Origin: a virus
Direction: 5' to 3' (one strand)
IMG/VR virus record: IMGVR_UViG_3300042291_002066
Location: 1-45,739 of that record
Length of the DNA: 45,739 nt
Shown piece after piece: positions 1-45,739 of the stretch (positions within the stretch are counted from its first letter, which is position 1; each line of letters opens with the position of its first letter). Below the pieces are notes generated by a model. That model saw only the letters and a list, made by a program, of their open reading frames with translations, was not told where the DNA came from and made no database searches. A program made the translations under genes and the position numbers.

Positions 1-202
1 GAACATCGGGATTTGCGTTATTCCACTTCTCCCTACGTGCTAACTCCTTTTTAGCTTCATCCATAGCCATTTTAGGGGTTGGTTTAACCCAATTGCGTGG
101 ATGAAAATATGGTGTACCAATAGCCACTTTACCGATATAAAACTTAACCCGAGGTATCTTAAACGGGGAGTTTAGTATTTTTAGAAATTCAAATTGACTC
201 AT
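1..202 (-). CDS. Hypothetical protein, 3' end beyond window
   Basis: An open frame starts with ATG at 202 and runs off the left edge (67 codons visible). It begins MSQFEFLKIL and contains FHPRNWVKPTPKM followed by a charged, probably helical stretch. It follows the metallophosphoesterase stop by two bases, so it is the next gene of the same operon. I do not recognise the family. No membrane segment or metal motif is visible in the part present. Confidence 0.7.
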   Translation of the reverse strand, partial: MSQFEFLKILNSPFKIPRVKFYIGKVAIGTPYFHPRNWVKPTPKMAMDEAKKELARREKWNNANPDV

Positions 203-204
203 AA

Positions 205-891
205 CTAAATAAATTCTAATTCGTTTGTTTCGGGATCCCATTCAACCGTAAGTGGTTTGTTAGCATACTTATATCTTTCGTTCAATACAGCAGCGTTAAT
301 AAAATGGGTACCTTCATAGAACTTGTAACCATAACCTGAATGAATGTGTCCGAACACGTGAATTTTAGGTTTAATTTCATCTACTCGAACCCTAAGCAAC
401 TCACAACCTACATTTAGGTTACCGGAAGGGGTAACATCACAATGACCAAATGGAGGACCGTGAGTAACCAAAATGTCAGTGTCGTTTGGAATCTCATTCC
501 ATTTTTCTTGCAATTCAACACCATTTCGAGGCAAATTAAAAGCCCAATCATAAAATGCTGGTTGATACGGTGAACCATAGATTTTTACCCCATCAATAAC
601 GTGAGTTTGATCTTGTAAGTAAATCAACCCACCACTATAGGCATTGATTAATTCCTTAGTTAATTCAGGATTATCTTCAAACATTCGATCGTGATTACCA
701 GCAATAAACACTCGGTGTTTATAATCCATTGTAAGCAATGAACTATACCAGTTAACAAATCGAGTAATATCAATTGGCTCGTAACCTGAATTCATTAAAT
801 CACCAGCATGAATGATCAAATCACCACCAGGAAGATCTTTACGGATTTCCTCATGTTTAGTGTGAGTGTCGCTGATGAATGTGATTTTCAT
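205..891 (-). CDS. Calcineurin-like metallophosphoesterase
   Basis: A 228-residue protein carrying the full metallophosphoesterase motif set: D8-x-H10 (ISDTH), GD at 30-31, GNHD at 65-68, THGPP at 143-147 and GHIHSG at 181-186. These residues bind the two metal ions of the family. The protein has no signal peptide and should be cytoplasmic. The arrangement resembles small MPPED-type phosphodiesterases, which cleave phosphomono- or diesters; the substrate cannot be told from sequence. It lies one base downstream of a 23-codon membrane peptide, and both are served by the promoter at 982-1013. Family assignment is secure, the role is open. Confidence 0.9.
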   Translation of the reverse strand: MKITFISDTHTKHEEIRKDLPGGDLIIHAGDLMNSGYEPIDITRFVNWYSSLLTMDYKHRVFIAGNHDRMFEDNPELTKELINAYSGGLIYLQDQTHVIDGVKIYGSPYQPAFYDWAFNLPRNGVELQEKWNEIPNDTDILVTHGPPFGHCDVTPSGNLNVGCELLRVRVDEIKPKIHVFGHIHSGYGYKFYEGTHFINAAVLNERYKYANKPLTVEWDPETNELEFI

Positions 892-892
892 T

Positions 893-964
893 TTATTTAT
901 TCTTTTCTAGTTTACCTAAAATGGCTAGTAGAAGTACAATTACAATTATTCCTAGTGCAAACAT
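893..964 (-). CDS. 23-residue single-span membrane peptide
   Basis: ATG at 964 opens a 23-codon frame: MFALG, a stretch made almost only of I, V, L and A, then a basic/acidic tail GKLEKNK. It could form one transmembrane helix with a cytoplasmic tail. Support comes from position: it is the first start codon after the clear promoter at 982-1013, its leader AAATAAAAAAAATATG resembles other leaders here, and it ends one base before the metallophosphoesterase start. No homologue is recognised. It could also be an untranslated leader that is open by chance. Confidence 0.5.
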   Translation of the reverse strand: MFALGIIVIVLLLAILGKLEKNK

Positions 965-981
965 ATTTTTTTTATTTGATG

Positions 982-1013
982 TGAATATACGAACTTATTT
1001 TGCGGTATCCAAA
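982..1013 (-). promoter_or_regulatory. Promoter (TTTGG-N19-TATATTCA)
   Basis: On the minus strand TTTGG (1013-1009) is followed by a 19-base spacer ending in TTCG and by TATATTCA (989-982). This is the shared promoter of the window. It sits inside the 3' end of the upstream gene (stop at 995) and would drive the 23-codon peptide and the metallophosphoesterase. Confidence 0.8.
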
Positions 1014-1270
1014 CTTTCAACCACTGGTTTTACTGTATCTTTAACAATTGGAGAGGGTTTAATTACAATTGGGGTAGATTTAACCACTACAGGTTCAACT
1101 TTTTGAACAACAGGTACTGTATCTACTTTTTTAATATCAATTACTTGTGTAACTGGTTCATTAGTTGTTGGAGTACCAAACCCAAAAATTAAAACAGACA
1201 AAACCACTAAAATAATTGGGGAAAACACAGTAATAGTCCCTATTAGCTGAAGATATTTAAATTTGTTCAT
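995..1270 (-). CDS. Single-TM protein with Pro/Val/Lys-rich tail
   Basis: I chose the ATG at 1270 (MNKFKYLQ), which overlaps the upstream stop by 14 bases; longer frames would run deep into that gene. The 91-residue product has one hydrophobic helix at about residues 8-31, then a tail of repeated P-V-V-K and P-I-V-K units. Such extended tails resemble periplasm-spanning linkers in TonB-like or spanin-like proteins, but no family motif confirms this. There is no lipobox. Its last codons carry the -33 box of the next promoter. Function unknown. Confidence 0.65.
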   Translation of the reverse strand: MNKFKYLQLIGTITVFSPIILVVLSVLIFGFGTPTTNEPVTQVIDIKKVDTVPVVQKVEPVVVKSTPIVIKPSPIVKDTVKPVVESLDTAK

Positions 1271-1673
1271 TAACCAGATTTTCGTAAATATTAGACAATG
1301 AGTGTTTAATGTTTGCTCGGATTTCACTCTCCATTACATTGCGACGTGCTTCCACCTCCATATCAAACATTCTAATTAAACGCTCGTGTGACTTACCCTC
1401 CATTGGTATAACATAGCTGTATGAATGGTTCACAATTGTGATCAAATGACCATCAATAATAACGTGTATTTGATTGTCTTTACTTCGAATATAGCGTTTA
1501 CCTGAGATAGGAGACATCAATAGTGTACTATTTTTCCTAGCTGATAATCGCTTGCATATTGCTAGCGCCTCTACTTCATATTCGTTTTTAGGGGCTTCAT
1601 ATTTGCTTGGATCAGCCATCCTTAATATAGAGATAGCTACTCTTTGAGTGAATCGTTTAAACCTGTGTTTCAT
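1257..1673 (-). CDS. Hypothetical protein, 138 aa
   Basis: Two in-frame starts exist, at 1688 and 1673. I prefer 1673 (MKHRFKRF) because AAAATAAAGGTAATG matches the leader AAATAAAGGTTATG seen elsewhere, while 1688 is only about 8 bases after the -7 box. The protein is basic at the N-terminus and mixed charged at the C-terminus, with SPISGKRYIRSKDNQIHVIIDGH in the middle looking like a small beta-rich unit. There is no membrane segment or known motif. It is driven by the promoter at 1696-1727, whose -33 box overlaps a 20-bp palindrome, so it may be regulated. Confidence 0.65.
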   Translation of the reverse strand: MKHRFKRFTQRVAISILRMADPSKYEAPKNEYEVEALAICKRLSARKNSTLLMSPISGKRYIRSKDNQIHVIIDGHLITIVNHSYSYVIPMEGKSHERLIRMFDMEVEARRNVMESEIRANIKHSLSNIYENLVNEQI

Positions 1674-1695
1674 TACCTTTATTTTCATTTATACA

Positions 1696-1727
1696 TAAAT
1701 GTACGATAGTTTTCCCAGATAACCAAA
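1696..1727 (-). promoter_or_regulatory. Promoter (TTTGG-N19-TACATTTA)
   Basis: Minus strand: TTTGG at 1727-1723, 19-base spacer ending ATCG, TACATTTA at 1703-1696. The -33 box shares two bases with a perfect 20-bp palindrome (1726-1745), which would suit an operator. Confidence 0.78.
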
Positions 1728-1745
1728 GACGTCATATGACGTCTT
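1726..1745. promoter_or_regulatory. Perfect 20-bp palindrome, candidate operator
   Basis: AAGACGTCATATGACGTCTT is a perfect inverted repeat with no spacer. It touches the -33 box of the leftward promoter and lies about 75 bases upstream of the only rightward gene, so one dimeric regulator could control both. It could instead form a hairpin in either transcript, but no T-run follows on either strand. Confidence 0.6.
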
Positions 1746-1756
1746 CGCGCTAAATA

Positions 1757-1790
1757 TGACTATAATATTACTAAATTATATTTATAGTCA
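1757..1790. repeat. AT-rich inverted repeat in divergent control region
   Basis: TGACTATAA (1757-1765) pairs with TTATAGTCA (1782-1790) around a 16-base AT-rich centre. A TATATTTA that could serve as -7 box for the rightward lipoprotein gene lies inside it (1777-1784), though no TTTGG box is found 19 bases upstream. It may be a second operator; the role is inferred from position only. Confidence 0.4.
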
Positions 1791-1820
1791 CAATTCATTA
1801 ACCCACTAACAATTTTTACT

Positions 1821-2039
1821 ATGAAAAATATTTTACTTACAATTGGGGTTGCTTTAGTTATATCTGCCTGTTCAACTGCAAATTTCGCTACACATCCTCT
1901 TAGTGTTACACCCACTATTTCACGTCAAGCTTTAATTTACGATAACCACGTAGTTATAGTTACCAAAACAAAAATGTCTGTTGAAGACTATAATAAAATA
2001 ATTGCTACAACAGTTAAAAATAAGGAGGAACGTAATTAA
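1821..2039 (+). CDS. Small lipoprotein, only rightward gene
   Basis: A 72-residue protein with a classical lipoprotein signal: MKN, a hydrophobic core ILLTIGVALVI, then the lipobox SAC followed by S, predicting cleavage before Cys17 and lipid attachment. The mature part is about 56 residues, with IYDNHVVIVTKTKMSVEDYNKI as its most ordered segment. It is the only plus-strand gene here, faces a control region with two inverted repeats, and ends in its own terminator, so it is a separate unit. Phage lipoproteins can act in superinfection exclusion or as outer spanins; nothing in the sequence decides between these. Confidence 0.75.
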   Translation: MKNILLTIGVALVISACSTANFATHPLSVTPTISRQALIYDNHVVIVTKTKMSVEDYNKIIATTVKNKEERN

Positions 2040-2052
2040 ACGTTCCTTTTTA
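2027..2052 (+). terminator. Rho-independent terminator
   Basis: GGAACGT (2027-2033), loop AATTAA, ACGTTCC (2040-2046), then TTTTTATT. The stem starts inside the last codons of the lipoprotein gene and the loop contains its stop codon. Confidence 0.85.
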
Positions 2053-2078
2053 TTAAATTCTGTTAAATTTATTGCTTA

Positions 2079-2288
2079 TTAGCCTTTAATAACCTGTCTT
2101 TTATTTTGAGCAGGGTAGTATTTCTTTTTAGCTTGCTGTTTTAATTTACCTACTTCATTATTTAAAAAATGAATTTGTTCTTGAATTTCTAGAACTTGCT
2201 TGTTGATTTTTTGTAGCTCAAAATAAATTACTGCTAGAAATACCCCCAATGTGACAATTAGGGTTAATAGGGTTAGGTTTGTAAACAT
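2079..2288 (-). CDS. Single-TM, coiled-coil small protein
   Basis: I chose ATG 2288 (MFTNLTLL) because the longer frame would overlap the upstream gene. The 69-residue product has an N-terminal hydrophobic helix (about residues 4-24), then a heptad-like helix (LQKINKQVLEIQEQIHFLNNEVGKL broken across residues 26-50) and a basic tail. This is the layout of a membrane-anchored coiled coil; inner spanins look similar, but its place away from the endolysins gives no support. It is the last gene before the convergent lipoprotein terminator. Confidence 0.65.
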   Translation of the reverse strand: MFTNLTLLTLIVTLGVFLAVIYFELQKINKQVLEIQEQIHFLNNEVGKLKQQAKKKYYPAQNKRQVIKG

Positions 2289-2301
2289 TGTATATATGTA
2301 T

Positions 2302-2484
2302 TTAAGGATTAGGAATGGTTGAGCGCTTTTGCAAGCTTTTTTTAGCTTGTTCGTAGGCAATTTCGTACCTATCTGCTAACTCAATTTTTGTATTTTCGTT
2401 TTTTATGTTTTGGGCTAAAGACATAGTCTCATTGTAAATACCCTTTTTATATGCTTTTTGTAGAATATGCTCTATTTTACTCAT
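2302..2484 (-). CDS. Small helical hypothetical protein, 60 aa
   Basis: A 60-residue charged protein beginning MSKIEHILQKAYKKG, likely all helical, with no motif I recognise. Its start overlaps the upstream two-TM gene by 8 bases, which supports translation by coupling. It is followed 13 bases later by the coiled-coil membrane protein, so the three small genes form one unit. Confidence 0.6.
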   Translation of the reverse strand: MSKIEHILQKAYKKGIYNETMSLAQNIKNENTKIELADRYEIAYEQAKKSLQKRSTIPNP

Positions 2485-2659
2485 TTTTATTTAAAAAACT
2501 TTTTAAAAAACTAAAAATAAACCCTAATAAACCAATTGGCCAAACAAAAATCAATGCTATTCTTTCTTTATGAGTAAACATATACTCAGAACTAATTTTA
2601 ACTGTTGCGTAATGCATTAACCATTGAAATAATACTCCAATTAATAAATATAGGATCAT
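2477..2659 (-). CDS. Small two-TM membrane protein, 60 aa
   Basis: A 60-residue protein with two hydrophobic segments (about residues 2-18 and 36-53) separated by a polar loop containing FTHKERI, and a basic end. It follows a strong hairpin at 2672-2692, so its transcription may depend on read-through. The leader TTATATTTCGGTATG is A/T-rich like others here. Function unknown; small two-span proteins are common in phage early regions. Confidence 0.6.
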   Translation of the reverse strand: MILYLLIGVLFQWLMHYATVKISSEYMFTHKERIALIFVWPIGLLGFIFSFLKSFLNKNE

Positions 2660-2671
2660 ACCGAAATATAA

Positions 2672-2692
2672 TGAGGACCTTTTAGGTCCTCA
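2672..2692 (-). terminator. Hairpin, probable intrinsic terminator or attenuator
   Basis: On the minus strand TGAGGACCT, loop AAA, AGGTCCTCA form a 9-bp perfect stem followed by TTATATTTC. It lies between the 36-residue acidic gene (stop at 2738) and the two-TM gene (start at 2659). The T-tract is interrupted, so partial termination is more likely than complete. Confidence 0.6.
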
Positions 2693-2737
2693 CGCTTTAA
2701 TTCATTTCTACTAAATTTCTTTTTATCACCGTGGTTT

Positions 2738-2848
2738 TTAGATATCATCTTCCTCCGAATCAGATTCGCTAAATGTCCCTCTTCGGTATCTCGTCTGCTT
2801 TGGGGTATCTTCTTCATCATCGGGCCAATCTTCAAAATCACTTTCCAT
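2738..2848 (-). CDS. Very acidic 36-residue protein
   Basis: ATG at 2848 opens a 36-codon frame starting MESDFEDWPDDEED and ending SESDSEEDDI, with a short basic centre (TRYRRG). The start lies 11 bases inside the previous gene's end, the common spacing here. More than a third of residues are acidic, which would suit a DNA mimic or a charge-based inhibitor of a nucleic-acid-binding protein; that is inference. Another frame over the same bases gives a less protein-like product and was rejected. Confidence 0.6.
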   Translation of the reverse strand: MESDFEDWPDDEEDTPKQTRYRRGTFSESDSEEDDI

Positions 2849-2948
2849 AAATATTGTCAATCCAGTTATTAAAATCTCGCTTTGTAGGATCGTAATTTGG
2901 GGGGTAAACTACCTTAAAAGAAGAAGGAATCTTTAGGTCGTTTTGCAT
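2838..2948 (-). CDS. Hypothetical protein, 36 aa
   Basis: ATG at 2948 (MQNDLKIPSS) gives 36 residues, ending DFNNWIDNIYGK. The start lies inside the last 35 bases of the upstream gene and its stop overlaps the acidic gene start, so it is part of a tightly packed string. The tail with alternating aromatic and charged residues looks like a real short helix. A longer frame from 3077 would overlap the 102-residue gene almost completely and was not used. No family recognised. Confidence 0.5.
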   Translation of the reverse strand: MQNDLKIPSSFKVVYPPNYDPTKRDFNNWIDNIYGK

Positions 2949-3222
2949 CTCTTGGGTCTGTGTCGTTTGCGAACGATAAACCAATTTTTTCAAGTTTTTT
3001 ACTAATTTGGTTAGTCCCATAGTAGTAAATTGGGCCATTATATTCCTCATAATATGATTTGTTAGGGTTTTCAACATTTAAAATTCTACGTTTACCATTA
3101 AAGCTTCTGAATTCACGGGCTGTAACTCGAGCCCATCTTTCACCATCAAAACTAACTTCGCAACACCACCCACAATTGAATTCATAGGTTAGCTTGATTA
3201 AATCGCCTCGTTTTTCTGCCAT
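2914..3222 (-). CDS. Hypothetical protein, 102 aa
   Basis: A basic 102-residue protein with a Trp/Cys-rich beta-like start (LTYEFNCGWCCEVSFDGERW) and a middle part YNGPIYYYGTNQIS. The N-terminal half could be a small barrel-type domain. The start codon overlaps the upstream stop (TAATG). No metal site is complete: three Cys are close together but no partner pair follows. Function unknown. Confidence 0.65.
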   Translation of the reverse strand: MAEKRGDLIKLTYEFNCGWCCEVSFDGERWARVTAREFRSFNGKRRILNVENPNKSYYEEYNGPIYYYGTNQISKKLEKIGLSFANDTDPRDAKRPKDSFFF

Positions 3223-3512
3223 TAGAAAGGTAGTTCCATATCTTTACCTGTAACAAAACGATCTGCATTCATTTCTTCATAAGCAGTAATTTGTGCTTCA
3301 AGATCATCTAAATATTCAACACTCACAATTTCACCTTGGTGATAAGTAATTATATCAGTGATTTGTTTTTGATTTTCAATTACATTTACACTATTGCCAT
3401 TACTGAGGCCAATATGAGTATGGCTGGATAAAAATTCAATATCAGAGATTGAACGCAATGAAATGAAGTGTTTGTGATTATTACCGAAACCGGTTAATTC
3501 TAGGAATTTCAT
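3222..3512 (-). CDS. Hypothetical protein, 96 aa
   Basis: A 96-residue protein with a predicted beta-sandwich-like first half (FLELTGFGNNHKHFISLRSI, then EFLSSHTHIGLSNGNSVNV) and a helical acidic second half. The first half resembles small phage and flagellar proteins of the type that read a residue near a Gly-Asn turn, but this is too weak for a name. It lies two bases after the upstream gene and is coupled to the next by TAATG. Confidence 0.65.
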   Translation of the reverse strand: MKFLELTGFGNNHKHFISLRSISDIEFLSSHTHIGLSNGNSVNVIENQKQITDIITYHQGEIVSVEYLDDLEAQITAYEEMNADRFVTGKDMELPF

Positions 3513-3514
3513 AA

Positions 3515-3748
3515 TTAGAGGAGTAAATTGTTATTTTCAAGACCGTACCAAAAACGTTCGAGCCAGACTCCGACTTTTACATTTTCAATTTTATCTTCGA
3601 CTTTTAGACCTCCCATGTAGCGTTTATTAGCCACATGCATAATCCCAAAATCAAAATAATCACGAGCGAGATCGCGATTCCCTGTTTCGATAGCTTTTTT
3701 AGCACTTTCATAAGTTCTGTTTAGTATTCCTTTTTCCTTCTTTGCCAT
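3515..3748 (-). CDS. Hypothetical protein, 77 aa
   Basis: First gene after the promoter at 3767-3798, with the typical leader AAATAAATGTTATG directly at its start, which fixes the start codon. The 77-residue product is charged; a helix (ESAKKAIETGNRDLARDYF) resembles a single tetratricopeptide-like hairpin. The C-terminus is rich in Trp, Leu and Asn. No domain recognised. It leads an operon of small genes running down to about 2.7 kb. Confidence 0.7.
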   Translation of the reverse strand: MAKKEKGILNRTYESAKKAIETGNRDLARDYFDFGIMHVANKRYMGGLKVEDKIENVKVGVWLERFWYGLENNNLLL

Positions 3749-3766
3749 AACATTTATTTAACGTGG

Positions 3767-3798
3767 TGAATATACGAAACTATTCTTGGGTAACCAAA
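3767..3798 (-). promoter_or_regulatory. Promoter (TTTGG-N19-TATATTCA)
   Basis: Minus strand: TTTGG at 3798-3794, 19-base spacer ending TTCG, TATATTCA at 3774-3767, then leader and ATG at 3748. The -33 box lies inside the end of the upstream gene (stop at 3780). Confidence 0.82.
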
Positions 3799-3944
3799 TC
3801 TAGTGTTGAAACTTTTACTACTGCTCTTAAATGTCCATCCTCAATAGCGCATGTGTTATCCCCATTTTGATACCAAGCTAGGTTAAATACACGATCTGGG
3901 TATTTAGTGCTTGTAACTTTGTCTCCTACTTTTAGATTAATCAT
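3780..3944 (-). CDS. Small beta-barrel-like protein, 54 aa
   Basis: ATG at 3944 (MINLKVGDKVTS) overlaps the upstream stop by 8 bases; this start is preferred over a longer frame that lies within the neighbour. The pattern KVGDKVTSTKYPDRVF, then CAIEDGHLRAVVKVSTLDLV, looks like an SH3/KOW-like barrel similar to small DUF proteins of the YodC type, which often bind nucleic acid or cap larger proteins. The promoter for the next operon overlaps its 3' end. Confidence 0.6.
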   Translation of the reverse strand: MINLKVGDKVTSTKYPDRVFNLAWYQNGDNTCAIEDGHLRAVVKVSTLDLVTQE

Positions 3945-4164
3945 TGATTTTGTATTTAGTTTTCCATGTTTCAAATAAATTCTTCCCAATACCTAGCTCC
4001 AATATAATAGCATCTTTTGGAATGCCCGGAATAGTTGCTTCAATTTGGAGAAAATAATCTAAACTATAGTTTGGGGTTTTTTTAATTTTAATTGGTGAAT
4101 TTGAGCGATTGGAGGTTTTCCAAACGATAACTAATGGTCCAACATAGTCTTTCGGTCTTGACAT
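3937..4164 (-). CDS. Hypothetical protein, 75 aa
   Basis: A 75-residue basic protein beginning MSRPKDYVGPLVIVWKTSNR. It contains a Lys-rich segment (PIKIKKTPNYSLDYFLQIE) and ends in a helix FETWKTKYKIND. No family recognised. It sits between a 56-residue gene (4 bases upstream) and the barrel-like gene it overlaps, in the operon headed by the HNH gene. Confidence 0.6.
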   Translation of the reverse strand: MSRPKDYVGPLVIVWKTSNRSNSPIKIKKTPNYSLDYFLQIEATIPGIPKDAIILELGIGKNLFETWKTKYKIND

Positions 4165-4167
4165 ATC

Positions 4168-4338
4168 TTAAATATAAAATCTTTCTACTATACCTCCAAC
4201 AACACCATTTCTTAATTCACAAATAGCATAAGTAATTTCATCTTGTTTGTGAACGACATGCCATGTTTTATTTTTATGGATAAATCTTTCATTCCATTTT
4301 TTACCTGGGATTTCTATTCGTTTAGGGCCTCGTCTCAT
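4168..4338 (-). CDS. Hypothetical protein, 56 aa
   Basis: ATG at 4338 shares ATGA with the stop of the HNH gene. The 56-residue product starts MRRGPKRIEIPGKKW and continues with alternating strands (KTWHVVHKQDEITYAI, then GGIVERFYI), giving a small basic beta-rich fold. The perfect ATGA coupling and continuous reading frame support a real gene. It could bind nucleic acid given its charge, but no motif proves it. Confidence 0.65.
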   Translation of the reverse strand: MRRGPKRIEIPGKKWNERFIHKNKTWHVVHKQDEITYAICELRNGVVGGIVERFYI

Positions 4339-4748
4339 CGGTATTTTTTTGCTTTATAATCTCCTTCTACGTGTGATTTGTATTTGTGACAATCCGTACA
4401 AAGTAATTGGTAATTACTAGGTTGTTCACCCTCATATGTTCCTTTTATTTCTGGGTTGATGTGATCGACATCAAAAAAAGAAACGATTTGTTTAAGTAGT
4501 TTAGTTGGGTGTTGTTTTACTTTATCAATACCACACTTCTCACAAATAAGATCTCTACTTAATACTTTTTCTACTTTATACATCAACCAGGGGCGAACTG
4601 TGGCATTTATAGCATACTGTTTATATTGTTGGTGTGTGTCACAAAATGCTTTAGCGTCAAGTGCTTTAGGTTCGTTACACCAAGATACTTTACAGCATTT
4701 TTTGTTATTAGATACATGTCCTTCCCTCATATTCCCCCAATTCGTCAT
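4335..4748 (-). CDS. HNH endonuclease-like protein
   Basis: A 137-residue protein with two zinc-type cysteine pairs, C69-x2-C72 and C117-x2-C120, bracketing DVDHINP (93-99). The sequence NYQLLCTDCHKYKSH is the typical C-terminal half of HNH domains, with His97-type and Asn residues of the metal-binding beta-beta-alpha fold. A further Cys-rich segment near residues 18-36 may be a second zinc knuckle. HNH proteins in phages are either homing nucleases or packaging and repair nickases. The start is fixed by the leader AAATAAATGTTATG below the promoter at 4771-4802. Confidence 0.82.
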   Translation of the reverse strand: MTNWGNMREGHVSNNKKCCKVSWCNEPKALDAKAFCDTHQQYKQYAINATVRPWLMYKVEKVLSRDLICEKCGIDKVKQHPTKLLKQIVSFFDVDHINPEIKGTYEGEQPSNYQLLCTDCHKYKSHVEGDYKAKKYR

Positions 4749-4770
4749 AACATTTATTTTTAATTACCCG

Positions 4771-4802
4771 TGAATATACGAACTATATTTAAATTAAACA
4801 AT
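4771..4802 (-). promoter_or_regulatory. Promoter (ATTGT-N19-TATATTCA)
   Basis: Minus strand: TATATTCA at 4778-4771 preceded by TTCG; the -33 position reads ATTGT (4802-4798), a weaker match to TTTGG. It drives the HNH operon. The -33 box is inside the end of the SWIM gene. Confidence 0.72.
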
Positions 4803-5213
4803 TAGTTTTTCAATTTCCTTGATGTGCTTGCAGCGACGATCAAATGCTCTCCAGCTACCAGGACAAGTGCAAGTTAATTTGAGGCCATTTTGTTTAACCT
4901 TATAAAAACCACCTCCTGATGATGATTCGAACATCCATTCGTTTTGTTGAACGGGTACCTCTACTACAACAGGAGCATTGTGTTTAATATCACTAATGGT
5001 AGTTTGAGGGTGGACCTCTAGCCAGTCTGGTACTAGCATCTTTTTACCTCTAATTTCTATTAGGGCAAAATAAGGTGAACGCGATTCGTAACTAAAACGT
5101 TTTGCGCCTTGAAACGAACCAAATCCTTGACCGATTTTTAAAGCACCGTCTGCATAGACAACACGGCTACGTAAATTTCCGTATTTGTTAGTATTTGTAA
5201 ATTGCCATAGCAT
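4794..5213 (-). CDS. SWIM-type zinc finger protein
   Basis: A 139-residue protein whose C-terminus holds C115-x-C117 ... C128-x-H130 (CTCPGSWRAFDRRCKHI), the SWIM zinc signature used in DNA-binding and protein-interaction modules. The N-terminal 65 residues form a beta-rich domain with an IGQGFGSFQGAKRF segment. The start is supported by the promoter at 5236-5267 and leader AATAAAGGTTATG. SWIM domains occur in helicases, transposases and recombination mediators; this stand-alone form may guide a partner to DNA, which is inference. Confidence 0.75.
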   Translation of the reverse strand: MLWQFTNTNKYGNLRSRVVYADGALKIGQGFGSFQGAKRFSYESRSPYFALIEIRGKKMLVPDWLEVHPQTTISDIKHNAPVVVEVPVQQNEWMFESSSGGGFYKVKQNGLKLTCTCPGSWRAFDRRCKHIKEIEKLIV

Positions 5214-5235
5214 AACCTTTATTCCTTTATTTGGG

Positions 5236-5267
5236 TGAATATACGAAATATCCTTCAGGTATCCAAA
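5236..5267 (-). promoter_or_regulatory. Promoter (TTTGG-N19-TATATTCA)
   Basis: Minus strand: TTTGG at 5267-5263, spacer ending TTCG, TATATTCA at 5243-5236. It lies immediately after the stop codon of the small gene at 5269 and drives the SWIM gene. Confidence 0.82.
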
Positions 5268-5268
5268 T

Positions 5269-5427
5269 CTATGCCAAAAATATCTTTGGTTCTTTTTTCT
5301 GCTCTAAAGTTAACTGGGAGTCAAGAGTGATAGCTGTACATAGCCTTCGAAGATCATCTTGTCGCATACTAGCAAGATCGTCATCCTCTAATAAATAGAG
5401 AATATCGATAGCTCTAATGTTCCTCAT
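5269..5427 (-). CDS. Small acidic helical protein, 52 aa
   Basis: ATG at 5427 lies inside the end of the previous small gene (14-base overlap). The 52-residue product has RAIDILYLLEDDDLASM and DDLRRLCTAI, an amphipathic helical pattern, and a C-terminus ending KIFLA. It is the last member of a string of four tiny genes linked by overlaps, and the next promoter begins two bases beyond its stop. No family recognised. Confidence 0.6.
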   Translation of the reverse strand: MRNIRAIDILYLLEDDDLASMRQDDLRRLCTAITLDSQLTLEQKKEPKIFLA

Positions 5428-5551
5428 TCAATCTTGCGTAATCAGGAGTTTGAGGCTTCTTTTTACGCTTCATAGATGTATAGCGTTGGCTAGCCCATTT
5501 ATACCATTCTTGAAACGCGATATAACGGGCTTTGCTTGATACTTTACTCAT
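5414..5551 (-). CDS. Small basic protein, 45 aa
   Basis: ATG at 5551 shares ATGA with the upstream stop. The 45 residues begin MSKVSSKARYIAFQEWYKWA and include RYTSMKRKKKPQTPDY; the composition is basic and aromatic, suited to nucleic-acid contact. Coupling on both ends supports translation. No family recognised. Confidence 0.62.
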   Translation of the reverse strand: MSKVSSKARYIAFQEWYKWASQRYTSMKRKKKPQTPDYARLNEEH

Positions 5552-5682
5552 AACTTAATTTGTTCAGTTGTTAATTTATTTAATACAAGGTAATTAGCCT
5601 TTAGGCGTTTTCCAAATTTTATTTTAGTAGTTTTACTTACTGATTTTTTACCAATAACTCGTTTTTTCTCTGACTTTGACAT
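5548..5682 (-). CDS. Small Lys-rich protein, 44 aa
   Basis: ATG at 5682 overlaps the upstream stop (TAATG) and its own stop overlaps the next start (ATGA). The 44-residue product is strongly basic at first (MSKSEKKRVIGKKSVSK) and ends in a short leucine-rich helix. Function unknown; its exact fit between neighbours is the main evidence. Confidence 0.62.
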   Translation of the reverse strand: MSKSEKKRVIGKKSVSKTTKIKFGKRLKANYLVLNKLTTEQIKL

Positions 5683-5825
5683 TATCTTCCTTGCCCTCTA
5701 TAGGCTTTTTTATAAAGTTTACTAGTTTTAAGGCTAGATGTTTTAGTTTTAGAATGAACGCCTGGACGGGATACCTGTGGTTTTTCCTGAAATGAGGATA
5801 CGGTTTGAGATTTAATTTTAGCCAT
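5682..5825 (-). CDS. Basic 47-residue protein with SRPGVHSKTK motif
   Basis: ATG at 5825 begins a 47-residue frame. Its second half, SRPGVHSKTKTSSLKTSKLY followed by KKAYRGQGR, resembles short basic proteins I have seen in other large phages, where a G-V-H-x-K-T-K and a final Y-x-G-Q-G-R are kept. The role is not known. It heads a four-gene string (5825 down to 5269) joined by TAATG, ATGA and a 14-base overlap. A longer frame across the same bases from 5845 is less protein-like and is a shadow. Confidence 0.68.
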   Translation of the reverse strand: MAKIKSQTVSSFQEKPQVSRPGVHSKTKTSSLKTSKLYKKAYRGQGR

Positions 5826-5873
5826 TTAAAGAAACAAATTAACATTAGTAATAACTGAACAGCTATAAATATG

Positions 5874-6419
5874 TTAGAATTTGTCTTTAAGTTCCTCGGC
5901 TAATTTTTTAACTTTTAAAATATAATTTGGATCTTCAGCATAACCCATTTGCGATAACATATTGTAATATTGTTGATCAGTTCTAGCTTTAACTAAACCT
6001 GTTGTTGCCTGATAATAACCATAATCTTCAACTGATGATTCCCAATGATCATAATATGCGTGTCCGTTTTTGGTACCTTTACAGGTGGTAGGACGACGAT
6101 GAGATTGTTTCATCCCAAATAAATTATAGTTTTGTTTAAATATTTTAGATCTAAAACCACCTGTCTCTAATGTTGCTTGAGCTAAAACAATATGTGGGAA
6201 TTTTAAGTGTTTGTTTTTAAGAGATTTAATTAAAGCATCCCGACTAAAGTAATTTTGATCCATATAAATAATAAATTCTTTCTCGTATAGAGTAAGATGA
6301 TTTACTTGGATAAAACGACCCGCAGTATAAGTTAAAAATAAAACAAATATTGCGATTGAATATTGTTTAAAACCGAATCGTTTAAATTCTAGGTTTTTGC
6401 GATTGAAAGTATAAAACAT
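5874..6419 (-). CDS. Membrane-anchored glucosaminidase (peptidoglycan hydrolase)
   Basis: A 181-residue protein with a basic N-terminus, one hydrophobic helix (about residues 20-38), then a glucosaminidase domain of the FlgJ/LytG type. The catalytic Glu is E85 in LAQATLETGGFRS, followed by NLFGMK (99-104) and a C-terminal YYNMLSQMGYAEDPNY, all hallmarks of N-acetylglucosaminidases that cleave the glycan backbone. The helix should act as a signal anchor, placing the enzyme on the outer face of the inner membrane, so it could reach the wall without a holin. It is far from the holin and GH19-like genes, suggesting a separate role or a second lysin. Confidence 0.85.
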   Translation of the reverse strand: MFYTFNRKNLEFKRFGFKQYSIAIFVLFLTYTAGRFIQVNHLTLYEKEFIIYMDQNYFSRDALIKSLKNKHLKFPHIVLAQATLETGGFRSKIFKQNYNLFGMKQSHRRPTTCKGTKNGHAYYDHWESSVEDYGYYQATTGLVKARTDQQYYNMLSQMGYAEDPNYILKVKKLAEELKDKF

Positions 6420-6425
6420 AACTAA

Positions 6426-6581
6426 TTAAAATAAGTCAAGAAATTTTCCTGTGCTTTTCTTCTCTTTAAGTTTATTGAATTTTTCGTCATTCTCTAACAT
6501 CTTGTCAGCTAGTTTTTCAAGATGTTTTGCTTTGACATTTTTATAGTCTTTGACTATTTTTTCGTGTTTTTTAGATTTCAT
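6426..6581 (-). CDS. Lys-rich helical protein, 51 aa
   Basis: ATG at 6581 shares ATGA with the upstream HNH-like gene's stop. The 51-residue product is about one third lysine and alternates with Glu/Asp (KHEKIVKDYKNVKAKHLEKL), giving a continuous helix ending KFLDLF. It could be a coiled-coil partner. No family recognised. Confidence 0.62.
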   Translation of the reverse strand: MKSKKHEKIVKDYKNVKAKHLEKLADKMLENDEKFNKLKEKKSTGKFLDLF

Positions 6582-7222
6582 AATCTAGAAACAAATTCTG
6601 AACCATCATCTACTTCAGGTGTATTGTGTAAACCCAATGCTTTTAATCGTTCAAGTTGATAATCGTCTAATTCCCATTCAAGAGCCTCTGATGTATTAAA
6701 CTTAGGTACTGAGTCCTCAATTTGAGCAACATCCGCAGCATTAAATACATTACTAACCATAAGAAAATAGTGATTGTAACAAAGTACCTCTAAATTATTT
6801 AATCTATAATTTTTTGGGTCTTTATCTTTAAAATGGAGCAATAAGGGTATTTTATAATCTGATACTCTTCGTTCATTGAATCCACATAAACCACATTCTT
6901 CTTTTAAATAACCTTCTTCAAATAGACGTTTTTTAATCTTAGTTGGTGAAAAGCTAGTTACTGGGATTAACCCATTAATTAGGTCTTGTAGTGGGGGAGT
7001 TTTACCGTGGTTACCAATCCACTTTTTAATACCTCTACCTGCTTGGTTTAAATGCTGTTCAAATAAATTATCGTAGCCCGGTTTAGTGGCATCATAGAGT
7101 TTAGCCCATTTTTTATAGTGAATATAACTACAGTTCAAATAGCGGGCTGCTGAACGGTTACTTTTAGTAACCCCCATAGCACCTACAATTTGCTCCTTAG
7201 TAATAGGCTTAGGTTTTGGCAT
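6578..7222 (-). CDS. HTH plus HNH-like zinc protein, 214 aa
   Basis: The first 45 residues (ITKEQIVGAMGVTKSNRSAA, then RYLNCSYIHYKKWAK) look like a helix-turn-helix that senses a short DNA motif. Residues 110-150 hold CGLCG, then LLLHFKDKDPKNY, NNLEVLCYNHYF, an HNH-like beta-beta-alpha pattern with the metal-binding His and a single Cys of the second pair (CYNH instead of CxxC). Proteins of this design occur widely in T4-like phages of Bacteroidota. It may be a DNA-binding nickase or a degenerate HNH serving as a binding module. TAATG coupling joins it to the upstream gene. Confidence 0.72.
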   Translation of the reverse strand: MPKPKPITKEQIVGAMGVTKSNRSAARYLNCSYIHYKKWAKLYDATKPGYDNLFEQHLNQAGRGIKKWIGNHGKTPPLQDLINGLIPVTSFSPTKIKKRLFEEGYLKEECGLCGFNERRVSDYKIPLLLHFKDKDPKNYRLNNLEVLCYNHYFLMVSNVFNAADVAQIEDSVPKFNTSEALEWELDDYQLERLKALGLHNTPEVDDGSEFVSRL

Positions 7223-7539
7223 TACCCTATATCTATCTTACCCGAATTGCTAATATGTGGTGGGGTTTCATCCTCATCAAAATTTTGGAATTCGGATTTA
7301 CTAGCACCATTTTTGGATTTATCCTTAATAATAAATTGGATGAATTGTTTCTCTTCCATGATTACAACATCAGTATATGAGTGGTCACCCTCCCCACGTT
7401 GTACGGTAACACCGCGTTTACGACCGACATCTGAACAGCTTACACAGTGTTTAGTGTTGGGTAATATTTCAAGACGTTTGGGATGAATTGATTCACCACA
7501 CAAGAGACATTCTACTACCATAATTTCATTTTGTATCAT
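7222..7539 (-). CDS. DksA/TraR-like zinc finger protein
   Basis: A 105-residue protein with C-x2-C (CLLCG) and C-x2-C (CVSCSD) separated by about 18 residues containing IHPKRLEILPNT. The spacing and the I-x-x-x-R-L-x-x-x-P linker are those of the DksA/TraR C4 zinc finger, which in that family binds in the secondary channel of RNA polymerase. The long helical coiled coil of DksA is absent; the remaining 60 residues are acidic. A role in modulating host transcription is therefore only a possibility. Driven by the promoter at 7559-7590. Confidence 0.7.
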   Translation of the reverse strand: MIQNEIMVVECLLCGESIHPKRLEILPNTKHCVSCSDVGRKRGVTVQRGEGDHSYTDVVIMEEKQFIQFIIKDKSKNGASKSEFQNFDEDETPPHISNSGKIDIG

Positions 7540-7558
7540 ACATATAACCTTTAGGGGG

Positions 7559-7590
7559 TAAATGTACGAACTATTCTTCGACCAGACAAA
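7559..7590 (-). promoter_or_regulatory. Promoter (TTTGT-N19-TACATTTA)
   Basis: Minus strand: TTTGT at 7590-7586, spacer ending TTCG, TACATTTA at 7566-7559. The -33 box is within the last codons of the upstream acidic gene, and the leader continues CCCCCTAAAGGTTATATGT to the start at 7539. Confidence 0.78.
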
Positions 7591-7963
7591 TTAAATCGTA
7601 AAGATCTTCAGAAGTTTCTATCATAAATTGTTCTTCCCCAAAATTAATAATTTTATCTTCTGGGTCTTCAGCTAGGTAGTGTTCGTAGATATACCATAAA
7701 ATTACATCAGCAACTTCTTCTTCAAATGTATAGTAGATAATCCCCTCAAGCGATTTAGCAAATAAATCTTCCCAACTCCAAAGATCTAAACCAAATTTTT
7801 CTTGCATTTCCTGGGAGCGGATAACTGCTTTTCTATAGTTATCTACAAAAATAATAAAATTTTTCCTAGTTAATTCCTCAGATGTAAGAATTTCACCCTG
7901 TATATCAATTGGGGTATCAAACACCTTTTGAAAGAATTTTTTAAAATCTTTTTTAGGATCCAT
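7571..7963 (-). CDS. Acidic hypothetical protein, 130 aa
   Basis: A 130-residue acidic protein, rich in aromatics (IIYYTFEEEVADVILWYIYEH cut here at its core) and predicted mostly helical. No motif recognised. It is coupled to the upstream 56-residue gene through TAATG and carries the next promoter in its 3' end. The composition (about 25% Asp plus Glu) would suit an interaction partner rather than an enzyme. Confidence 0.65.
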   Translation of the reverse strand: MDPKKDFKKFFQKVFDTPIDIQGEILTSEELTRKNFIIFVDNYRKAVIRSQEMQEKFGLDLWSWEDLFAKSLEGIIYYTFEEEVADVILWYIYEHYLAEDPEDKIINFGEEQFMIETSEDLYDLICLVEE

Positions 7964-8133
7964 TAAAATACCTTTTTCTTATTTATAGCCCAGATTGAAA
8001 GGAATGTTTTAAGTGGGAGTTGCTTTTTATCAGCAAAATGCTTAGCAGCCTCTAAACGAGAACTAGTTAATAATTTACCCAATTTTTCTTGGTTAGGGTC
8101 ACCCTTAATATAGTAATAGCAGTATATGGTCAT
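7963..8133 (-). CDS. Hypothetical protein, 56 aa
   Basis: ATG at 8133 overlaps the upstream stop (ATGA), and its own stop overlaps the next start (TAATG). The product begins MTIYCYYYIKGDPNQEKLGK and continues RLEAAKHFADKKQLPLKTF, a strand plus helix pattern. No family recognised; the exact fit between neighbours is the evidence. Confidence 0.65.
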   Translation of the reverse strand: MTIYCYYYIKGDPNQEKLGKLLTSSRLEAAKHFADKKQLPLKTFLSIWAINKKKVF

Positions 8134-8444
8134 AATCTTGATTTTAGGGTTACTAGTTCTTTGCAGGTAGCATATTCTTCTAATGCCTCGTAATGTTTGA
8201 TAGCTTTATTTAAGAATGTTTTATAGTGCTCTTTTTTAATAGCTACTTTTACATTATAATTTTCTATACTAAACATTACACATTCACTTTTATTTTTACG
8301 AATAGATTGCTTTACAGCCGCTATCGCATTTTCAAACATAAATGTAATGAATTCTGGTTTGGAAGCCAACTCTAATAGCTCTTGGGGGTGGTCATACTTG
8401 ATCTCTAAATCAAGTGGAAACTCTAATTTAAATTTCTGTTCCAT
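8130..8444 (-). CDS. Hypothetical protein, 104 aa
   Basis: A 104-residue protein starting MEQKFKLEFPLDLEIKYDHP, with a mixed alpha/beta pattern and a Lys-rich second half (IRKNKSECVMFSIENYNVKV). No family recognised. It is the first gene after the sugar island in transcription order, 12 bases from the glycosyltransferase-like gene, so it could belong to either set. Confidence 0.65.
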   Translation of the reverse strand: MEQKFKLEFPLDLEIKYDHPQELLELASKPEFITFMFENAIAAVKQSIRKNKSECVMFSIENYNVKVAIKKEHYKTFLNKAIKHYEALEEYATCKELVTLKSRL

Positions 8445-8456
8445 ATGAATAAATAT

Positions 8457-9305
8457 TTAAATGGTTTCATATTCTATTTCTACTCCGTTTAATCCCCAAT
8501 TTTCAGTATTTTCGGATTTAGTAAAATATTCTACCCATTTCCAAGGATCGTTATATTTTTGTTTTGAAGGAGAACTACCATCATTACCCATACCTAAATG
8601 AGACATGTGATATAAGGGGACATCATATATTGCTTCTAAGTTAAACCCATTTAATACAGCTTTTTTCTGAATATTTGTATCTGGGTAGCAAGCATAATAC
8701 ATGTTTTCTTCATATCCTTTAATAGTGTTCCAAACATGTTTAGATGCTAATTGGAAATCTCCACAGCAATTAATTATGCTATATCTGTCATTGGGGGTTA
8801 CTTGAGCATAAAGTTTTCTTTCTTTAGTAGTTTGGTCTAAAATATCTCTATATTCTTGCCACTTATCAAATCCAAATTTAGCTACGTCTTCTATTTCTAT
8901 ATCTCTACGAGATAAAGTATAGAATGTATTTTTATCAGCTTTAGCTAAAAATGCTTCAAATATTTCTCTTTTAGGAGCAATAATATCAATTGTAGTATTA
9001 ACTATCCAATCTGCATCTGTTCTTCTGAAGACTAAATTGGGTGGAATTTGCCCATTTACTACACTAGCATCAGCTGGAGTTAATTGGGAAGCTATATTAG
9101 GAGGAATAACTATATGTTTAATTTTACCTTGTTTGGTAATTCTATCTTCAAGTTTCCAAAGTAAAGACCCTTTATCCTCAGGAGAGTTCCAATCAATATA
9201 CCATACTTCATCAAAGGTTTCTACCATTGAATTGATACAAGTAACTACTCTATCATCTTCTTTATATCCGTCGTTTCGACTGAATAATATAACTGCAGTT
9301 TTCAT
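8457..9305 (-). CDS. Glycosyltransferase-like protein, 282 aa
   Basis: The start at 9305 (MKTAVILFSRNDGY) shares ATGA with the PfkB stop. The protein has a Rossmann-like start, EVWYIDWNSPEDKG, a stretch reading RRTDADWIVNTTIDII where a GT-A enzyme would place its DxD, and a C-terminal Trp/His-rich part (YHMSHLGMGNDGS). This layout resembles GT2-type glycosyltransferases of phage sugar clusters. Donor and acceptor are unknown. It is the last gene of the sugar island, and the fold call is moderate. Confidence 0.55.
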   Translation of the reverse strand: MKTAVILFSRNDGYKEDDRVVTCINSMVETFDEVWYIDWNSPEDKGSLLWKLEDRITKQGKIKHIVIPPNIASQLTPADASVVNGQIPPNLVFRRTDADWIVNTTIDIIAPKREIFEAFLAKADKNTFYTLSRRDIEIEDVAKFGFDKWQEYRDILDQTTKERKLYAQVTPNDRYSIINCCGDFQLASKHVWNTIKGYEENMYYACYPDTNIQKKAVLNGFNLEAIYDVPLYHMSHLGMGNDGSSPSKQKYNDPWKWVEYFTKSENTENWGLNGVEIEYETI

Positions 9306-10033
9306 ATAGTTGATACTCCTGATTTTTGAACTACTACTGTTGTACAATCTTGAGCGAATTGAATTGCTTTTTCTATATTTTGAGAACGAACATATTCAAA
9401 TACTAATCCAGCTAAAAATGTATCTCCAGCTCCTGAAACATCTTTTACAGAAACATCTACAGTGGGATAATTTTTCCCTTGATAATCACAACCGTATTTA
9501 CCTCTGGTTACAATAGTTTTATTTTTAAGAATAAGATCATTTTCTAATATTTCTTTATTACGTTCATATTCATGATAATTGATTTTAATAAAGTCTACAT
9601 TATGAGCCCAATCCCCTAATATTTTTTTAGTATCTAAAAATATAGGATTAGAAGCGTTTTGAACTATAAATTCAATACCTTCTTCAAATAAAAATCCTTT
9701 ACAATAATCTGAAATTATAATGGCATCATATTCTTGTTCAGGAAGGAAAGAAGCATCTATAGGTTCACATTTATCGTTTTCATCTACTCTTAAAAGTAAA
9801 TAATTGTATTTTGAACAAACATATCTTATTTTACGAATCTCTGTTTTATTAGTAATAAAATCTACTTCGGCACCTAATGCTTTTAAATTAGCAACTACAT
9901 TACCAGCCATCCCTGGGTTAGAGGTTTCATGCTCTGGTAAAATAATTGGGATGGGTGCTTCAGGAGCTATTCTTTCTACTTTACCGTACCTAAAAATGTC
10001 TGTACAACTATCTCCTATAACTAATATTTTCAT
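9302..10033 (-). CDS. PfkB-family sugar kinase, heptokinase (HldE-N) like
   Basis: A 243-residue ribokinase-fold protein. It opens MKILVIGDSCTD, has ERIAPEAPIPI (20-30), close to the RISPEAP signature of D-glycero-beta-D-manno-heptose-7-phosphate kinases, and NPGMAGNVVANL (substrate loop). The PfkB C-terminal signature GAGDTF is at 201-206, with D204 as catalytic base. It is shorter than the usual kinase domain (about 310 residues), with part of the lid reduced. No nucleotidyltransferase domain is fused or nearby, so a complete ADP-heptose route is not encoded here. Substrate could be another sugar phosphate. Confidence 0.82.
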   Translation of the reverse strand: MKILVIGDSCTDIFRYGKVERIAPEAPIPIILPEHETSNPGMAGNVVANLKALGAEVDFITNKTEIRKIRYVCSKYNYLLLRVDENDKCEPIDASFLPEQEYDAIIISDYCKGFLFEEGIEFIVQNASNPIFLDTKKILGDWAHNVDFIKINYHEYERNKEILENDLILKNKTIVTRGKYGCDYQGKNYPTVDVSVKDVSGAGDTFLAGLVFEYVRSQNIEKAIQFAQDCTTVVVQKSGVSTI

Positions 10034-11040
10034 CGTCTTAAAAACTTACGTCCTGAATTTACTCTATCTCTCCAATATTGCAAAAGGTCATTCATAGTTT
10101 GTTCAAAAGTATACTCTGGTTTCCAACCTGTATGATTTTGAAACTTAGTAATATCAGGTACTTGTAAATCAGCATCAATTGGTCTTAGACGTTCGGGGTC
10201 TGTTACAATTTCAATGTTTTTAATTGTAGATTGATTAATTAAATAATTAAGCATATCTGCAATTTTACAAGTATAATTACCTCCAATATTATAGTATTCA
10301 CCTGCTGTAGGGTTAATTGTAACTAACATATGGTATGCTCTAGCTGCATCTCTTACATCAGCATAAGTTCTAAGTGAATCTAAATTACCTACGTAAATTT
10401 TAGGTTCTTGAAGACCAGCTTCAATCATTGCGATTTGTTTAGCAAATGTTGACTCCGAGAATACATCACCTCGTCTTGGGCCTGTATGGGTAAACATACG
10501 AGTAGTCATAATAGTCATATTATATGCTTCCGCATAGTAACGACCTACTAAATCAGTCCCAACCTTTGAAATAGCATAAGGTGAAGCCGGGTGGAATGAA
10601 CATTCTTCATTAATTGGGAGTTTTTCTTTAGATACTCTACCAAATACCTCACTTGAAGCACAAACATGAATAATAGCATCTTTATAAGGTGATTTACGAA
10701 GTGCCTCAAGTAAATTAGCTGTACCTAAAATATTAGTTTGAAGTGTTTCAATTGGTGCATCAAAACTTGTTTGTGGGTAAGATTGAGCAGCTAAATGAAA
10801 TACATAGTCTGGTTTTGCTTTATCTACAGCTGTAATAAGTGAAGCTAAATCATTTAAATCACCATAAATAAGTTCAATACGTTCTTTTTTATTAATCTCT
10901 TCAGCTAAATGTTCAATATTATCTAAAGAATCATTCCAACGAGCTAAACCATAAATTTTCCAGTCTGTATTAGCTAATAAATAATCGGTTAGGTGTGAAC
11001 CCACCATTCCTGTAATTCCTGTAATTAATACGTTGTTCAT
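10030..11040 (-). CDS. GDP-mannose 4,6-dehydratase-like SDR
   Basis: A 336-residue extended short-chain dehydrogenase: TGITGMVG at 7-14 binds NAD(P), SSE at 129-131 supplies the Ser/Thr and Glu of the dehydratase active site, and Y155-x3-K159 (YAISK) is the catalytic pair. FTHTGPRRGDVF and VRDAARAYHML match GDP-mannose 4,6-dehydratases, which make GDP-4-keto-6-deoxymannose. This is the precursor of GDP-fucose, perosamine and colitose, and fits the 3-dehydratase-like gene nearby. The PfkB gene overlaps by 4 bases. Substrate assignment (GDP-mannose rather than another NDP-sugar) is by similarity. Confidence 0.82.
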   Translation of the reverse strand: MNNVLITGITGMVGSHLTDYLLANTDWKIYGLARWNDSLDNIEHLAEEINKKERIELIYGDLNDLASLITAVDKAKPDYVFHLAAQSYPQTSFDAPIETLQTNILGTANLLEALRKSPYKDAIIHVCASSEVFGRVSKEKLPINEECSFHPASPYAISKVGTDLVGRYYAEAYNMTIMTTRMFTHTGPRRGDVFSESTFAKQIAMIEAGLQEPKIYVGNLDSLRTYADVRDAARAYHMLVTINPTAGEYYNIGGNYTCKIADMLNYLINQSTIKNIEIVTDPERLRPIDADLQVPDITKFQNHTGWKPEYTFEQTMNDLLQYWRDRVNSGRKFLRR

Positions 11041-11051
11041 TATTTATTTTA

Positions 11052-11801
11052 TTATGCTTTGGAGGAAGGAGAATCATATCTTTCTAATAATTGTCTTTTT
11101 GCTGTCCAACCCGGCCAAAAAGGAGACCCATCATTTATATAAACATAATACATTGTTCTTCTCCATTTTGTAGGATGGTTATTTTTATCTGCTTTATGTA
11201 CTAAATCTCCATGGACTGCTAATACATCACCTCGTTCATAAGATAAATGAATAATTTCTAATCCTTCTGGGATTTCGCAGTCGTTCCCAATAGGGGATGA
11301 TTGGTACATTTTGCCATTTTTATCGTATGAGAAGTTAGGTTTTGGATTGCAAGGAAGAGTACCATATTTATGACTTTTAGGAACAACCATTAATGAACCA
11401 TTCTCAGGTTCAGCATCGTCTAAAGATAAAGCTAAATTTAAATAATGACCACCATCTGTAGATTTACCAGCATAATTATCTTGATGCCATGTTGATCCTA
11501 ATTCTAATGGGTTGTTTGGTTTACAAAAGAAAAAAATACTTCCAATAGGAACAGCTCTATCAGGGAGCAAAGCATCACCAATATCACACATAGTTTTTCC
11601 AGTATGTACACTACGAAATTCAGGTTGGAGGTGTAGGTTTAAATAATTTGTATAATGGTCTTTAGCATGTTTATCTGCTTCTTCTATAAGTAATTGACAT
11701 TGTTCTTCAGAAAATACTTTTTTTAAATGCAAATATCCATTTTCATGATAAAAATTAATTTGGTCTTGGGTTAAAATATACCCCTTTTGTTGTTTAATCA
11801 T
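11052..11801 (-). CDS. Phytanoyl-CoA dioxygenase (PhyH) family oxygenase
   Basis: A 249-residue Fe(II)/2-oxoglutarate oxygenase. The iron ligands are visible: H106-x-D108 in TWHQDNY and H202 in VHGDLVHKAD; a conserved Arg follows at about 214-215 (WRRT) for 2-oxoglutarate. PENGSLMVVPKSHKYG is the usual PhyH core. These enzymes hydroxylate or epimerise small molecules; in sugar clusters they can modify carbohydrates or lipid tails. The substrate is unknown. It overlaps the upstream transferase by 4 bases and precedes the GMD-like gene by 11. Confidence 0.85.
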   Translation of the reverse strand: MIKQQKGYILTQDQINFYHENGYLHLKKVFSEEQCQLLIEEADKHAKDHYTNYLNLHLQPEFRSVHTGKTMCDIGDALLPDRAVPIGSIFFFCKPNNPLELGSTWHQDNYAGKSTDGGHYLNLALSLDDAEPENGSLMVVPKSHKYGTLPCNPKPNFSYDKNGKMYQSSPIGNDCEIPEGLEIIHLSYERGDVLAVHGDLVHKADKNNHPTKWRRTMYYVYINDGSPFWPGWTAKRQLLERYDSPSSKA

Positions 11802-12583
11802 ATATTTATTTTACTTATTTTATTTATTTCATTATACATTTTTTCTATAATCGGTATTAATTCTTCATATTTATTTTTTACTAAATCAAGATAATTTTTT
11901 TTTCTATCACAAATATTACTTCCTCCTTGATCTATTAAACCCCCCCAATAAAATTCATTAACTGTTACTAATCTATTTATACCATAGTGGTATTTTAATA
12001 ACATTATTAAACTAGCTGTGATTAATTCATGCTGTGTGCAAAATTTAGGATTTGATACAATTGGTGACATGAACTCAATCCATTTTTTAGTACTTACCGG
12101 TAATCGTTCACAGTAGTTATGGTAGATTCCGAACCCTATATTATCAAGATTATTGTCATTACAAATATACGCATTTTTTCTAACTTCTTCAGCTAATAAA
12201 TCTTTTTTATTAGAAGAATGAATAGTAAATAAATCATCAGGATATTTATTCTTTTGAGTTATTATAGAAAAATCCCAATTCTTACTTACATCAAAAAAAT
12301 CATCACATACCGCCCATATAAAGTAATAATCATTATTTTTTATAAAATTATGTTGAATTTTTACTAAATTAACCCAACTACCAGGAGTATGTTTAGGATG
12401 TAACCAAATAATATCAGGGTAAATATTTTTAACTTGTGAATATAATTGTATTTGATCATCATCAATAACTCCTATTATGTCAAAATTTTTTTGATCATAA
12501 CAAGTAGTATATAACATATTAATAGTATTAATAAATTCCTCAACTCTATCTCTTGATTGAATTATAACAGCTATATCTTTCAT
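11798..12583 (-). CDS. Glycosyltransferase-like protein, 261 aa
   Basis: The protein opens MKDIAVIIQSRDRVEEF, has FDIIGVIDDDQ and later YYFIWAVCDDFFD, which resemble the donor-binding and DxD parts of GT-A (GT2-like) transferases. The base composition is more AT-rich than neighbours and Asn/Ile/Lys dominate. It lies between the PhyH and epimerase genes with 4-base overlaps on both sides. The family call is moderate and donor unknown. Confidence 0.58.
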   Translation of the reverse strand: MKDIAVIIQSRDRVEEFINTINMLYTTCYDQKNFDIIGVIDDDQIQLYSQVKNIYPDIIWLHPKHTPGSWVNLVKIQHNFIKNNDYYFIWAVCDDFFDVSKNWDFSIITQKNKYPDDLFTIHSSNKKDLLAEEVRKNAYICNDNNLDNIGFGIYHNYCERLPVSTKKWIEFMSPIVSNPKFCTQHELITASLIMLLKYHYGINRLVTVNEFYWGGLIDQGGSNICDRKKNYLDLVKNKYEELIPIIEKMYNEINKISKINI

Positions 12584-13539
12584 TTAATATTATTTTTATA
12601 CCAATTTAAAGTTTTAATAATACCTTCATCCAAGGTGTGTTTTGGTTCCCAATCTAATTTTTCTTTTACTAAAGAACAATCTAAAAATAAAGAAGTTGGA
12701 ACTGTTGGTTTTGACAAATCGTGAACTATTTCTAAATCACGTTCTGAGTGAGTAATGATTTTTTGGACTAAATCTTTAATTTTAATTCCTTCACCTAAAC
12801 CAATATTAAGTAATTCATATGGAGTAGTTTGTTTATTAATAGCAATATCTATAAAATCTACTAAATCTTCAACATATAACAAATCACGTTTTTCTTCTCC
12901 TGTACCCCACACATTTATTTTTCCATCTTGTGATGTCATTACTTTAGTAATAGTAGCTCCAAATACATGGGATTTTTCTAAATCATATTTATCATAAGGG
13001 CCATACATGTTAGAATGTCTAATAACTGTGTGTTTTGTTTTACCTAAGCGAGAATAAAACTCACACATTCTTTCTAAATATATTTTAGTATATCCTGCTC
13101 CAAAATAAAATGATTGTATTTCTTCTGAAGGGTTGAAATCGGATTCTTTAATAGCTATTTCAGATTTTTGATACATGATAGTACAACTAGGGAAAATAAA
13201 ATGTTCTATCCCTTGTTCAAATGCTTCTCTAAGTAATAAAGAATTCATAACAGCATTGTCTGTAACATGAATGTAAGGTTTAGAAACTATATCTTTAGCT
13301 CCTGTAGTAGTAGCTGCAAATTGTAATATAATGTCTACTCCTTCTATAACTTTTTTAACTTGGTTTGGATCACGCAAATCACAATTAACCCATTCTACTC
13401 CATCATACCCATCAACTAGAGGACGTTTGAAATGAGTAGCTTTAATTTTGTATTTTCCTTGTTTGTAATAAAAATCTAATAAATTTCTACCAATAAAACC
13501 TGTTGCTCCACAAATTAATATTGTTTTATTTTCTTCCAT
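12580..13539 (-). CDS. NAD-dependent sugar epimerase, GDP-fucose synthase-like
   Basis: A 319-residue extended SDR with GATGFIG near residue 11 for NAD(P). RHSNMYGPYDKYDLEKSHVF and WGTGEEKRDLLYVEDLVDF match GDP-L-fucose synthase and related NDP-sugar epimerase/reductases. The usual Y-x3-K is not seen in its normal form: the region reads FGAGYTK, which has Lys but Tyr at the wrong spacing, as in some relatives. Whether it is a full epimerase-reductase or a specialised reductase is open. With the GMD-like gene it could form a two-step GDP-6-deoxyhexose route. Confidence 0.75.
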   Translation of the reverse strand: MEENKTILICGATGFIGRNLLDFYYKQGKYKIKATHFKRPLVDGYDGVEWVNCDLRDPNQVKKVIEGVDIILQFAATTTGAKDIVSKPYIHVTDNAVMNSLLLREAFEQGIEHFIFPSCTIMYQKSEIAIKESDFNPSEEIQSFYFGAGYTKIYLERMCEFYSRLGKTKHTVIRHSNMYGPYDKYDLEKSHVFGATITKVMTSQDGKINVWGTGEEKRDLLYVEDLVDFIDIAINKQTTPYELLNIGLGEGIKIKDLVQKIITHSERDLEIVHDLSKPTVPTSLFLDCSLVKEKLDWEPKHTLDEGIIKTLNWYKNNIK

Positions 13540-14101
13540 CTAGTATAAGTGTTTGTTCTTTATTTGAAAATGAATTATATATACTATCTACTACAAAACC
13601 AACATCCATAGCATTCTGCCTATCAGGAGTTGTTTTAATATTAGTAGGGTAAACATCTAAAACATTTATATTTTTATTTTCTTCCTTTAAACTTTGAGCA
13701 AATCCTCTTAATCCCCATTTTGTTGCTGAGTATAATGTTCGTAGGGATTTAGTTTCGAGTCCAACCATTGAATTAATATTAATTATATCTGTTAATTGAT
13801 CTAATAGATAAAATGTTAATAATATAGGAGAAGTTAAATTTACTTCTATCATATTTTTAATTTCGTTGTCGGAATATAATAATAATTCTTTACTTGGGCA
13901 AACTATAGCAGCATTATTTACCAAAATATTTACTCCAAAATCTTTAGCATCATCTGCTAATTTTTTTACTTCATCTGGTTTGGATAAATCATAATGTTTA
14001 CTACCTTTATGTTCAAATACTTCATATCCACTATTTTTAAACTTAGATACTAAATGTTTACCTAGACCTGAATTTGCTCCTGTGATTAGAATTTTATCCA
14101 T
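13526..14101 (-). CDS. Classical short-chain dehydrogenase (SDR)
   Basis: A 191-residue SDR: TGANSGLG at 7-14, NNAA at 62-65, Ser at 111 and Y124-x3-K128 (YSATK) complete the cofactor site and catalytic triad. It is shorter than the usual 250 residues, with the C-terminal substrate lid reduced. It probably reduces a keto-sugar or similar intermediate of this island. Start and stop overlap its neighbours, so it is co-transcribed with the two epimerases. Confidence 0.85.
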   Translation of the reverse strand: MDKILITGANSGLGKHLVSKFKNSGYEVFEHKGSKHYDLSKPDEVKKLADDAKDFGVNILVNNAAIVCPSKELLLYSDNEIKNMIEVNLTSPILLTFYLLDQLTDIININSMVGLETKSLRTLYSATKWGLRGFAQSLKEENKNINVLDVYPTNIKTTPDRQNAMDVGFVVDSIYNSFSNKEQTLILDGRK

Positions 14102-15063
14102 TATTTGTTAAGGGCATTAAATTTCTTATCTATTTTATCGGGGTTGGATAGGAACCATTCAATTGTACTTTCTATACCTTCTTTAATAGAAACTTCAGGA
14201 TAAAAACCATACGAATTAGCTCTTTCCATACTAAAAATACGTTTAGCATCCCCAGATGGTTTTTCAGGTGAATATTGAATAGGTTTACTAAAATAATTAG
14301 CTACAATTTCTGATAGTTCTTTAATTGTTACTCCTGTACCTGAACCTAAATTAACAGGTTTAGTAATTTTGTTTTCAACTACAAACATCATTCCACGAGC
14401 AACATCTTTAGCATGAATGAAATCTCTAATTGGTGAACCATCTCCCCAAACATCAATTATATTATTTTCGTTTGCTTTTCTAATAAGTGAAGGAACAACC
14501 ATAGCATTTTTTAAATCAAAATTATCATAAGGACCATAAACATTAGCTGGTCTTACGATTGAACATTTACCTTCACCACTTTGTTTTTCATAAGCTTCAC
14601 ATTGTAATTCCCCCATTCGCTTAGCCCAACCACCATACCAATCATTTGGTGATGGAGAACCTTCCCAAACATCATCTTCATAAAATACTTCAGCAGGAGT
14701 ATAAACACCAACAGTACTTGTATACAAATACCATTTAACATTAGCTTTCATAGCTGCCTCTAACATATTAGTATTAAATTGCATCATTGGTCCCATAATA
14801 TCAGCGGGTTGTTCCATTGTTACTTTGGGTGAACATTTAATACCTACTAAATTAAAAATATAATCTTGACCCTGGCAGATGTTTTGGCATTGATCAAAAT
14901 ACAATAAATTTGCTTGAACAAAATTTACATTTTCAGGAAGATCATTTGGTTTATTTAAATCGGCTATGGTTACATTAGCTCCTTTTTCTAGTAATAAATC
15001 TACTAGTTGACGACCAATCATCCCCGCCCCTCCTGTTACTAAAACTTTTTGATTTTTAAACAT
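14101..15063 (-). CDS. NAD-dependent epimerase/dehydratase
   Basis: A 320-residue extended SDR beginning MFKNQKVLVTGGAGMIG. YTSTVGVY supplies the active-site Ser/Thr region, and DWYGGWAKRMGE contains the Lys (K148) with Tyr at 143, one residue further than the canonical Y-x3-K. RPANVYGPYDNFD and WGDGSPIRDFIHAKDVARG are typical of NDP-sugar epimerases. It may act on a GDP- or dTDP-linked sugar with the dehydratase-like PLP enzyme directly upstream, whose gene it overlaps by 8 bases. The exact reaction is not deducible. Confidence 0.78.
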   Translation of the reverse strand: MFKNQKVLVTGGAGMIGRQLVDLLLEKGANVTIADLNKPNDLPENVNFVQANLLYFDQCQNICQGQDYIFNLVGIKCSPKVTMEQPADIMGPMMQFNTNMLEAAMKANVKWYLYTSTVGVYTPAEVFYEDDVWEGSPSPNDWYGGWAKRMGELQCEAYEKQSGEGKCSIVRPANVYGPYDNFDLKNAMVVPSLIRKANENNIIDVWGDGSPIRDFIHAKDVARGMMFVVENKITKPVNLGSGTGVTIKELSEIVANYFSKPIQYSPEKPSGDAKRIFSMERANSYGFYPEVSIKEGIESTIEWFLSNPDKIDKKFNALNK

Positions 15064-16219
15064 TATTTAGTTTTTTACAAAGATTAATAATTTGTTCCTC
15101 AGTTAATTCTGGATGATTACCTACATACAAAGCATTGTAGTGAACATAGTCGGCATGAGCTAAAGCTCCACTTATACGATGAGGAAACTTTTTAAGGTAA
15201 GGTTGAAGTGCTTGGTTACCACCACCAGCAGTACCTAAACGATATTCAACTCCTTCTTCTTCTAAGATGTGACAAACATCTTTAAGTTTATCACGAATAA
15301 TGCTTTGCATCATTAAGGGTAAAGCAAAATTACTACTGCCCTGAGTTGGAAATGAAGTCATAAACTTAGAATTATCAAGATTATCTAACCAAGAATGGAG
15401 ATTACGAGTTCTTATTTCTATATTGCTGTCTAAGCGCTTCATTTGCTCTATACCCAATACAGCATTCAATTCGGTTGAGCGCATATTAAACCCGGCTACA
15501 GCGAAAGTAAACAATGGGTTTAGGTTGGGGTACATTAACTGGTAGTCACGTTGTAGTTCTTGGGAAGCTTCACGAGTCATTCCGTGTGAACGGAACAATT
15601 TAGCTAAATCATATAATTTATCATCGTTTACACAAACAGTACCACCTTCAATAGTAGTGATATGGTGACCGAAATAAAACGAGAATAGTGAAATATCTCC
15701 GAATGAACCTACTTTTTTATCTTTATAAGTAGCACCATGTGCTTCACAACAATCTTCAATTAAAATTAAATCATGTTCTTTAGCTAACTTAATAATTTCA
15801 TCATTAATAGCTGGAAATCCTAAAGTATGAACTAATACAATTGCTTTTGTTTTTGGAGTAATAGCGTTTTTAATATTTTCAGCTGTAATGTTAAAATCAT
15901 TTAAACTAACATCTACAATTACAGGAGTCATTCCAAGTTGAGCTACTGAAGCCAAATCAGAAACCCAACCAATAGGAGGAACAATTACTTCACCTAAACC
16001 TTTTAACTCTTTAACCATCGCAATTGAAATATAGTTTGCAGATGCTCCTGAGTTAACCATTACTGAATGCTTAACACCTAACCATTCAGACCAAATCTTT
16101 TCAAATTCTTTTACTTTAGCTCCGTTTGTAAAACGTTCACCATGTAAACAAAAATCTGCTAATACTTTTCTATCACCTTGAGTGATATTATCATTAATAA
16201 GAGGCCAACTATATTCCAT
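15056..16219 (-). CDS. DegT-fold PLP enzyme, probable 3-dehydratase (ColD/DdhC-like)
   Basis: A 387-residue DegT/DnrJ/EryC1-family protein: NSGASANYISI (56-66) and EDCCEAHGATY (155-165) form the PLP phosphate and ring contacts. At the place of the Schiff-base lysine the sequence is FYFGHHITTIEGG, so His185 replaces Lys. The same His-His-Ile-Thr pattern occurs in ColD (GDP-4-keto-6-deoxymannose 3-dehydratase) and DdhC/E1 (CDP-sugar 3-dehydratase), which remove the C3 hydroxyl instead of transaminating. I infer a 3,6-dideoxy sugar intermediate. It lies between an epimerase and the E1-like thiamine enzyme pair. Confidence 0.85.
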   Translation of the reverse strand: MEYSWPLINDNITQGDRKVLADFCLHGERFTNGAKVKEFEKIWSEWLGVKHSVMVNSGASANYISIAMVKELKGLGEVIVPPIGWVSDLASVAQLGMTPVIVDVSLNDFNITAENIKNAITPKTKAIVLVHTLGFPAINDEIIKLAKEHDLILIEDCCEAHGATYKDKKVGSFGDISLFSFYFGHHITTIEGGTVCVNDDKLYDLAKLFRSHGMTREASQELQRDYQLMYPNLNPLFTFAVAGFNMRSTELNAVLGIEQMKRLDSNIEIRTRNLHSWLDNLDNSKFMTSFPTQGSSNFALPLMMQSIIRDKLKDVCHILEEEGVEYRLGTAGGGNQALQPYLKKFPHRISGALAHADYVHYNALYVGNHPELTEEQIINLCKKLNNV

Positions 16220-17120
16220 TTTTTATTTGTTTTAGTTTTTCAAGTATTTTTTCAGCTGTTGGGGGTAAATTATCTACTGATGGGTGAAATCCAGCAGTCC
16301 GTGGTTCTAGGCCTAATGTATAAACTCTTTTATTAGTTGCCAAGCTTAACTCATTAGCTATACTGCTAGCTGTTCCTTCTACATAATCATCATCTGTAAC
16401 TAAACCACCGTATTTAGAATTATCTAAAGCTATTTTCCAACTATTTTCTACTATAAAGGGTTTAATCCAAAGTTGATGAATAATATTTAATTTAATCCCT
16501 TCTTGTTCAGCTAATTGAACTAGCTTTTTCATTTCTAAACGAGTTATAGAAATAGGAAATATAGTAAAATCAGCTACTGGGTGGATTGTATTTTCTAATT
16601 CTTCAGTGTTGTCATAGGATTTTCTATGTTCTGAAATATAGTAAGGATCATCATCAAGCATAAAAGAATCATAAGCAGATTGGTATTCACCTGGTGTCAT
16701 AGGAGCTATAACTTTAATTCCAGGCATACGTTGAGCCATTGAGTGGTGAGATGAACCTGCTACAGGACCTACTCCGCCTTCCATAGCAATACTTCTTACA
16801 AAGATAGGACAGGGGCGATTCCAAATTTCTTTAGATTTAGCAGCATAATTAACTACTGAAGCTAAATTATACCATTGAAATCCTTGATAACGAACTACAT
16901 AAATAGGTCTACCGCCTGCTAAAGCAATACCAGTAGCAATAGCACCACCAGCAACATCGGCCATTGAAAATTCAACCATACCTCCATCTTCATATATTTC
17001 AGGTAAAGTCCCACCTACCCAACCTACAGCAGTAAGGCATTGACCATAACATTTACCTTGATCTGTAGTAAGATGTTTACGGGTAATTTCTTTTATTGTA
17101 TCTCTAACTGTTGTTGCCAT
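16209..17120 (-). CDS. E1-beta/transketolase C-half-like subunit
   Basis: A 303-residue protein matching the pyrimidine-binding and C-terminal domains of 2-oxoacid dehydrogenase E1-beta or 1-deoxyxylulose synthase-type enzymes: GMVEFSMADVAGGAIATGIA, then PIYVVRYQGFQWYNLASV, GPVAGSSHHSM and PMTPGEY. In the usual heterotetramer this subunit carries the Glu that activates thiamine diphosphate (E49-like, in MVEFSMAD). It overlaps the alpha-like gene by 28 bases, so both should be made in equal amounts. Together they should form one thiamine-dependent enzyme. Confidence 0.82.
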   Translation of the reverse strand: MATTVRDTIKEITRKHLTTDQGKCYGQCLTAVGWVGGTLPEIYEDGGMVEFSMADVAGGAIATGIALAGGRPIYVVRYQGFQWYNLASVVNYAAKSKEIWNRPCPIFVRSIAMEGGVGPVAGSSHHSMAQRMPGIKVIAPMTPGEYQSAYDSFMLDDDPYYISEHRKSYDNTEELENTIHPVADFTIFPISITRLEMKKLVQLAEQEGIKLNIIHQLWIKPFIVENSWKIALDNSKYGGLVTDDDYVEGTASSIANELSLATNKRVYTLGLEPRTAGFHPSVDNLPPTAEKILEKLKQIKNGI

Positions 17121-17923
17121 AATTTTTCTACTAATTGTTTATTTTCTAAATCAATTTGGTTTGCTTCTTCTCCTAATGCTTTGAGTTCATTTTCGTAACG
17201 ATCAAAATTATCTTCATCTTGACCCGCACCTGAATGCCAATATTTTCTGTTTGTATTAATGTTTAATAGCATTGGGCCTTCAAAGTTATAATCTTTAAGA
17301 TGCATATTAATCACTAATGGATCATCTGATATGTTAAATGCTTTTATTTTAAATGCTTTAGCAATATCATCCATTTCCCAGTTACGTCTTACTTTCTTTT
17401 CAGTTAATATAGATAAGTTATTATCTTCTACTATGAATAGGATAGGTAAGTTTTTAGTTGAAGCCCAACCTAAAGCACCCATAACATAATCTTCTTCCGC
17501 GGAAGCATCTCCCATTACTACAACTGTAGGTTTACGAGTTTCATAAGCATGCCCAACAGCAATAGGGACTTGACTACCCATTAATCCATCATGGCCAAAT
17601 ATATTCTTTTCGTGTGAATGAATTGAAGCTGACCCTCCCATCCCACCAGCACATCCTGTTTTTCTACCTAGTAATTCATCAATCAATTCAATGGGTGAAG
17701 CATTGAATGAAAGGTATGTTGAATGTCCTCTGTGTTGAATGAAGATATTAGGTTCAATACCTTTTTTCTCTAATATAGTAGCTATACTTGCAGGAATATA
17801 TTCTTGTCCTGCTGATAGGTACATAGGAAACTTAATGTGTTTCTTTTGTGCATTTTGATAAACTTGGTTTTCAAAATGTCTACAAAATGATGCTTTTTTA
17901 AAAACGTCTAATCTATAACTCAT
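17093..17923 (-). CDS. E1-alpha/transketolase N-half-like subunit
   Basis: A 276-residue protein with the thiamine diphosphate motif GDASAEED (138-145) followed by EDNN (166-169), the GDG...NN site that binds Mg and the diphosphate. HRGHSTYL (64-71) and GCAGGMGGSASIH (90-102) match E1-alpha of pyruvate or acetoin dehydrogenases. No E2 or E3 partner is encoded nearby. In some branched-sugar routes (for example the eurekanate unit of avilamycin, from memory) an E1-type pair adds a two-carbon unit to a keto sugar; that role would fit here but is inference. Confidence 0.83.
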   Translation of the reverse strand: MSYRLDVFKKASFCRHFENQVYQNAQKKHIKFPMYLSAGQEYIPASIATILEKKGIEPNIFIQHRGHSTYLSFNASPIELIDELLGRKTGCAGGMGGSASIHSHEKNIFGHDGLMGSQVPIAVGHAYETRKPTVVVMGDASAEEDYVMGALGWASTKNLPILFIVEDNNLSILTEKKVRRNWEMDDIAKAFKIKAFNISDDPLVINMHLKDYNFEGPMLLNINTNRKYWHSGAGQDEDNFDRYENELKALGEEANQIDLENKQLVEKLWQQQLEIQ

Positions 17924-18299
17924 TTTCTACAAATTTTAAAGTATCATCCCAATTTTGAAAACGATATCCATTATCATCAATATATAATTCTGCTCTTGGT
18001 TTTTCGCTAGTAATACCTTTAATACAATTTATAATACCATATTTTTGAAACCATTCCGTTACTAACATAGTACCGGTTTTACCGTCTACTAAAGGGCGAT
18101 CTGGTTTTGCTTTAGCTGTGAATATGATTACATCATAGGTTTCAGATAGTTTTTTAATAGCGTCTATAGATCCAGGAATTGGATTTCCATAGCATGTACC
18201 ATCACCCCAACCTTGATCAGCATTGTGTAATACACCGTCAAAATCAACGGCAACTACTATTCTGTCGTTTTTATATCCAGGAGGATAAAAATTAGCCAT
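17913..18299 (-). CDS. HAD-superfamily phosphatase
   Basis: A 128-residue HAD protein: VAVDFDGVLH gives motif I with the nucleophile and acid/base Asp pair, IIFTAKA supplies the motif II Thr, and ELYIDDNGYRF the late acidic motif. It lacks a cap domain, as in phage and polynucleotide-kinase-like HAD phosphatases. It overlaps the cupin and E1-alpha genes. It may dephosphorylate a sugar phosphate intermediate. Confidence 0.82.
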   Translation of the reverse strand: MANFYPPGYKNDRIVVAVDFDGVLHNADQGWGDGTCYGNPIPGSIDAIKKLSETYDVIIFTAKAKPDRPLVDGKTGTMLVTEWFQKYGIINCIKGITSEKPRAELYIDDNGYRFQNWDDTLKFVENEL

Positions 18300-18957
18300 T
18301 TTGTTGTTTTATTATCATTATTAATGTACTAGGATCTACTTTCTTAAATACCTCAGTTAATTCTTTAATCGTTGAAGATAATACAATATCTCCAGGTCCT
18401 GCTACTTTTTGATCGTAGTCAGTTACTAACCCACCTTTTAGAAACATCACGTTTAATAAATCATCTATATCTGTAAATTCATTTACGTCAGTAATATTTT
18501 TAACGTCAAGTATACAGTTAGCAAAGTTATATATCTCTGGTGTGTTTTTAATCCATAAGCAATCTTCGGCTTTAGGTATTTCAAACGTTTCGTCTTCGTA
18601 TGGTTTACCTTCTCTGCCGTAGCTGTCTTTAAATCTAACTAAATCTTGCTTATCAACTGGTGTTTCAATTTCAAATATCCAAGCACCTCTTTCATCAGTT
18701 GCCTTTGTTGAGTGAAATAATCCTTTACGAATCATTATCTTATTAGTTGGATTGAGCTTATTTGTATTGTTTAAGAATGACGTTTCAGCTTGTCCATCCA
18801 ATAATATTAATCCTGTTGTTTTATTAGGATGACAATGAAAAGAGGTAGAATGGTTATGTTTAATATATAAAAACCAGATAGCGACATATTCGTTTTCGTA
18901 AGCGAGATATTCATAACCCCAAGGCTTCTTAACTATATTTGTATTGTAATTACTCAT
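18292..18957 (-). CDS. Cupin-domain protein
   Basis: A 221-residue protein whose first 110 residues are a cupin: SFHCHPNKTTGLILLDG carries the H-x-H metal ligands, and KGLFHSTKATDERGAWIFEIETP the second motif with a further His. The tail (about 100 residues) is helical and unrecognised. Such cupins resemble the metal-binding half of mannose-6-phosphate isomerases and sugar epimerases. Position between HAD and DJ-1 genes suggests a sugar-processing step. The start codon overlaps the upstream stop. Confidence 0.75.
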   Translation of the reverse strand: MSNYNTNIVKKPWGYEYLAYENEYVAIWFLYIKHNHSTSFHCHPNKTTGLILLDGQAETSFLNNTNKLNPTNKIMIRKGLFHSTKATDERGAWIFEIETPVDKQDLVRFKDSYGREGKPYEDETFEIPKAEDCLWIKNTPEIYNFANCILDVKNITDVNEFTDIDDLLNVMFLKGGLVTDYDQKVAGPGDIVLSSTIKELTEVFKKVDPSTLIMIIKQQNG

Positions 18958-19501
18958 TTGTTGCTTTTCTTTCGTTGTGTACTTGATAAGCTGTTCTCAT
19001 CCAATCACCCATAAAGTCATAGTGTGGACATGAGATAATATTACCGTCTACTACTACCGGACCTCTACTGTAGGTTGCACCCGCATTTTCGATATCAGTA
19101 TCAATACTATAATACCCAGATAATGTTCTACCTTGTAATATTTTAGCTGATATTAATAATTGGGCCCCATTACATACTGAGAATATTGTTTTGTTAGATG
19201 TATTCCATTCTCTAATAAACTGTAGTACACCTTGTTCTTGTCTTACTTTTTCAAGTGCTTTAACTCCCCCTGGTAGTAGTAGGATTTCATATTCATTTAA
19301 GTATTGTTGTCTTGTTGTTTCGTCTAAGAAGATAGATGTTTCAACATCACAAGGCATGTGTGTACCTAATGAACCCCAGATTTTACCTACTTTATTAGCC
19401 ATTAATGTTACTTCGTAACCAGCTTCTTTTAAACTATAATAAGGGTAAATCAATTCATGATCTTGGAATTTTTCCCAAGTAATAATAAGTGCTTTTTTCA
19501 T
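18950..19501 (-). CDS. DJ-1/PfpI family protein
   Basis: I chose ATG 19501 (MKKALIITWEKF); an upstream TTG in frame is less likely. The 183-residue product has the DJ-1 fold: FQDHE near residue 16 supplies the acidic partner, ILLLPGG the nucleotide-like loop, and SVCNGAQLL the nucleophilic elbow with Cys110. The family includes glyoxalases, chaperones, proteases and amidases. A glyoxal-clearing or amidase role in this sugar island is possible. Forty-five bases separate it from the RmlC-like gene. Confidence 0.85.
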   Translation of the reverse strand: MKKALIITWEKFQDHELIYPYYSLKEAGYEVTLMANKVGKIWGSLGTHMPCDVETSIFLDETTRQQYLNEYEILLLPGGVKALEKVRQEQGVLQFIREWNTSNKTIFSVCNGAQLLISAKILQGRTLSGYYSIDTDIENAGATYSRGPVVVDGNIISCPHYDFMGDWMRTAYQVHNERKATNE

Positions 19502-19546
19502 ATTGTTATTTTTGTTAAATATAATTAATTTATTTTGTATTTCCAA

Positions 19547-20029
19547 CTATTTATCACGTTTTTGTAAAATTGGATTATTAATAGGCCAATCTATTCCTAT
19601 TCGTGAATCGTTCCATTTTAATGTAAATTGTTGACCTACATCAGCATATTCACCATCATAAGCCCATTTATAATGGAATACTGAATGGTTACTTAACACT
19701 AGAAATCCATTTCCAAACATAGGAGGTACTAATACTGATTTTTTAGTTCTATCATCTAATATTATCCAATCCCATTTTAAATAGTTTGGTGATTCAGGTC
19801 TATTATCAACGACTACAAAATACATTTCACCATATAAACAAGTAATTAATTTCCACGATTTATTATCGCCGTGGATTCCTCTTAATACATTGTGTCTTGA
19901 TGTAGATACTTTATCGTGGTTAAAATCTAATTTAGGTTCAAATTTATCTTTATGCCATAACGTCCATAAGTCACCCCTAAAATCAGTGTAAACATCTGGT
20001 GCATATATTTTTACTTCAGGAAATATCAT
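19547..20029 (-). CDS. RmlC-like dTDP-sugar 3,5-epimerase
   Basis: A 160-residue cupin-type epimerase starting at ATG 20029, which overlaps a tiny upstream gene by TAATG. DFRGDLWTLW, VLRGIHGD (H53, the catalytic His of the LRGxH motif), and DNRPESPNYLKW are the RmlC/RfbC signatures, followed by FGNGFLVLSNHSVFHYKW. It is shorter than the usual 180-185 residues. These enzymes epimerise 4-keto-6-deoxy sugars at C3/C5. Here it may act on the 4-keto intermediate of the island or a host-made dTDP sugar. Confidence 0.85.
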   Translation of the reverse strand: MIFPEVKIYAPDVYTDFRGDLWTLWHKDKFEPKLDFNHDKVSTSRHNVLRGIHGDNKSWKLITCLYGEMYFVVVDNRPESPNYLKWDWIILDDRTKKSVLVPPMFGNGFLVLSNHSVFHYKWAYDGEYADVGQQFTLKWNDSRIGIDWPINNPILQKRDK

Positions 20030-20106
20030 TACCAATGGGTTATAGGGTTTAAGATTTCTATATTAATATGCCTATCTCTAATTAAAATATTGTTTTTAAC
20101 TATCAT
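20029..20106 (-). CDS. 25-codon frame between GT10-like and RmlC-like genes
   Basis: ATG at 20106 shares ATGA with the transferase stop and its TAA shares TAATG with the RmlC start. The 25 residues (MIVKNNILIRDRHINI, then EILNPITHW) show no motif. Precise coupling on both ends suggests translation, perhaps only to carry ribosomes to the RmlC gene. It could also be a remnant of an RmlC N-terminus. Confidence 0.4.
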   Translation of the reverse strand: MIVKNNILIRDRHINIEILNPITHW

Positions 20107-20984
20107 ATGTTATTTAGTTTAATTATTTCATCTAGGATGTAATTTAATTTATTTTGGATAGTATCTTGTTTATTTACCTGGTAGTTATATTCAATATAAG
20201 GTAACCTATCATAGTAGTCTTTTTCGGTTAAATTATCTAGTATATATGATAATTCTTCTACATTATTAAACCTAATAATACCTCTCTCATCATATCCAAA
20301 TTCTTCTAAATTAGGGCATCCCCAGTATATTGGAATAACTTTAGAAGCAAAACACGACCATCCTCTATCATTTAACCAGTTTTCTTGTTTTAGGTTTTCA
20401 ACCCCAATACTAAACATCGTATTTTTATATAGGAATTTTTTACCATAAAATAGAGGGTCATTTTTGTATTCAATAGGAACATGGGATAAGTCTTTAGAAT
20501 ATTCAGCATATCCCGGGCGTGTACCTGTTTTATGATCAAAATCATCTAATACATAATACCACTTATTAGGAATTTTAATTTTATTTTTTAATTGAGTGTA
20601 TATTTTTTGTCTAAGCTGATGTCCTTCAGTTAAGTTTTTAGTTCCACATAAATAGGATACTTCAAACTTTTTTTTACCTAAAAATTCAAAAGCACGATTA
20701 TCATTTTCTCTCCAACTACACTGAAATTCAATTGCGTTAGAACAATAATTTAATACATCTTTATTCCAAGATATAATAGCGTGGAAGTGATGATAATTAT
20801 GACATACCCAAGTATGAATACCAAAGAATTCATTTGGTTCATGCAATAAAAATATATTTATTCTATCTTTATCTAAATTTGTGATATTAGTATAATCAAC
20901 ATATAAATCAATAGGATAATTTTTATATCTTTCAATATAATAATCAAAATATCCTGGTGTTTTAAAGTCGCAAAATACTTTCAT
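20103..20984 (-). CDS. GT10-like (fucosyltransferase-type) glycosyltransferase
   Basis: A 293-residue protein. Its C-terminal half holds WSCFASKVIPIYWGCPNLEE, matching the conserved A-x-x-V-P-I-Y-W-G-x-P core of GT10 alpha-1,3/4-fucosyltransferases and related enzymes, followed by RFNNVEELSYIL. The N-terminal half is an alpha/beta acceptor domain. Use of GDP-linked deoxy sugars by this family agrees with the GMD-like and fucose-synthase-like genes in the same island. There is no signal peptide, so it should act in the cytoplasm. The donor is inferred. Confidence 0.7.
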   Translation of the reverse strand: MKVFCDFKTPGYFDYYIERYKNYPIDLYVDYTNITNLDKDRINIFLLHEPNEFFGIHTWVCHNYHHFHAIISWNKDVLNYCSNAIEFQCSWRENDNRAFEFLGKKKFEVSYLCGTKNLTEGHQLRQKIYTQLKNKIKIPNKWYYVLDDFDHKTGTRPGYAEYSKDLSHVPIEYKNDPLFYGKKFLYKNTMFSIGVENLKQENWLNDRGWSCFASKVIPIYWGCPNLEEFGYDERGIIRFNNVEELSYILDNLTEKDYYDRLPYIEYNYQVNKQDTIQNKLNYILDEIIKLNNI

Positions 20985-20987
20985 TGT

Positions 20988-21401
20988 TTATTTGTTTTTC
21001 CAAGAAATTTCCCAATCTTTAAAATCTGCTGCTAAACAATCAATTTTATAGTCTTTACGTCCACCCATTACCTCTTGAATTTGGTTTTTAGCAGTATTGC
21101 GAATACCGTTTAAACCATGAGTTAATACTAAAGCATTTGCCCCAGATTTACCACTTCTTACATTTGATTCGTTATGCCAAATGTGTAAGTTCATTTGAGA
21201 TAATACTACAATTGCTCTGATTGTATCAGCTGTAATTGGTTCTTTACTTTCGTTAAGATGTAACTGAATATCATGCACAATGTCAGCTATTTCAGCTGCA
21301 TATTCTGCTTTGTGTTCTATAATAAATACTTCTTTTAGTTGTGTAATACTTAATCTATCGATTAATTCACTTAATGTTGGTAGATATTTTCGGTCGCTCA
21401 T
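20988..21401 (-). CDS. Conserved hypothetical protein, 137 aa
   Basis: A 137-residue mostly helical protein, opening MSDRKYLPTLSELIDRLSI, with LHIWHNESNVRSGKSG and LTHGLNGIRNTAKNQI as its most distinctive parts. I recall similar small proteins beside glycosyltransferases in other T4-like phages but know no function. Overlap of its ATG with the transferase upstream and only 3 bases to the next gene place it in the sugar operon. Confidence 0.65.
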   Translation of the reverse strand: MSDRKYLPTLSELIDRLSITQLKEVFIIEHKAEYAAEIADIVHDIQLHLNESKEPITADTIRAIVVLSQMNLHIWHNESNVRSGKSGANALVLTHGLNGIRNTAKNQIQEVMGGRKDYKIDCLAADFKDWEISWKNK

Positions 21402-22024
21402 AGTGTATTATAATATAAATTTTGTTTTTCTTGTCTCTTAATATCTTTATGATGGCTTAAACTAAACTCTATTTCTAAAGGTAATATAGCATAAGTTTGG
21501 TATCCTTCTAACACTTCATGTACTTTATTTTTCCACTTGATCTTTCCGTTATTAGCATAGATCCTCCATTGTAAATCAGGCCAGTTAACCCTTCCGTGAT
21601 TATCAACAGTCCATCCCCACTTTTGGGTATGTTCTGGTGTTAAACCATGAACTGTGTTTACTCTAGGTACTCTAAGTACCTCTATTTGGTTAGCCTCTAG
21701 AAGGGTGGGTAGGGATTGAAGTAGGTGTGTGTTAGGTACCTCATCAGCATCAATCTGGAATATGTAATCACCTAAGCATGCTTCAGTTAAAGCATTCTTC
21801 ATATTAGCAAAATGCCCATCAAAGTGGTAATGTATAAAACGGAATTGGGCAAAGGTATCGGATGATATACTTCTTAGATATTCATCTACTGCTTTAGTTC
21901 CATTATTGGAATCATAGAAAATAACAATCTCATCTTCTTTCCTCTTATTTTCAATCAAGAAAGGAAGCAGTCGCTGTATCTCTACTAGCTCATTACAGAC
22001 CGTTAATGCGTAACTTATTTTCAT
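21398..22024 (-). CDS. GT2-type glycosyltransferase
   Basis: The start at ATG 22024 (MKISYALTVCNE) follows the upstream stop by one base; longer frames run into that gene. The 208-residue product shows the GT-A pattern: TVCNE at the nucleotide-binding strand, IVIFYDSNNG, then YIFQIDADEVP, whose D-x-D binds the metal and sugar nucleotide. It resembles the LPS-core beta-glucosyltransferase group (WaaE/KdtX-like), which lack membrane segments. Acceptor unknown. Confidence 0.78.
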   Translation of the reverse strand: MKISYALTVCNELVEIQRLLPFLIENKRKEDEIVIFYDSNNGTKAVDEYLRSISSDTFAQFRFIHYHFDGHFANMKNALTEACLGDYIFQIDADEVPNTHLLQSLPTLLEANQIEVLRVPRVNTVHGLTPEHTQKWGWTVDNHGRVNWPDLQWRIYANNGKIKWKNKVHEVLEGYQTYAILPLEIEFSLSHHKDIKRQEKQNLYYNTL

Positions 22025-22025
22025 A

Positions 22026-22472
22026 TCATTCAGGCAATACGCCAATGTACGAAAGGGCTTCCATATACTCACGTTCAGGAAAATGTTTTAGCGTAGTCAT
22101 ATCCATTTTATAATCGTACTCTTTTCCTTTAGCTTTAAATTTAGCTTTTTCTTTATCTGACATAAGAGTAGCTTTTACAGCACCCCAATTCCAATTTTGT
22201 CCATTAGGACCATCAGCAAATACCATTCCTTTATCTGGAAGGTTTACTACTGATGGCATCCAAATAGTTCCGTTATCGTCTTCACCCATTAATTCTTTAT
22301 AGAGTTCAGGGAGTACAGTCATTTGTTGTTCTAAAAATTCTGAACCACTAACCATAGCGGTGTTAGCCATAAATCCACAACCATAGCAATGATAGAGTTT
22401 AATTTCAGAATTTACTTCTTGGCAATAGCAGGCATCTGACCCGCAACGTTCACATGTTATTAAATTATCCAT
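22026..22472 (-). CDS. Zinc-ribbon conserved protein, 148 aa
   Basis: The first 35 residues form a zinc ribbon: CERCGSDACYCQ, then LYHCYGCGF. The remainder has TIWMPSVVNLPDKGMVF and NWNWGAVKATLMSDKEK, segments that I recall from conserved proteins of marine T4-like phages. Function unknown; the zinc ribbon suggests binding to nucleic acid or a protein. It lies within the glycosyltransferase row, 12 bases from a methyltransferase gene. Confidence 0.68.
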   Translation of the reverse strand: MDNLITCERCGSDACYCQEVNSEIKLYHCYGCGFMANTAMVSGSEFLEQQMTVLPELYKELMGEDDNGTIWMPSVVNLPDKGMVFADGPNGQNWNWGAVKATLMSDKEKAKFKAKGKEYDYKMDMTTLKHFPEREYMEALSYIGVLPE

Positions 22473-22484
22473 TATTTTATTTTT

Positions 22485-23045
22485 TTATTTTTTAATTCCG
22501 TAAAAGTATAAATCATTTCCTCCAAATCCACAAGGCTGTTCTATAAACATGTATTCATTAGTTTCAAAATGTTTATCAATATCAATAACTGCTCTTATAT
22601 CATCTTCGGTTAAATTTTTATAATAATTAGCCCATTTTTCATTCATATGTTGTAAAAAAGGAGCATCAGATGGTGTTGTTCTTAAAGTACCGTGTTCTGC
22701 TCTATTAGTAGAAGCACAAGTCAATATCATTAACCCACCTGATTTTAGTAACCTAATCATATTATTAATAGTTCTAGCATAATAAAAATCATGTTCAAAA
22801 CATTCAGCTGATGTAACAACATCAAACTGGAATCCACTGTCATATAAATGACCAGGACATACTACATCAACATTGTTCCCTTCAAATAAATCTACACCTA
22901 TATAATAATAAGGGGCACTAAATAAATGTTTAATACTACCATTAATATCTAAAGATCCAATATCTAATACTTTTACATCTGAAAAAAATGAAGGATATTT
23001 TTCTTTAACTGATTGGAAAAATATTTGTTGTGATGGGTGAGCCAT
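22485..23045 (-). CDS. Class I SAM-dependent methyltransferase
   Basis: A 186-residue Rossmann methyltransferase. KVLDIGSLDINGS is motif I, binding SAM; YYIGVDLF gives the acidic residue for the ribose; FDVVTSAECFEHD and LLKSGGLMILTC are motifs IV and V-VI of the UbiE/Methyltransf_11 type. Likely O-methylates a sugar in the glycan built here. It overlaps the upstream transferase by one base. Confidence 0.82.
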   Translation of the reverse strand: MAHPSQQIFFQSVKEKYPSFFSDVKVLDIGSLDINGSIKHLFSAPYYYIGVDLFEGNNVDVVCPGHLYDSGFQFDVVTSAECFEHDFYYARTINNMIRLLKSGGLMILTCASTNRAEHGTLRTTPSDAPFLQHMNEKWANYYKNLTEDDIRAVIDIDKHFETNEYMFIEQPCGFGGNDLYFYGIKK

Positions 23046-24352
23046 TATTCTACTTTTAGTTTTTTAGGTAATTCAATTTTTTTTAAGTTAGGTAATTTAA
23101 GTTCTACCTTTTTAGGTAAATCAGGAATATGTTGAGTAAATAATTCATTTACTTTATTTTTCATAGCTTCCCAACTAAACTCCTTTTTATTTTTAAATGC
23201 CTGACGTTTAGCCCCATTAGTATACTTTTTATAGTTTTCAAATACATCTTTTAGGTAATGTCCTATTGCCCCATGATCTACTGAAAACCATTGGCTTTCT
23301 TTTAGAATCATATTAGGTACAGCCGCGGAATCATGAACATTTTCCAATCTACCAGGGAGTAAAGAAGTGAATTCTGAGTTTAGGAAATCAATATGTCCTG
23401 ACCATCCCGAAGTTATAATTGGTTTTTTAGTTAAGCTAAATTCAAGAAGTGGTCTGCCAAATCCTTCACCTTTAGTTAAGCTAACCATAGCTTTTATTTT
23501 AGGATGATTATATAACTGATTCATTTCAATATCAGTAAACTCACCATGTAAAAGATAAATGTTAGGTAAATTAGTTGAAACTACAGTTTTTTTAATTTGA
23601 TTTATCTTTTTTAAAAGTTCATTTCGATCCATATAGGAAGCACCAGAACCACTTGTTTTTAAAATGAGTGCTGGTTTTTTGGTTTTATTTTTAAAGGTTT
23701 CATAGAAAGCTTTAATTAACAAACCTACATTTTTTCTATCTTGACCTAAATCACCCTGCATCCAATGTCCTACAAACAAATAAGCAAATGATTCAGGAAG
23801 AGAAGTAATTGAATTATGTAATTCATTTTTAGGTAAAATATCTAATACCTTGTAAATATCAATGTTAGCTCCTTCAAATAATACTTCAATTGGTTTTTCT
23901 ACTTTAATCTGACCCAATGATTGCCCATTAGTGTGTTTTTTTTCATAAGTTGAGTTAAGAAAAGATTGTTTTGAATGTTCTGAGGAGACTAAATTAATGT
24001 TCATTCTATTAATTCCTTCTACCCAACTCCCATCTACCAAAGTAGTTTCCATACCTGCGGTACAACCAATATTGAATTTACCAACGGGTTGAAATTCGTT
24101 TGGAACTGTAATTTGCATCCAAATATCGGGTTGTTCAGTTAATTGAGGGTGGTTATGTAGATGATTATTTAAAAATGACCATTCAGGATTATTTTTGATA
24201 AATCCCCAGGGTGTGTTTCCCCAACGTTGTGAGATTAATTTAACATCGTATTTATCTAATTCTATAATAGCTTTAATTAAATCTCTAGAGCGGGCCCCAT
24301 AACCACTATATGTGTCAAACGGGCAACTTATATAAAACGTATTTTTACTCAT
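23045..24352 (-). CDS. GT4-type glycosyltransferase, 435 aa
   Basis: A GT-B transferase: FDTYSGYGARSRDL is the N-terminal Gly-rich acceptor loop, YLFVGHWMQGDLGQDRKN the interdomain strand, and KGEGFGRPLLEFSLTKKPII the E-x7-E-like donor site. The last 40 residues are Lys/Pro/Leu-rich. It shares domain layout with the next gene upstream and may work in sequence with it on the same glycan. Confidence 0.8.
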   Translation of the reverse strand: MSKNTFYISCPFDTYSGYGARSRDLIKAIIELDKYDVKLISQRWGNTPWGFIKNNPEWSFLNNHLHNHPQLTEQPDIWMQITVPNEFQPVGKFNIGCTAGMETTLVDGSWVEGINRMNINLVSSEHSKQSFLNSTYEKKHTNGQSLGQIKVEKPIEVLFEGANIDIYKVLDILPKNELHNSITSLPESFAYLFVGHWMQGDLGQDRKNVGLLIKAFYETFKNKTKKPALILKTSGSGASYMDRNELLKKINQIKKTVVSTNLPNIYLLHGEFTDIEMNQLYNHPKIKAMVSLTKGEGFGRPLLEFSLTKKPIITSGWSGHIDFLNSEFTSLLPGRLENVHDSAAVPNMILKESQWFSVDHGAIGHYLKDVFENYKKYTNGAKRQAFKNKKEFSWEAMKNKVNELFTQHIPDLPKKVELKLPNLKKIELPKKLKVE

Positions 24353-24353
24353 A

Positions 24354-25787
24354 TTAGTAGATTAATTTATGGTTTAGAATTGGTTTTTGATAGGTATTAG
24401 CATTAATAAGTTCAAAATTTTCTCTAGGAGTCCAAATAGAAAATAACTTATCCATACTTTCAATAATACGATTTGCTTGGTGTTCCTGAGTGAATCCGGC
24501 TTCATTAGATAAAGCCCATTTTCTACCAGCTTTACCTCTTACTTTTCTTTCTTTAGAGGATAAGTTATAAACTTCTTTAATACATTCAGATGCATCTTCC
24601 CAACTACATCTATCATCAAATATATAAGGAGTTGGAGGAGAACCTTGGATTGAACTATTCGTAGGATAAACTGGAAAGGCCCATTTACCATGTTTTTTAT
24701 AGGTACCTCTATGGTTTGAAGGGAAATCCGCATCGAAATCAATCCAAGTACCATCTTCAAATTCAAAGCGCATTTGGTCTTGCATTCCACCTGTTACGTT
24801 AGCAATAATAGGATTACCAACTAAAAGTGCTTCTGTAAGTGATAAACCCCACCCCTCATTTGATGTAAGTAGAATTTGAACATCTGATAAATTATATAAA
24901 TAATTCATTCGTTTGTTATCATATCTACCTTCTGTAAAGATAATATTACAATAAGAAGGGCAAAGTGTTTGGATTACTTCTAAAAGATCAGTACCATGTT
25001 CCGAAATAGGTTCAGTATGAAGCATTAGTACTACTTTTTCCCTTTGTTCAGGGGTTAATTCCTCAACAAATTGTCTAAAAGCTAATATAGTATCAGGTAC
25101 TTGTTTACGACGGATATTTCTAGAGTTAAAAAATACTACAAACTCATATTCTTTACCTTTAAATAATTGCTTTTTAAATTCAATAAATTCTTTATCTTGT
25201 TCTTTATTCTCAATTGGAAAATATACTTTAGGATTTAAACCATGAGGAACGTACTTAATAATTTTATTTTTAACTTTATCACCTAAAACAAGTTTATTAA
25301 TATTAACTGTTTGTTTTGAGATTCCAAACAAAGCATCGCATGATTCGTAAAATGCCTGGTTATAATATGGGGCTGGGAGGTCATCCCAAATATTTAAGTA
25401 AGCAATAGGAATTTCTTTACGAATTTCATTTTCAATAGAAAATAACCAAACCCAATAACGTGGATCTGTAATTAAGAAAATAGCATCTGGTTTTTCAATA
25501 CTAATAATATTTCTTAAAAGAGCAGCATCACCATAACCATTTACTGGGTAAAGAAATACACTTGAATCTTCAATCCCAGCATTTATATTAGTATCAACAC
25601 TTAAATCTAAACGTTTACCAGCATCAGGGTGTTGGATAGCTCCTCCAATATTTACCCAATTGTATCTATGGGATGTCCCAATTATTAATTCTTTTCCTAC
25701 TGTTCCAATACCTGATGGCATTCTAATATCATCGCACATCAAAAGAATTTTTTTCCTTTGATCTTTTGGTAAATAACCTTCTTTCAT
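24354..25787 (-). CDS. GT4-type glycosyltransferase, 477 aa
   Basis: A GT-B transferase starting MKEGYLPKDQRKKILLMCDD, with MPSGIGTVGKEL as the acceptor loop, VVFFNSRNIRRKQVPDTI at the domain link and TSNEGWGLSLTEALLVGNPI as the E-x7-E donor site (EGWGLSLTE). It is first in a row of transferases that continues to 8.4 kb, preceded by a small RHH-like protein. Substrate unknown. Confidence 0.82.
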   Translation of the reverse strand: MKEGYLPKDQRKKILLMCDDIRMPSGIGTVGKELIIGTSHRYNWVNIGGAIQHPDAGKRLDLSVDTNINAGIEDSSVFLYPVNGYGDAALLRNIISIEKPDAIFLITDPRYWVWLFSIENEIRKEIPIAYLNIWDDLPAPYYNQAFYESCDALFGISKQTVNINKLVLGDKVKNKIIKYVPHGLNPKVYFPIENKEQDKEFIEFKKQLFKGKEYEFVVFFNSRNIRRKQVPDTILAFRQFVEELTPEQREKVVLMLHTEPISEHGTDLLEVIQTLCPSYCNIIFTEGRYDNKRMNYLYNLSDVQILLTSNEGWGLSLTEALLVGNPIIANVTGGMQDQMRFEFEDGTWIDFDADFPSNHRGTYKKHGKWAFPVYPTNSSIQGSPPTPYIFDDRCSWEDASECIKEVYNLSSKERKVRGKAGRKWALSNEAGFTQEHQANRIIESMDKLFSIWTPRENFELINANTYQKPILNHKLIY

Positions 25788-25792
25788 AAATT

Positions 25793-25978
25793 TTAAATAT
25801 CTAAATCGTTGTGACTATGGATTTGTTTTCTAAACGTTTCATTTGTAAGGTACAAATGAATTGCGCGGTCGGCAAGTTTTTGAAACGAAAATTTGTGACG
25901 AACGCAAGAAATTTTGAATTCATCAAATAAGTCACCTTGGATTTTTACACTCGTAAGTGTCATGTCCTTTTTACTCAT
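25793..25978 (-). CDS. Ribbon-helix-helix-like small protein
   Basis: A 61-residue protein. LTSVKIQGDLFDEFKISCV looks like the beta strand and first helix, and SFQKLADRAIHLYL the second helix of an Arc/MetJ-type ribbon-helix-helix DNA-binding domain. It is first in the sugar island after the hairpin at 26020-26038, so it may regulate this operon. The leader AACATTGTTATG resembles other starts of this phage. Confidence 0.6.
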   Translation of the reverse strand: MSKKDMTLTSVKIQGDLFDEFKISCVRHKFSFQKLADRAIHLYLTNETFRKQIHSHNDLDI

Positions 25979-26019
25979 AACATTGTTTTTTAATTAATAT
26001 AACATATATAAATATATTG

Positions 26020-26038
26020 GGATTATTTAAGATAATCC
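26020..26038 (-). terminator. Weak intrinsic terminator-like hairpin
   Basis: On the minus strand GGATTAT, loop CTTAA, ATAATCC form a 7-bp stem overlapping the stop of the nuclease gene, followed by CAATATATTT. The A/T-rich stem and interrupted T-tract make it a weak terminator at best. Confidence 0.45.
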
Positions 26039-26977
26039 TTTATCGCACAATTCTTTATTATTTTTAAATAAACAGTATGTGCAATTGTATTTTGAGGGAT
26101 TTTTTAATTGAGGTCCCATATTATGGGTACCATCTTTATTGAAAGCCATTTCTATAAACTCTTGAAAACGTTTTGTTGTTTTATTAAGTTTTATTTTACC
26201 AGAAGCTGGTATGTAAGTTTGTACTCTAGGGTCTGGGAATTCAGGGTTCCCGTGTAATTTTCGTTTAACAATAAAATATTCGATATTAATATCATCAATG
26301 GGAAACCCGTATAATTCACTAAAAAATTTCTTATAGAGAATTAGCTGCATCATTTTTACCTCGTCATTTTTTTCTTTATCTCTCCAACCTCGAGTTGAAG
26401 TTTTAATATCTATAATCTTTATTTTATTTAGTGTTTCATTATACAAAACAACATCTAAAAATCCTTTATAATATAGATTTTGGTAAAGAGGGTTTGGTTG
26501 AAGAATAATAGGTACTTCAATCCCTACTAGCCACCAACCTCTTTTACTAAAATATTTACCCTTATTTTTCTTAAACCAAGAAAGAATACTTAAACCATCT
26601 TCATAAAATTCTCTTATTTCCTTAGACGATGAAAAATGTTCCTTTTTATTTCGTTCATAATCAGCTTTATATCCTTCTCTAAGTTTTTCTTCAAATTGCT
26701 CCTCTAAATTAATTTGATCCGCTGCTGTTTTACTCACGTTATAAAACGCAGTTAAATAGTCTTGCAATACCGTGTGCATTGCTGTACCAAATGTCATATG
26801 AATCGATACTTCCGACGTATAATGCCCATCTCTATATTGCAGTGACCATTTATGGGGGCAGCTCTCAAACATAGAGAACTGACTAAATGAGATTTGCTTT
26901 TGAAAGCTATAGTTAATTTCAGGAGGTGTGAATCGTTGTACTTCCTTAACTATGGAGGGTATTTTCTTTTTAGCCAA
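26027..26977 (-). CDS. PD-(D/E)XK nuclease with Fe-S cysteines (Cas4/RecB-like)
   Basis: A 316-residue RecB/Cas4-type nuclease. ISFSQFSMFESCPHKW holds the first Cys (C40), GTAMHTVLQDYL the motif I helix, GFLDVVLYN the motif II Asp, and KIIDIKTSTRGW the D-x-K catalytic core. The C-terminus has C-x2-C and a further Cys (CTYCLFKNNKELC), which with C40 can hold a 4Fe-4S cluster as in AddB and Cas4. Such phage enzymes act in recombination and DNA processing. It lies 4 bases after a transferase gene. Confidence 0.88.
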   Translation of the reverse strand: MAKKKIPSIVKEVQRFTPPEINYSFQKQISFSQFSMFESCPHKWSLQYRDGHYTSEVSIHMTFGTAMHTVLQDYLTAFYNVSKTAADQINLEEQFEEKLREGYKADYERNKKEHFSSSKEIREFYEDGLSILSWFKKNKGKYFSKRGWWLVGIEVPIILQPNPLYQNLYYKGFLDVVLYNETLNKIKIIDIKTSTRGWRDKEKNDEVKMMQLILYKKFFSELYGFPIDDINIEYFIVKRKLHGNPEFPDPRVQTYIPASGKIKLNKTTKRFQEFIEMAFNKDGTHNMGPQLKNPSKYNCTYCLFKNNKELCDKGLS

Positions 26978-26980
26978 AAC

Positions 26981-27616
26981 TTATTTATTTAAGTATTTTT
27001 CAATATAAGTTTTTTGGTCTTGTTCTCCAATTTTAAGTACTTCAGAAGATAAAGAAGTTGACATTTCTGTATAAATTTTTTCTCCTAAATAGCTATAATT
27101 AGGAAATTTACTATAGTTTAAATAATAAGTGTCACCACACCAATGTTTTAAATCATTAGGTATTATAACATCATTTAACTTATGATTAAAAATTAAACAC
27201 CCCCAACCATTAACTGTTTCTATACCTAGTTTTCTTTCAAAACCATAAATAAAGGGTTCAATTTGTGTTTCAAATTGACTGGGGTGCATTCCTATAAAAC
27301 CAGTTTGGGGATGTTGTTTATAGAAATTTATAACATCAATGATAATTTTAGAGTTAAAATTTATATCATCATTACATAAGGCATAATAATAATTTTTAAT
27401 TTGAGTTATCCCATAATTCCAAGATCCATTACAATGTCTTTTTTCAGTAAAAGGAATAATTTTAACTTTTTCTAAAACAAAATTATTTAACATCCCATTG
27501 CTAGGAGCATCTTCTATAACTAATACTTCATTTACATAATTACAACTATTTAAATCATAAAGTAGTTGAATTAATCTAGGAGATTTATAGATAGTAGGGA
27601 TTATAAAACTAATCAT
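26981..27616 (-). CDS. GT2-like glycosyltransferase
   Basis: A 211-residue GT-A protein: MISFIIPTIYKSPRLI at the start, EVLVIEDAPSNG in the nucleotide site and YALCNDDINFN with a D-D pair that may act as the DxD. It is Asn/Ile-rich like several neighbouring transferases. It overlaps the methyltransferase-like gene by 4 bases. It belongs with the sugar island although the nuclease gene separates it from the rest. Confidence 0.7.
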   Translation of the reverse strand: MISFIIPTIYKSPRLIQLLYDLNSCNYVNEVLVIEDAPSNGMLNNFVLEKVKIIPFTEKRHCNGSWNYGITQIKNYYYALCNDDINFNSKIIIDVINFYKQHPQTGFIGMHPSQFETQIEPFIYGFERKLGIETVNGWGCLIFNHKLNDVIIPNDLKHWCGDTYYLNYSKFPNYSYLGEKIYTEMSTSLSSEVLKIGEQDQKTYIEKYLNK

Positions 27617-28188
27617 TTTCTTTTTAAAATAGTTAAACCATTATTATTAGCAAATGATTCCCACAACTCCCATTCTTCGTGGTAAAATAAAAATTCCATA
27701 ATAGCAGCCCAAATACCTTTTTCATCTCCTCCAAACCCACCATTTCTAAAGGAAACAGTATCATGAAGCATAAGGTATTTATTTGCTTTTGAATGATATA
27801 CTTCTAACTCATTTTTTACTTGCTGGTAGGTATGATCTGTATCAATAAAAATAAGATCGAAATTGGGTAATTGATTGTATATTTCAGGGTTTAAGTCATC
27901 CCCTAAGATAAAATCAAATTGGGTTCCTTGTTGTTCAGCTCCTTTTTTTAATTCATCTAAACTAGCTCCAAACTTAGATGGATGTTCAACATCAAAACCT
28001 GTATAAACTTTAGGTTTACCAGCTAAAAAAGCCCAAGAAGCAACTATCCATCTAACTCCTAATTCTAAAACTGATTCACATTCTTCAGTGTAACATTTTA
28101 TAATAGGAAAATGTTCATTTATATCTGAAGGGGTATTCCGAAGATAATGGTATTTTTCTTCTACAATTGTTCTATTCCAGGGTTCCAT
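27613..28188 (-). CDS. SAM-dependent methyltransferase-like protein
   Basis: A 191-residue Rossmann protein. SVLELGVRWIVASWAFL takes the place of motif I, YTGFDVEHPS the ribose-binding acid, and FDLIFIDTDHTYQQVKNEL is typical of the Methyltransf_24 and cephalosporin-hydroxylase-like group. The Gly-rich loop is altered (LGVRWIVAS rather than GxGxG), so activity is uncertain. Possibly a sugar methyltransferase. Confidence 0.72.
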   Translation of the reverse strand: MEPWNRTIVEEKYHYLRNTPSDINEHFPIIKCYTEECESVLELGVRWIVASWAFLAGKPKVYTGFDVEHPSKFGASLDELKKGAEQQGTQFDFILGDDLNPEIYNQLPNFDLIFIDTDHTYQQVKNELEVYHSKANKYLMLHDTVSFRNGGFGGDEKGIWAAIMEFLFYHEEWELWESFANNNGLTILKRK

Positions 28189-28551
28189 TTATTTCCACTT
28201 ACCTTTCATAACTAACTGGGCTATAATCCCGTAATTAGAAATGTCTATAAAACTATCAATCATTGCTTCTCCTTTAACGTAATTTTTTCCATTACGTTGA
28301 AGCATATTTTTTAAACGATTAATCTTATCATTACATCGTAGCCAAATACCTGTAATAGATAGACTAATGTCTTCTTCTTTTTCTAAGGTAGAACCTAAAG
28401 AAATATTTGAAAGACCATAGTCCATCATTTTACTAGCAAACAATTCATATTGTTCTTTTTGAATCTGTTGAAATTCATATGCTAATTCAGGGTATGTTTT
28501 TTCGAAATCTGTAACTGCTTTGTTGTTTCCGTAACCTACTTGTTCTTCCAT
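28189..28551 (-). CDS. Nmad1-like (nucleotide-modification-associated) protein
   Basis: A 120-residue protein. KMMDYGLSNISLGS, GIWLRCNDKINRLKNML and DSFIDISNYGIIAQLVM match, from memory, the DUF1599/Nmad1 domain, a MazG-like all-alpha fold found near DNA-modification genes in phages. The acidic residues that bind Mg in MazG relatives may be represented by E72 and D102 in the helices. A role in handling modified nucleotides would suit the 7-deazaguanine block upstream. It is adjacent to gp62-like and replisome genes. Confidence 0.75.
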   Translation of the reverse strand: MEEQVGYGNNKAVTDFEKTYPELAYEFQQIQKEQYELFASKMMDYGLSNISLGSTLEKEEDISLSITGIWLRCNDKINRLKNMLQRNGKNYVKGEAMIDSFIDISNYGIIAQLVMKGKWK

Positions 28552-28989
28552 TTAGAGAGTTTTTACTAATTTATCTTGTTCTTTTTGATCAATTCCCATT
28601 TGCCATAAAATATGTCGAACACCCGGTTCTCGAATTATATCAATGTAGTGATCGGCTTCGCCTAAACTACATTCATAATATTTTGCTATGTATTCTGCTA
28701 TACTTGGTGGTCTTTGTTTCTTACTAGGTTTGATATATTTTAACCAAACTTTTTTCTTTGGGATCATTTCTCTGTAAATGGTATAAATTTGTTTTTTATT
28801 CTGTGGATTTATCTTTTGAACATAATTTACAATTTCTATGTAATTTATATCCATCGATAAATATCTATGAACCATATAAGAGTTGAATGAGTCCCATGAC
28901 TCTTCGCTGAAATCGTTCGGAAGAGTTTTTTTAACTGTTATTTCCTCCAGCCAATCAAATAGCGTCCGGGTAGTCGTCTTTGATGTCAC
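28552..28989 (-). CDS. Clamp loader small subunit (T4 gp62-like)
   Basis: A 145-residue protein. FNSYMVHRYLSMD, then YTIYREMIPKKKVWLKYIKP and IAEYIAKYYECSLGEADHYI resemble the gp62 clamp loader subunit of T4-like phages, in particular short forms from cyanophages with N-S-F-M-V-N-R-x-L-S and K-R-x-x-W-L-K-P patterns. gp62 forms a complex with four gp44 ATPases to load the gp45 clamp; the gp44-like and gp45-like genes are in the same operon, which supports the call. The similarity was recognised by eye, not searched. Confidence 0.75.
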   Translation of the reverse strand: MTSKTTTRTLFDWLEEITVKKTLPNDFSEESWDSFNSYMVHRYLSMDINYIEIVNYVQKINPQNKKQIYTIYREMIPKKKVWLKYIKPSKKQRPPSIAEYIAKYYECSLGEADHYIDIIREPGVRHILWQMGIDQKEQDKLVKTL

Positions 28990-29194
28990 CTGGTAGAGTT
29001 TCTTTTAAAATTGCGCCGGTTTTAACATCATAAAATATTGGAATAGGGATGAGAGCATCCTTATCGGTACCCACAGCAAAGCGAGATGCTTTACGAAGGA
29101 TAATACCTTCAGCCACTACGTAGTTACCGTCTGGTGTTTCTACTTTTTCTGTGTTTTTAAGGTCGATGTTTAGTTTAGGGGTTTGTTGATCCAT
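28955..29194 (-). CDS. Hypothetical protein, 79 aa
   Basis: A 79-residue protein with beta-strand character (VETPDGNYVVAEGIILRKAS, then LIPIPIFYDVKTGAIL). No family recognised. Its 3' end overlaps the gp62-like start by 35 bases and its 5' end overlaps the two-TM gene by 20, unusually long for this region, which supports tight translational coupling. Confidence 0.62.
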   Translation of the reverse strand: MDQQTPKLNIDLKNTEKVETPDGNYVVAEGIILRKASRFAVGTDKDALIPIPIFYDVKTGAILKETLPGDIKDDYPDAI

Positions 29195-29381
29195 TTTTTC
29201 TTTGTTCTAGATAATCTATTATAAAACCAATCGCTACTATTAAATTCATACCTACACTAGCGATTATTTCGTGTAGGTCTTGGTAGATATTTACACTTAA
29301 GTGTACGTGTCCAACCATCCAGAAAGGTATGGAAAGGTTTTGGCTAATCCAAATTACAGTATACTTAAGGAAGTGTTTCAT
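29175..29381 (-). CDS. Small two-TM membrane protein, 68 aa
   Basis: The 68 residues include two hydrophobic segments (about 7-27 with Trp and His, and 40-56) and a short basic tail QRKNGSTNP. There is no signal cleavage site. It is embedded between replication genes, which is unusual for a membrane protein; function unknown. It might anchor replication proteins, but that is a guess. Confidence 0.58.
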   Translation of the reverse strand: MKHFLKYTVIWISQNLSIPFWMVGHVHLSVNIYQDLHEIIASVGMNLIVAIGFIIDYLEQRKNGSTNP

Positions 29382-29550
29382 ACTCTACGTCTTCTATTTC
29401 TCTTACAAAATATATAATTCCTTCTTTTTTAAAGGTATGACTACAATGCCAAAGTTGTCTTAGGATATCTAAATCCCATTCTTTATCTTCTCTTAAAATT
29501 CTAACTACTTTAAATAATTTATCATTAGTAGTTATAACCTGGTAGTTCAT
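29365..29550 (-). CDS. Hypothetical protein, 61 aa
   Basis: ATG at 29550 (MNYQVITTNDKL) shares ATGA with the clamp loader stop. The product has KVVRILREDKEWDLDILRQL and IIYFVREIEDVEYETLP, an alpha/beta pattern with many charged residues. No family recognised. Confidence 0.62.
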   Translation of the reverse strand: MNYQVITTNDKLFKVVRILREDKEWDLDILRQLWHCSHTFKKEGIIYFVREIEDVEYETLP

Positions 29551-30464
29551 AGCACTTGTATAATTTGGGCTATACAAGCCATCATGTTTATTTCTTTATC
29601 GATCCTAAAATTAGCTTGGTACGAATGTTCATTAATGTATATCGTAACCATTCCTTCGGACTGAGGAGCATAAGTAGAAACATTATCGTAAAGCGCTTTA
29701 AATAATTCATCATAATCATTGATATTGGAGTCAGCTATTATCTGACGGATAGTTTTCCAGTTTTTTCCGGTTTTAAGCTCGTTTATTACTTGCTCAATAT
29801 AGTTATTTGATACTAGTATTGACTTGTCTAAAACTAGTTTATTATCAATGGTAGATAACTGAGCTGTACCTAAGATTTTACGGATATCAGGGTAATATTG
29901 CTTAACAATAGGTCCTAGTGTTTCCTTAGTCCATTCAATATTTTCATTATCTAAAATACCTGCTATATGAGATGCTACCTCTCTCATAGAAGGAGGTACA
30001 ATTTTGAGTACCTGACATCTTGACTGTAAAGGGTCAATTATACGCTCAATATAGTTACAAGTTAAAATAAAACGAGTACTACGAGAGAATGTTTCGATTA
30101 CATTTCGAAGTGATGCCTGAGCCTGAATAGTTAAAAAATCAGCCTCATCTAAAATAATTACCTTGAGAGGTTTGAACGAAGCCGATGAAGCAAATCCCGA
30201 CACTTTGTCCCTAATTGTTTCAATTCCCCTTTCGTCTGAGGCGTTGATATAAAGATGGTCACAGTTAAGGTTATTAACAATGAGCTTAGCAAGAGTAGTT
30301 TTACCAGTTCCAGGTGGGCCATAGAATATTAGGTTTTGTATATCGTTCTGTGATAAATATTTCGATATAGTTGCCTTAATATTTTCGTTACCTACATAAT
30401 CCTCTAGTTTAGTAGATCTATATTTTTCAACTAATAGAGTATGTTCTTTATTCGAAATCACCAT
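29547..30464 (-). CDS. Clamp loader ATPase (T4 gp44/RFC small subunit-like)
   Basis: A 305-residue AAA+ protein: Walker A GPPGTGKT at 49-56, Walker B VIILDEAD at 102-109, and the SRC arginine-finger motif at 148-150. Domain order matches RFC small subunits: RecA-like AAA+ domain, lid, C-terminal collar helices. It loads the gp45-like clamp on DNA with the gp62-like partner. Length is close to T4 gp44 (319). Confidence 0.93.
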   Translation of the reverse strand: MVISNKEHTLLVEKYRSTKLEDYVGNENIKATISKYLSQNDIQNLIFYGPPGTGKTTLAKLIVNNLNCDHLYINASDERGIETIRDKVSGFASSASFKPLKVIILDEADFLTIQAQASLRNVIETFSRSTRFILTCNYIERIIDPLQSRCQVLKIVPPSMREVASHIAGILDNENIEWTKETLGPIVKQYYPDIRKILGTAQLSTIDNKLVLDKSILVSNNYIEQVINELKTGKNWKTIRQIIADSNINDYDELFKALYDNVSTYAPQSEGMVTIYINEHSYQANFRIDKEINMMACIAQIIQVL

Positions 30465-30707
30465 ATAGGTCGTACTTCTTGGGTTCAGGTTTTGGAATTT
30501 CTATTTCTTCGGTTGTAATAATATACAACTTCCCATTAATAGGCTCAAGCCTAAATGCTTGAGGTTTAGAGGTTGCTTGTTGGTACCAAGCATTTAACAC
30601 CTCAGTTAATGAATCATAAATTTTCTCACCGTTAAGGAGTTTCCACCTGTCACCAGGTGGAACTCTCTCAGCGATTTGAATATTTCTTTCTACTTGTTGG
30701 GATTCCA

Positions 30708-30708
<1 letters not shown>
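30448..30708 (-). CDS. Hypothetical protein, 86 aa
   Basis: An 86-residue acidic protein between GroEL and the clamp loader. It contains ERVPPGDRWKLLNGEKIYDS, a helix, then RLEPINGKLYIITTEEIEIP and a Pro/Lys/Asp-rich tail. No family recognised. Its ATG overlaps the GroEL stop by one base and its end overlaps the clamp loader start by 17 bases. Confidence 0.65.
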
Positions 30709-32672
<1,964 letters not shown>

Positions 32673-32676
<4 letters not shown>

Positions 32677-32960
32677 ATTTTAATGATTTTACTTAAACGA
32701 TTCATGATTTGATTATAGGTGTTGATAAATTCTTGGATCGTGTCATAGCTGACACTCATAGCTTCATCTCGAGCAATGGCTTCAAGCGCATTGCTTAGAC
32801 TAGTATAATATCCAAGGGTTTGTTGGTATTCTTTACCGCTTTCTCCAGCGGTAATACCTTTTTGCACCGCATAACAATAGTCATCTAATTGAATATAGTA
32901 TGGTTCAATTAGGGGGTCTTTGATATAGCGAGTGTACTGTTTGGATTCTTTTGTCCTCAT
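32673..32960 (-). CDS. Hypothetical protein, 95 aa, first gene of chaperonin operon
   Basis: Start is fixed by the leader AAATAAATGTTATG and the promoter at 32982-33013. The 95-residue product has KDPLIEPYYIQLDDYCYAV and YYTSLSNALEAIARDE, a strand then helix pattern reminiscent of small DUF proteins that occur in phages. No function known. Its stop shares ATGA with the GroES start, so it is expressed with GroES/GroEL. Confidence 0.7.
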
Positions 32961-32981
32961 AACATTTATTTAATTATAACG

Positions 32982-33013
32982 TGAATATACGACCAAAATT
33001 GCGCTAGGGCACG
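32982..33013 (-). promoter_or_regulatory. Promoter of the chaperonin operon, unusual -33 region
   Basis: TATATTCA at 32989-32982 with GTCG before it matches the common -7 pattern, but the -33 position (33013-33009) reads CGTGC instead of TTTGG. The -33 box and spacer are instead occupied by one arm of the 18-bp repeat shared with the region upstream of hsp20, suggesting an activator or repressor site. Confidence 0.65.
32995..33012 (-). repeat. Arm 1 of imperfect inverted repeat flanking hsp20
   Basis: Plus-strand AAAATTGCGCTAGGGCAC is matched by the reverse complement of 33518-33536 (AAAATTGTAGCTAGGGCAC), differing by one inserted base and one change. It overlays the -33 and spacer region of the chaperonin promoter. 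Confidence 0.7.
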
Positions 33014-33030
33014 TTTTTAATCGAAAACTA

Positions 33031-33462
33031 TTACTTTATTTTAAGTGATTTTGGTTTTGATTCTTCAGCAAACGGTACTGAAATCTTAAGAAGTCCATCT
33101 TTCATTTCAGCTGATGATTCTGGGAGATTAAACTTGGAAGCGACTTTATAACCTAAATTAAAAGAACGCTTTGCAATTCCTTTGTGAATGTATTTGCAAT
33201 CATCTACTTCACAACATGTTTCGTCCTTTGATTTATTATAACTGATTTTAAGGATATCCCCTTCGATATTGATTTCAATATCAGATTTAGTAAGACCCGT
33301 ACATGCAATTTCGAAATGCAGTCCGTCCTTATTTTCGTAAATATCTACAGGGTGGGAAATTTTGGCTTCATTAGCCGGTTGAAAGTCTAGTTCAGACTTA
33401 AAGAAATCTCTAAATAAGAGATCAAATGGTGAGATATGTCTCTCAAAAAATAATGTACTCAT
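33031..33462 (-). CDS. Small heat-shock protein (Hsp20/alpha-crystallin)
   Basis: A 143-residue Hsp20. HPVDIYENKDGLHFEIACTG opens the alpha-crystallin domain, SDIEINIEGDILKISYNKS continues it, and KRSFNLGYKV, then FNLPESSAEMKDGLLKISVP are the family signature. The N-terminal arm is short. Small heat-shock proteins hold unfolded proteins for GroEL or DnaK; T4-like cyanophages carry similar genes. It is a single gene between the clamp and the chaperonin operon, and is framed by an inverted repeat. Confidence 0.93.
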   Translation of the reverse strand: MSTLFFERHISPFDLLFRDFFKSELDFQPANEAKISHPVDIYENKDGLHFEIACTGLTKSDIEINIEGDILKISYNKSKDETCCEVDDCKYIHKGIAKRSFNLGYKVASKFNLPESSAEMKDGLLKISVPFAEESKPKSLKIK

Positions 33463-33517
33463 ATCATTTTAAATTTGTGCTGTCCGAAGATCAGCGGTTA
33501 AACATTAACATAACTTT

Positions 33518-33536
33518 GTGCCCTAGCTACAATTTT
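33518..33536 (+). repeat. Arm 2 of imperfect inverted repeat flanking hsp20
   Basis: GTGCCCTAGCTACAATTTT, inverted relative to arm 1 (32995-33012), lies 56 bases upstream of the hsp20 start. The two arms are about 505 bases apart and enclose only hsp20. No clear TTTGG or TATATTCA promoter is visible in this 93-base gap. Confidence 0.7.
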
Positions 33537-33555
33537 ATGTCCATAATAAATATTA

Positions 33556-34293
33556 TTAATTAGTGGTTCCTATAATATAGTAAGTACTTTTCCATTTATC
33601 ACCCTCAAATATAAGTCTAAGCAATCCATTTATATTTAAGCTCATATAGGCTTTATTCGCATCTTTGTTATTTGCGAATATAACGCGGATCATTTCAGAA
33701 TTGAATGGGGTGTTGAAATTATATTGGTTGCCCGTTATAACCGTATTAGGAACGATATACTCCACCTTATGTGTGTGTGTTGAGTTATCACCAAATATCA
33801 TTGTTAATACCTGCTCACCATCAAAATTTGTGGTGATAGTAAAGTTTACGTTATCGCTTTGTAGAGCATTTTTAGCCCTAATAACAGCCGAAATAGCATC
33901 TGATTCGAGGACACTTTCAACAATATAGTTGTCTGGGTCCATTACTGTACCTGGTTTTTGGATTAATAAAAGATCAGATAGTGAGTAATTAAGTTTATAA
34001 TTTGTATCCTCGATTACTAATCTACCAAATATTTTACCTATTTTTTCTAATTGTAGGTTAACATCACCCGAGGTAATAGCTAACAGTTTATCTAACTGAG
34101 AGGTATTATAAATAGCAATTTCGCAATCCTCTATATCAAAAGAAGTATGCGTTATCTCCCCAATCATATCCTTAGTGGGTGCGTTAAATTTAATTGTAAG
34201 ATGTTTATTTTGAACTGTCCATTTTACAGCATCAATCATTCCTCCCAAATTATATTTTGAGATAGTTGACTGTAGTTCTCCTTTATTTATCAT
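33556..34293 (-). CDS. Sliding clamp (T4 gp45-like)
   Basis: A 245-residue protein with alternating strands and helices of the processivity clamp fold: MIDAVKWTVQNKHLTIKF, FDIEDCEIAIYNTSQLDKLL, then VNFTITTNFDGEQVLTMIF in the second domain. Overall shape and length agree with T4 gp45 (228) and cyanophage clamps. It forms a ring that tethers DNA polymerase; in T4 it also activates late transcription. Three bases separate it from the polymerase C-part, strengthening the call. Confidence 0.88.
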   Translation of the reverse strand: MINKGELQSTISKYNLGGMIDAVKWTVQNKHLTIKFNAPTKDMIGEITHTSFDIEDCEIAIYNTSQLDKLLAITSGDVNLQLEKIGKIFGRLVIEDTNYKLNYSLSDLLLIQKPGTVMDPDNYIVESVLESDAISAVIRAKNALQSDNVNFTITTNFDGEQVLTMIFGDNSTHTHKVEYIVPNTVITGNQYNFNTPFNSEMIRVIFANNKDANKAYMSLNINGLLRLIFEGDKWKSTYYIIGTTN

Positions 34294-34296
34294 ATT

Positions 34297-35226
34297 TTAA
34301 AAACTAAAAAACATATTTCTATATGGGTTCAAATTTAATGACCAACCCAGGTCATGGTAAAAACCTTCTAGCTTACTTTCCAAAATCGATTCAAATGATT
34401 TGTGTTTATCTGCATATTCATCCAATAATATACGAATCTTTTCTGGCATATCAAAATCTAAAAATGCAAGTGCTTCAATTCTATATGGATTGTCTCTTAA
34501 ATAAATCCATTTAATCTTATCACCCTGTACAATACGAGAATGTTGTTTATCTAGACCCCAAAACGACAATAAATCATTATATTTAATAGCTGCTTTAACT
34601 GGAGCTGGTGCTTTTGATTTAATTAAAGAAAACATTTCTCCAGGTTTAGGTGCACTTTGAATATAAGCATTTAGGGTTTTTACCGAAGTTGGGTTACCTA
34701 AAATTGCAATATCGCATTCTTTAGACATTATATATTTTCTAAAATCTAAAAGCCATTTATCAATTTCACCTTGTTGGGTACCTGTAAGAGCAGATTTTAA
34801 AATCTTATTAAAAAATTTCCCAAAAATTGGTGGGAAGTTAGCTTTCATAAACTCCAGACCTTTAATATCTAGCTCGTTTTTAACTTCACCTTCTTTTTTA
34901 GTAATCCATTGAGCATATCTTCGAGTCGCTCTAAAGTAAGCCGAACGAATTATACATTCGGTCTTCATATCAAAATGATGAACAGGAACGTTAAATACGT
35001 CTGTAGACATTTCGGAATAATAATCCGTAATTAAGTCTTGATATTTAAGGGCAATTTCTTCAAGCTTGTTGTCTCTTTCCTCTTCACCCATTTCATCAAA
35101 ATTAGGATAAAGATGTCTAAGTATAGGCTCGGCATTATAATAATTGGAGTCTGTATCAACGTAGGCACAATAGTTAGTGTCCCCTTCCTTGCAAATAAAC
35201 CAAGGTGTACTTTCTAAATTAATCAT
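34297..35226 (-). CDS. DNA polymerase family B, C-terminal part (motif C, thumb)
   Basis: A 309-residue protein starting MINLESTPWFICKEGD and reaching YVDTDS at 22-27, which is motif C of family B polymerases with the two catalytic Asp. The rest corresponds to palm and thumb (KKEGEVKNELDIKGLEFMK is the typical KK...LDVKGLE region), with a C-terminal end (WSLNLNPYRNMFFSF) that may bind the clamp. It cannot act alone; it must join the N-terminal fragment at 35710-37548. Split after motif B, before motif C. Start overlaps the Smr-like gene stop by 4 bases. Confidence 0.92.
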   Translation of the reverse strand: MINLESTPWFICKEGDTNYCAYVDTDSNYYNAEPILRHLYPNFDEMGEEERDNKLEEIALKYQDLITDYYSEMSTDVFNVPVHHFDMKTECIIRSAYFRATRRYAQWITKKEGEVKNELDIKGLEFMKANFPPIFGKFFNKILKSALTGTQQGEIDKWLLDFRKYIMSKECDIAILGNPTSVKTLNAYIQSAPKPGEMFSLIKSKAPAPVKAAIKYNDLLSFWGLDKQHSRIVQGDKIKWIYLRDNPYRIEALAFLDFDMPEKIRILLDEYADKHKSFESILESKLEGFYHDLGWSLNLNPYRNMFFSF

Positions 35227-35447
35227 CCTACTACTACTATTTCTCCTAAATTATGAGACGAAATATAATACTTAAATTCATATTTGTCAAGGAAATCCAT
35301 AACTATTTCTTGCATTTTTTTAGAATTACCGGTTATAATATTTATCCCTTTAAAATCAAATTTTTGCCAAAAGAAAAAATCAATCAACTTATCCTCAACA
35401 TCAGCGTGTTTAACTCTGTGTAGATCAAGAGTTGCTTTCCTCTTCAT
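35223..35447 (-). CDS. Smr-domain-like small protein
   Basis: The start at ATG 35447 (MKRKATLDLHRVKHAD) is chosen because it gives the complete Smr pattern: LDLHRVK near the N-terminus, then INIITGNSKKMQEIVMDFL where Smr domains have T-G-x-G/S-x-x-S, and a final strand. The 74-residue product fits a single Smr domain, a nicking endonuclease or RNA-binding unit found in MutS2. The conserved G-x-G is partly replaced by GNSKKM. It is inserted between the two polymerase halves with coupled start and stop. Confidence 0.75.
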   Translation of the reverse strand: MKRKATLDLHRVKHADVEDKLIDFFFWQKFDFKGINIITGNSKKMQEIVMDFLDKYEFKYYISSHNLGEIVVVG

Positions 35448-35688
35448 TATGGAATACTCCTTCAATCTCACCTTTTTGGTTATAGATTTGTTCGGGAACA
35501 GTAATATAGAATTTTTCTCCTTTAATACTAAAGCGCCCCCCTTGTCTAAGCATTTTCCTAAAGAATAATATCTCTTTATCTGACCATTTTTCAGATTTAC
35601 TGATGATAGTATCTTTATCAAGTTTTTCATCTAATAAAAAAATAGATACTCCTGATCTGATTGTTTGTTTTGAAATTTTATTTTCCAT
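35425..35688 (-). CDS. Hypothetical protein within the split polymerase locus, 87 aa
   Basis: An 87-residue protein beginning MENKISKQTIRSGVSIFLLD. It contains WSDKEILFFRKMLRQGGRFS, which could be a winged-helix-like DNA-binding helix, and GEKFYITVPEQIYNQKGE. No family recognised. It overlaps the Smr-like gene by 23 bases and follows the polymerase N-part by 21 bases, so the two insert genes travel together. Confidence 0.65.
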   Translation of the reverse strand: MENKISKQTIRSGVSIFLLDEKLDKDTIISKSEKWSDKEILFFRKMLRQGGRFSIKGEKFYITVPEQIYNQKGEIEGVFHNEEESNS

Positions 35689-35709
35689 TATAGTGTTATT
35701 TTATTTTTA

Positions 35710-37548
35710 TTATCCAAAATTGTGTGTTGCTAAATTTCTAAAATTTTTACTATTCTCATCCCAAATTGTTTCTTTTAATTCATTTGGAATTGAACCAGAT
35801 TCTTGATATTTGGGTTGGGGGGATTGAGAAAATTCTATTTCTCCCTTCATTACTTTATTCATATGAGTGTTAGCAAACAAAGCTGATTCCTGGATAATCC
35901 GTTGACCAGATAAAGTAATACTTTCACTCAAAATTACGTTACCATATCTAAATGAACCCAAAGCTGTAGCCCCGTATAGAGAGTTCAAAAGGATTTTCAT
36001 GGTATGTTGCATCAAGTGAAATTTTTCACCGTCTGCTTTGTTGCCCGCTTTGTAGGCTTGCTTCATTTTATCTTTGTAGACGACTCTCTCGTCAAACCAT
36101 TTTGCCAAAATCGTTTTAAGTACCGAATCAAAATCTGTTCTATATAAAACCCCGTTTGCCGAGACCGCTAATCCAGATTCCCTAATTAGATTTATAATCT
36201 CATAGACTTTCATCTGCATGGTTTTACGTTTAGCATTTTGAACCGTAAACTCAAGATTAGGATCCATTTTCATTAGATCATTTAACCCGTACCTGCAATT
36301 AAAAATCTCTTTATTTTCTACTACTACTTTCTCATCCGGAATTAAAATCCGAGCCACTAACGTTTCCTTACCAATATTTAAAGACCTAATAATAGAAGGG
36401 TATAGCGAGGTTAAATCCTCGTCAAACATATACTTATATAGTCCTGCTTTAGGGCAAAACAAGTAACCACCTGCGTAATTCTTTTTAATAATAGGGTTTC
36501 TATCTCTTGGAGGAGGTATAATACCTTGAGATAATAAGTAAGCTGAAATAGCTCCGTCATGGATCATACTATTTTTATAGACGTCTGAATAGTTGATTTT
36601 ACCTTTATGTGCTAGGTTTTTTATCAAAGGTAGGTATTGGAATTTCTCGTCCAATGCCTTTAAAATCTCTACGTCCCTAAAGTTATAGGCTATAAACTTT
36701 TGTTTATCTTCTTTGAATAAACGATCCAAACTACCCTCGTACGTAATTTTTTCCATGTTTACGTACTTTTTTCCTAACGCATCTAGCTTATATGATGGTT
36801 CGTCCTTAAAGCTAAACTTTTTATGGAATTTCATGTAGTCTAAAGACTCGATACCCGCAATTTTAAGCCAACCGTCTCTATTCCATTCGGATTCATCCAT
36901 TACAATTCCGATTGGAGACAGCATGTTTGCTACTTCTTTATCAAATACATTACAAATACGGTAGTATAGGTAAGGAATATCAAAGTAATCGCTATTGTAA
37001 CCAACTAGTATATCCGGATTAATTTCGCGGAGGTGTGTTATGAATGCCTCAAGTAAGGCTTTTTCTGTTTTAACAGGAATAATCTCTCTGTTACCCTCTT
37101 TATCTTGTTGTAGCTCACCTTTTTTATCTAAAATAAGAATTTTCCATTCGTCTTTTTGCTTGTGCCACCAAGCTATTGAGGTGATTGGTTTTGGAGCACT
37201 TCGAATATAGTCTTCTGTAAGCGCTCCTCCCATTTCACATTCGATATCAAAGAATACTTCTTGGTGGGTTACGGAAGGCTCGTCATTTGTCCCGTACATA
37301 TCGATTAAAAACCTTTGGTAAGGTCTCATATCGTGAAAATGTAATTTAGGATTGTCTTTATCCCATCCGTTTATTTTACGAAGAGATTCTTGTTTAAGTC
37401 CTCTAATGTTTTTATCAGCATCATGACTATCGCACTCTAGATAAGCAGAGTATTGCCACGTAAATGTTTGATAACCACCATCATCCCATAAGTGAACTTT
37501 ATAGTTTTTATCCTTAAGGGGTTGAACAAAACAAGATTTATAACTCAT
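35710..37548 (-). CDS. DNA polymerase family B, N-terminal part (exonuclease, motifs A and B)
   Basis: A 612-residue fragment with exonuclease motifs Exo I FFDIE (99-103), Exo II NSDYFD (185-190) and Exo III YNFRD (288-292), then polymerase motif A DLTSLYPSI (378-386) and motif B K518...NSLYGA. It ends about 60 residues after motif B in a Ser/Pro/Asn-rich tail that has no match in the polymerase core. Motif C is missing and is supplied by the downstream fragment. Similar to T4 gp43 in order and length if both are added (921 against 898). Confidence 0.95.
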   Translation of the reverse strand: MSYKSCFVQPLKDKNYKVHLWDDGGYQTFTWQYSAYLECDSHDADKNIRGLKQESLRKINGWDKDNPKLHFHDMRPYQRFLIDMYGTNDEPSVTHQEVFFDIECEMGGALTEDYIRSAPKPITSIAWWHKQKDEWKILILDKKGELQQDKEGNREIIPVKTEKALLEAFITHLREINPDILVGYNSDYFDIPYLYYRICNVFDKEVANMLSPIGIVMDESEWNRDGWLKIAGIESLDYMKFHKKFSFKDEPSYKLDALGKKYVNMEKITYEGSLDRLFKEDKQKFIAYNFRDVEILKALDEKFQYLPLIKNLAHKGKINYSDVYKNSMIHDGAISAYLLSQGIIPPPRDRNPIIKKNYAGGYLFCPKAGLYKYMFDEDLTSLYPSIIRSLNIGKETLVARILIPDEKVVVENKEIFNCRYGLNDLMKMDPNLEFTVQNAKRKTMQMKVYEIINLIRESGLAVSANGVLYRTDFDSVLKTILAKWFDERVVYKDKMKQAYKAGNKADGEKFHLMQHTMKILLNSLYGATALGSFRYGNVILSESITLSGQRIIQESALFANTHMNKVMKGEIEFSQSPQPKYQESGSIPNELKETIWDENSKNFRNLATHNFG

Positions 37549-38165
37549 TAGCTAAAAAATTGCTTCAAATCTGGTTTGAAGTAATTTACTGATTTCATTA
37601 CCTTTCTGTCTCGAGTACGATATACAATATACTTGTCAACAACCTGTTCATAGTGACAGCCTTCGCCTTGTTCTTGTGAACGGATTTCAACAGTCTTTTG
37701 TGCCTCGTCTTGTGTAGAGCAAGCTTTTGAAAGATTTGATGCCTGAACTTCCATATAGGCTGGCCAAATTTTATCCTTAAGACCATGAAGCATAGCACCA
37801 TTCCCAATGGATACGTAAGCAATGTCACACAGTGCATCCAAAACTTCCACGATGTTTTCTGTTTCGCAAGCATGTTTATACTCCTCAAGTTCTTCCAGAA
37901 TGAAGTTGTAGATAAAATCCCATTCATGTTTGGCTGGTATAACTGGTTCATAGTTGTTTGGTTTATTCATTAAGCTATTGAACTCTTCAACCTCGCTGAC
38001 GAATGGTACATATTGTGAATTAAATAAATTTGCGATTCTTTCTGCTGTAATTTCAGCCCAATCCATTTCAGGATTACGAGTGGCTTCATCTCGATCATTG
38101 AATGAGCGAAGTTTACCTAAACTATTAATTAGTTCAATAGTGATTAAATCTTTAAATTGAGACAT
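37548..38165 (-). CDS. MazG-like nucleotide pyrophosphohydrolase
   Basis: A 205-residue helical protein. FILEELEEYKHA (88-99) followed by EVLDALCDIAYV (107-118) is the E-E-x-x-E ... E-x-x-D metal-binding pattern of MazG and dUTPase-2-like enzymes, which hydrolyse NTPs to NMP and PPi. In phages such enzymes alter ppGpp levels or nucleotide pools. The N-terminal 70 residues and C-terminal YFKPDLKQFF are extra. One-base overlap with the polymerase start. Confidence 0.85.
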   Translation of the reverse strand: MSQFKDLITIELINSLGKLRSFNDRDEATRNPEMDWAEITAERIANLFNSQYVPFVSEVEEFNSLMNKPNNYEPVIPAKHEWDFIYNFILEELEEYKHACETENIVEVLDALCDIAYVSIGNGAMLHGLKDKIWPAYMEVQASNLSKACSTQDEAQKTVEIRSQEQGEGCHYEQVVDKYIVYRTRDRKVMKSVNYFKPDLKQFFS

Positions 38166-38856
38166 GTCCGTTGTTGATTTTAAGTGAGTCGAAGAATTCT
38201 TTACGTGCTTGGTTATTATTGTCCATAAACACTCCAGAGGCTTTAGTAGTTACCATTGCTGCTCCTTGGTGTTTTACACCTCGGCAAGATACGCAAGAGT
38301 GAGTAGCAACCACAGTTACAATTACACCCCGATTATCTTCGCAAACCTTATCTACTGCTTGGTGAATAGCTGTTGTAAGTTGCTCTTGAATAGCTCCTCT
38401 ACGTCCAAAATGTTCTACAATGCGGTTTAGTTTACTTAATCCAATAACTCGTCCGTTTTCACCTGCAATGTATCCTATATGAACTACACCATTAATAGTT
38501 TGGTGATGGTGCGAACACATAGAGGTAAGAGGTATGTTACGTTCAATAACAATCCCATCATAACCATCTGAGGGGAATGAAGTAATCTCAGTGAATTTTT
38601 CGTAGCGGCCCTTCCACAAATCGTAAACGTATGCTTTAGCTACGCGACGGGGGGTTTCCATTGAATTAGGGTCGTTTCTCCAATCGCATTTTAAAGCATC
38701 AAGAAACTTACCAAAATGCTCGGTTGCCTCTTCTACCATCTGTTGTTTTTGCTCATCCGAGAGTGGGAAATCTCCTGCAACACCATTGGCAAAGCCGGGT
38801 TGAACACACTCTATATTGTCGTACTTCTTACGACGTTTATTTTCAATGTTTTCCAT
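38152..38856 (-). CDS. folE: GTP cyclohydrolase I
   Basis: Starting at ATG 38856 (MENIENKRRKKY), just below the promoter at 38872-38903 and leader AAAATAAGTTATATG, the 234-residue product is a complete GTP cyclohydrolase I. SMCSHHH supplies the Cys and His zinc ligands, HSCVSCRGVKHQGA the second Cys, with GYIAGENGRVIGLSKLNRIV in between. It makes dihydroneopterin triphosphate, the first step to both folates and 7-deazaguanines. The presence of QueD, QueE and QueC upstream shows the deazaguanine use. Confidence 0.95.
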   Translation of the reverse strand: MENIENKRRKKYDNIECVQPGFANGVAGDFPLSDEQKQQMVEEATEHFGKFLDALKCDWRNDPNSMETPRRVAKAYVYDLWKGRYEKFTEITSFPSDGYDGIVIERNIPLTSMCSHHHQTINGVVHIGYIAGENGRVIGLSKLNRIVEHFGRRGAIQEQLTTAIHQAVDKVCEDNRGVIVTVVATHSCVSCRGVKHQGAAMVTTKASGVFMDNNNQARKEFFDSLKINNGHVSI

Positions 38857-38871
38857 ATAACTTATTTTACG

Positions 38872-38903
38872 TAAATGTACGAAACAATCTTTACAGAGCA
38901 AAA
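38872..38903 (-). promoter_or_regulatory. Promoter (TTTTG-N19-TACATTTA)
   Basis: Minus strand: TTTTG at 38903-38899, spacer ending TTCG, TACATTTA at 38879-38872. The -33 box and part of the spacer lie in the last codons of the upstream phosphoribosyltransferase gene. Confidence 0.78.
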
Positions 38904-39415
38904 ATTGACTTCAAATTTCTTTTATAACCTCCGGTTGAATCCATCCCATAACCAATTAACCATTCGTCTTCGCATTCGAAAGCATGCCTAAATGAAGCTA
39001 CATAGCTATGTGATTCAATAGGTTTAAATTCATTTTTAGCTCGTTTTACTAAAGTAACGATATGAATTGTTTTAGCTCCTTTTAAATTAAAATATTTAGC
39101 TAAAAATTTCATAGTAGCTCCTGAATCGAAAATATCATCTATTAGATAAACGTGTTTACCATGTATTGATGTTTCAACGTCTTTAGTTAGTTGGATGCTA
39201 CCTCGTTCTTTACCTGAATATGATTTAACTCGAATAAAGTCACATTCTACATCAATGTCCATGTTGCTAACTAGATCAGAGTAAAACATAAATGCTCCGT
39301 TTAATACCCCTACCATCACTACTGGGGTGGAATCGGATTGGTGTTCTCGAGAGATTTGTTGGGCGATAATTTTAGTTTTAATATCTATATCGTGTGCTGA
39401 ATATAATTCTATCAT
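38891..39415 (-). CDS. Hypoxanthine-type phosphoribosyltransferase
   Basis: A 174-residue PRTase. VYLIDDIFDSGAT (89-101) is the PRPP-binding loop of type I PRTases, VVMVGVLNGAFMFYSDL the first substrate loop and SYSGKERGSIQLTKDV the flexible hood of hypoxanthine-guanine enzymes. It converts a purine base plus PRPP to the nucleotide. Located between queuosine-type genes and FolE, it could salvage guanine for GTP, or act on a 7-deazaguanine base; the second is speculation. Confidence 0.88.
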   Translation of the reverse strand: MIELYSAHDIDIKTKIIAQQISREHQSDSTPVVMVGVLNGAFMFYSDLVSNMDIDVECDFIRVKSYSGKERGSIQLTKDVETSIHGKHVYLIDDIFDSGATMKFLAKYFNLKGAKTIHIVTLVKRAKNEFKPIESHSYVASFRHAFECEDEWLIGYGMDSTGGYKRNLKSIFAL

Positions 39416-39546
39416 TTTTTACATTTTTTACAAATCCAAACAAAGTGAGGAATACCAAAGTTATTCCTCTCTACTCTAAATGCTGTTTTAAAAGCCACAG
39501 TATCTAAACAGTTGTGGCAAACTATATTTTCAGATTCTTTTGCCAT
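39412..39546 (-). CDS. Zinc-ribbon protein, 44 aa
   Basis: ATG at 39546 begins a 44-residue frame with CHNC and CKKC pairs separated by about 25 residues, a zinc-ribbon layout (MAKESENIVCHNCLD, later FVWICKKCKK). Its stop shares ATGA with the phosphoribosyltransferase start. Such stand-alone ribbons in phages often bind RNA polymerase or nucleic acid. Function not deducible. Confidence 0.68.
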   Translation of the reverse strand: MAKESENIVCHNCLDTVAFKTAFRVERNNFGIPHFVWICKKCKK

Positions 39547-39712
39547 AAAGAAATTCAAATTTTTCATTTTCTTTTTCTATCCCTATCCCATCTAAACTAA
39601 GATAACTTAACTTATATCCATAAGGATAAATAGCGGCTATAACTCCAGCTGGTTCAAGAACTTTAAGAGCCCAAAGTTGATGTAGGTTTTGTAGGTATCC
39701 GTGTGGTATCAT
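39530..39712 (-). CDS. Hypothetical protein, 60 aa
   Basis: A 60-residue protein starting MIPHGYLQNLHQLWALKVLE, with a hydrophobic middle (PAGVIAAIYPYGYKLSYLS) and charged end. It may be a small beta protein; the hydrophobic part is too broken for a sure membrane helix. ATGA coupling upstream and a 17-base overlap downstream support it. Confidence 0.58.
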   Translation of the reverse strand: MIPHGYLQNLHQLWALKVLEPAGVIAAIYPYGYKLSYLSLDGIGIEKENEKFEFLYGKRI

Positions 39713-39888
39713 TTTATTTCTTTTACTTCGTAAATATTACCTGAGGCAGTATTAGCCTGAAATAATTCAGTTAGCTTAAGAGCATAATCTAGTGAATCAA
39801 ATTCCATAGCAATACCCTCGCTATCATTTACTAAAATAGTACGGGGGGTATCCTGTATAGTAGTGTGTTTTAGAATTATGTAGGGCAT
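39709..39888 (-). CDS. Hypothetical protein, 59 aa
   Basis: ATG at 39888 shares TAATG with the QueE stop and its stop shares ATGA with the next gene. The 59-residue product begins MPYIILKHTTIQDTPRTILV and continues GIAMEFDSLDYALKLTELF, an alpha/beta pattern. No family recognised. Confidence 0.65.
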   Translation of the reverse strand: MPYIILKHTTIQDTPRTILVNDSEGIAMEFDSLDYALKLTELFQANTASGNIYEVKEIK

Positions 39889-40670
39889 TAGACTTCACGT
39901 TTAGTATCAAAAGCAATGATGTGTTCACGGCCTGTGAAGTTGTACATATTATCAGTACACCAGTTAATCACCATAGGGTAAACACGGATTAGTTCTTCAC
40001 GATTATCACCCGGGGGCATGATCCAGATCTTGTCTTTTGGTACCTCCAGTTCATCCATAAATGCTCTAATTTCAGTCCAAACATCTGGACGCTCAACAGG
40101 GTTAACTACTACTTTCATGTGATAATCTGAGTGATAAGCCATTGATTGCTTGATAGAATCTTTATTTAGACGTAAGCGATTATGAGTGTCAATAAAGCGT
40201 TGATCTACAATACTTCCTAAGGGTGTAGTAGCCCCCAAAACAGGTATGCTATTACTAAATTTAGGGCTGAAGCTAATAAGGCCAAGAGGGTAATCTGTTT
40301 CGACGAAAGCAGAGCCTTCAGTTTCAATAGTAATGATGATTTGTCTTTCATTTGCAAAATGGGTTAGTTCATTTACAATAGTGGGATGCATAGTAGGAGA
40401 ACCTCCCGTTAGCATCATCTCCTTAATTTCAGGATTAGCATCGTAAATATTAATAATATCCTGGAAGCTGTATTTGCCTTTTTCAGGGTGAATGCTTGTG
40501 TACCATGAATCGCACCAACCACCTTCACCGAAGTAACAGCGGTGGGTACAACCCGTGGTGCGGACAGCAACAGTAGGACGACCTGCACGGCTACCTTCTG
40601 ATTGGATACAAGTGTATAGTTCTACGATAGGTAGAATTTTATTATAGTCTTCTATTCTTTTTATTGCCAT
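39888..40670 (-). CDS. queE: 7-carboxy-7-deazaguanine synthase (QueE), radical SAM
   Basis: A 260-residue radical SAM protein. C41-x3-C45-x7-C53 (CTHRCYFGEGGWC) binds the 4Fe-4S cluster; the last Cys is followed by Asp as in QueE, and the spacing is wider than the standard C-x3-C-x2-C, as in several QueE. YTCIQSEGSRAGRPTVAVRTTG is the QueE N-terminal motif, MMLTGGSPTMHP the SAM-binding strand. It converts CPH4 to 7-carboxy-7-deazaguanine. Substrate is delivered by QueD, encoded 2 bases upstream. Confidence 0.92.
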   Translation of the reverse strand: MAIKRIEDYNKILPIVELYTCIQSEGSRAGRPTVAVRTTGCTHRCYFGEGGWCDSWYTSIHPEKGKYSFQDIINIYDANPEIKEMMLTGGSPTMHPTIVNELTHFANERQIIITIETEGSAFVETDYPLGLISFSPKFSNSIPVLGATTPLGSIVDQRFIDTHNRLRLNKDSIKQSMAYHSDYHMKVVVNPVERPDVWTEIRAFMDELEVPKDKIWIMPPGDNREELIRVYPMVINWCTDNMYNFTGREHIIAFDTKREV

Positions 40671-40672
40671 AA

Positions 40673-41137
40673 TTATCCTTTATAAAATGCTGTGTTTTTT
40701 TCGTTTTCGCGGAATTCTACTTGAACTACTTTTACGCGTCCTTCTGTTTCAATTTGAACAAAATCATTTAGTTTATTATAAAAATATTCAGCAAAACGTT
40801 CTGCTCCAACAGCTGGGAGAATTCGAAGTTGGATAACTCCAAATCGTTCCATTGCTTTAAATCCTTCTAGTTCGGGATCATCCTCCGTTACAATGGTGGT
40901 ATGATCTAGCATATAATCCATCCATTCTTTAGGATTTTTACCATCAATGGTATTTTTAGCACGTTTCATGCCTCCAAAATCCCAAACCCAATTGCGTTCG
41001 TCAAGTTCACCTTCAAACCATACTCTAAGGCTTACCCCGTAACCATGTAGGAAACGACAATGAGTTCCTTCAGCTTTCCACTGACGGAAGACTGTAGAAT
41101 AGCCATCAAATACTTTAGTGGATCTAAAACTACCCAT
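40673..41137 (-). CDS. queD: QueD-like 6-carboxytetrahydropterin synthase, variant metal site
   Basis: A 154-residue QueD/PTPS-fold protein. C27 in THCRFLHGYG matches the catalytic Cys, and LDHTTIV (78-84) and ERFAEYF the other active-site residues. Of the three zinc His of the family only the HG-His (H31) is in the expected place: the first reads STVFRQW instead of F-x-A-x-H, and HGH is HGY. H26 may replace one. It should convert dihydroneopterin triphosphate to CPH4. I recall this HCRFLHGY form from other phages and bacteria. Confidence 0.88.
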   Translation of the reverse strand: MGSFRSTKVFDGYSTVFRQWKAEGTHCRFLHGYGVSLRVWFEGELDERNWVWDFGGMKRAKNTIDGKNPKEWMDYMLDHTTIVTEDDPELEGFKAMERFGVIQLRILPAVGAERFAEYFYNKLNDFVQIETEGRVKVVQVEFRENEKNTAFYKG

Positions 41138-41405
41138 TCTTTTGGTTATAAAAGTCGATTACTTGTTGCATTGTACGTGTTCCTGTAAAGCGTGCTTTTT
41201 CTTGTTCGTCTTCCACTAGAATAACTGTAGGAACACTTTGAATTTTATAAATTTTAGCTGCATCTGGGGTGTAATCTATATTAAGTCTTTTAATAGATAT
41301 ACCTTGAGGTCTAGCTAAACAGGGTTTAGCGAGTTCGTCCATTAAAGGACCGAATTGTTTGCAGGGACCACACCAGTCCGCTGAGAAATACCATAATTGT
41401 TTCAT
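41130..41405 (-). CDS. Thioredoxin
   Basis: A 91-residue thioredoxin with the active site WCGPC at 11-15 and cis-Pro loop SVPTVILV. It is slightly shorter than the usual 105, lacking the first strand. It reduces protein disulfides. In this block it may support radical SAM or PRTase enzymes, or serve as a polymerase factor as in T7; only its place among queuosine genes is direct evidence. Confidence 0.9.
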   Translation of the reverse strand: MKQLWYFSADWCGPCKQFGPLMDELAKPCLARPQGISIKRLNIDYTPDAAKIYKIQSVPTVILVEDEQEKARFTGTRTMQQVIDFYNQKNG

Positions 41406-41632
41406 TGTTTGTTTGAATATTGATAATTAATAAAAAGAAACATAAGAGCAGCAGCTGTTAACCAACTATTACTTGATGCTTCAAAAAGTGAGCTAAATAA
41501 AAAGCTCCAGTGTCCATACTTTAAAAATAAAGTTTCGATTTTTTTCATTTTTTTGTTTTTTTGTTCTTCTTTCCAGTGTTTTTTGTTTGCACCATTAAAG
41601 ATATCTCTATATAAATTATCTCTATCGCTCAT
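41402..41632 (-). CDS. Small membrane protein with charged N-terminus, 76 aa
   Basis: The first 35 residues are highly charged (HWKEEQKNKKMKKIETLF), then come one or two hydrophobic segments (about residues 42-72, with WSFLFSSLFEASSNSWL and LTAAALMFLFINY). It has no signal cleavage site. It overlaps QueC by 11 bases and thioredoxin by 4, so it belongs to the same operon. Function unknown. Confidence 0.6.
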   Translation of the reverse strand: MSDRDNLYRDIFNGANKKHWKEEQKNKKMKKIETLFLKYGHWSFLFSSLFEASSNSWLTAAALMFLFINYQYSNKQ

Positions 41633-42452
41633 GACTTTCTAGTACTTTAGTTACTTCTGTTACTACATGTTCCCAAGTTACAGGACCGGTCTCATCTGCA
41701 TAAGATGCAGGATCAGGACGTCCTAGCTTAATAAATGCTTCAACTCGTTCTACTGAAGAAGCTGACTTATAATCACTAAACCATACTAGTTCAGTCCATC
41801 CAGGGTGTGTTTCAATAGTATGTTGGAGTGGTTTATAAGAAGTATTAGTACGTTTATAAATTTGATTAAAATTAAGGTCTAGTTCTTCACATAATCTCTC
41901 TCCGTCTTTCAGGATAGTGAACTTATCGCCTTCAAGATATGGAGTCCAGTATGATACTAATTCACTATCCCAGTTACCTACTCGGAAAGCATGATCATCA
42001 GCGTCACGAAACTCTTGACGACAGTCAGGATAAATAGCGTGATCACCGGCGTGAATACCTAAAGCAATAGAACATTCTTCTTTTTTCTCAGTAGCAATAG
42101 ATAAAGCAATCGCTTGAGTGATTGAACTGAAGATTTTGTTTCGGTTAGGAACAACTGTTGCTTTCATGTTTTCTTCAGCATAGTGTCCTTCAGGTATTTC
42201 ACCCCCACCTGTTACTAAAGCTGAGTTAAGTAGATCAGCTAACCCATCAAGTTTAATTACTTGATAATTAATTATTTTATTATGAATAAGTAAGTAGTTA
42301 ACTAGGGTCCGTGCTCGATCAAGTTCTACTCGGTGTTTTTGACCGTAGTCAAACGATACTGCTGTTACAGTATCAAATTCGCTTAGTGCTCTAAGCAATA
42401 ATGTTGAGGAATCCATTCCCCCGGATAATGAAACTACTACGTGTTTTGCCAT
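41622..42452 (-). CDS. queC: QueC-like 7-cyano-7-deazaguanine synthase lacking zinc cysteines
   Basis: A 276-residue PP-loop ATPase: SLSGGMDSS (8-16) binds ATP, GIHAGDHAIYPDCRQEF matches the QueC substrate region. QueC normally has four zinc Cys near the C-terminus (S-C-Y and C-x2-C-x2-C). Here that region reads NTSYKP and WFSDYKSASSVERVEAF, with no Cys, so the zinc site is absent. Other phage QueC relatives share this, from memory. It makes preQ0 from carboxydeazaguanine and ammonia. It is followed by the TGT-like gene on its 5' side. Confidence 0.88.
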   Translation of the reverse strand: MAKHVVVSLSGGMDSSTLLLRALSEFDTVTAVSFDYGQKHRVELDRARTLVNYLLIHNKIINYQVIKLDGLADLLNSALVTGGGEIPEGHYAEENMKATVVPNRNKIFSSITQAIALSIATEKKEECSIALGIHAGDHAIYPDCRQEFRDADDHAFRVGNWDSELVSYWTPYLEGDKFTILKDGERLCEELDLNFNQIYKRTNTSYKPLQHTIETHPGWTELVWFSDYKSASSVERVEAFIKLGRPDPASYADETGPVTWEHVVTEVTKVLESHER

Positions 42453-42482
42453 GTTTGTTATAAATATTTAAATGTGTCGGGT

Positions 42483-43271
42483 TTATAGATCGTTGATTTC
42501 ACGGAATTTTAGAAGATTATAAGATAAAAGTTCATAATCAACTTGATCAGATAACATAAAGAAATAGTCGTTCATGTTTGCTTTAGGTTTTTCAATCAAA
42601 CCTGAATTTGAATAACGCATTCCCTCTAAAGCAGCCATTACTGGGTTAGATGTATCAATAGATTCAATAAAATTGAAGCCACGATACCACCCAAATTCTT
42701 GTGGTACTTGACATCCCAATAGATGTACACGATCGTTTGAATCAATAGTTCCAGTTCTATGTAGAGCTGAAATTACGGATAGGCGACCAAGTGCTTTACC
42801 TAAATTTTTATTAGGGTGAGGTACTACATCATTGTAATAGGAAGCGCCATACGAGAATGCAATCTTTTTATAACCTAAATCTTTATAGGTTTGGTAACAA
42901 GTAGATGCTTCATGAATTGTGGTTGCTTGAACTACTGCTACTTTTTCTACCCCTTTAGGTAATTTATACTGAGACCATTGGCGGGCATTAACCACTGATT
43001 TGTCTCGGTTTTCCCAGACATCAGGAACAATAAACTCATTAGGACGTAACTGATCAATCCAGTATAATAGACGATCACTATCGTATGCTTCACCTAATTC
43101 ATGAAGCGAATTATCCATTATAATATAGCGCCCTTGTGCTTTAGAGGTTGTAAAATAGTCTTTATATCCTTGCTCTTGATCGAGCAAATGTGGGAGACAA
43201 TAATCATAGTCGTTAAATAAACGACTATCCCCTAGTAAACATAGGGGGGTTTCGTGAGATACTTTAATCAT
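42483..43271 (-). CDS. TGT/DpdA-like 7-deazaguanine transglycosylase candidate
   Basis: A 262-residue TIM-barrel-like protein. YIIMDNSLHELGEA (49-62) is placed as the D-S-G-G-F region of tRNA-guanine transglycosylases, with D53 as the first Asp. IVPDVW (81-86), KVAVVQATT (110-118), HLLGCQVPQEFGW (183-195) and FIESIDTSNPV (201-211) follow the TGT order, with D206 as possible nucleophile. It lacks the C-terminal zinc-Cys motif of tRNA enzymes and is shorter than them (about 375). This is what a DpdA DNA transglycosylase would look like, beside QueC. Motif-based reading, not searched. Confidence 0.72.
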   Translation of the reverse strand: MIKVSHETPLCLLGDSRLFNDYDYCLPHLLDQEQGYKDYFTTSKAQGRYIIMDNSLHELGEAYDSDRLLYWIDQLRPNEFIVPDVWENRDKSVVNARQWSQYKLPKGVEKVAVVQATTIHEASTCYQTYKDLGYKKIAFSYGASYYNDVVPHPNKNLGKALGRLSVISALHRTGTIDSNDRVHLLGCQVPQEFGWYRGFNFIESIDTSNPVMAALEGMRYSNSGLIEKPKANMNDYFFMLSDQVDYELLSYNLLKFREINDL

Positions 43272-43275
43272 AACT

Positions 43276-43307
43276 TAAATATAAATATTTTATTTGGGGT
43301 AGGCAAG
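43276..43307 (-). promoter_or_regulatory. Promoter-like (CTTGC-N19-TATATTTA), lower score
   Basis: Minus strand: CTTG at 43307-43304, TATATTTA at 43283-43276 with the common spacing. The TCG before the -7 box, present in nine other promoters, is missing (TATATTTA is preceded by ATT), so this is weaker. It would drive the TGT-like gene and the following QueC block. Confidence 0.5.
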
Positions 43308-43823
43308 TTTCTTTGGACGACCTCGTTTACGAATTTCAGTTGAGGTTGGAGTACCAAACTCATCAAGCGATTCATAAAACGATAGCAAATCATAAGACCA
43401 GTTACATAACCGATCAAGTAACTCTTCGCGACTGATTTTAAACGAGACAGTAAACGCATCAAGTAAAGCCTCGATACGAGAATTTTCTTCCTTATCAAAA
43501 TCAGCTAGCAAACGACGATAACGAGCAACGTCAACAGTAACTTTTTCGTATTGTGACTGGTAGTCATCCTTGTCTAAATTGAGTTTTTTACGCGCTTGTA
43601 TCGCAGCAGATTGTGCTTGCCAATAGTAACATGAAAAATCAAAATCACCATTTAAAATGCGATCTTTTAATGGAGCGCGTTTACCCAATGGTACACCAGG
43701 TTGAGAGTGGGTACGCCACCACATAAACTTGTTATAATTGAGTGGTTTGAGTTTAGATAGTTCCTTATCGACAACCTCTTCGGGTTGAGTAATAAATGTA
43801 TCTAAAAAGCAATTAAAAGGCAT
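43290..43823 (-). CDS. Hypothetical protein with AT-hook-like end, 177 aa
   Basis: A 177-residue helical, charged protein. FMWWRTHSQPGVPLGKRAPL and FSCYYWQAQSAAIQARKKL are its distinctive parts. The C-terminus reads EIRKRGRPKKLAYPK, where RGRPKK is an AT-hook core that binds the minor groove of A/T-rich DNA; this single hook is the only recognised motif. It may be a DNA-binding accessory protein. It precedes the TGT-like gene by 18 bases, with the promoter inside its 3' end. Confidence 0.65.
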   Translation of the reverse strand: MPFNCFLDTFITQPEEVVDKELSKLKPLNYNKFMWWRTHSQPGVPLGKRAPLKDRILNGDFDFSCYYWQAQSAAIQARKKLNLDKDDYQSQYEKVTVDVARYRRLLADFDKEENSRIEALLDAFTVSFKISREELLDRLCNWSYDLLSFYESLDEFGTPTSTEIRKRGRPKKLAYPK

Positions 43824-43905
43824 CCTCGATTGTTCCTGGTTTATTTTTTAATATTTCACGTAAGGTACGAAGAGAGGAGTGGTTAACCAACTCCTCTGCT
43901 TGCAT
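43813..43905 (-). CDS. Small protein, 30 aa
   Basis: ATG at 43905, five bases below the upstream stop, opens 30 codons: MQAEELVNHSSLRTL, then REILKNKPGTIEDAF. Its end overlaps the 177-residue gene start by 11 bases. The frame spans a strong hairpin (43873-43897). It could be a leader peptide whose translation affects that hairpin, or a very small real protein. Confidence 0.5.
   Translation of the reverse strand: MQAEELVNHSSLRTLREILKNKPGTIEDAF
43873..43897 (-). other. RNA hairpin inside the 30-codon gene
   Basis: AGAGGAGT (43873-43880) pairs with ACTCCTCT (43890-43897), and the enclosed GGTTAACCA adds GGTT/AACC pairing with one bulged A. No T-run follows on the minus strand, so it is not a standard terminator. 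It might control translation of the downstream 177-residue gene. Confidence 0.5.
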
Positions 43906-43909
43906 CTTA

Positions 43910-44077
43910 TTAACCCAGTTTTTCTTCGATTTCGACTTTGCGTTCTGCCAGCCTCTTGAATTCTGATGCCACATCTACTTGGTTGGGGTTTTCGGGATGG
44001 TAGCGGTAAAGCTCATCCATGATTTGAATAACTGACATTAGTTCGTCTAGCAATTGCATTTGTTCCTTCTGGTCCAT
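43910..44077 (-). CDS. Small acidic helical protein, 55 aa
   Basis: I chose ATG 44077 (MDQKEQMQLLDELM) because it is the first start below the promoter at 44098-44129, after AAATAAAAAATCAAGTTATG; a longer frame would begin upstream of the transcript. The 55-residue product is helical and acidic (IQIMDELYRYHPENPN, RLAERKVEIEEKLG). No family recognised. Confidence 0.65.
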   Translation of the reverse strand: MDQKEQMQLLDELMSVIQIMDELYRYHPENPNQVDVASEFKRLAERKVEIEEKLG

Positions 44078-44097
44078 AACTTGATTTTTTATTTGGG

Positions 44098-44129
44098 TAA
44101 ATATACGAAAGCCCTTACGGGCTTCCAAA
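44098..44129 (-). promoter_or_regulatory. Promoter with hairpin in the spacer
   Basis: Minus strand: TTTGG at 44129-44125, 19-base spacer, TATATTTA at 44105-44098, preceded by TTCG. The spacer contains AAGCCC-GTAA-GGGCTT (44124-44109), a 6-bp stem with tetraloop that lies between the boxes and might also terminate transcription arriving from upstream, since TTTCGTATATTT follows. Confidence 0.8.
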
Positions 44130-44131
44130 TT

Positions 44132-45190
44132 TTAAAAATATGTTTTTGTATTTCCGTCTAAATAATCTCGCAATTTTTTCTTACGCCAAGATGAGATACC
44201 TGAATTATTTAATAGTTTATCGTCCTCTAGTTTAGCTGGTTCGGGTTCTGGATTGTTTGGTTGTTTTTCATCTTCTAAACCATCATTTAAGGTTACATCC
44301 CAATCTTTTAATTCTTCTAATTCTGTTTCAGTATAGATATCAGTTCCTTCATTATCTTCTACTTGTTCTTCTAATGGAGTATCTTTATACATGTCATATC
44401 CTTCTTTAGAACGTAATTGGTTAAAAGCAAAGTTTGCTGCTATAACTAGAGCGATTGCTAGAGGATCAAATACAAAGATGATTATTAAAAGAAGCCAGTT
44501 AATAATCCGGTTCATCTCTACCCCAGTTAACTCTGAAAGGTATTTAAGTGGTCCTAGTTCACTTGCTGCTTCACTATTTACTTTAACCTCTAGAATTTGT
44601 GTTTCAAGAGAAAATATAGAATCATTTACAACATCTAGTTTAGTGGCTAGTCTTTCGTTTTCTTTAGCTGTTGATTCGATGTTTCGGATAGCTGAATTAT
44701 TTGTTTTAACTACTAGATTACCATTTTTGTCTGTAAATTGGGTAGTTGAACCTTTAGAGAGTGTACCTCTAAGCTCGTTGTTTGATTTTCTATCTGCTAA
44801 AAAATTATCTCTTGTTTCCTCGTATAATGCTTTTTTAGTTTCCAAAGCAGTGATTTGTTGAGTTACAATACCTTCTTTATTAGCTGTTTCCTGATACGCT
44901 CCCGATAAAAAACCATAGATACCTGCTGAGGTGATTAATATAAGCACACAAGTTGCTACTGCTAGGTATGCTCTTAAACCTTTATTTAAGGAATCCCAAT
45001 ATTGATAAAGCAGGGAAGCAATTACAAGTTTAGCTACCTCAAGCGAAGAAGCCATAATAATGACCTCAAGTGATGCACCAGCAAAGAGTTTGCTAAGGCC
45101 ACTAACTGAATAGAAAGCGGCAGAAGCAGAAACTGACAGGGCAGATAATGCTATTAAAAGCGGAAATATTTTATTCTTTAGGTTCTTCAT
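44132..45190 (-). CDS. Membrane protein with periplasmic coiled coil, 352 aa
   Basis: Four hydrophobic segments: about 8-28, 42-62, 76-98 and 226-252. Between the third and fourth a long heptad-rich stretch (residues 105-215) is rich in E, T, N and K and looks like a coiled coil on one side of the membrane. The last 95 residues are acidic with many Glu, ending KKKLRDYLDGNTK. FVFDPLAIALVIAANFAF resembles proteins I have seen in other marine T4-like phages. It may be a superinfection-related or tail-associated membrane protein. It follows the holin with a 20-base overlap. Confidence 0.72.
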   Translation of the reverse strand: MKNLKNKIFPLLIALSALSVSASAAFYSVSGLSKLFAGASLEVIIMASSLEVAKLVIASLLYQYWDSLNKGLRAYLAVATCVLILITSAGIYGFLSGAYQETANKEGIVTQQITALETKKALYEETRDNFLADRKSNNELRGTLSKGSTTQFTDKNGNLVVKTNNSAIRNIESTAKENERLATKLDVVNDSIFSLETQILEVKVNSEAASELGPLKYLSELTGVEMNRIINWLLLIIIFVFDPLAIALVIAANFAFNQLRSKEGYDMYKDTPLEEQVEDNEGTDIYTETELEELKDWDVTLNDGLEDEKQPNNPEPEPAKLEDDKLLNNSGISSWRKKKLRDYLDGNTKTYF

Positions 45191-45608
45191 CTCTTATACC
45201 TTTATGTTTATCTATTTTATCCAAGATTTGGTTTAATAGACTCATCTGGATAAATCCCGCCATAGATGCATTTTTAAGTGCACTTATGAGCTGGAACACC
45301 ATAAAAGGTACTACAATTACTTCACTAAGCCAAGCTGTACCAGCAAAGCCTTGTTCAACCATTAAAATAACTGTTAAAATAACTAACCACGCAACGGTGT
45401 TTCTTAGTACTTTAATTGCTTTACGTGTTTGGAATCCTTCTCTTCTAGTACCAGCAATCATACCAAATACTCCATCTAAAAACATTACTCCCACTATAGC
45501 TAGATACTGATCAGAATTTGCCATTGTTAGATTCATAAAATATGAACACATAAAGGTTATACCTGCGGTAAATGATGTGATAGCTAGTAGTGGGAGGCTT
45601 AGTTTCAT
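45171..45608 (-). CDS. Phage holin
   Basis: A 145-residue protein with three or four hydrophobic segments. FLDGVFGMIAGTRREGFQTR matches the D-x-x-x-G ... K/R loop of the holin_4 (toxin secretion/phage lysis holin) family, then KVLRNTVAWLVILTVILM and VVPFMVFQLISALKNASMAGF. It is placed directly downstream of an endolysin gene in the same operon, supporting a lysis role: forming holes in the inner membrane at the end of infection. Confidence 0.8.
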   Translation of the reverse strand: MKLSLPLLAITSFTAGITFMCSYFMNLTMANSDQYLAIVGVMFLDGVFGMIAGTRREGFQTRKAIKVLRNTVAWLVILTVILMVEQGFAGTAWLSEVIVVPFMVFQLISALKNASMAGFIQMSLLNQILDKIDKHKGIRDEEPKE

Positions 45609-45614
45609 AGTAGT

Positions 45615-45739
45615 TTATTTAACGTATTCGTAATACTTTTTAGTTTTGGCGTTTCTGTCTTCTAAACCATGAGTACCACCGTTGATACGTTTTGTAAGTT
45701 CTAAGATAGCAGCATCGTTGATACCTTTATCGCAAATTG
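45615..45739 (-). CDS. GH19-like endolysin, C-terminal end only
   Basis: The frame enters from the right edge and ends at 45615. The 41 visible codons contain AAILELTKRINGGTHGLEDR followed by a Lys/Tyr-rich end; the T-K-R-I-N-G-G-x-x-G-L-x-D-R pattern is typical of GH19 chitinase-like lysozymes used as phage endolysins. It is followed 6 bases later by the holin gene. The catalytic part lies beyond the window. Confidence 0.75.
   Translation of the reverse strand, partial: ICDKGINDAAILELTKRINGGTHGLEDRNAKTKKYYEYVK

Follow-up and report, generated by a model that had tools for sequence, protein, structure and literature searches.

A chain of four tiny conserved phage genes behind an endolysin gene: a candidate late, lysis-linked cassette

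Four tiny genes, referred to as A, B, C, and D, follow one another on the minus strand of the virus record IMGVR_UViG_3300042291_002066, and they are separate conserved protein genes under purifying selection. The whole stretch of DNA analyzed, termed the window, comprises 45.7 kb, and 57 of its 60 ORFs of at least 100 amino acids lie on the minus strand. The reading we prefer, with a probability of about 0.5, is that A to D form a late, lysis-linked accessory cassette that would be co-transcribed and translated in a coupled manner. We infer everything that goes beyond conserved, selected, and co-directional genes. A stretch easily mistaken for non-coding carries four selected genes. The biology is ordinary in kind, that of small conserved late phage genes; what is new are the B, C, and D families, three small-protein families absent from all three libraries searched.

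Gene A (5682..5825, minus strand) encodes a protein of 47 amino acids that carries a net charge of +11, ends in YRGQGR, and belongs to a large phage family overlapping PHROG 516. The start codon of gene B (5548..5682, minus strand; 44 amino acids, net +12) lies inside the stop codon of A (TAATG). Gene C (5414..5551, minus strand; 45 amino acids, net +7) overlaps B by ATGA, and gene D (5269..5427, minus strand; 52 amino acids) overlaps C by 14 bases. The gaps A/B, B/C, and C/D are accordingly -1, -4, and -14. The coordinates, the lengths of 47, 44, 45, and 52 codons, the minus strand, and the TAATG, ATGA, and 14-base junctions of the initial annotation were all correct. The basic composition that it ascribed to the four products applies to A, B, and C; it does not apply to D, which is acidic (net -2, pI 4.8).

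Chains of short frames were scored in dinucleotide shuffles, counting ATG-started ORFs of at least 44 amino acids on either strand and recording the longest chain. For the 654-base region 5220-5873, the longest chain in 5,000 shuffles was 0 in 3,493 cases, 1 in 1,491, and 2 in 16. Shuffling of the whole window (n = 60) gave a longest chain of 1 in 17 cases, 2 in 42, and 3 in a single case. Because the shuffles reached at most two ORFs in a row for the region and three for the window, the chain of four is beyond chance.

Relatives were collected from IMG/VR. A search with the endolysin yielded six loci, L001 to L006, and further loci were obtained through C. L001 did not differ from the window at any of the 557 bases, L002 to L005 were diverged, and L006 stopped inside the endolysin gene. 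Eight distinct full chains were available: the window type, L002, L003, L004, L005, L095, L107 (identical to L108), and L109. The seven diverged relatives among them leave out L110, in which A and B are complete and C is cut by the contig end, as well as the partial chains of L026, L027, and L037. Frames broken in close relatives were looked for; instead, A, B, C, and D were open in all eight distinct full chains, including 7/7 diverged relatives.

Selection was evaluated by the Nei-Gojobori method. For gene A, dN/dS between the window and the seven relatives was 0.10-0.19 (0.10-0.21 in pairs without the window), and for gene B it was 0.22-0.60 (0.24-0.49 in pairs without the window). Gene C gave pN values of 0.18-0.33 and pS values of 0.63-0.86, the latter mostly saturated, when the window was compared with the same seven relatives. 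Gene D occurs in two subtypes. Compared with L002, L004, and L109, which share the subtype of the window, its dN/dS was 0.15-0.27; the other four relatives carry the second subtype (25-31% identity), for which the estimates were saturated or, in one case, 0.53. Without the window, dN/dS of D was 0.44 for L002 versus L004 and 0.56-0.83 between subtypes. Thus, D changes fast between subtypes, with dN/dS of 0.53-0.83 where computable and dS near saturation. The frames being intact in 7/7 distinct diverged full-chain relatives and pN lying below pS, the coding nature of the stretch is supported, and the four tiny genes proposed in the initial annotation are genuine. It is vanishingly improbable that the frames arose by chance or are the remnants of a single longer gene in decay: they are very short, and dN/dS of B rises to 0.6 in close pairs, but the shuffles, the intact frames, and the selection contradict this idea, and further phage contigs carry A or C in the absence of the remaining genes.

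Few synonymous changes were seen in gene B. Against L002 to L005 its pS was 0.23-0.34; in these comparisons that of C amounted to 0.75-0.80. In the comparison with L002, the synonymous divergence of B differed clearly from that of C (P 0.002), was borderline relative to the endolysin gene (0.04), and did not differ from that of A (0.18). Recombination or extra constraint could lie behind the low synonymous change in B.

A second frame runs over gene A (5648-5845, minus strand) and is open for 65 amino acids in the window. In L002 and L005 the alternative frame is a 102-amino acid ORF reaching into B (5550-5858), and it has 71 amino acids in L004 and 33 in L003. Open at such varying lengths, it is a trap for gene callers. 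The expectation that automatic annotation with a length cut-off leaves such a region empty did not hold in general, as A homologues are annotated in Flavobacterium phage vB_FspM_immuto (immuto) and in S-PM2, S-CBS4, and HTVC008M. A tRNA and a structured RNA were ruled out as alternatives: no tRNA was found in the window, and it had no Rfam match at the gathering threshold.

The junctions were compared with those of the whole window. A greedy ATG-only choice of ORFs, with the chain and gene E (described below) added by hand, gave 82 minus-strand genes. Among the 81 adjacent minus-strand pairs, 46 overlapped or abutted, the three chain junctions included, with spacings of -4 (16 times), -1 (9 times), and -14 (4 times) among them. 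Tight overlaps are the ordinary house style of this genome. Conservation of the overlaps was ruled out as a signal per se, overlaps being common genome-wide and the B/C overlap not being kept. Two of the three junctions were nevertheless conserved: in all eight distinct chains A and B were spaced by -1 or +1, and C and D overlapped by -11 to -23. This constancy fits translational coupling. The B/C overlap of -4 was confined to the window type, the other chains having spacings of +8, +9, +9, +12, +107, +114, and +784 bases. In L107, L109, and L110 a gene for a Cys-rich protein of 41-42 amino acids, by eye of membrane type, was situated between B and C, and L109 and L110 had in addition a gene for a protein of 220-229 amino acids at this place that appeared lipoprotein-like by eye. 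Synonymous changes between the window and L002 amounted to 22 of 56 sites in A+B and 40 of 54 sites in C+D (rounded; Fisher P 0.0003). Because the B/C spacing varies and takes insertions and the synonymous divergence shifts there, the chain consists of two pairs, A-B and C-D, linked at an exchange point, a B/C cassette boundary that takes up extra genes.

Upstream of the chain lies a block of four genes on the minus strand. The endolysin gene (5874..6419) is directly upstream of A; its product contains a glucosaminidase domain (PF01832, E 1e-18) and, by eye, a hydrophobic stretch near the N-terminus. Gene E (6426..6581), a conserved partner in the block, specifies 51 amino acids with the C-terminus FLDLF. 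It is preceded by genes for an HNH-like protein of 214 amino acids (6578..7222), which belongs to the same block as the endolysin gene and E, and for a DksA/TraR-type zinc-finger protein of 105 amino acids (7222..7539). The tails of gene E products in remote relatives read SFLDLF, DFFKLF, DFLKNF, and DFWNKF; we take them to resemble the tails with which proteins such as the T4 late transcription factors bind the sliding clamp. The next gene after D (4794-5213, minus strand) encodes a protein of 139 amino acids with the pattern CTCPGSWRAFDRRCKH, which is kept in relatives and which we presume to be a SWIM-like zinc pattern; the protein had no Pfam match to a SWIM family.

A motif, TTCGTAYATTYAC, was present in the window in eight copies with at most one mismatch, all on the minus strand (981-993, 3766-3778, 4770-4782, 5235-5247, 7558-7570, 32981-32993, 38871-38883, and 44097-44109), versus 0.40 expected, and none of 100 shuffles reached eight. 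In seven of the eight cases it was located 14-21 bases before a selected gene, and TTTG-like bases occurred upstream of several copies. We assume a resemblance to the -33/-7 promoters of Bacteroidota. One promoter-like copy, TTCGTACATTTAC (7558..7570, minus strand), precedes the zinc-finger gene, the first gene after it, and would open a transcription unit; another, TTCGTATATTCAC (5235..5247, minus strand), lies between D and the next gene and would mark the end of this unit. Since copies flank the stretch from the zinc-finger gene through D and none was found between 7558 and 5235, we infer a single transcription unit from about 7570 to 5269 on the minus strand. The motif before the zinc-finger gene was exact in L001 and in four of the seven diverged relatives (L002, L004, L095, and L109), and it was absent within one mismatch in the remaining three diverged full-chain relatives (L003, L005, and L107). 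Among remote loci, L141 had an exact copy at this place, L026 a copy with one mismatch, and L037 and L148 none; L144 begins downstream of it. The motif is missing in several relatives and is therefore no strict rule. Against a single unit, the 48-base leader before A could hold a promoter of its own.

In the preferred reading, one transcript would start at the promoter-like motif at 7558, and A to D would be the tail of this polycistronic minus-strand unit, directly behind the endolysin gene. Ribosomes finishing A would re-start at B, and those finishing C would start at D; such re-starts would link the amounts of the A and B products and those of the C and D products. The chain proteins would then act as late accessory factors at or near lysis, and the conserved Y(R/K)GQG tail at the C-terminus of A may serve for docking to a partner.

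The A family consists of basic proteins of about 47 residues with the C-terminus Y(R/K)GQG. In an alignment of 62 members, including three cyanophage/pelagiphage copies, Q45 and G46 were invariant, and Y42 and G44 were conserved in at least 90%. An embedded Shine-Dalgarno sequence was ruled out as the cause of the RGQG tail, because the tail codons vary (AGA, CGT, and others); GTG is frequent at -17 because CGT-GG encodes Arg-Gly. The window copy itself matched PHROG 516 weakly (E 0.022; residues 3-47 on positions 5-48 of the 48-position profile). The profile matched 6/6 close A members at E<=1 (best 3.8e-5) and 38 of the 62 members of the wider alignment at E<=0.1 (best 1.6e-23), and the immuto copy gave 1.4e-4. 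PHROG 17967, a family without assigned name or function, matched 10 of the 62 (best 1.5e-20). Gene A thus appears to belong to a family overlapping PHROG 516 / T4-GC 394, the link for the window copy being made through intermediates.

This family is abundant. A scan of IMG/VR with A confirmed at least 447 of 600 candidate stretches, and the loci studied were the best 80 of these at least 447. Genome assemblies yielded 19 A-family loci, 18 of them labeled as metagenome-assembled, with titles across many unrelated groups, as expected because phage contigs are binned with hosts. When the PHROG 516 model was run on ten cultured phage records at E<=0.01, S-PM2, S-CBS4, immuto, and HTVC008M matched, and T4, crAss001, phi14:2, RM378, Mel-JY01, and DAC19 did not. 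The annotated homologues, of 45-47 amino acids, are S-PM2 p079, S-CBS4 gp050, immuto gp085, and HTVC008M gp051. Searches of the phage collection by tblastn with two further A relatives returned nothing for one and only immuto for the other; the low-complexity filter of tblastn probably hides K/S-rich queries. A literature search by name for PHROG 516 and T4-GC 394 found no paper.

The window phage is related to Immutovirus. By tblastn, 33 of the 82 selected window genes matched immuto (NC_055915) at E<=0.01, among them the DksA-like zinc gene, the HNH-like gene, the endolysin gene, and A, together with glycosyltransferases, GroEL, GroES, and 7-deazaguanine DNA-modification genes. At the place of E, immuto has gp163, which tblastn missed and which was 31% identical when aligned. 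B, C, and D had no match in immuto at E<=0.01 (best E 7.3, 1.8, and 1.5, respectively). Unlike in the window, about 49 kb separate A of immuto from the zinc/HNH block, and the glucosaminidase endolysin is encoded elsewhere. In immuto, A is followed by gp084 (L008 8116-8586), the product of which has a Cys/Gly/Lys-rich C-terminus, WVDCNAPDG...KYPACRPTPSQC. No homology was found between the genes after A in S-PM2 and immuto.

The PHROG 516 / T4-GC 394 proteins S-PM2p079, S-CBS4 gp050, and HTVC008M gp051, and also immuto gp085, resemble A in length (45-48 amino acids), basicity, and their GQG(K/R) end, and window A is 30-37% identical to the cyanophage/pelagiphage copies. Their genomic position differs. 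In S-PM2 and HTVC008M the gene is located just upstream of gp25; this is not the case in the window, immuto, and S-CBS4, and A of the window follows the endolysin gene. The gp25-adjacent position is read as a trait of one branch of the A family and not as a defining feature. A small-gene hot-spot between gp46 and gp25 has been described for marine T4-like cyanophages (Sullivan et al. 2010, PMC3037559). In S-PM2 a series of small hypothetical genes precedes gp25; it includes the A homologue and is similar in this respect, but its context differs from that of the window, and profiles of B, C, and D found no match in the S-PM2 or HTVC008M stretches. These positions bear on the possibility, which we regard as rather unlikely, that A, together with its partners, is a minor component of the virion or takes part in assembly. 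The cyanophage/pelagiphage homologues adjoin baseplate wedge genes, that of S-CBS4 adjoins tail genes, and other A members adjoin genes for head-maturation protease, ring, and tail proteins. However, the neighbors of the chain in the phage group of the window are the endolysin gene and small genes, with no structural genes, and the passages of Sullivan et al. 2010 (PMC3037559) consulted name no such protein among the virion proteins identified by mass spectrometry, nor does "394" appear in the main text.

A link of the family to lysis was assessed from gene neighborhoods. Profile searches with A to E were carried out on 121 loci, which include repeats of the same contigs. The combination A+B+C+D+E was detected in 11 loci, A+C+D+E in 2, A+D+E in 2, A+B+D+E in 1, A+E in 1, A+B in 4, A alone in 90, C alone in 7, and none of the five in 3. 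The order zinc finger, HNH, E, endolysin, A, D, SWIM-like was kept, save inserted genes, in L026, L037, L141, L144, and L148, in which B and C come and go; L141 lacks D, and the L144 contig starts at the HNH gene. L141, L144, and L148 encode a different type of endolysin, which matches PHROGs of tail lysozymes and of other endolysins, and A still lies behind it. Despite this swap, E, endolysin, A, and D follow one another in L144 and L148, as do E, endolysin, and A in L141. From such exchanges one might picture A to D as a modular system with which Bacteroidota phages assist lysis: the basic, near-invariant A would go along with endolysins of unrelated folds and, with its small companions, would perform or time a step of envelope breakdown beyond holin, endolysin, and spanin; we consider this extended version improbable.

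For a broader view, 129 immediate neighbors of A genes were taken from 65 loci (non-redundant by A sequence), and 120 were scanned. Of the 18 on the minus strand, 9 were dropped by hand and 9 kept; third neighbors were those on the plus strand (n = 88). The Pfam families listed were 25 of 35 for immediate and 25 of 26 for third neighbors. Among the matches listed, holin or peptidoglycan hydrolase rows accounted for 22-24 of the 120 immediate neighbors, or 20-22 without two tail lysozymes; the rows total 24, and two proteins may each match two families. Holin 4_1 was represented seven times, glucosaminidase four times, and amidase three times, in addition to others. Lysis rows among the matches listed for third neighbors numbered 5 of 88, or 6 with DUF5675. 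One-sided Fisher tests of immediate versus third neighbors gave P values of 0.002-0.026 across the ways of counting, which overstate the enrichment because the loci are mutually related and the two neighbor sets had been filtered differently by strand. Other immediate neighbors were GroEL (4), prohead-type protease (4), ribonucleotide reductase (2), and tail or ring proteins. The common denominator of the A-family surroundings is late genes with a lysis bias. That members of the family also adjoin GroEL, head-protease, and tail genes speaks against a lysis link, as do the homologues of cyanophages and pelagiphages just before the baseplate genes gp25-gp6 and the distance of about 88 kb between A and the endolysin gene in immuto. 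An abundant unexplained family (PHROG 516-like; at least 447 confirmed IMG/VR stretches) is tied to late and lysis gene surroundings, and its function is therefore testable in the cultured phage immuto.

Within a lysis role, a more specific mode of action is conceivable. The disruptin of phage phiKT is described as an amphipathic helix with antimicrobial action (Holt et al. 2022, as cited in PMC12819732), and disruptins are cationic peptides with which phages that lack spanins breach the outer membrane. A, B, and C are likewise small and cationic (net +11, +12, and +7) and adjoin endolysin and holin genes, so that they may be similar with regard to a putative lysis stage; the genes between B and C that look by eye like small Cys-rich membrane-type (L107, L109, L110) and lipoprotein-like (L109, L110) ones would also fit. 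On the other hand, A is polar, and the best hydrophobic moment of C, 0.43, is unexceptional, being reached by 664 of 2,000 shuffles. Such strict sequence conservation would, moreover, be unexpected for a membrane-active peptide. We regard disruptin-like effectors as very improbable.

B, C, and D of the window had no match at E<=1 in PHROGs, Pfam, or NCBIfam, and annotated homologues were found for none of the three. Against the phage collection, tblastn found no match for B and two records for C at E values of 7 and 10 only. In PDB sequence searches, A had no match; C had three short, weak matches to ETV6 constructs (best E 0.87), and D had short, weak matches to a designed protein (E 0.059) and to archaeal transcription factor E (E 0.59). 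The AlphaFold2 model of C contained one confident helix, residues 6-23 (mean pLDDT 77), which carries conserved aromatics. D was modeled as three helices (mean pLDDT 85), and fold searches with this model gave no structural match at E<=0.001. The initial annotation had taken the basic composition as a sign of nucleic-acid contact. In an elaborated form of this idea, A, B, and C would bind nucleic acid, the ribosome, or RNA polymerase and thereby alter the expression of host or phage genes at a late stage of infection. Their charge of +11, +12, and +7 on 44-47 residues, the DksA/TraR-type zinc-finger and HNH-like genes in the same putative unit, and the short match of the D profile to archaeal transcription factor E point in this direction. 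Yet no nucleic-acid-binding family was found for the chain proteins in PHROGs, Pfam, or NCBIfam, the PDB gave nothing for A and only short, weak matches for C and D, D is acidic, and charge by itself is weak evidence. Binding of this kind therefore seems unlikely to us, and we keep to the late, lysis-linked cassette as the preferred reading.

Gene C was present without A in seven further loci. In three of them, L097, L100, and L102 (at 3001), the C homologue directly follows a gene named by sequence as GroEL, with a 1-base overlap; this context is drawn from these three loci, the others being L098, L099, L103, and L104. In L100 and L102 a small membrane protein is encoded a few genes past the C homologue. 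On the contig IMGVR_UViG_3300042290_000327, a C homologue (L099) occurs together with an A homologue (L019), at a distance of about 80 kb.
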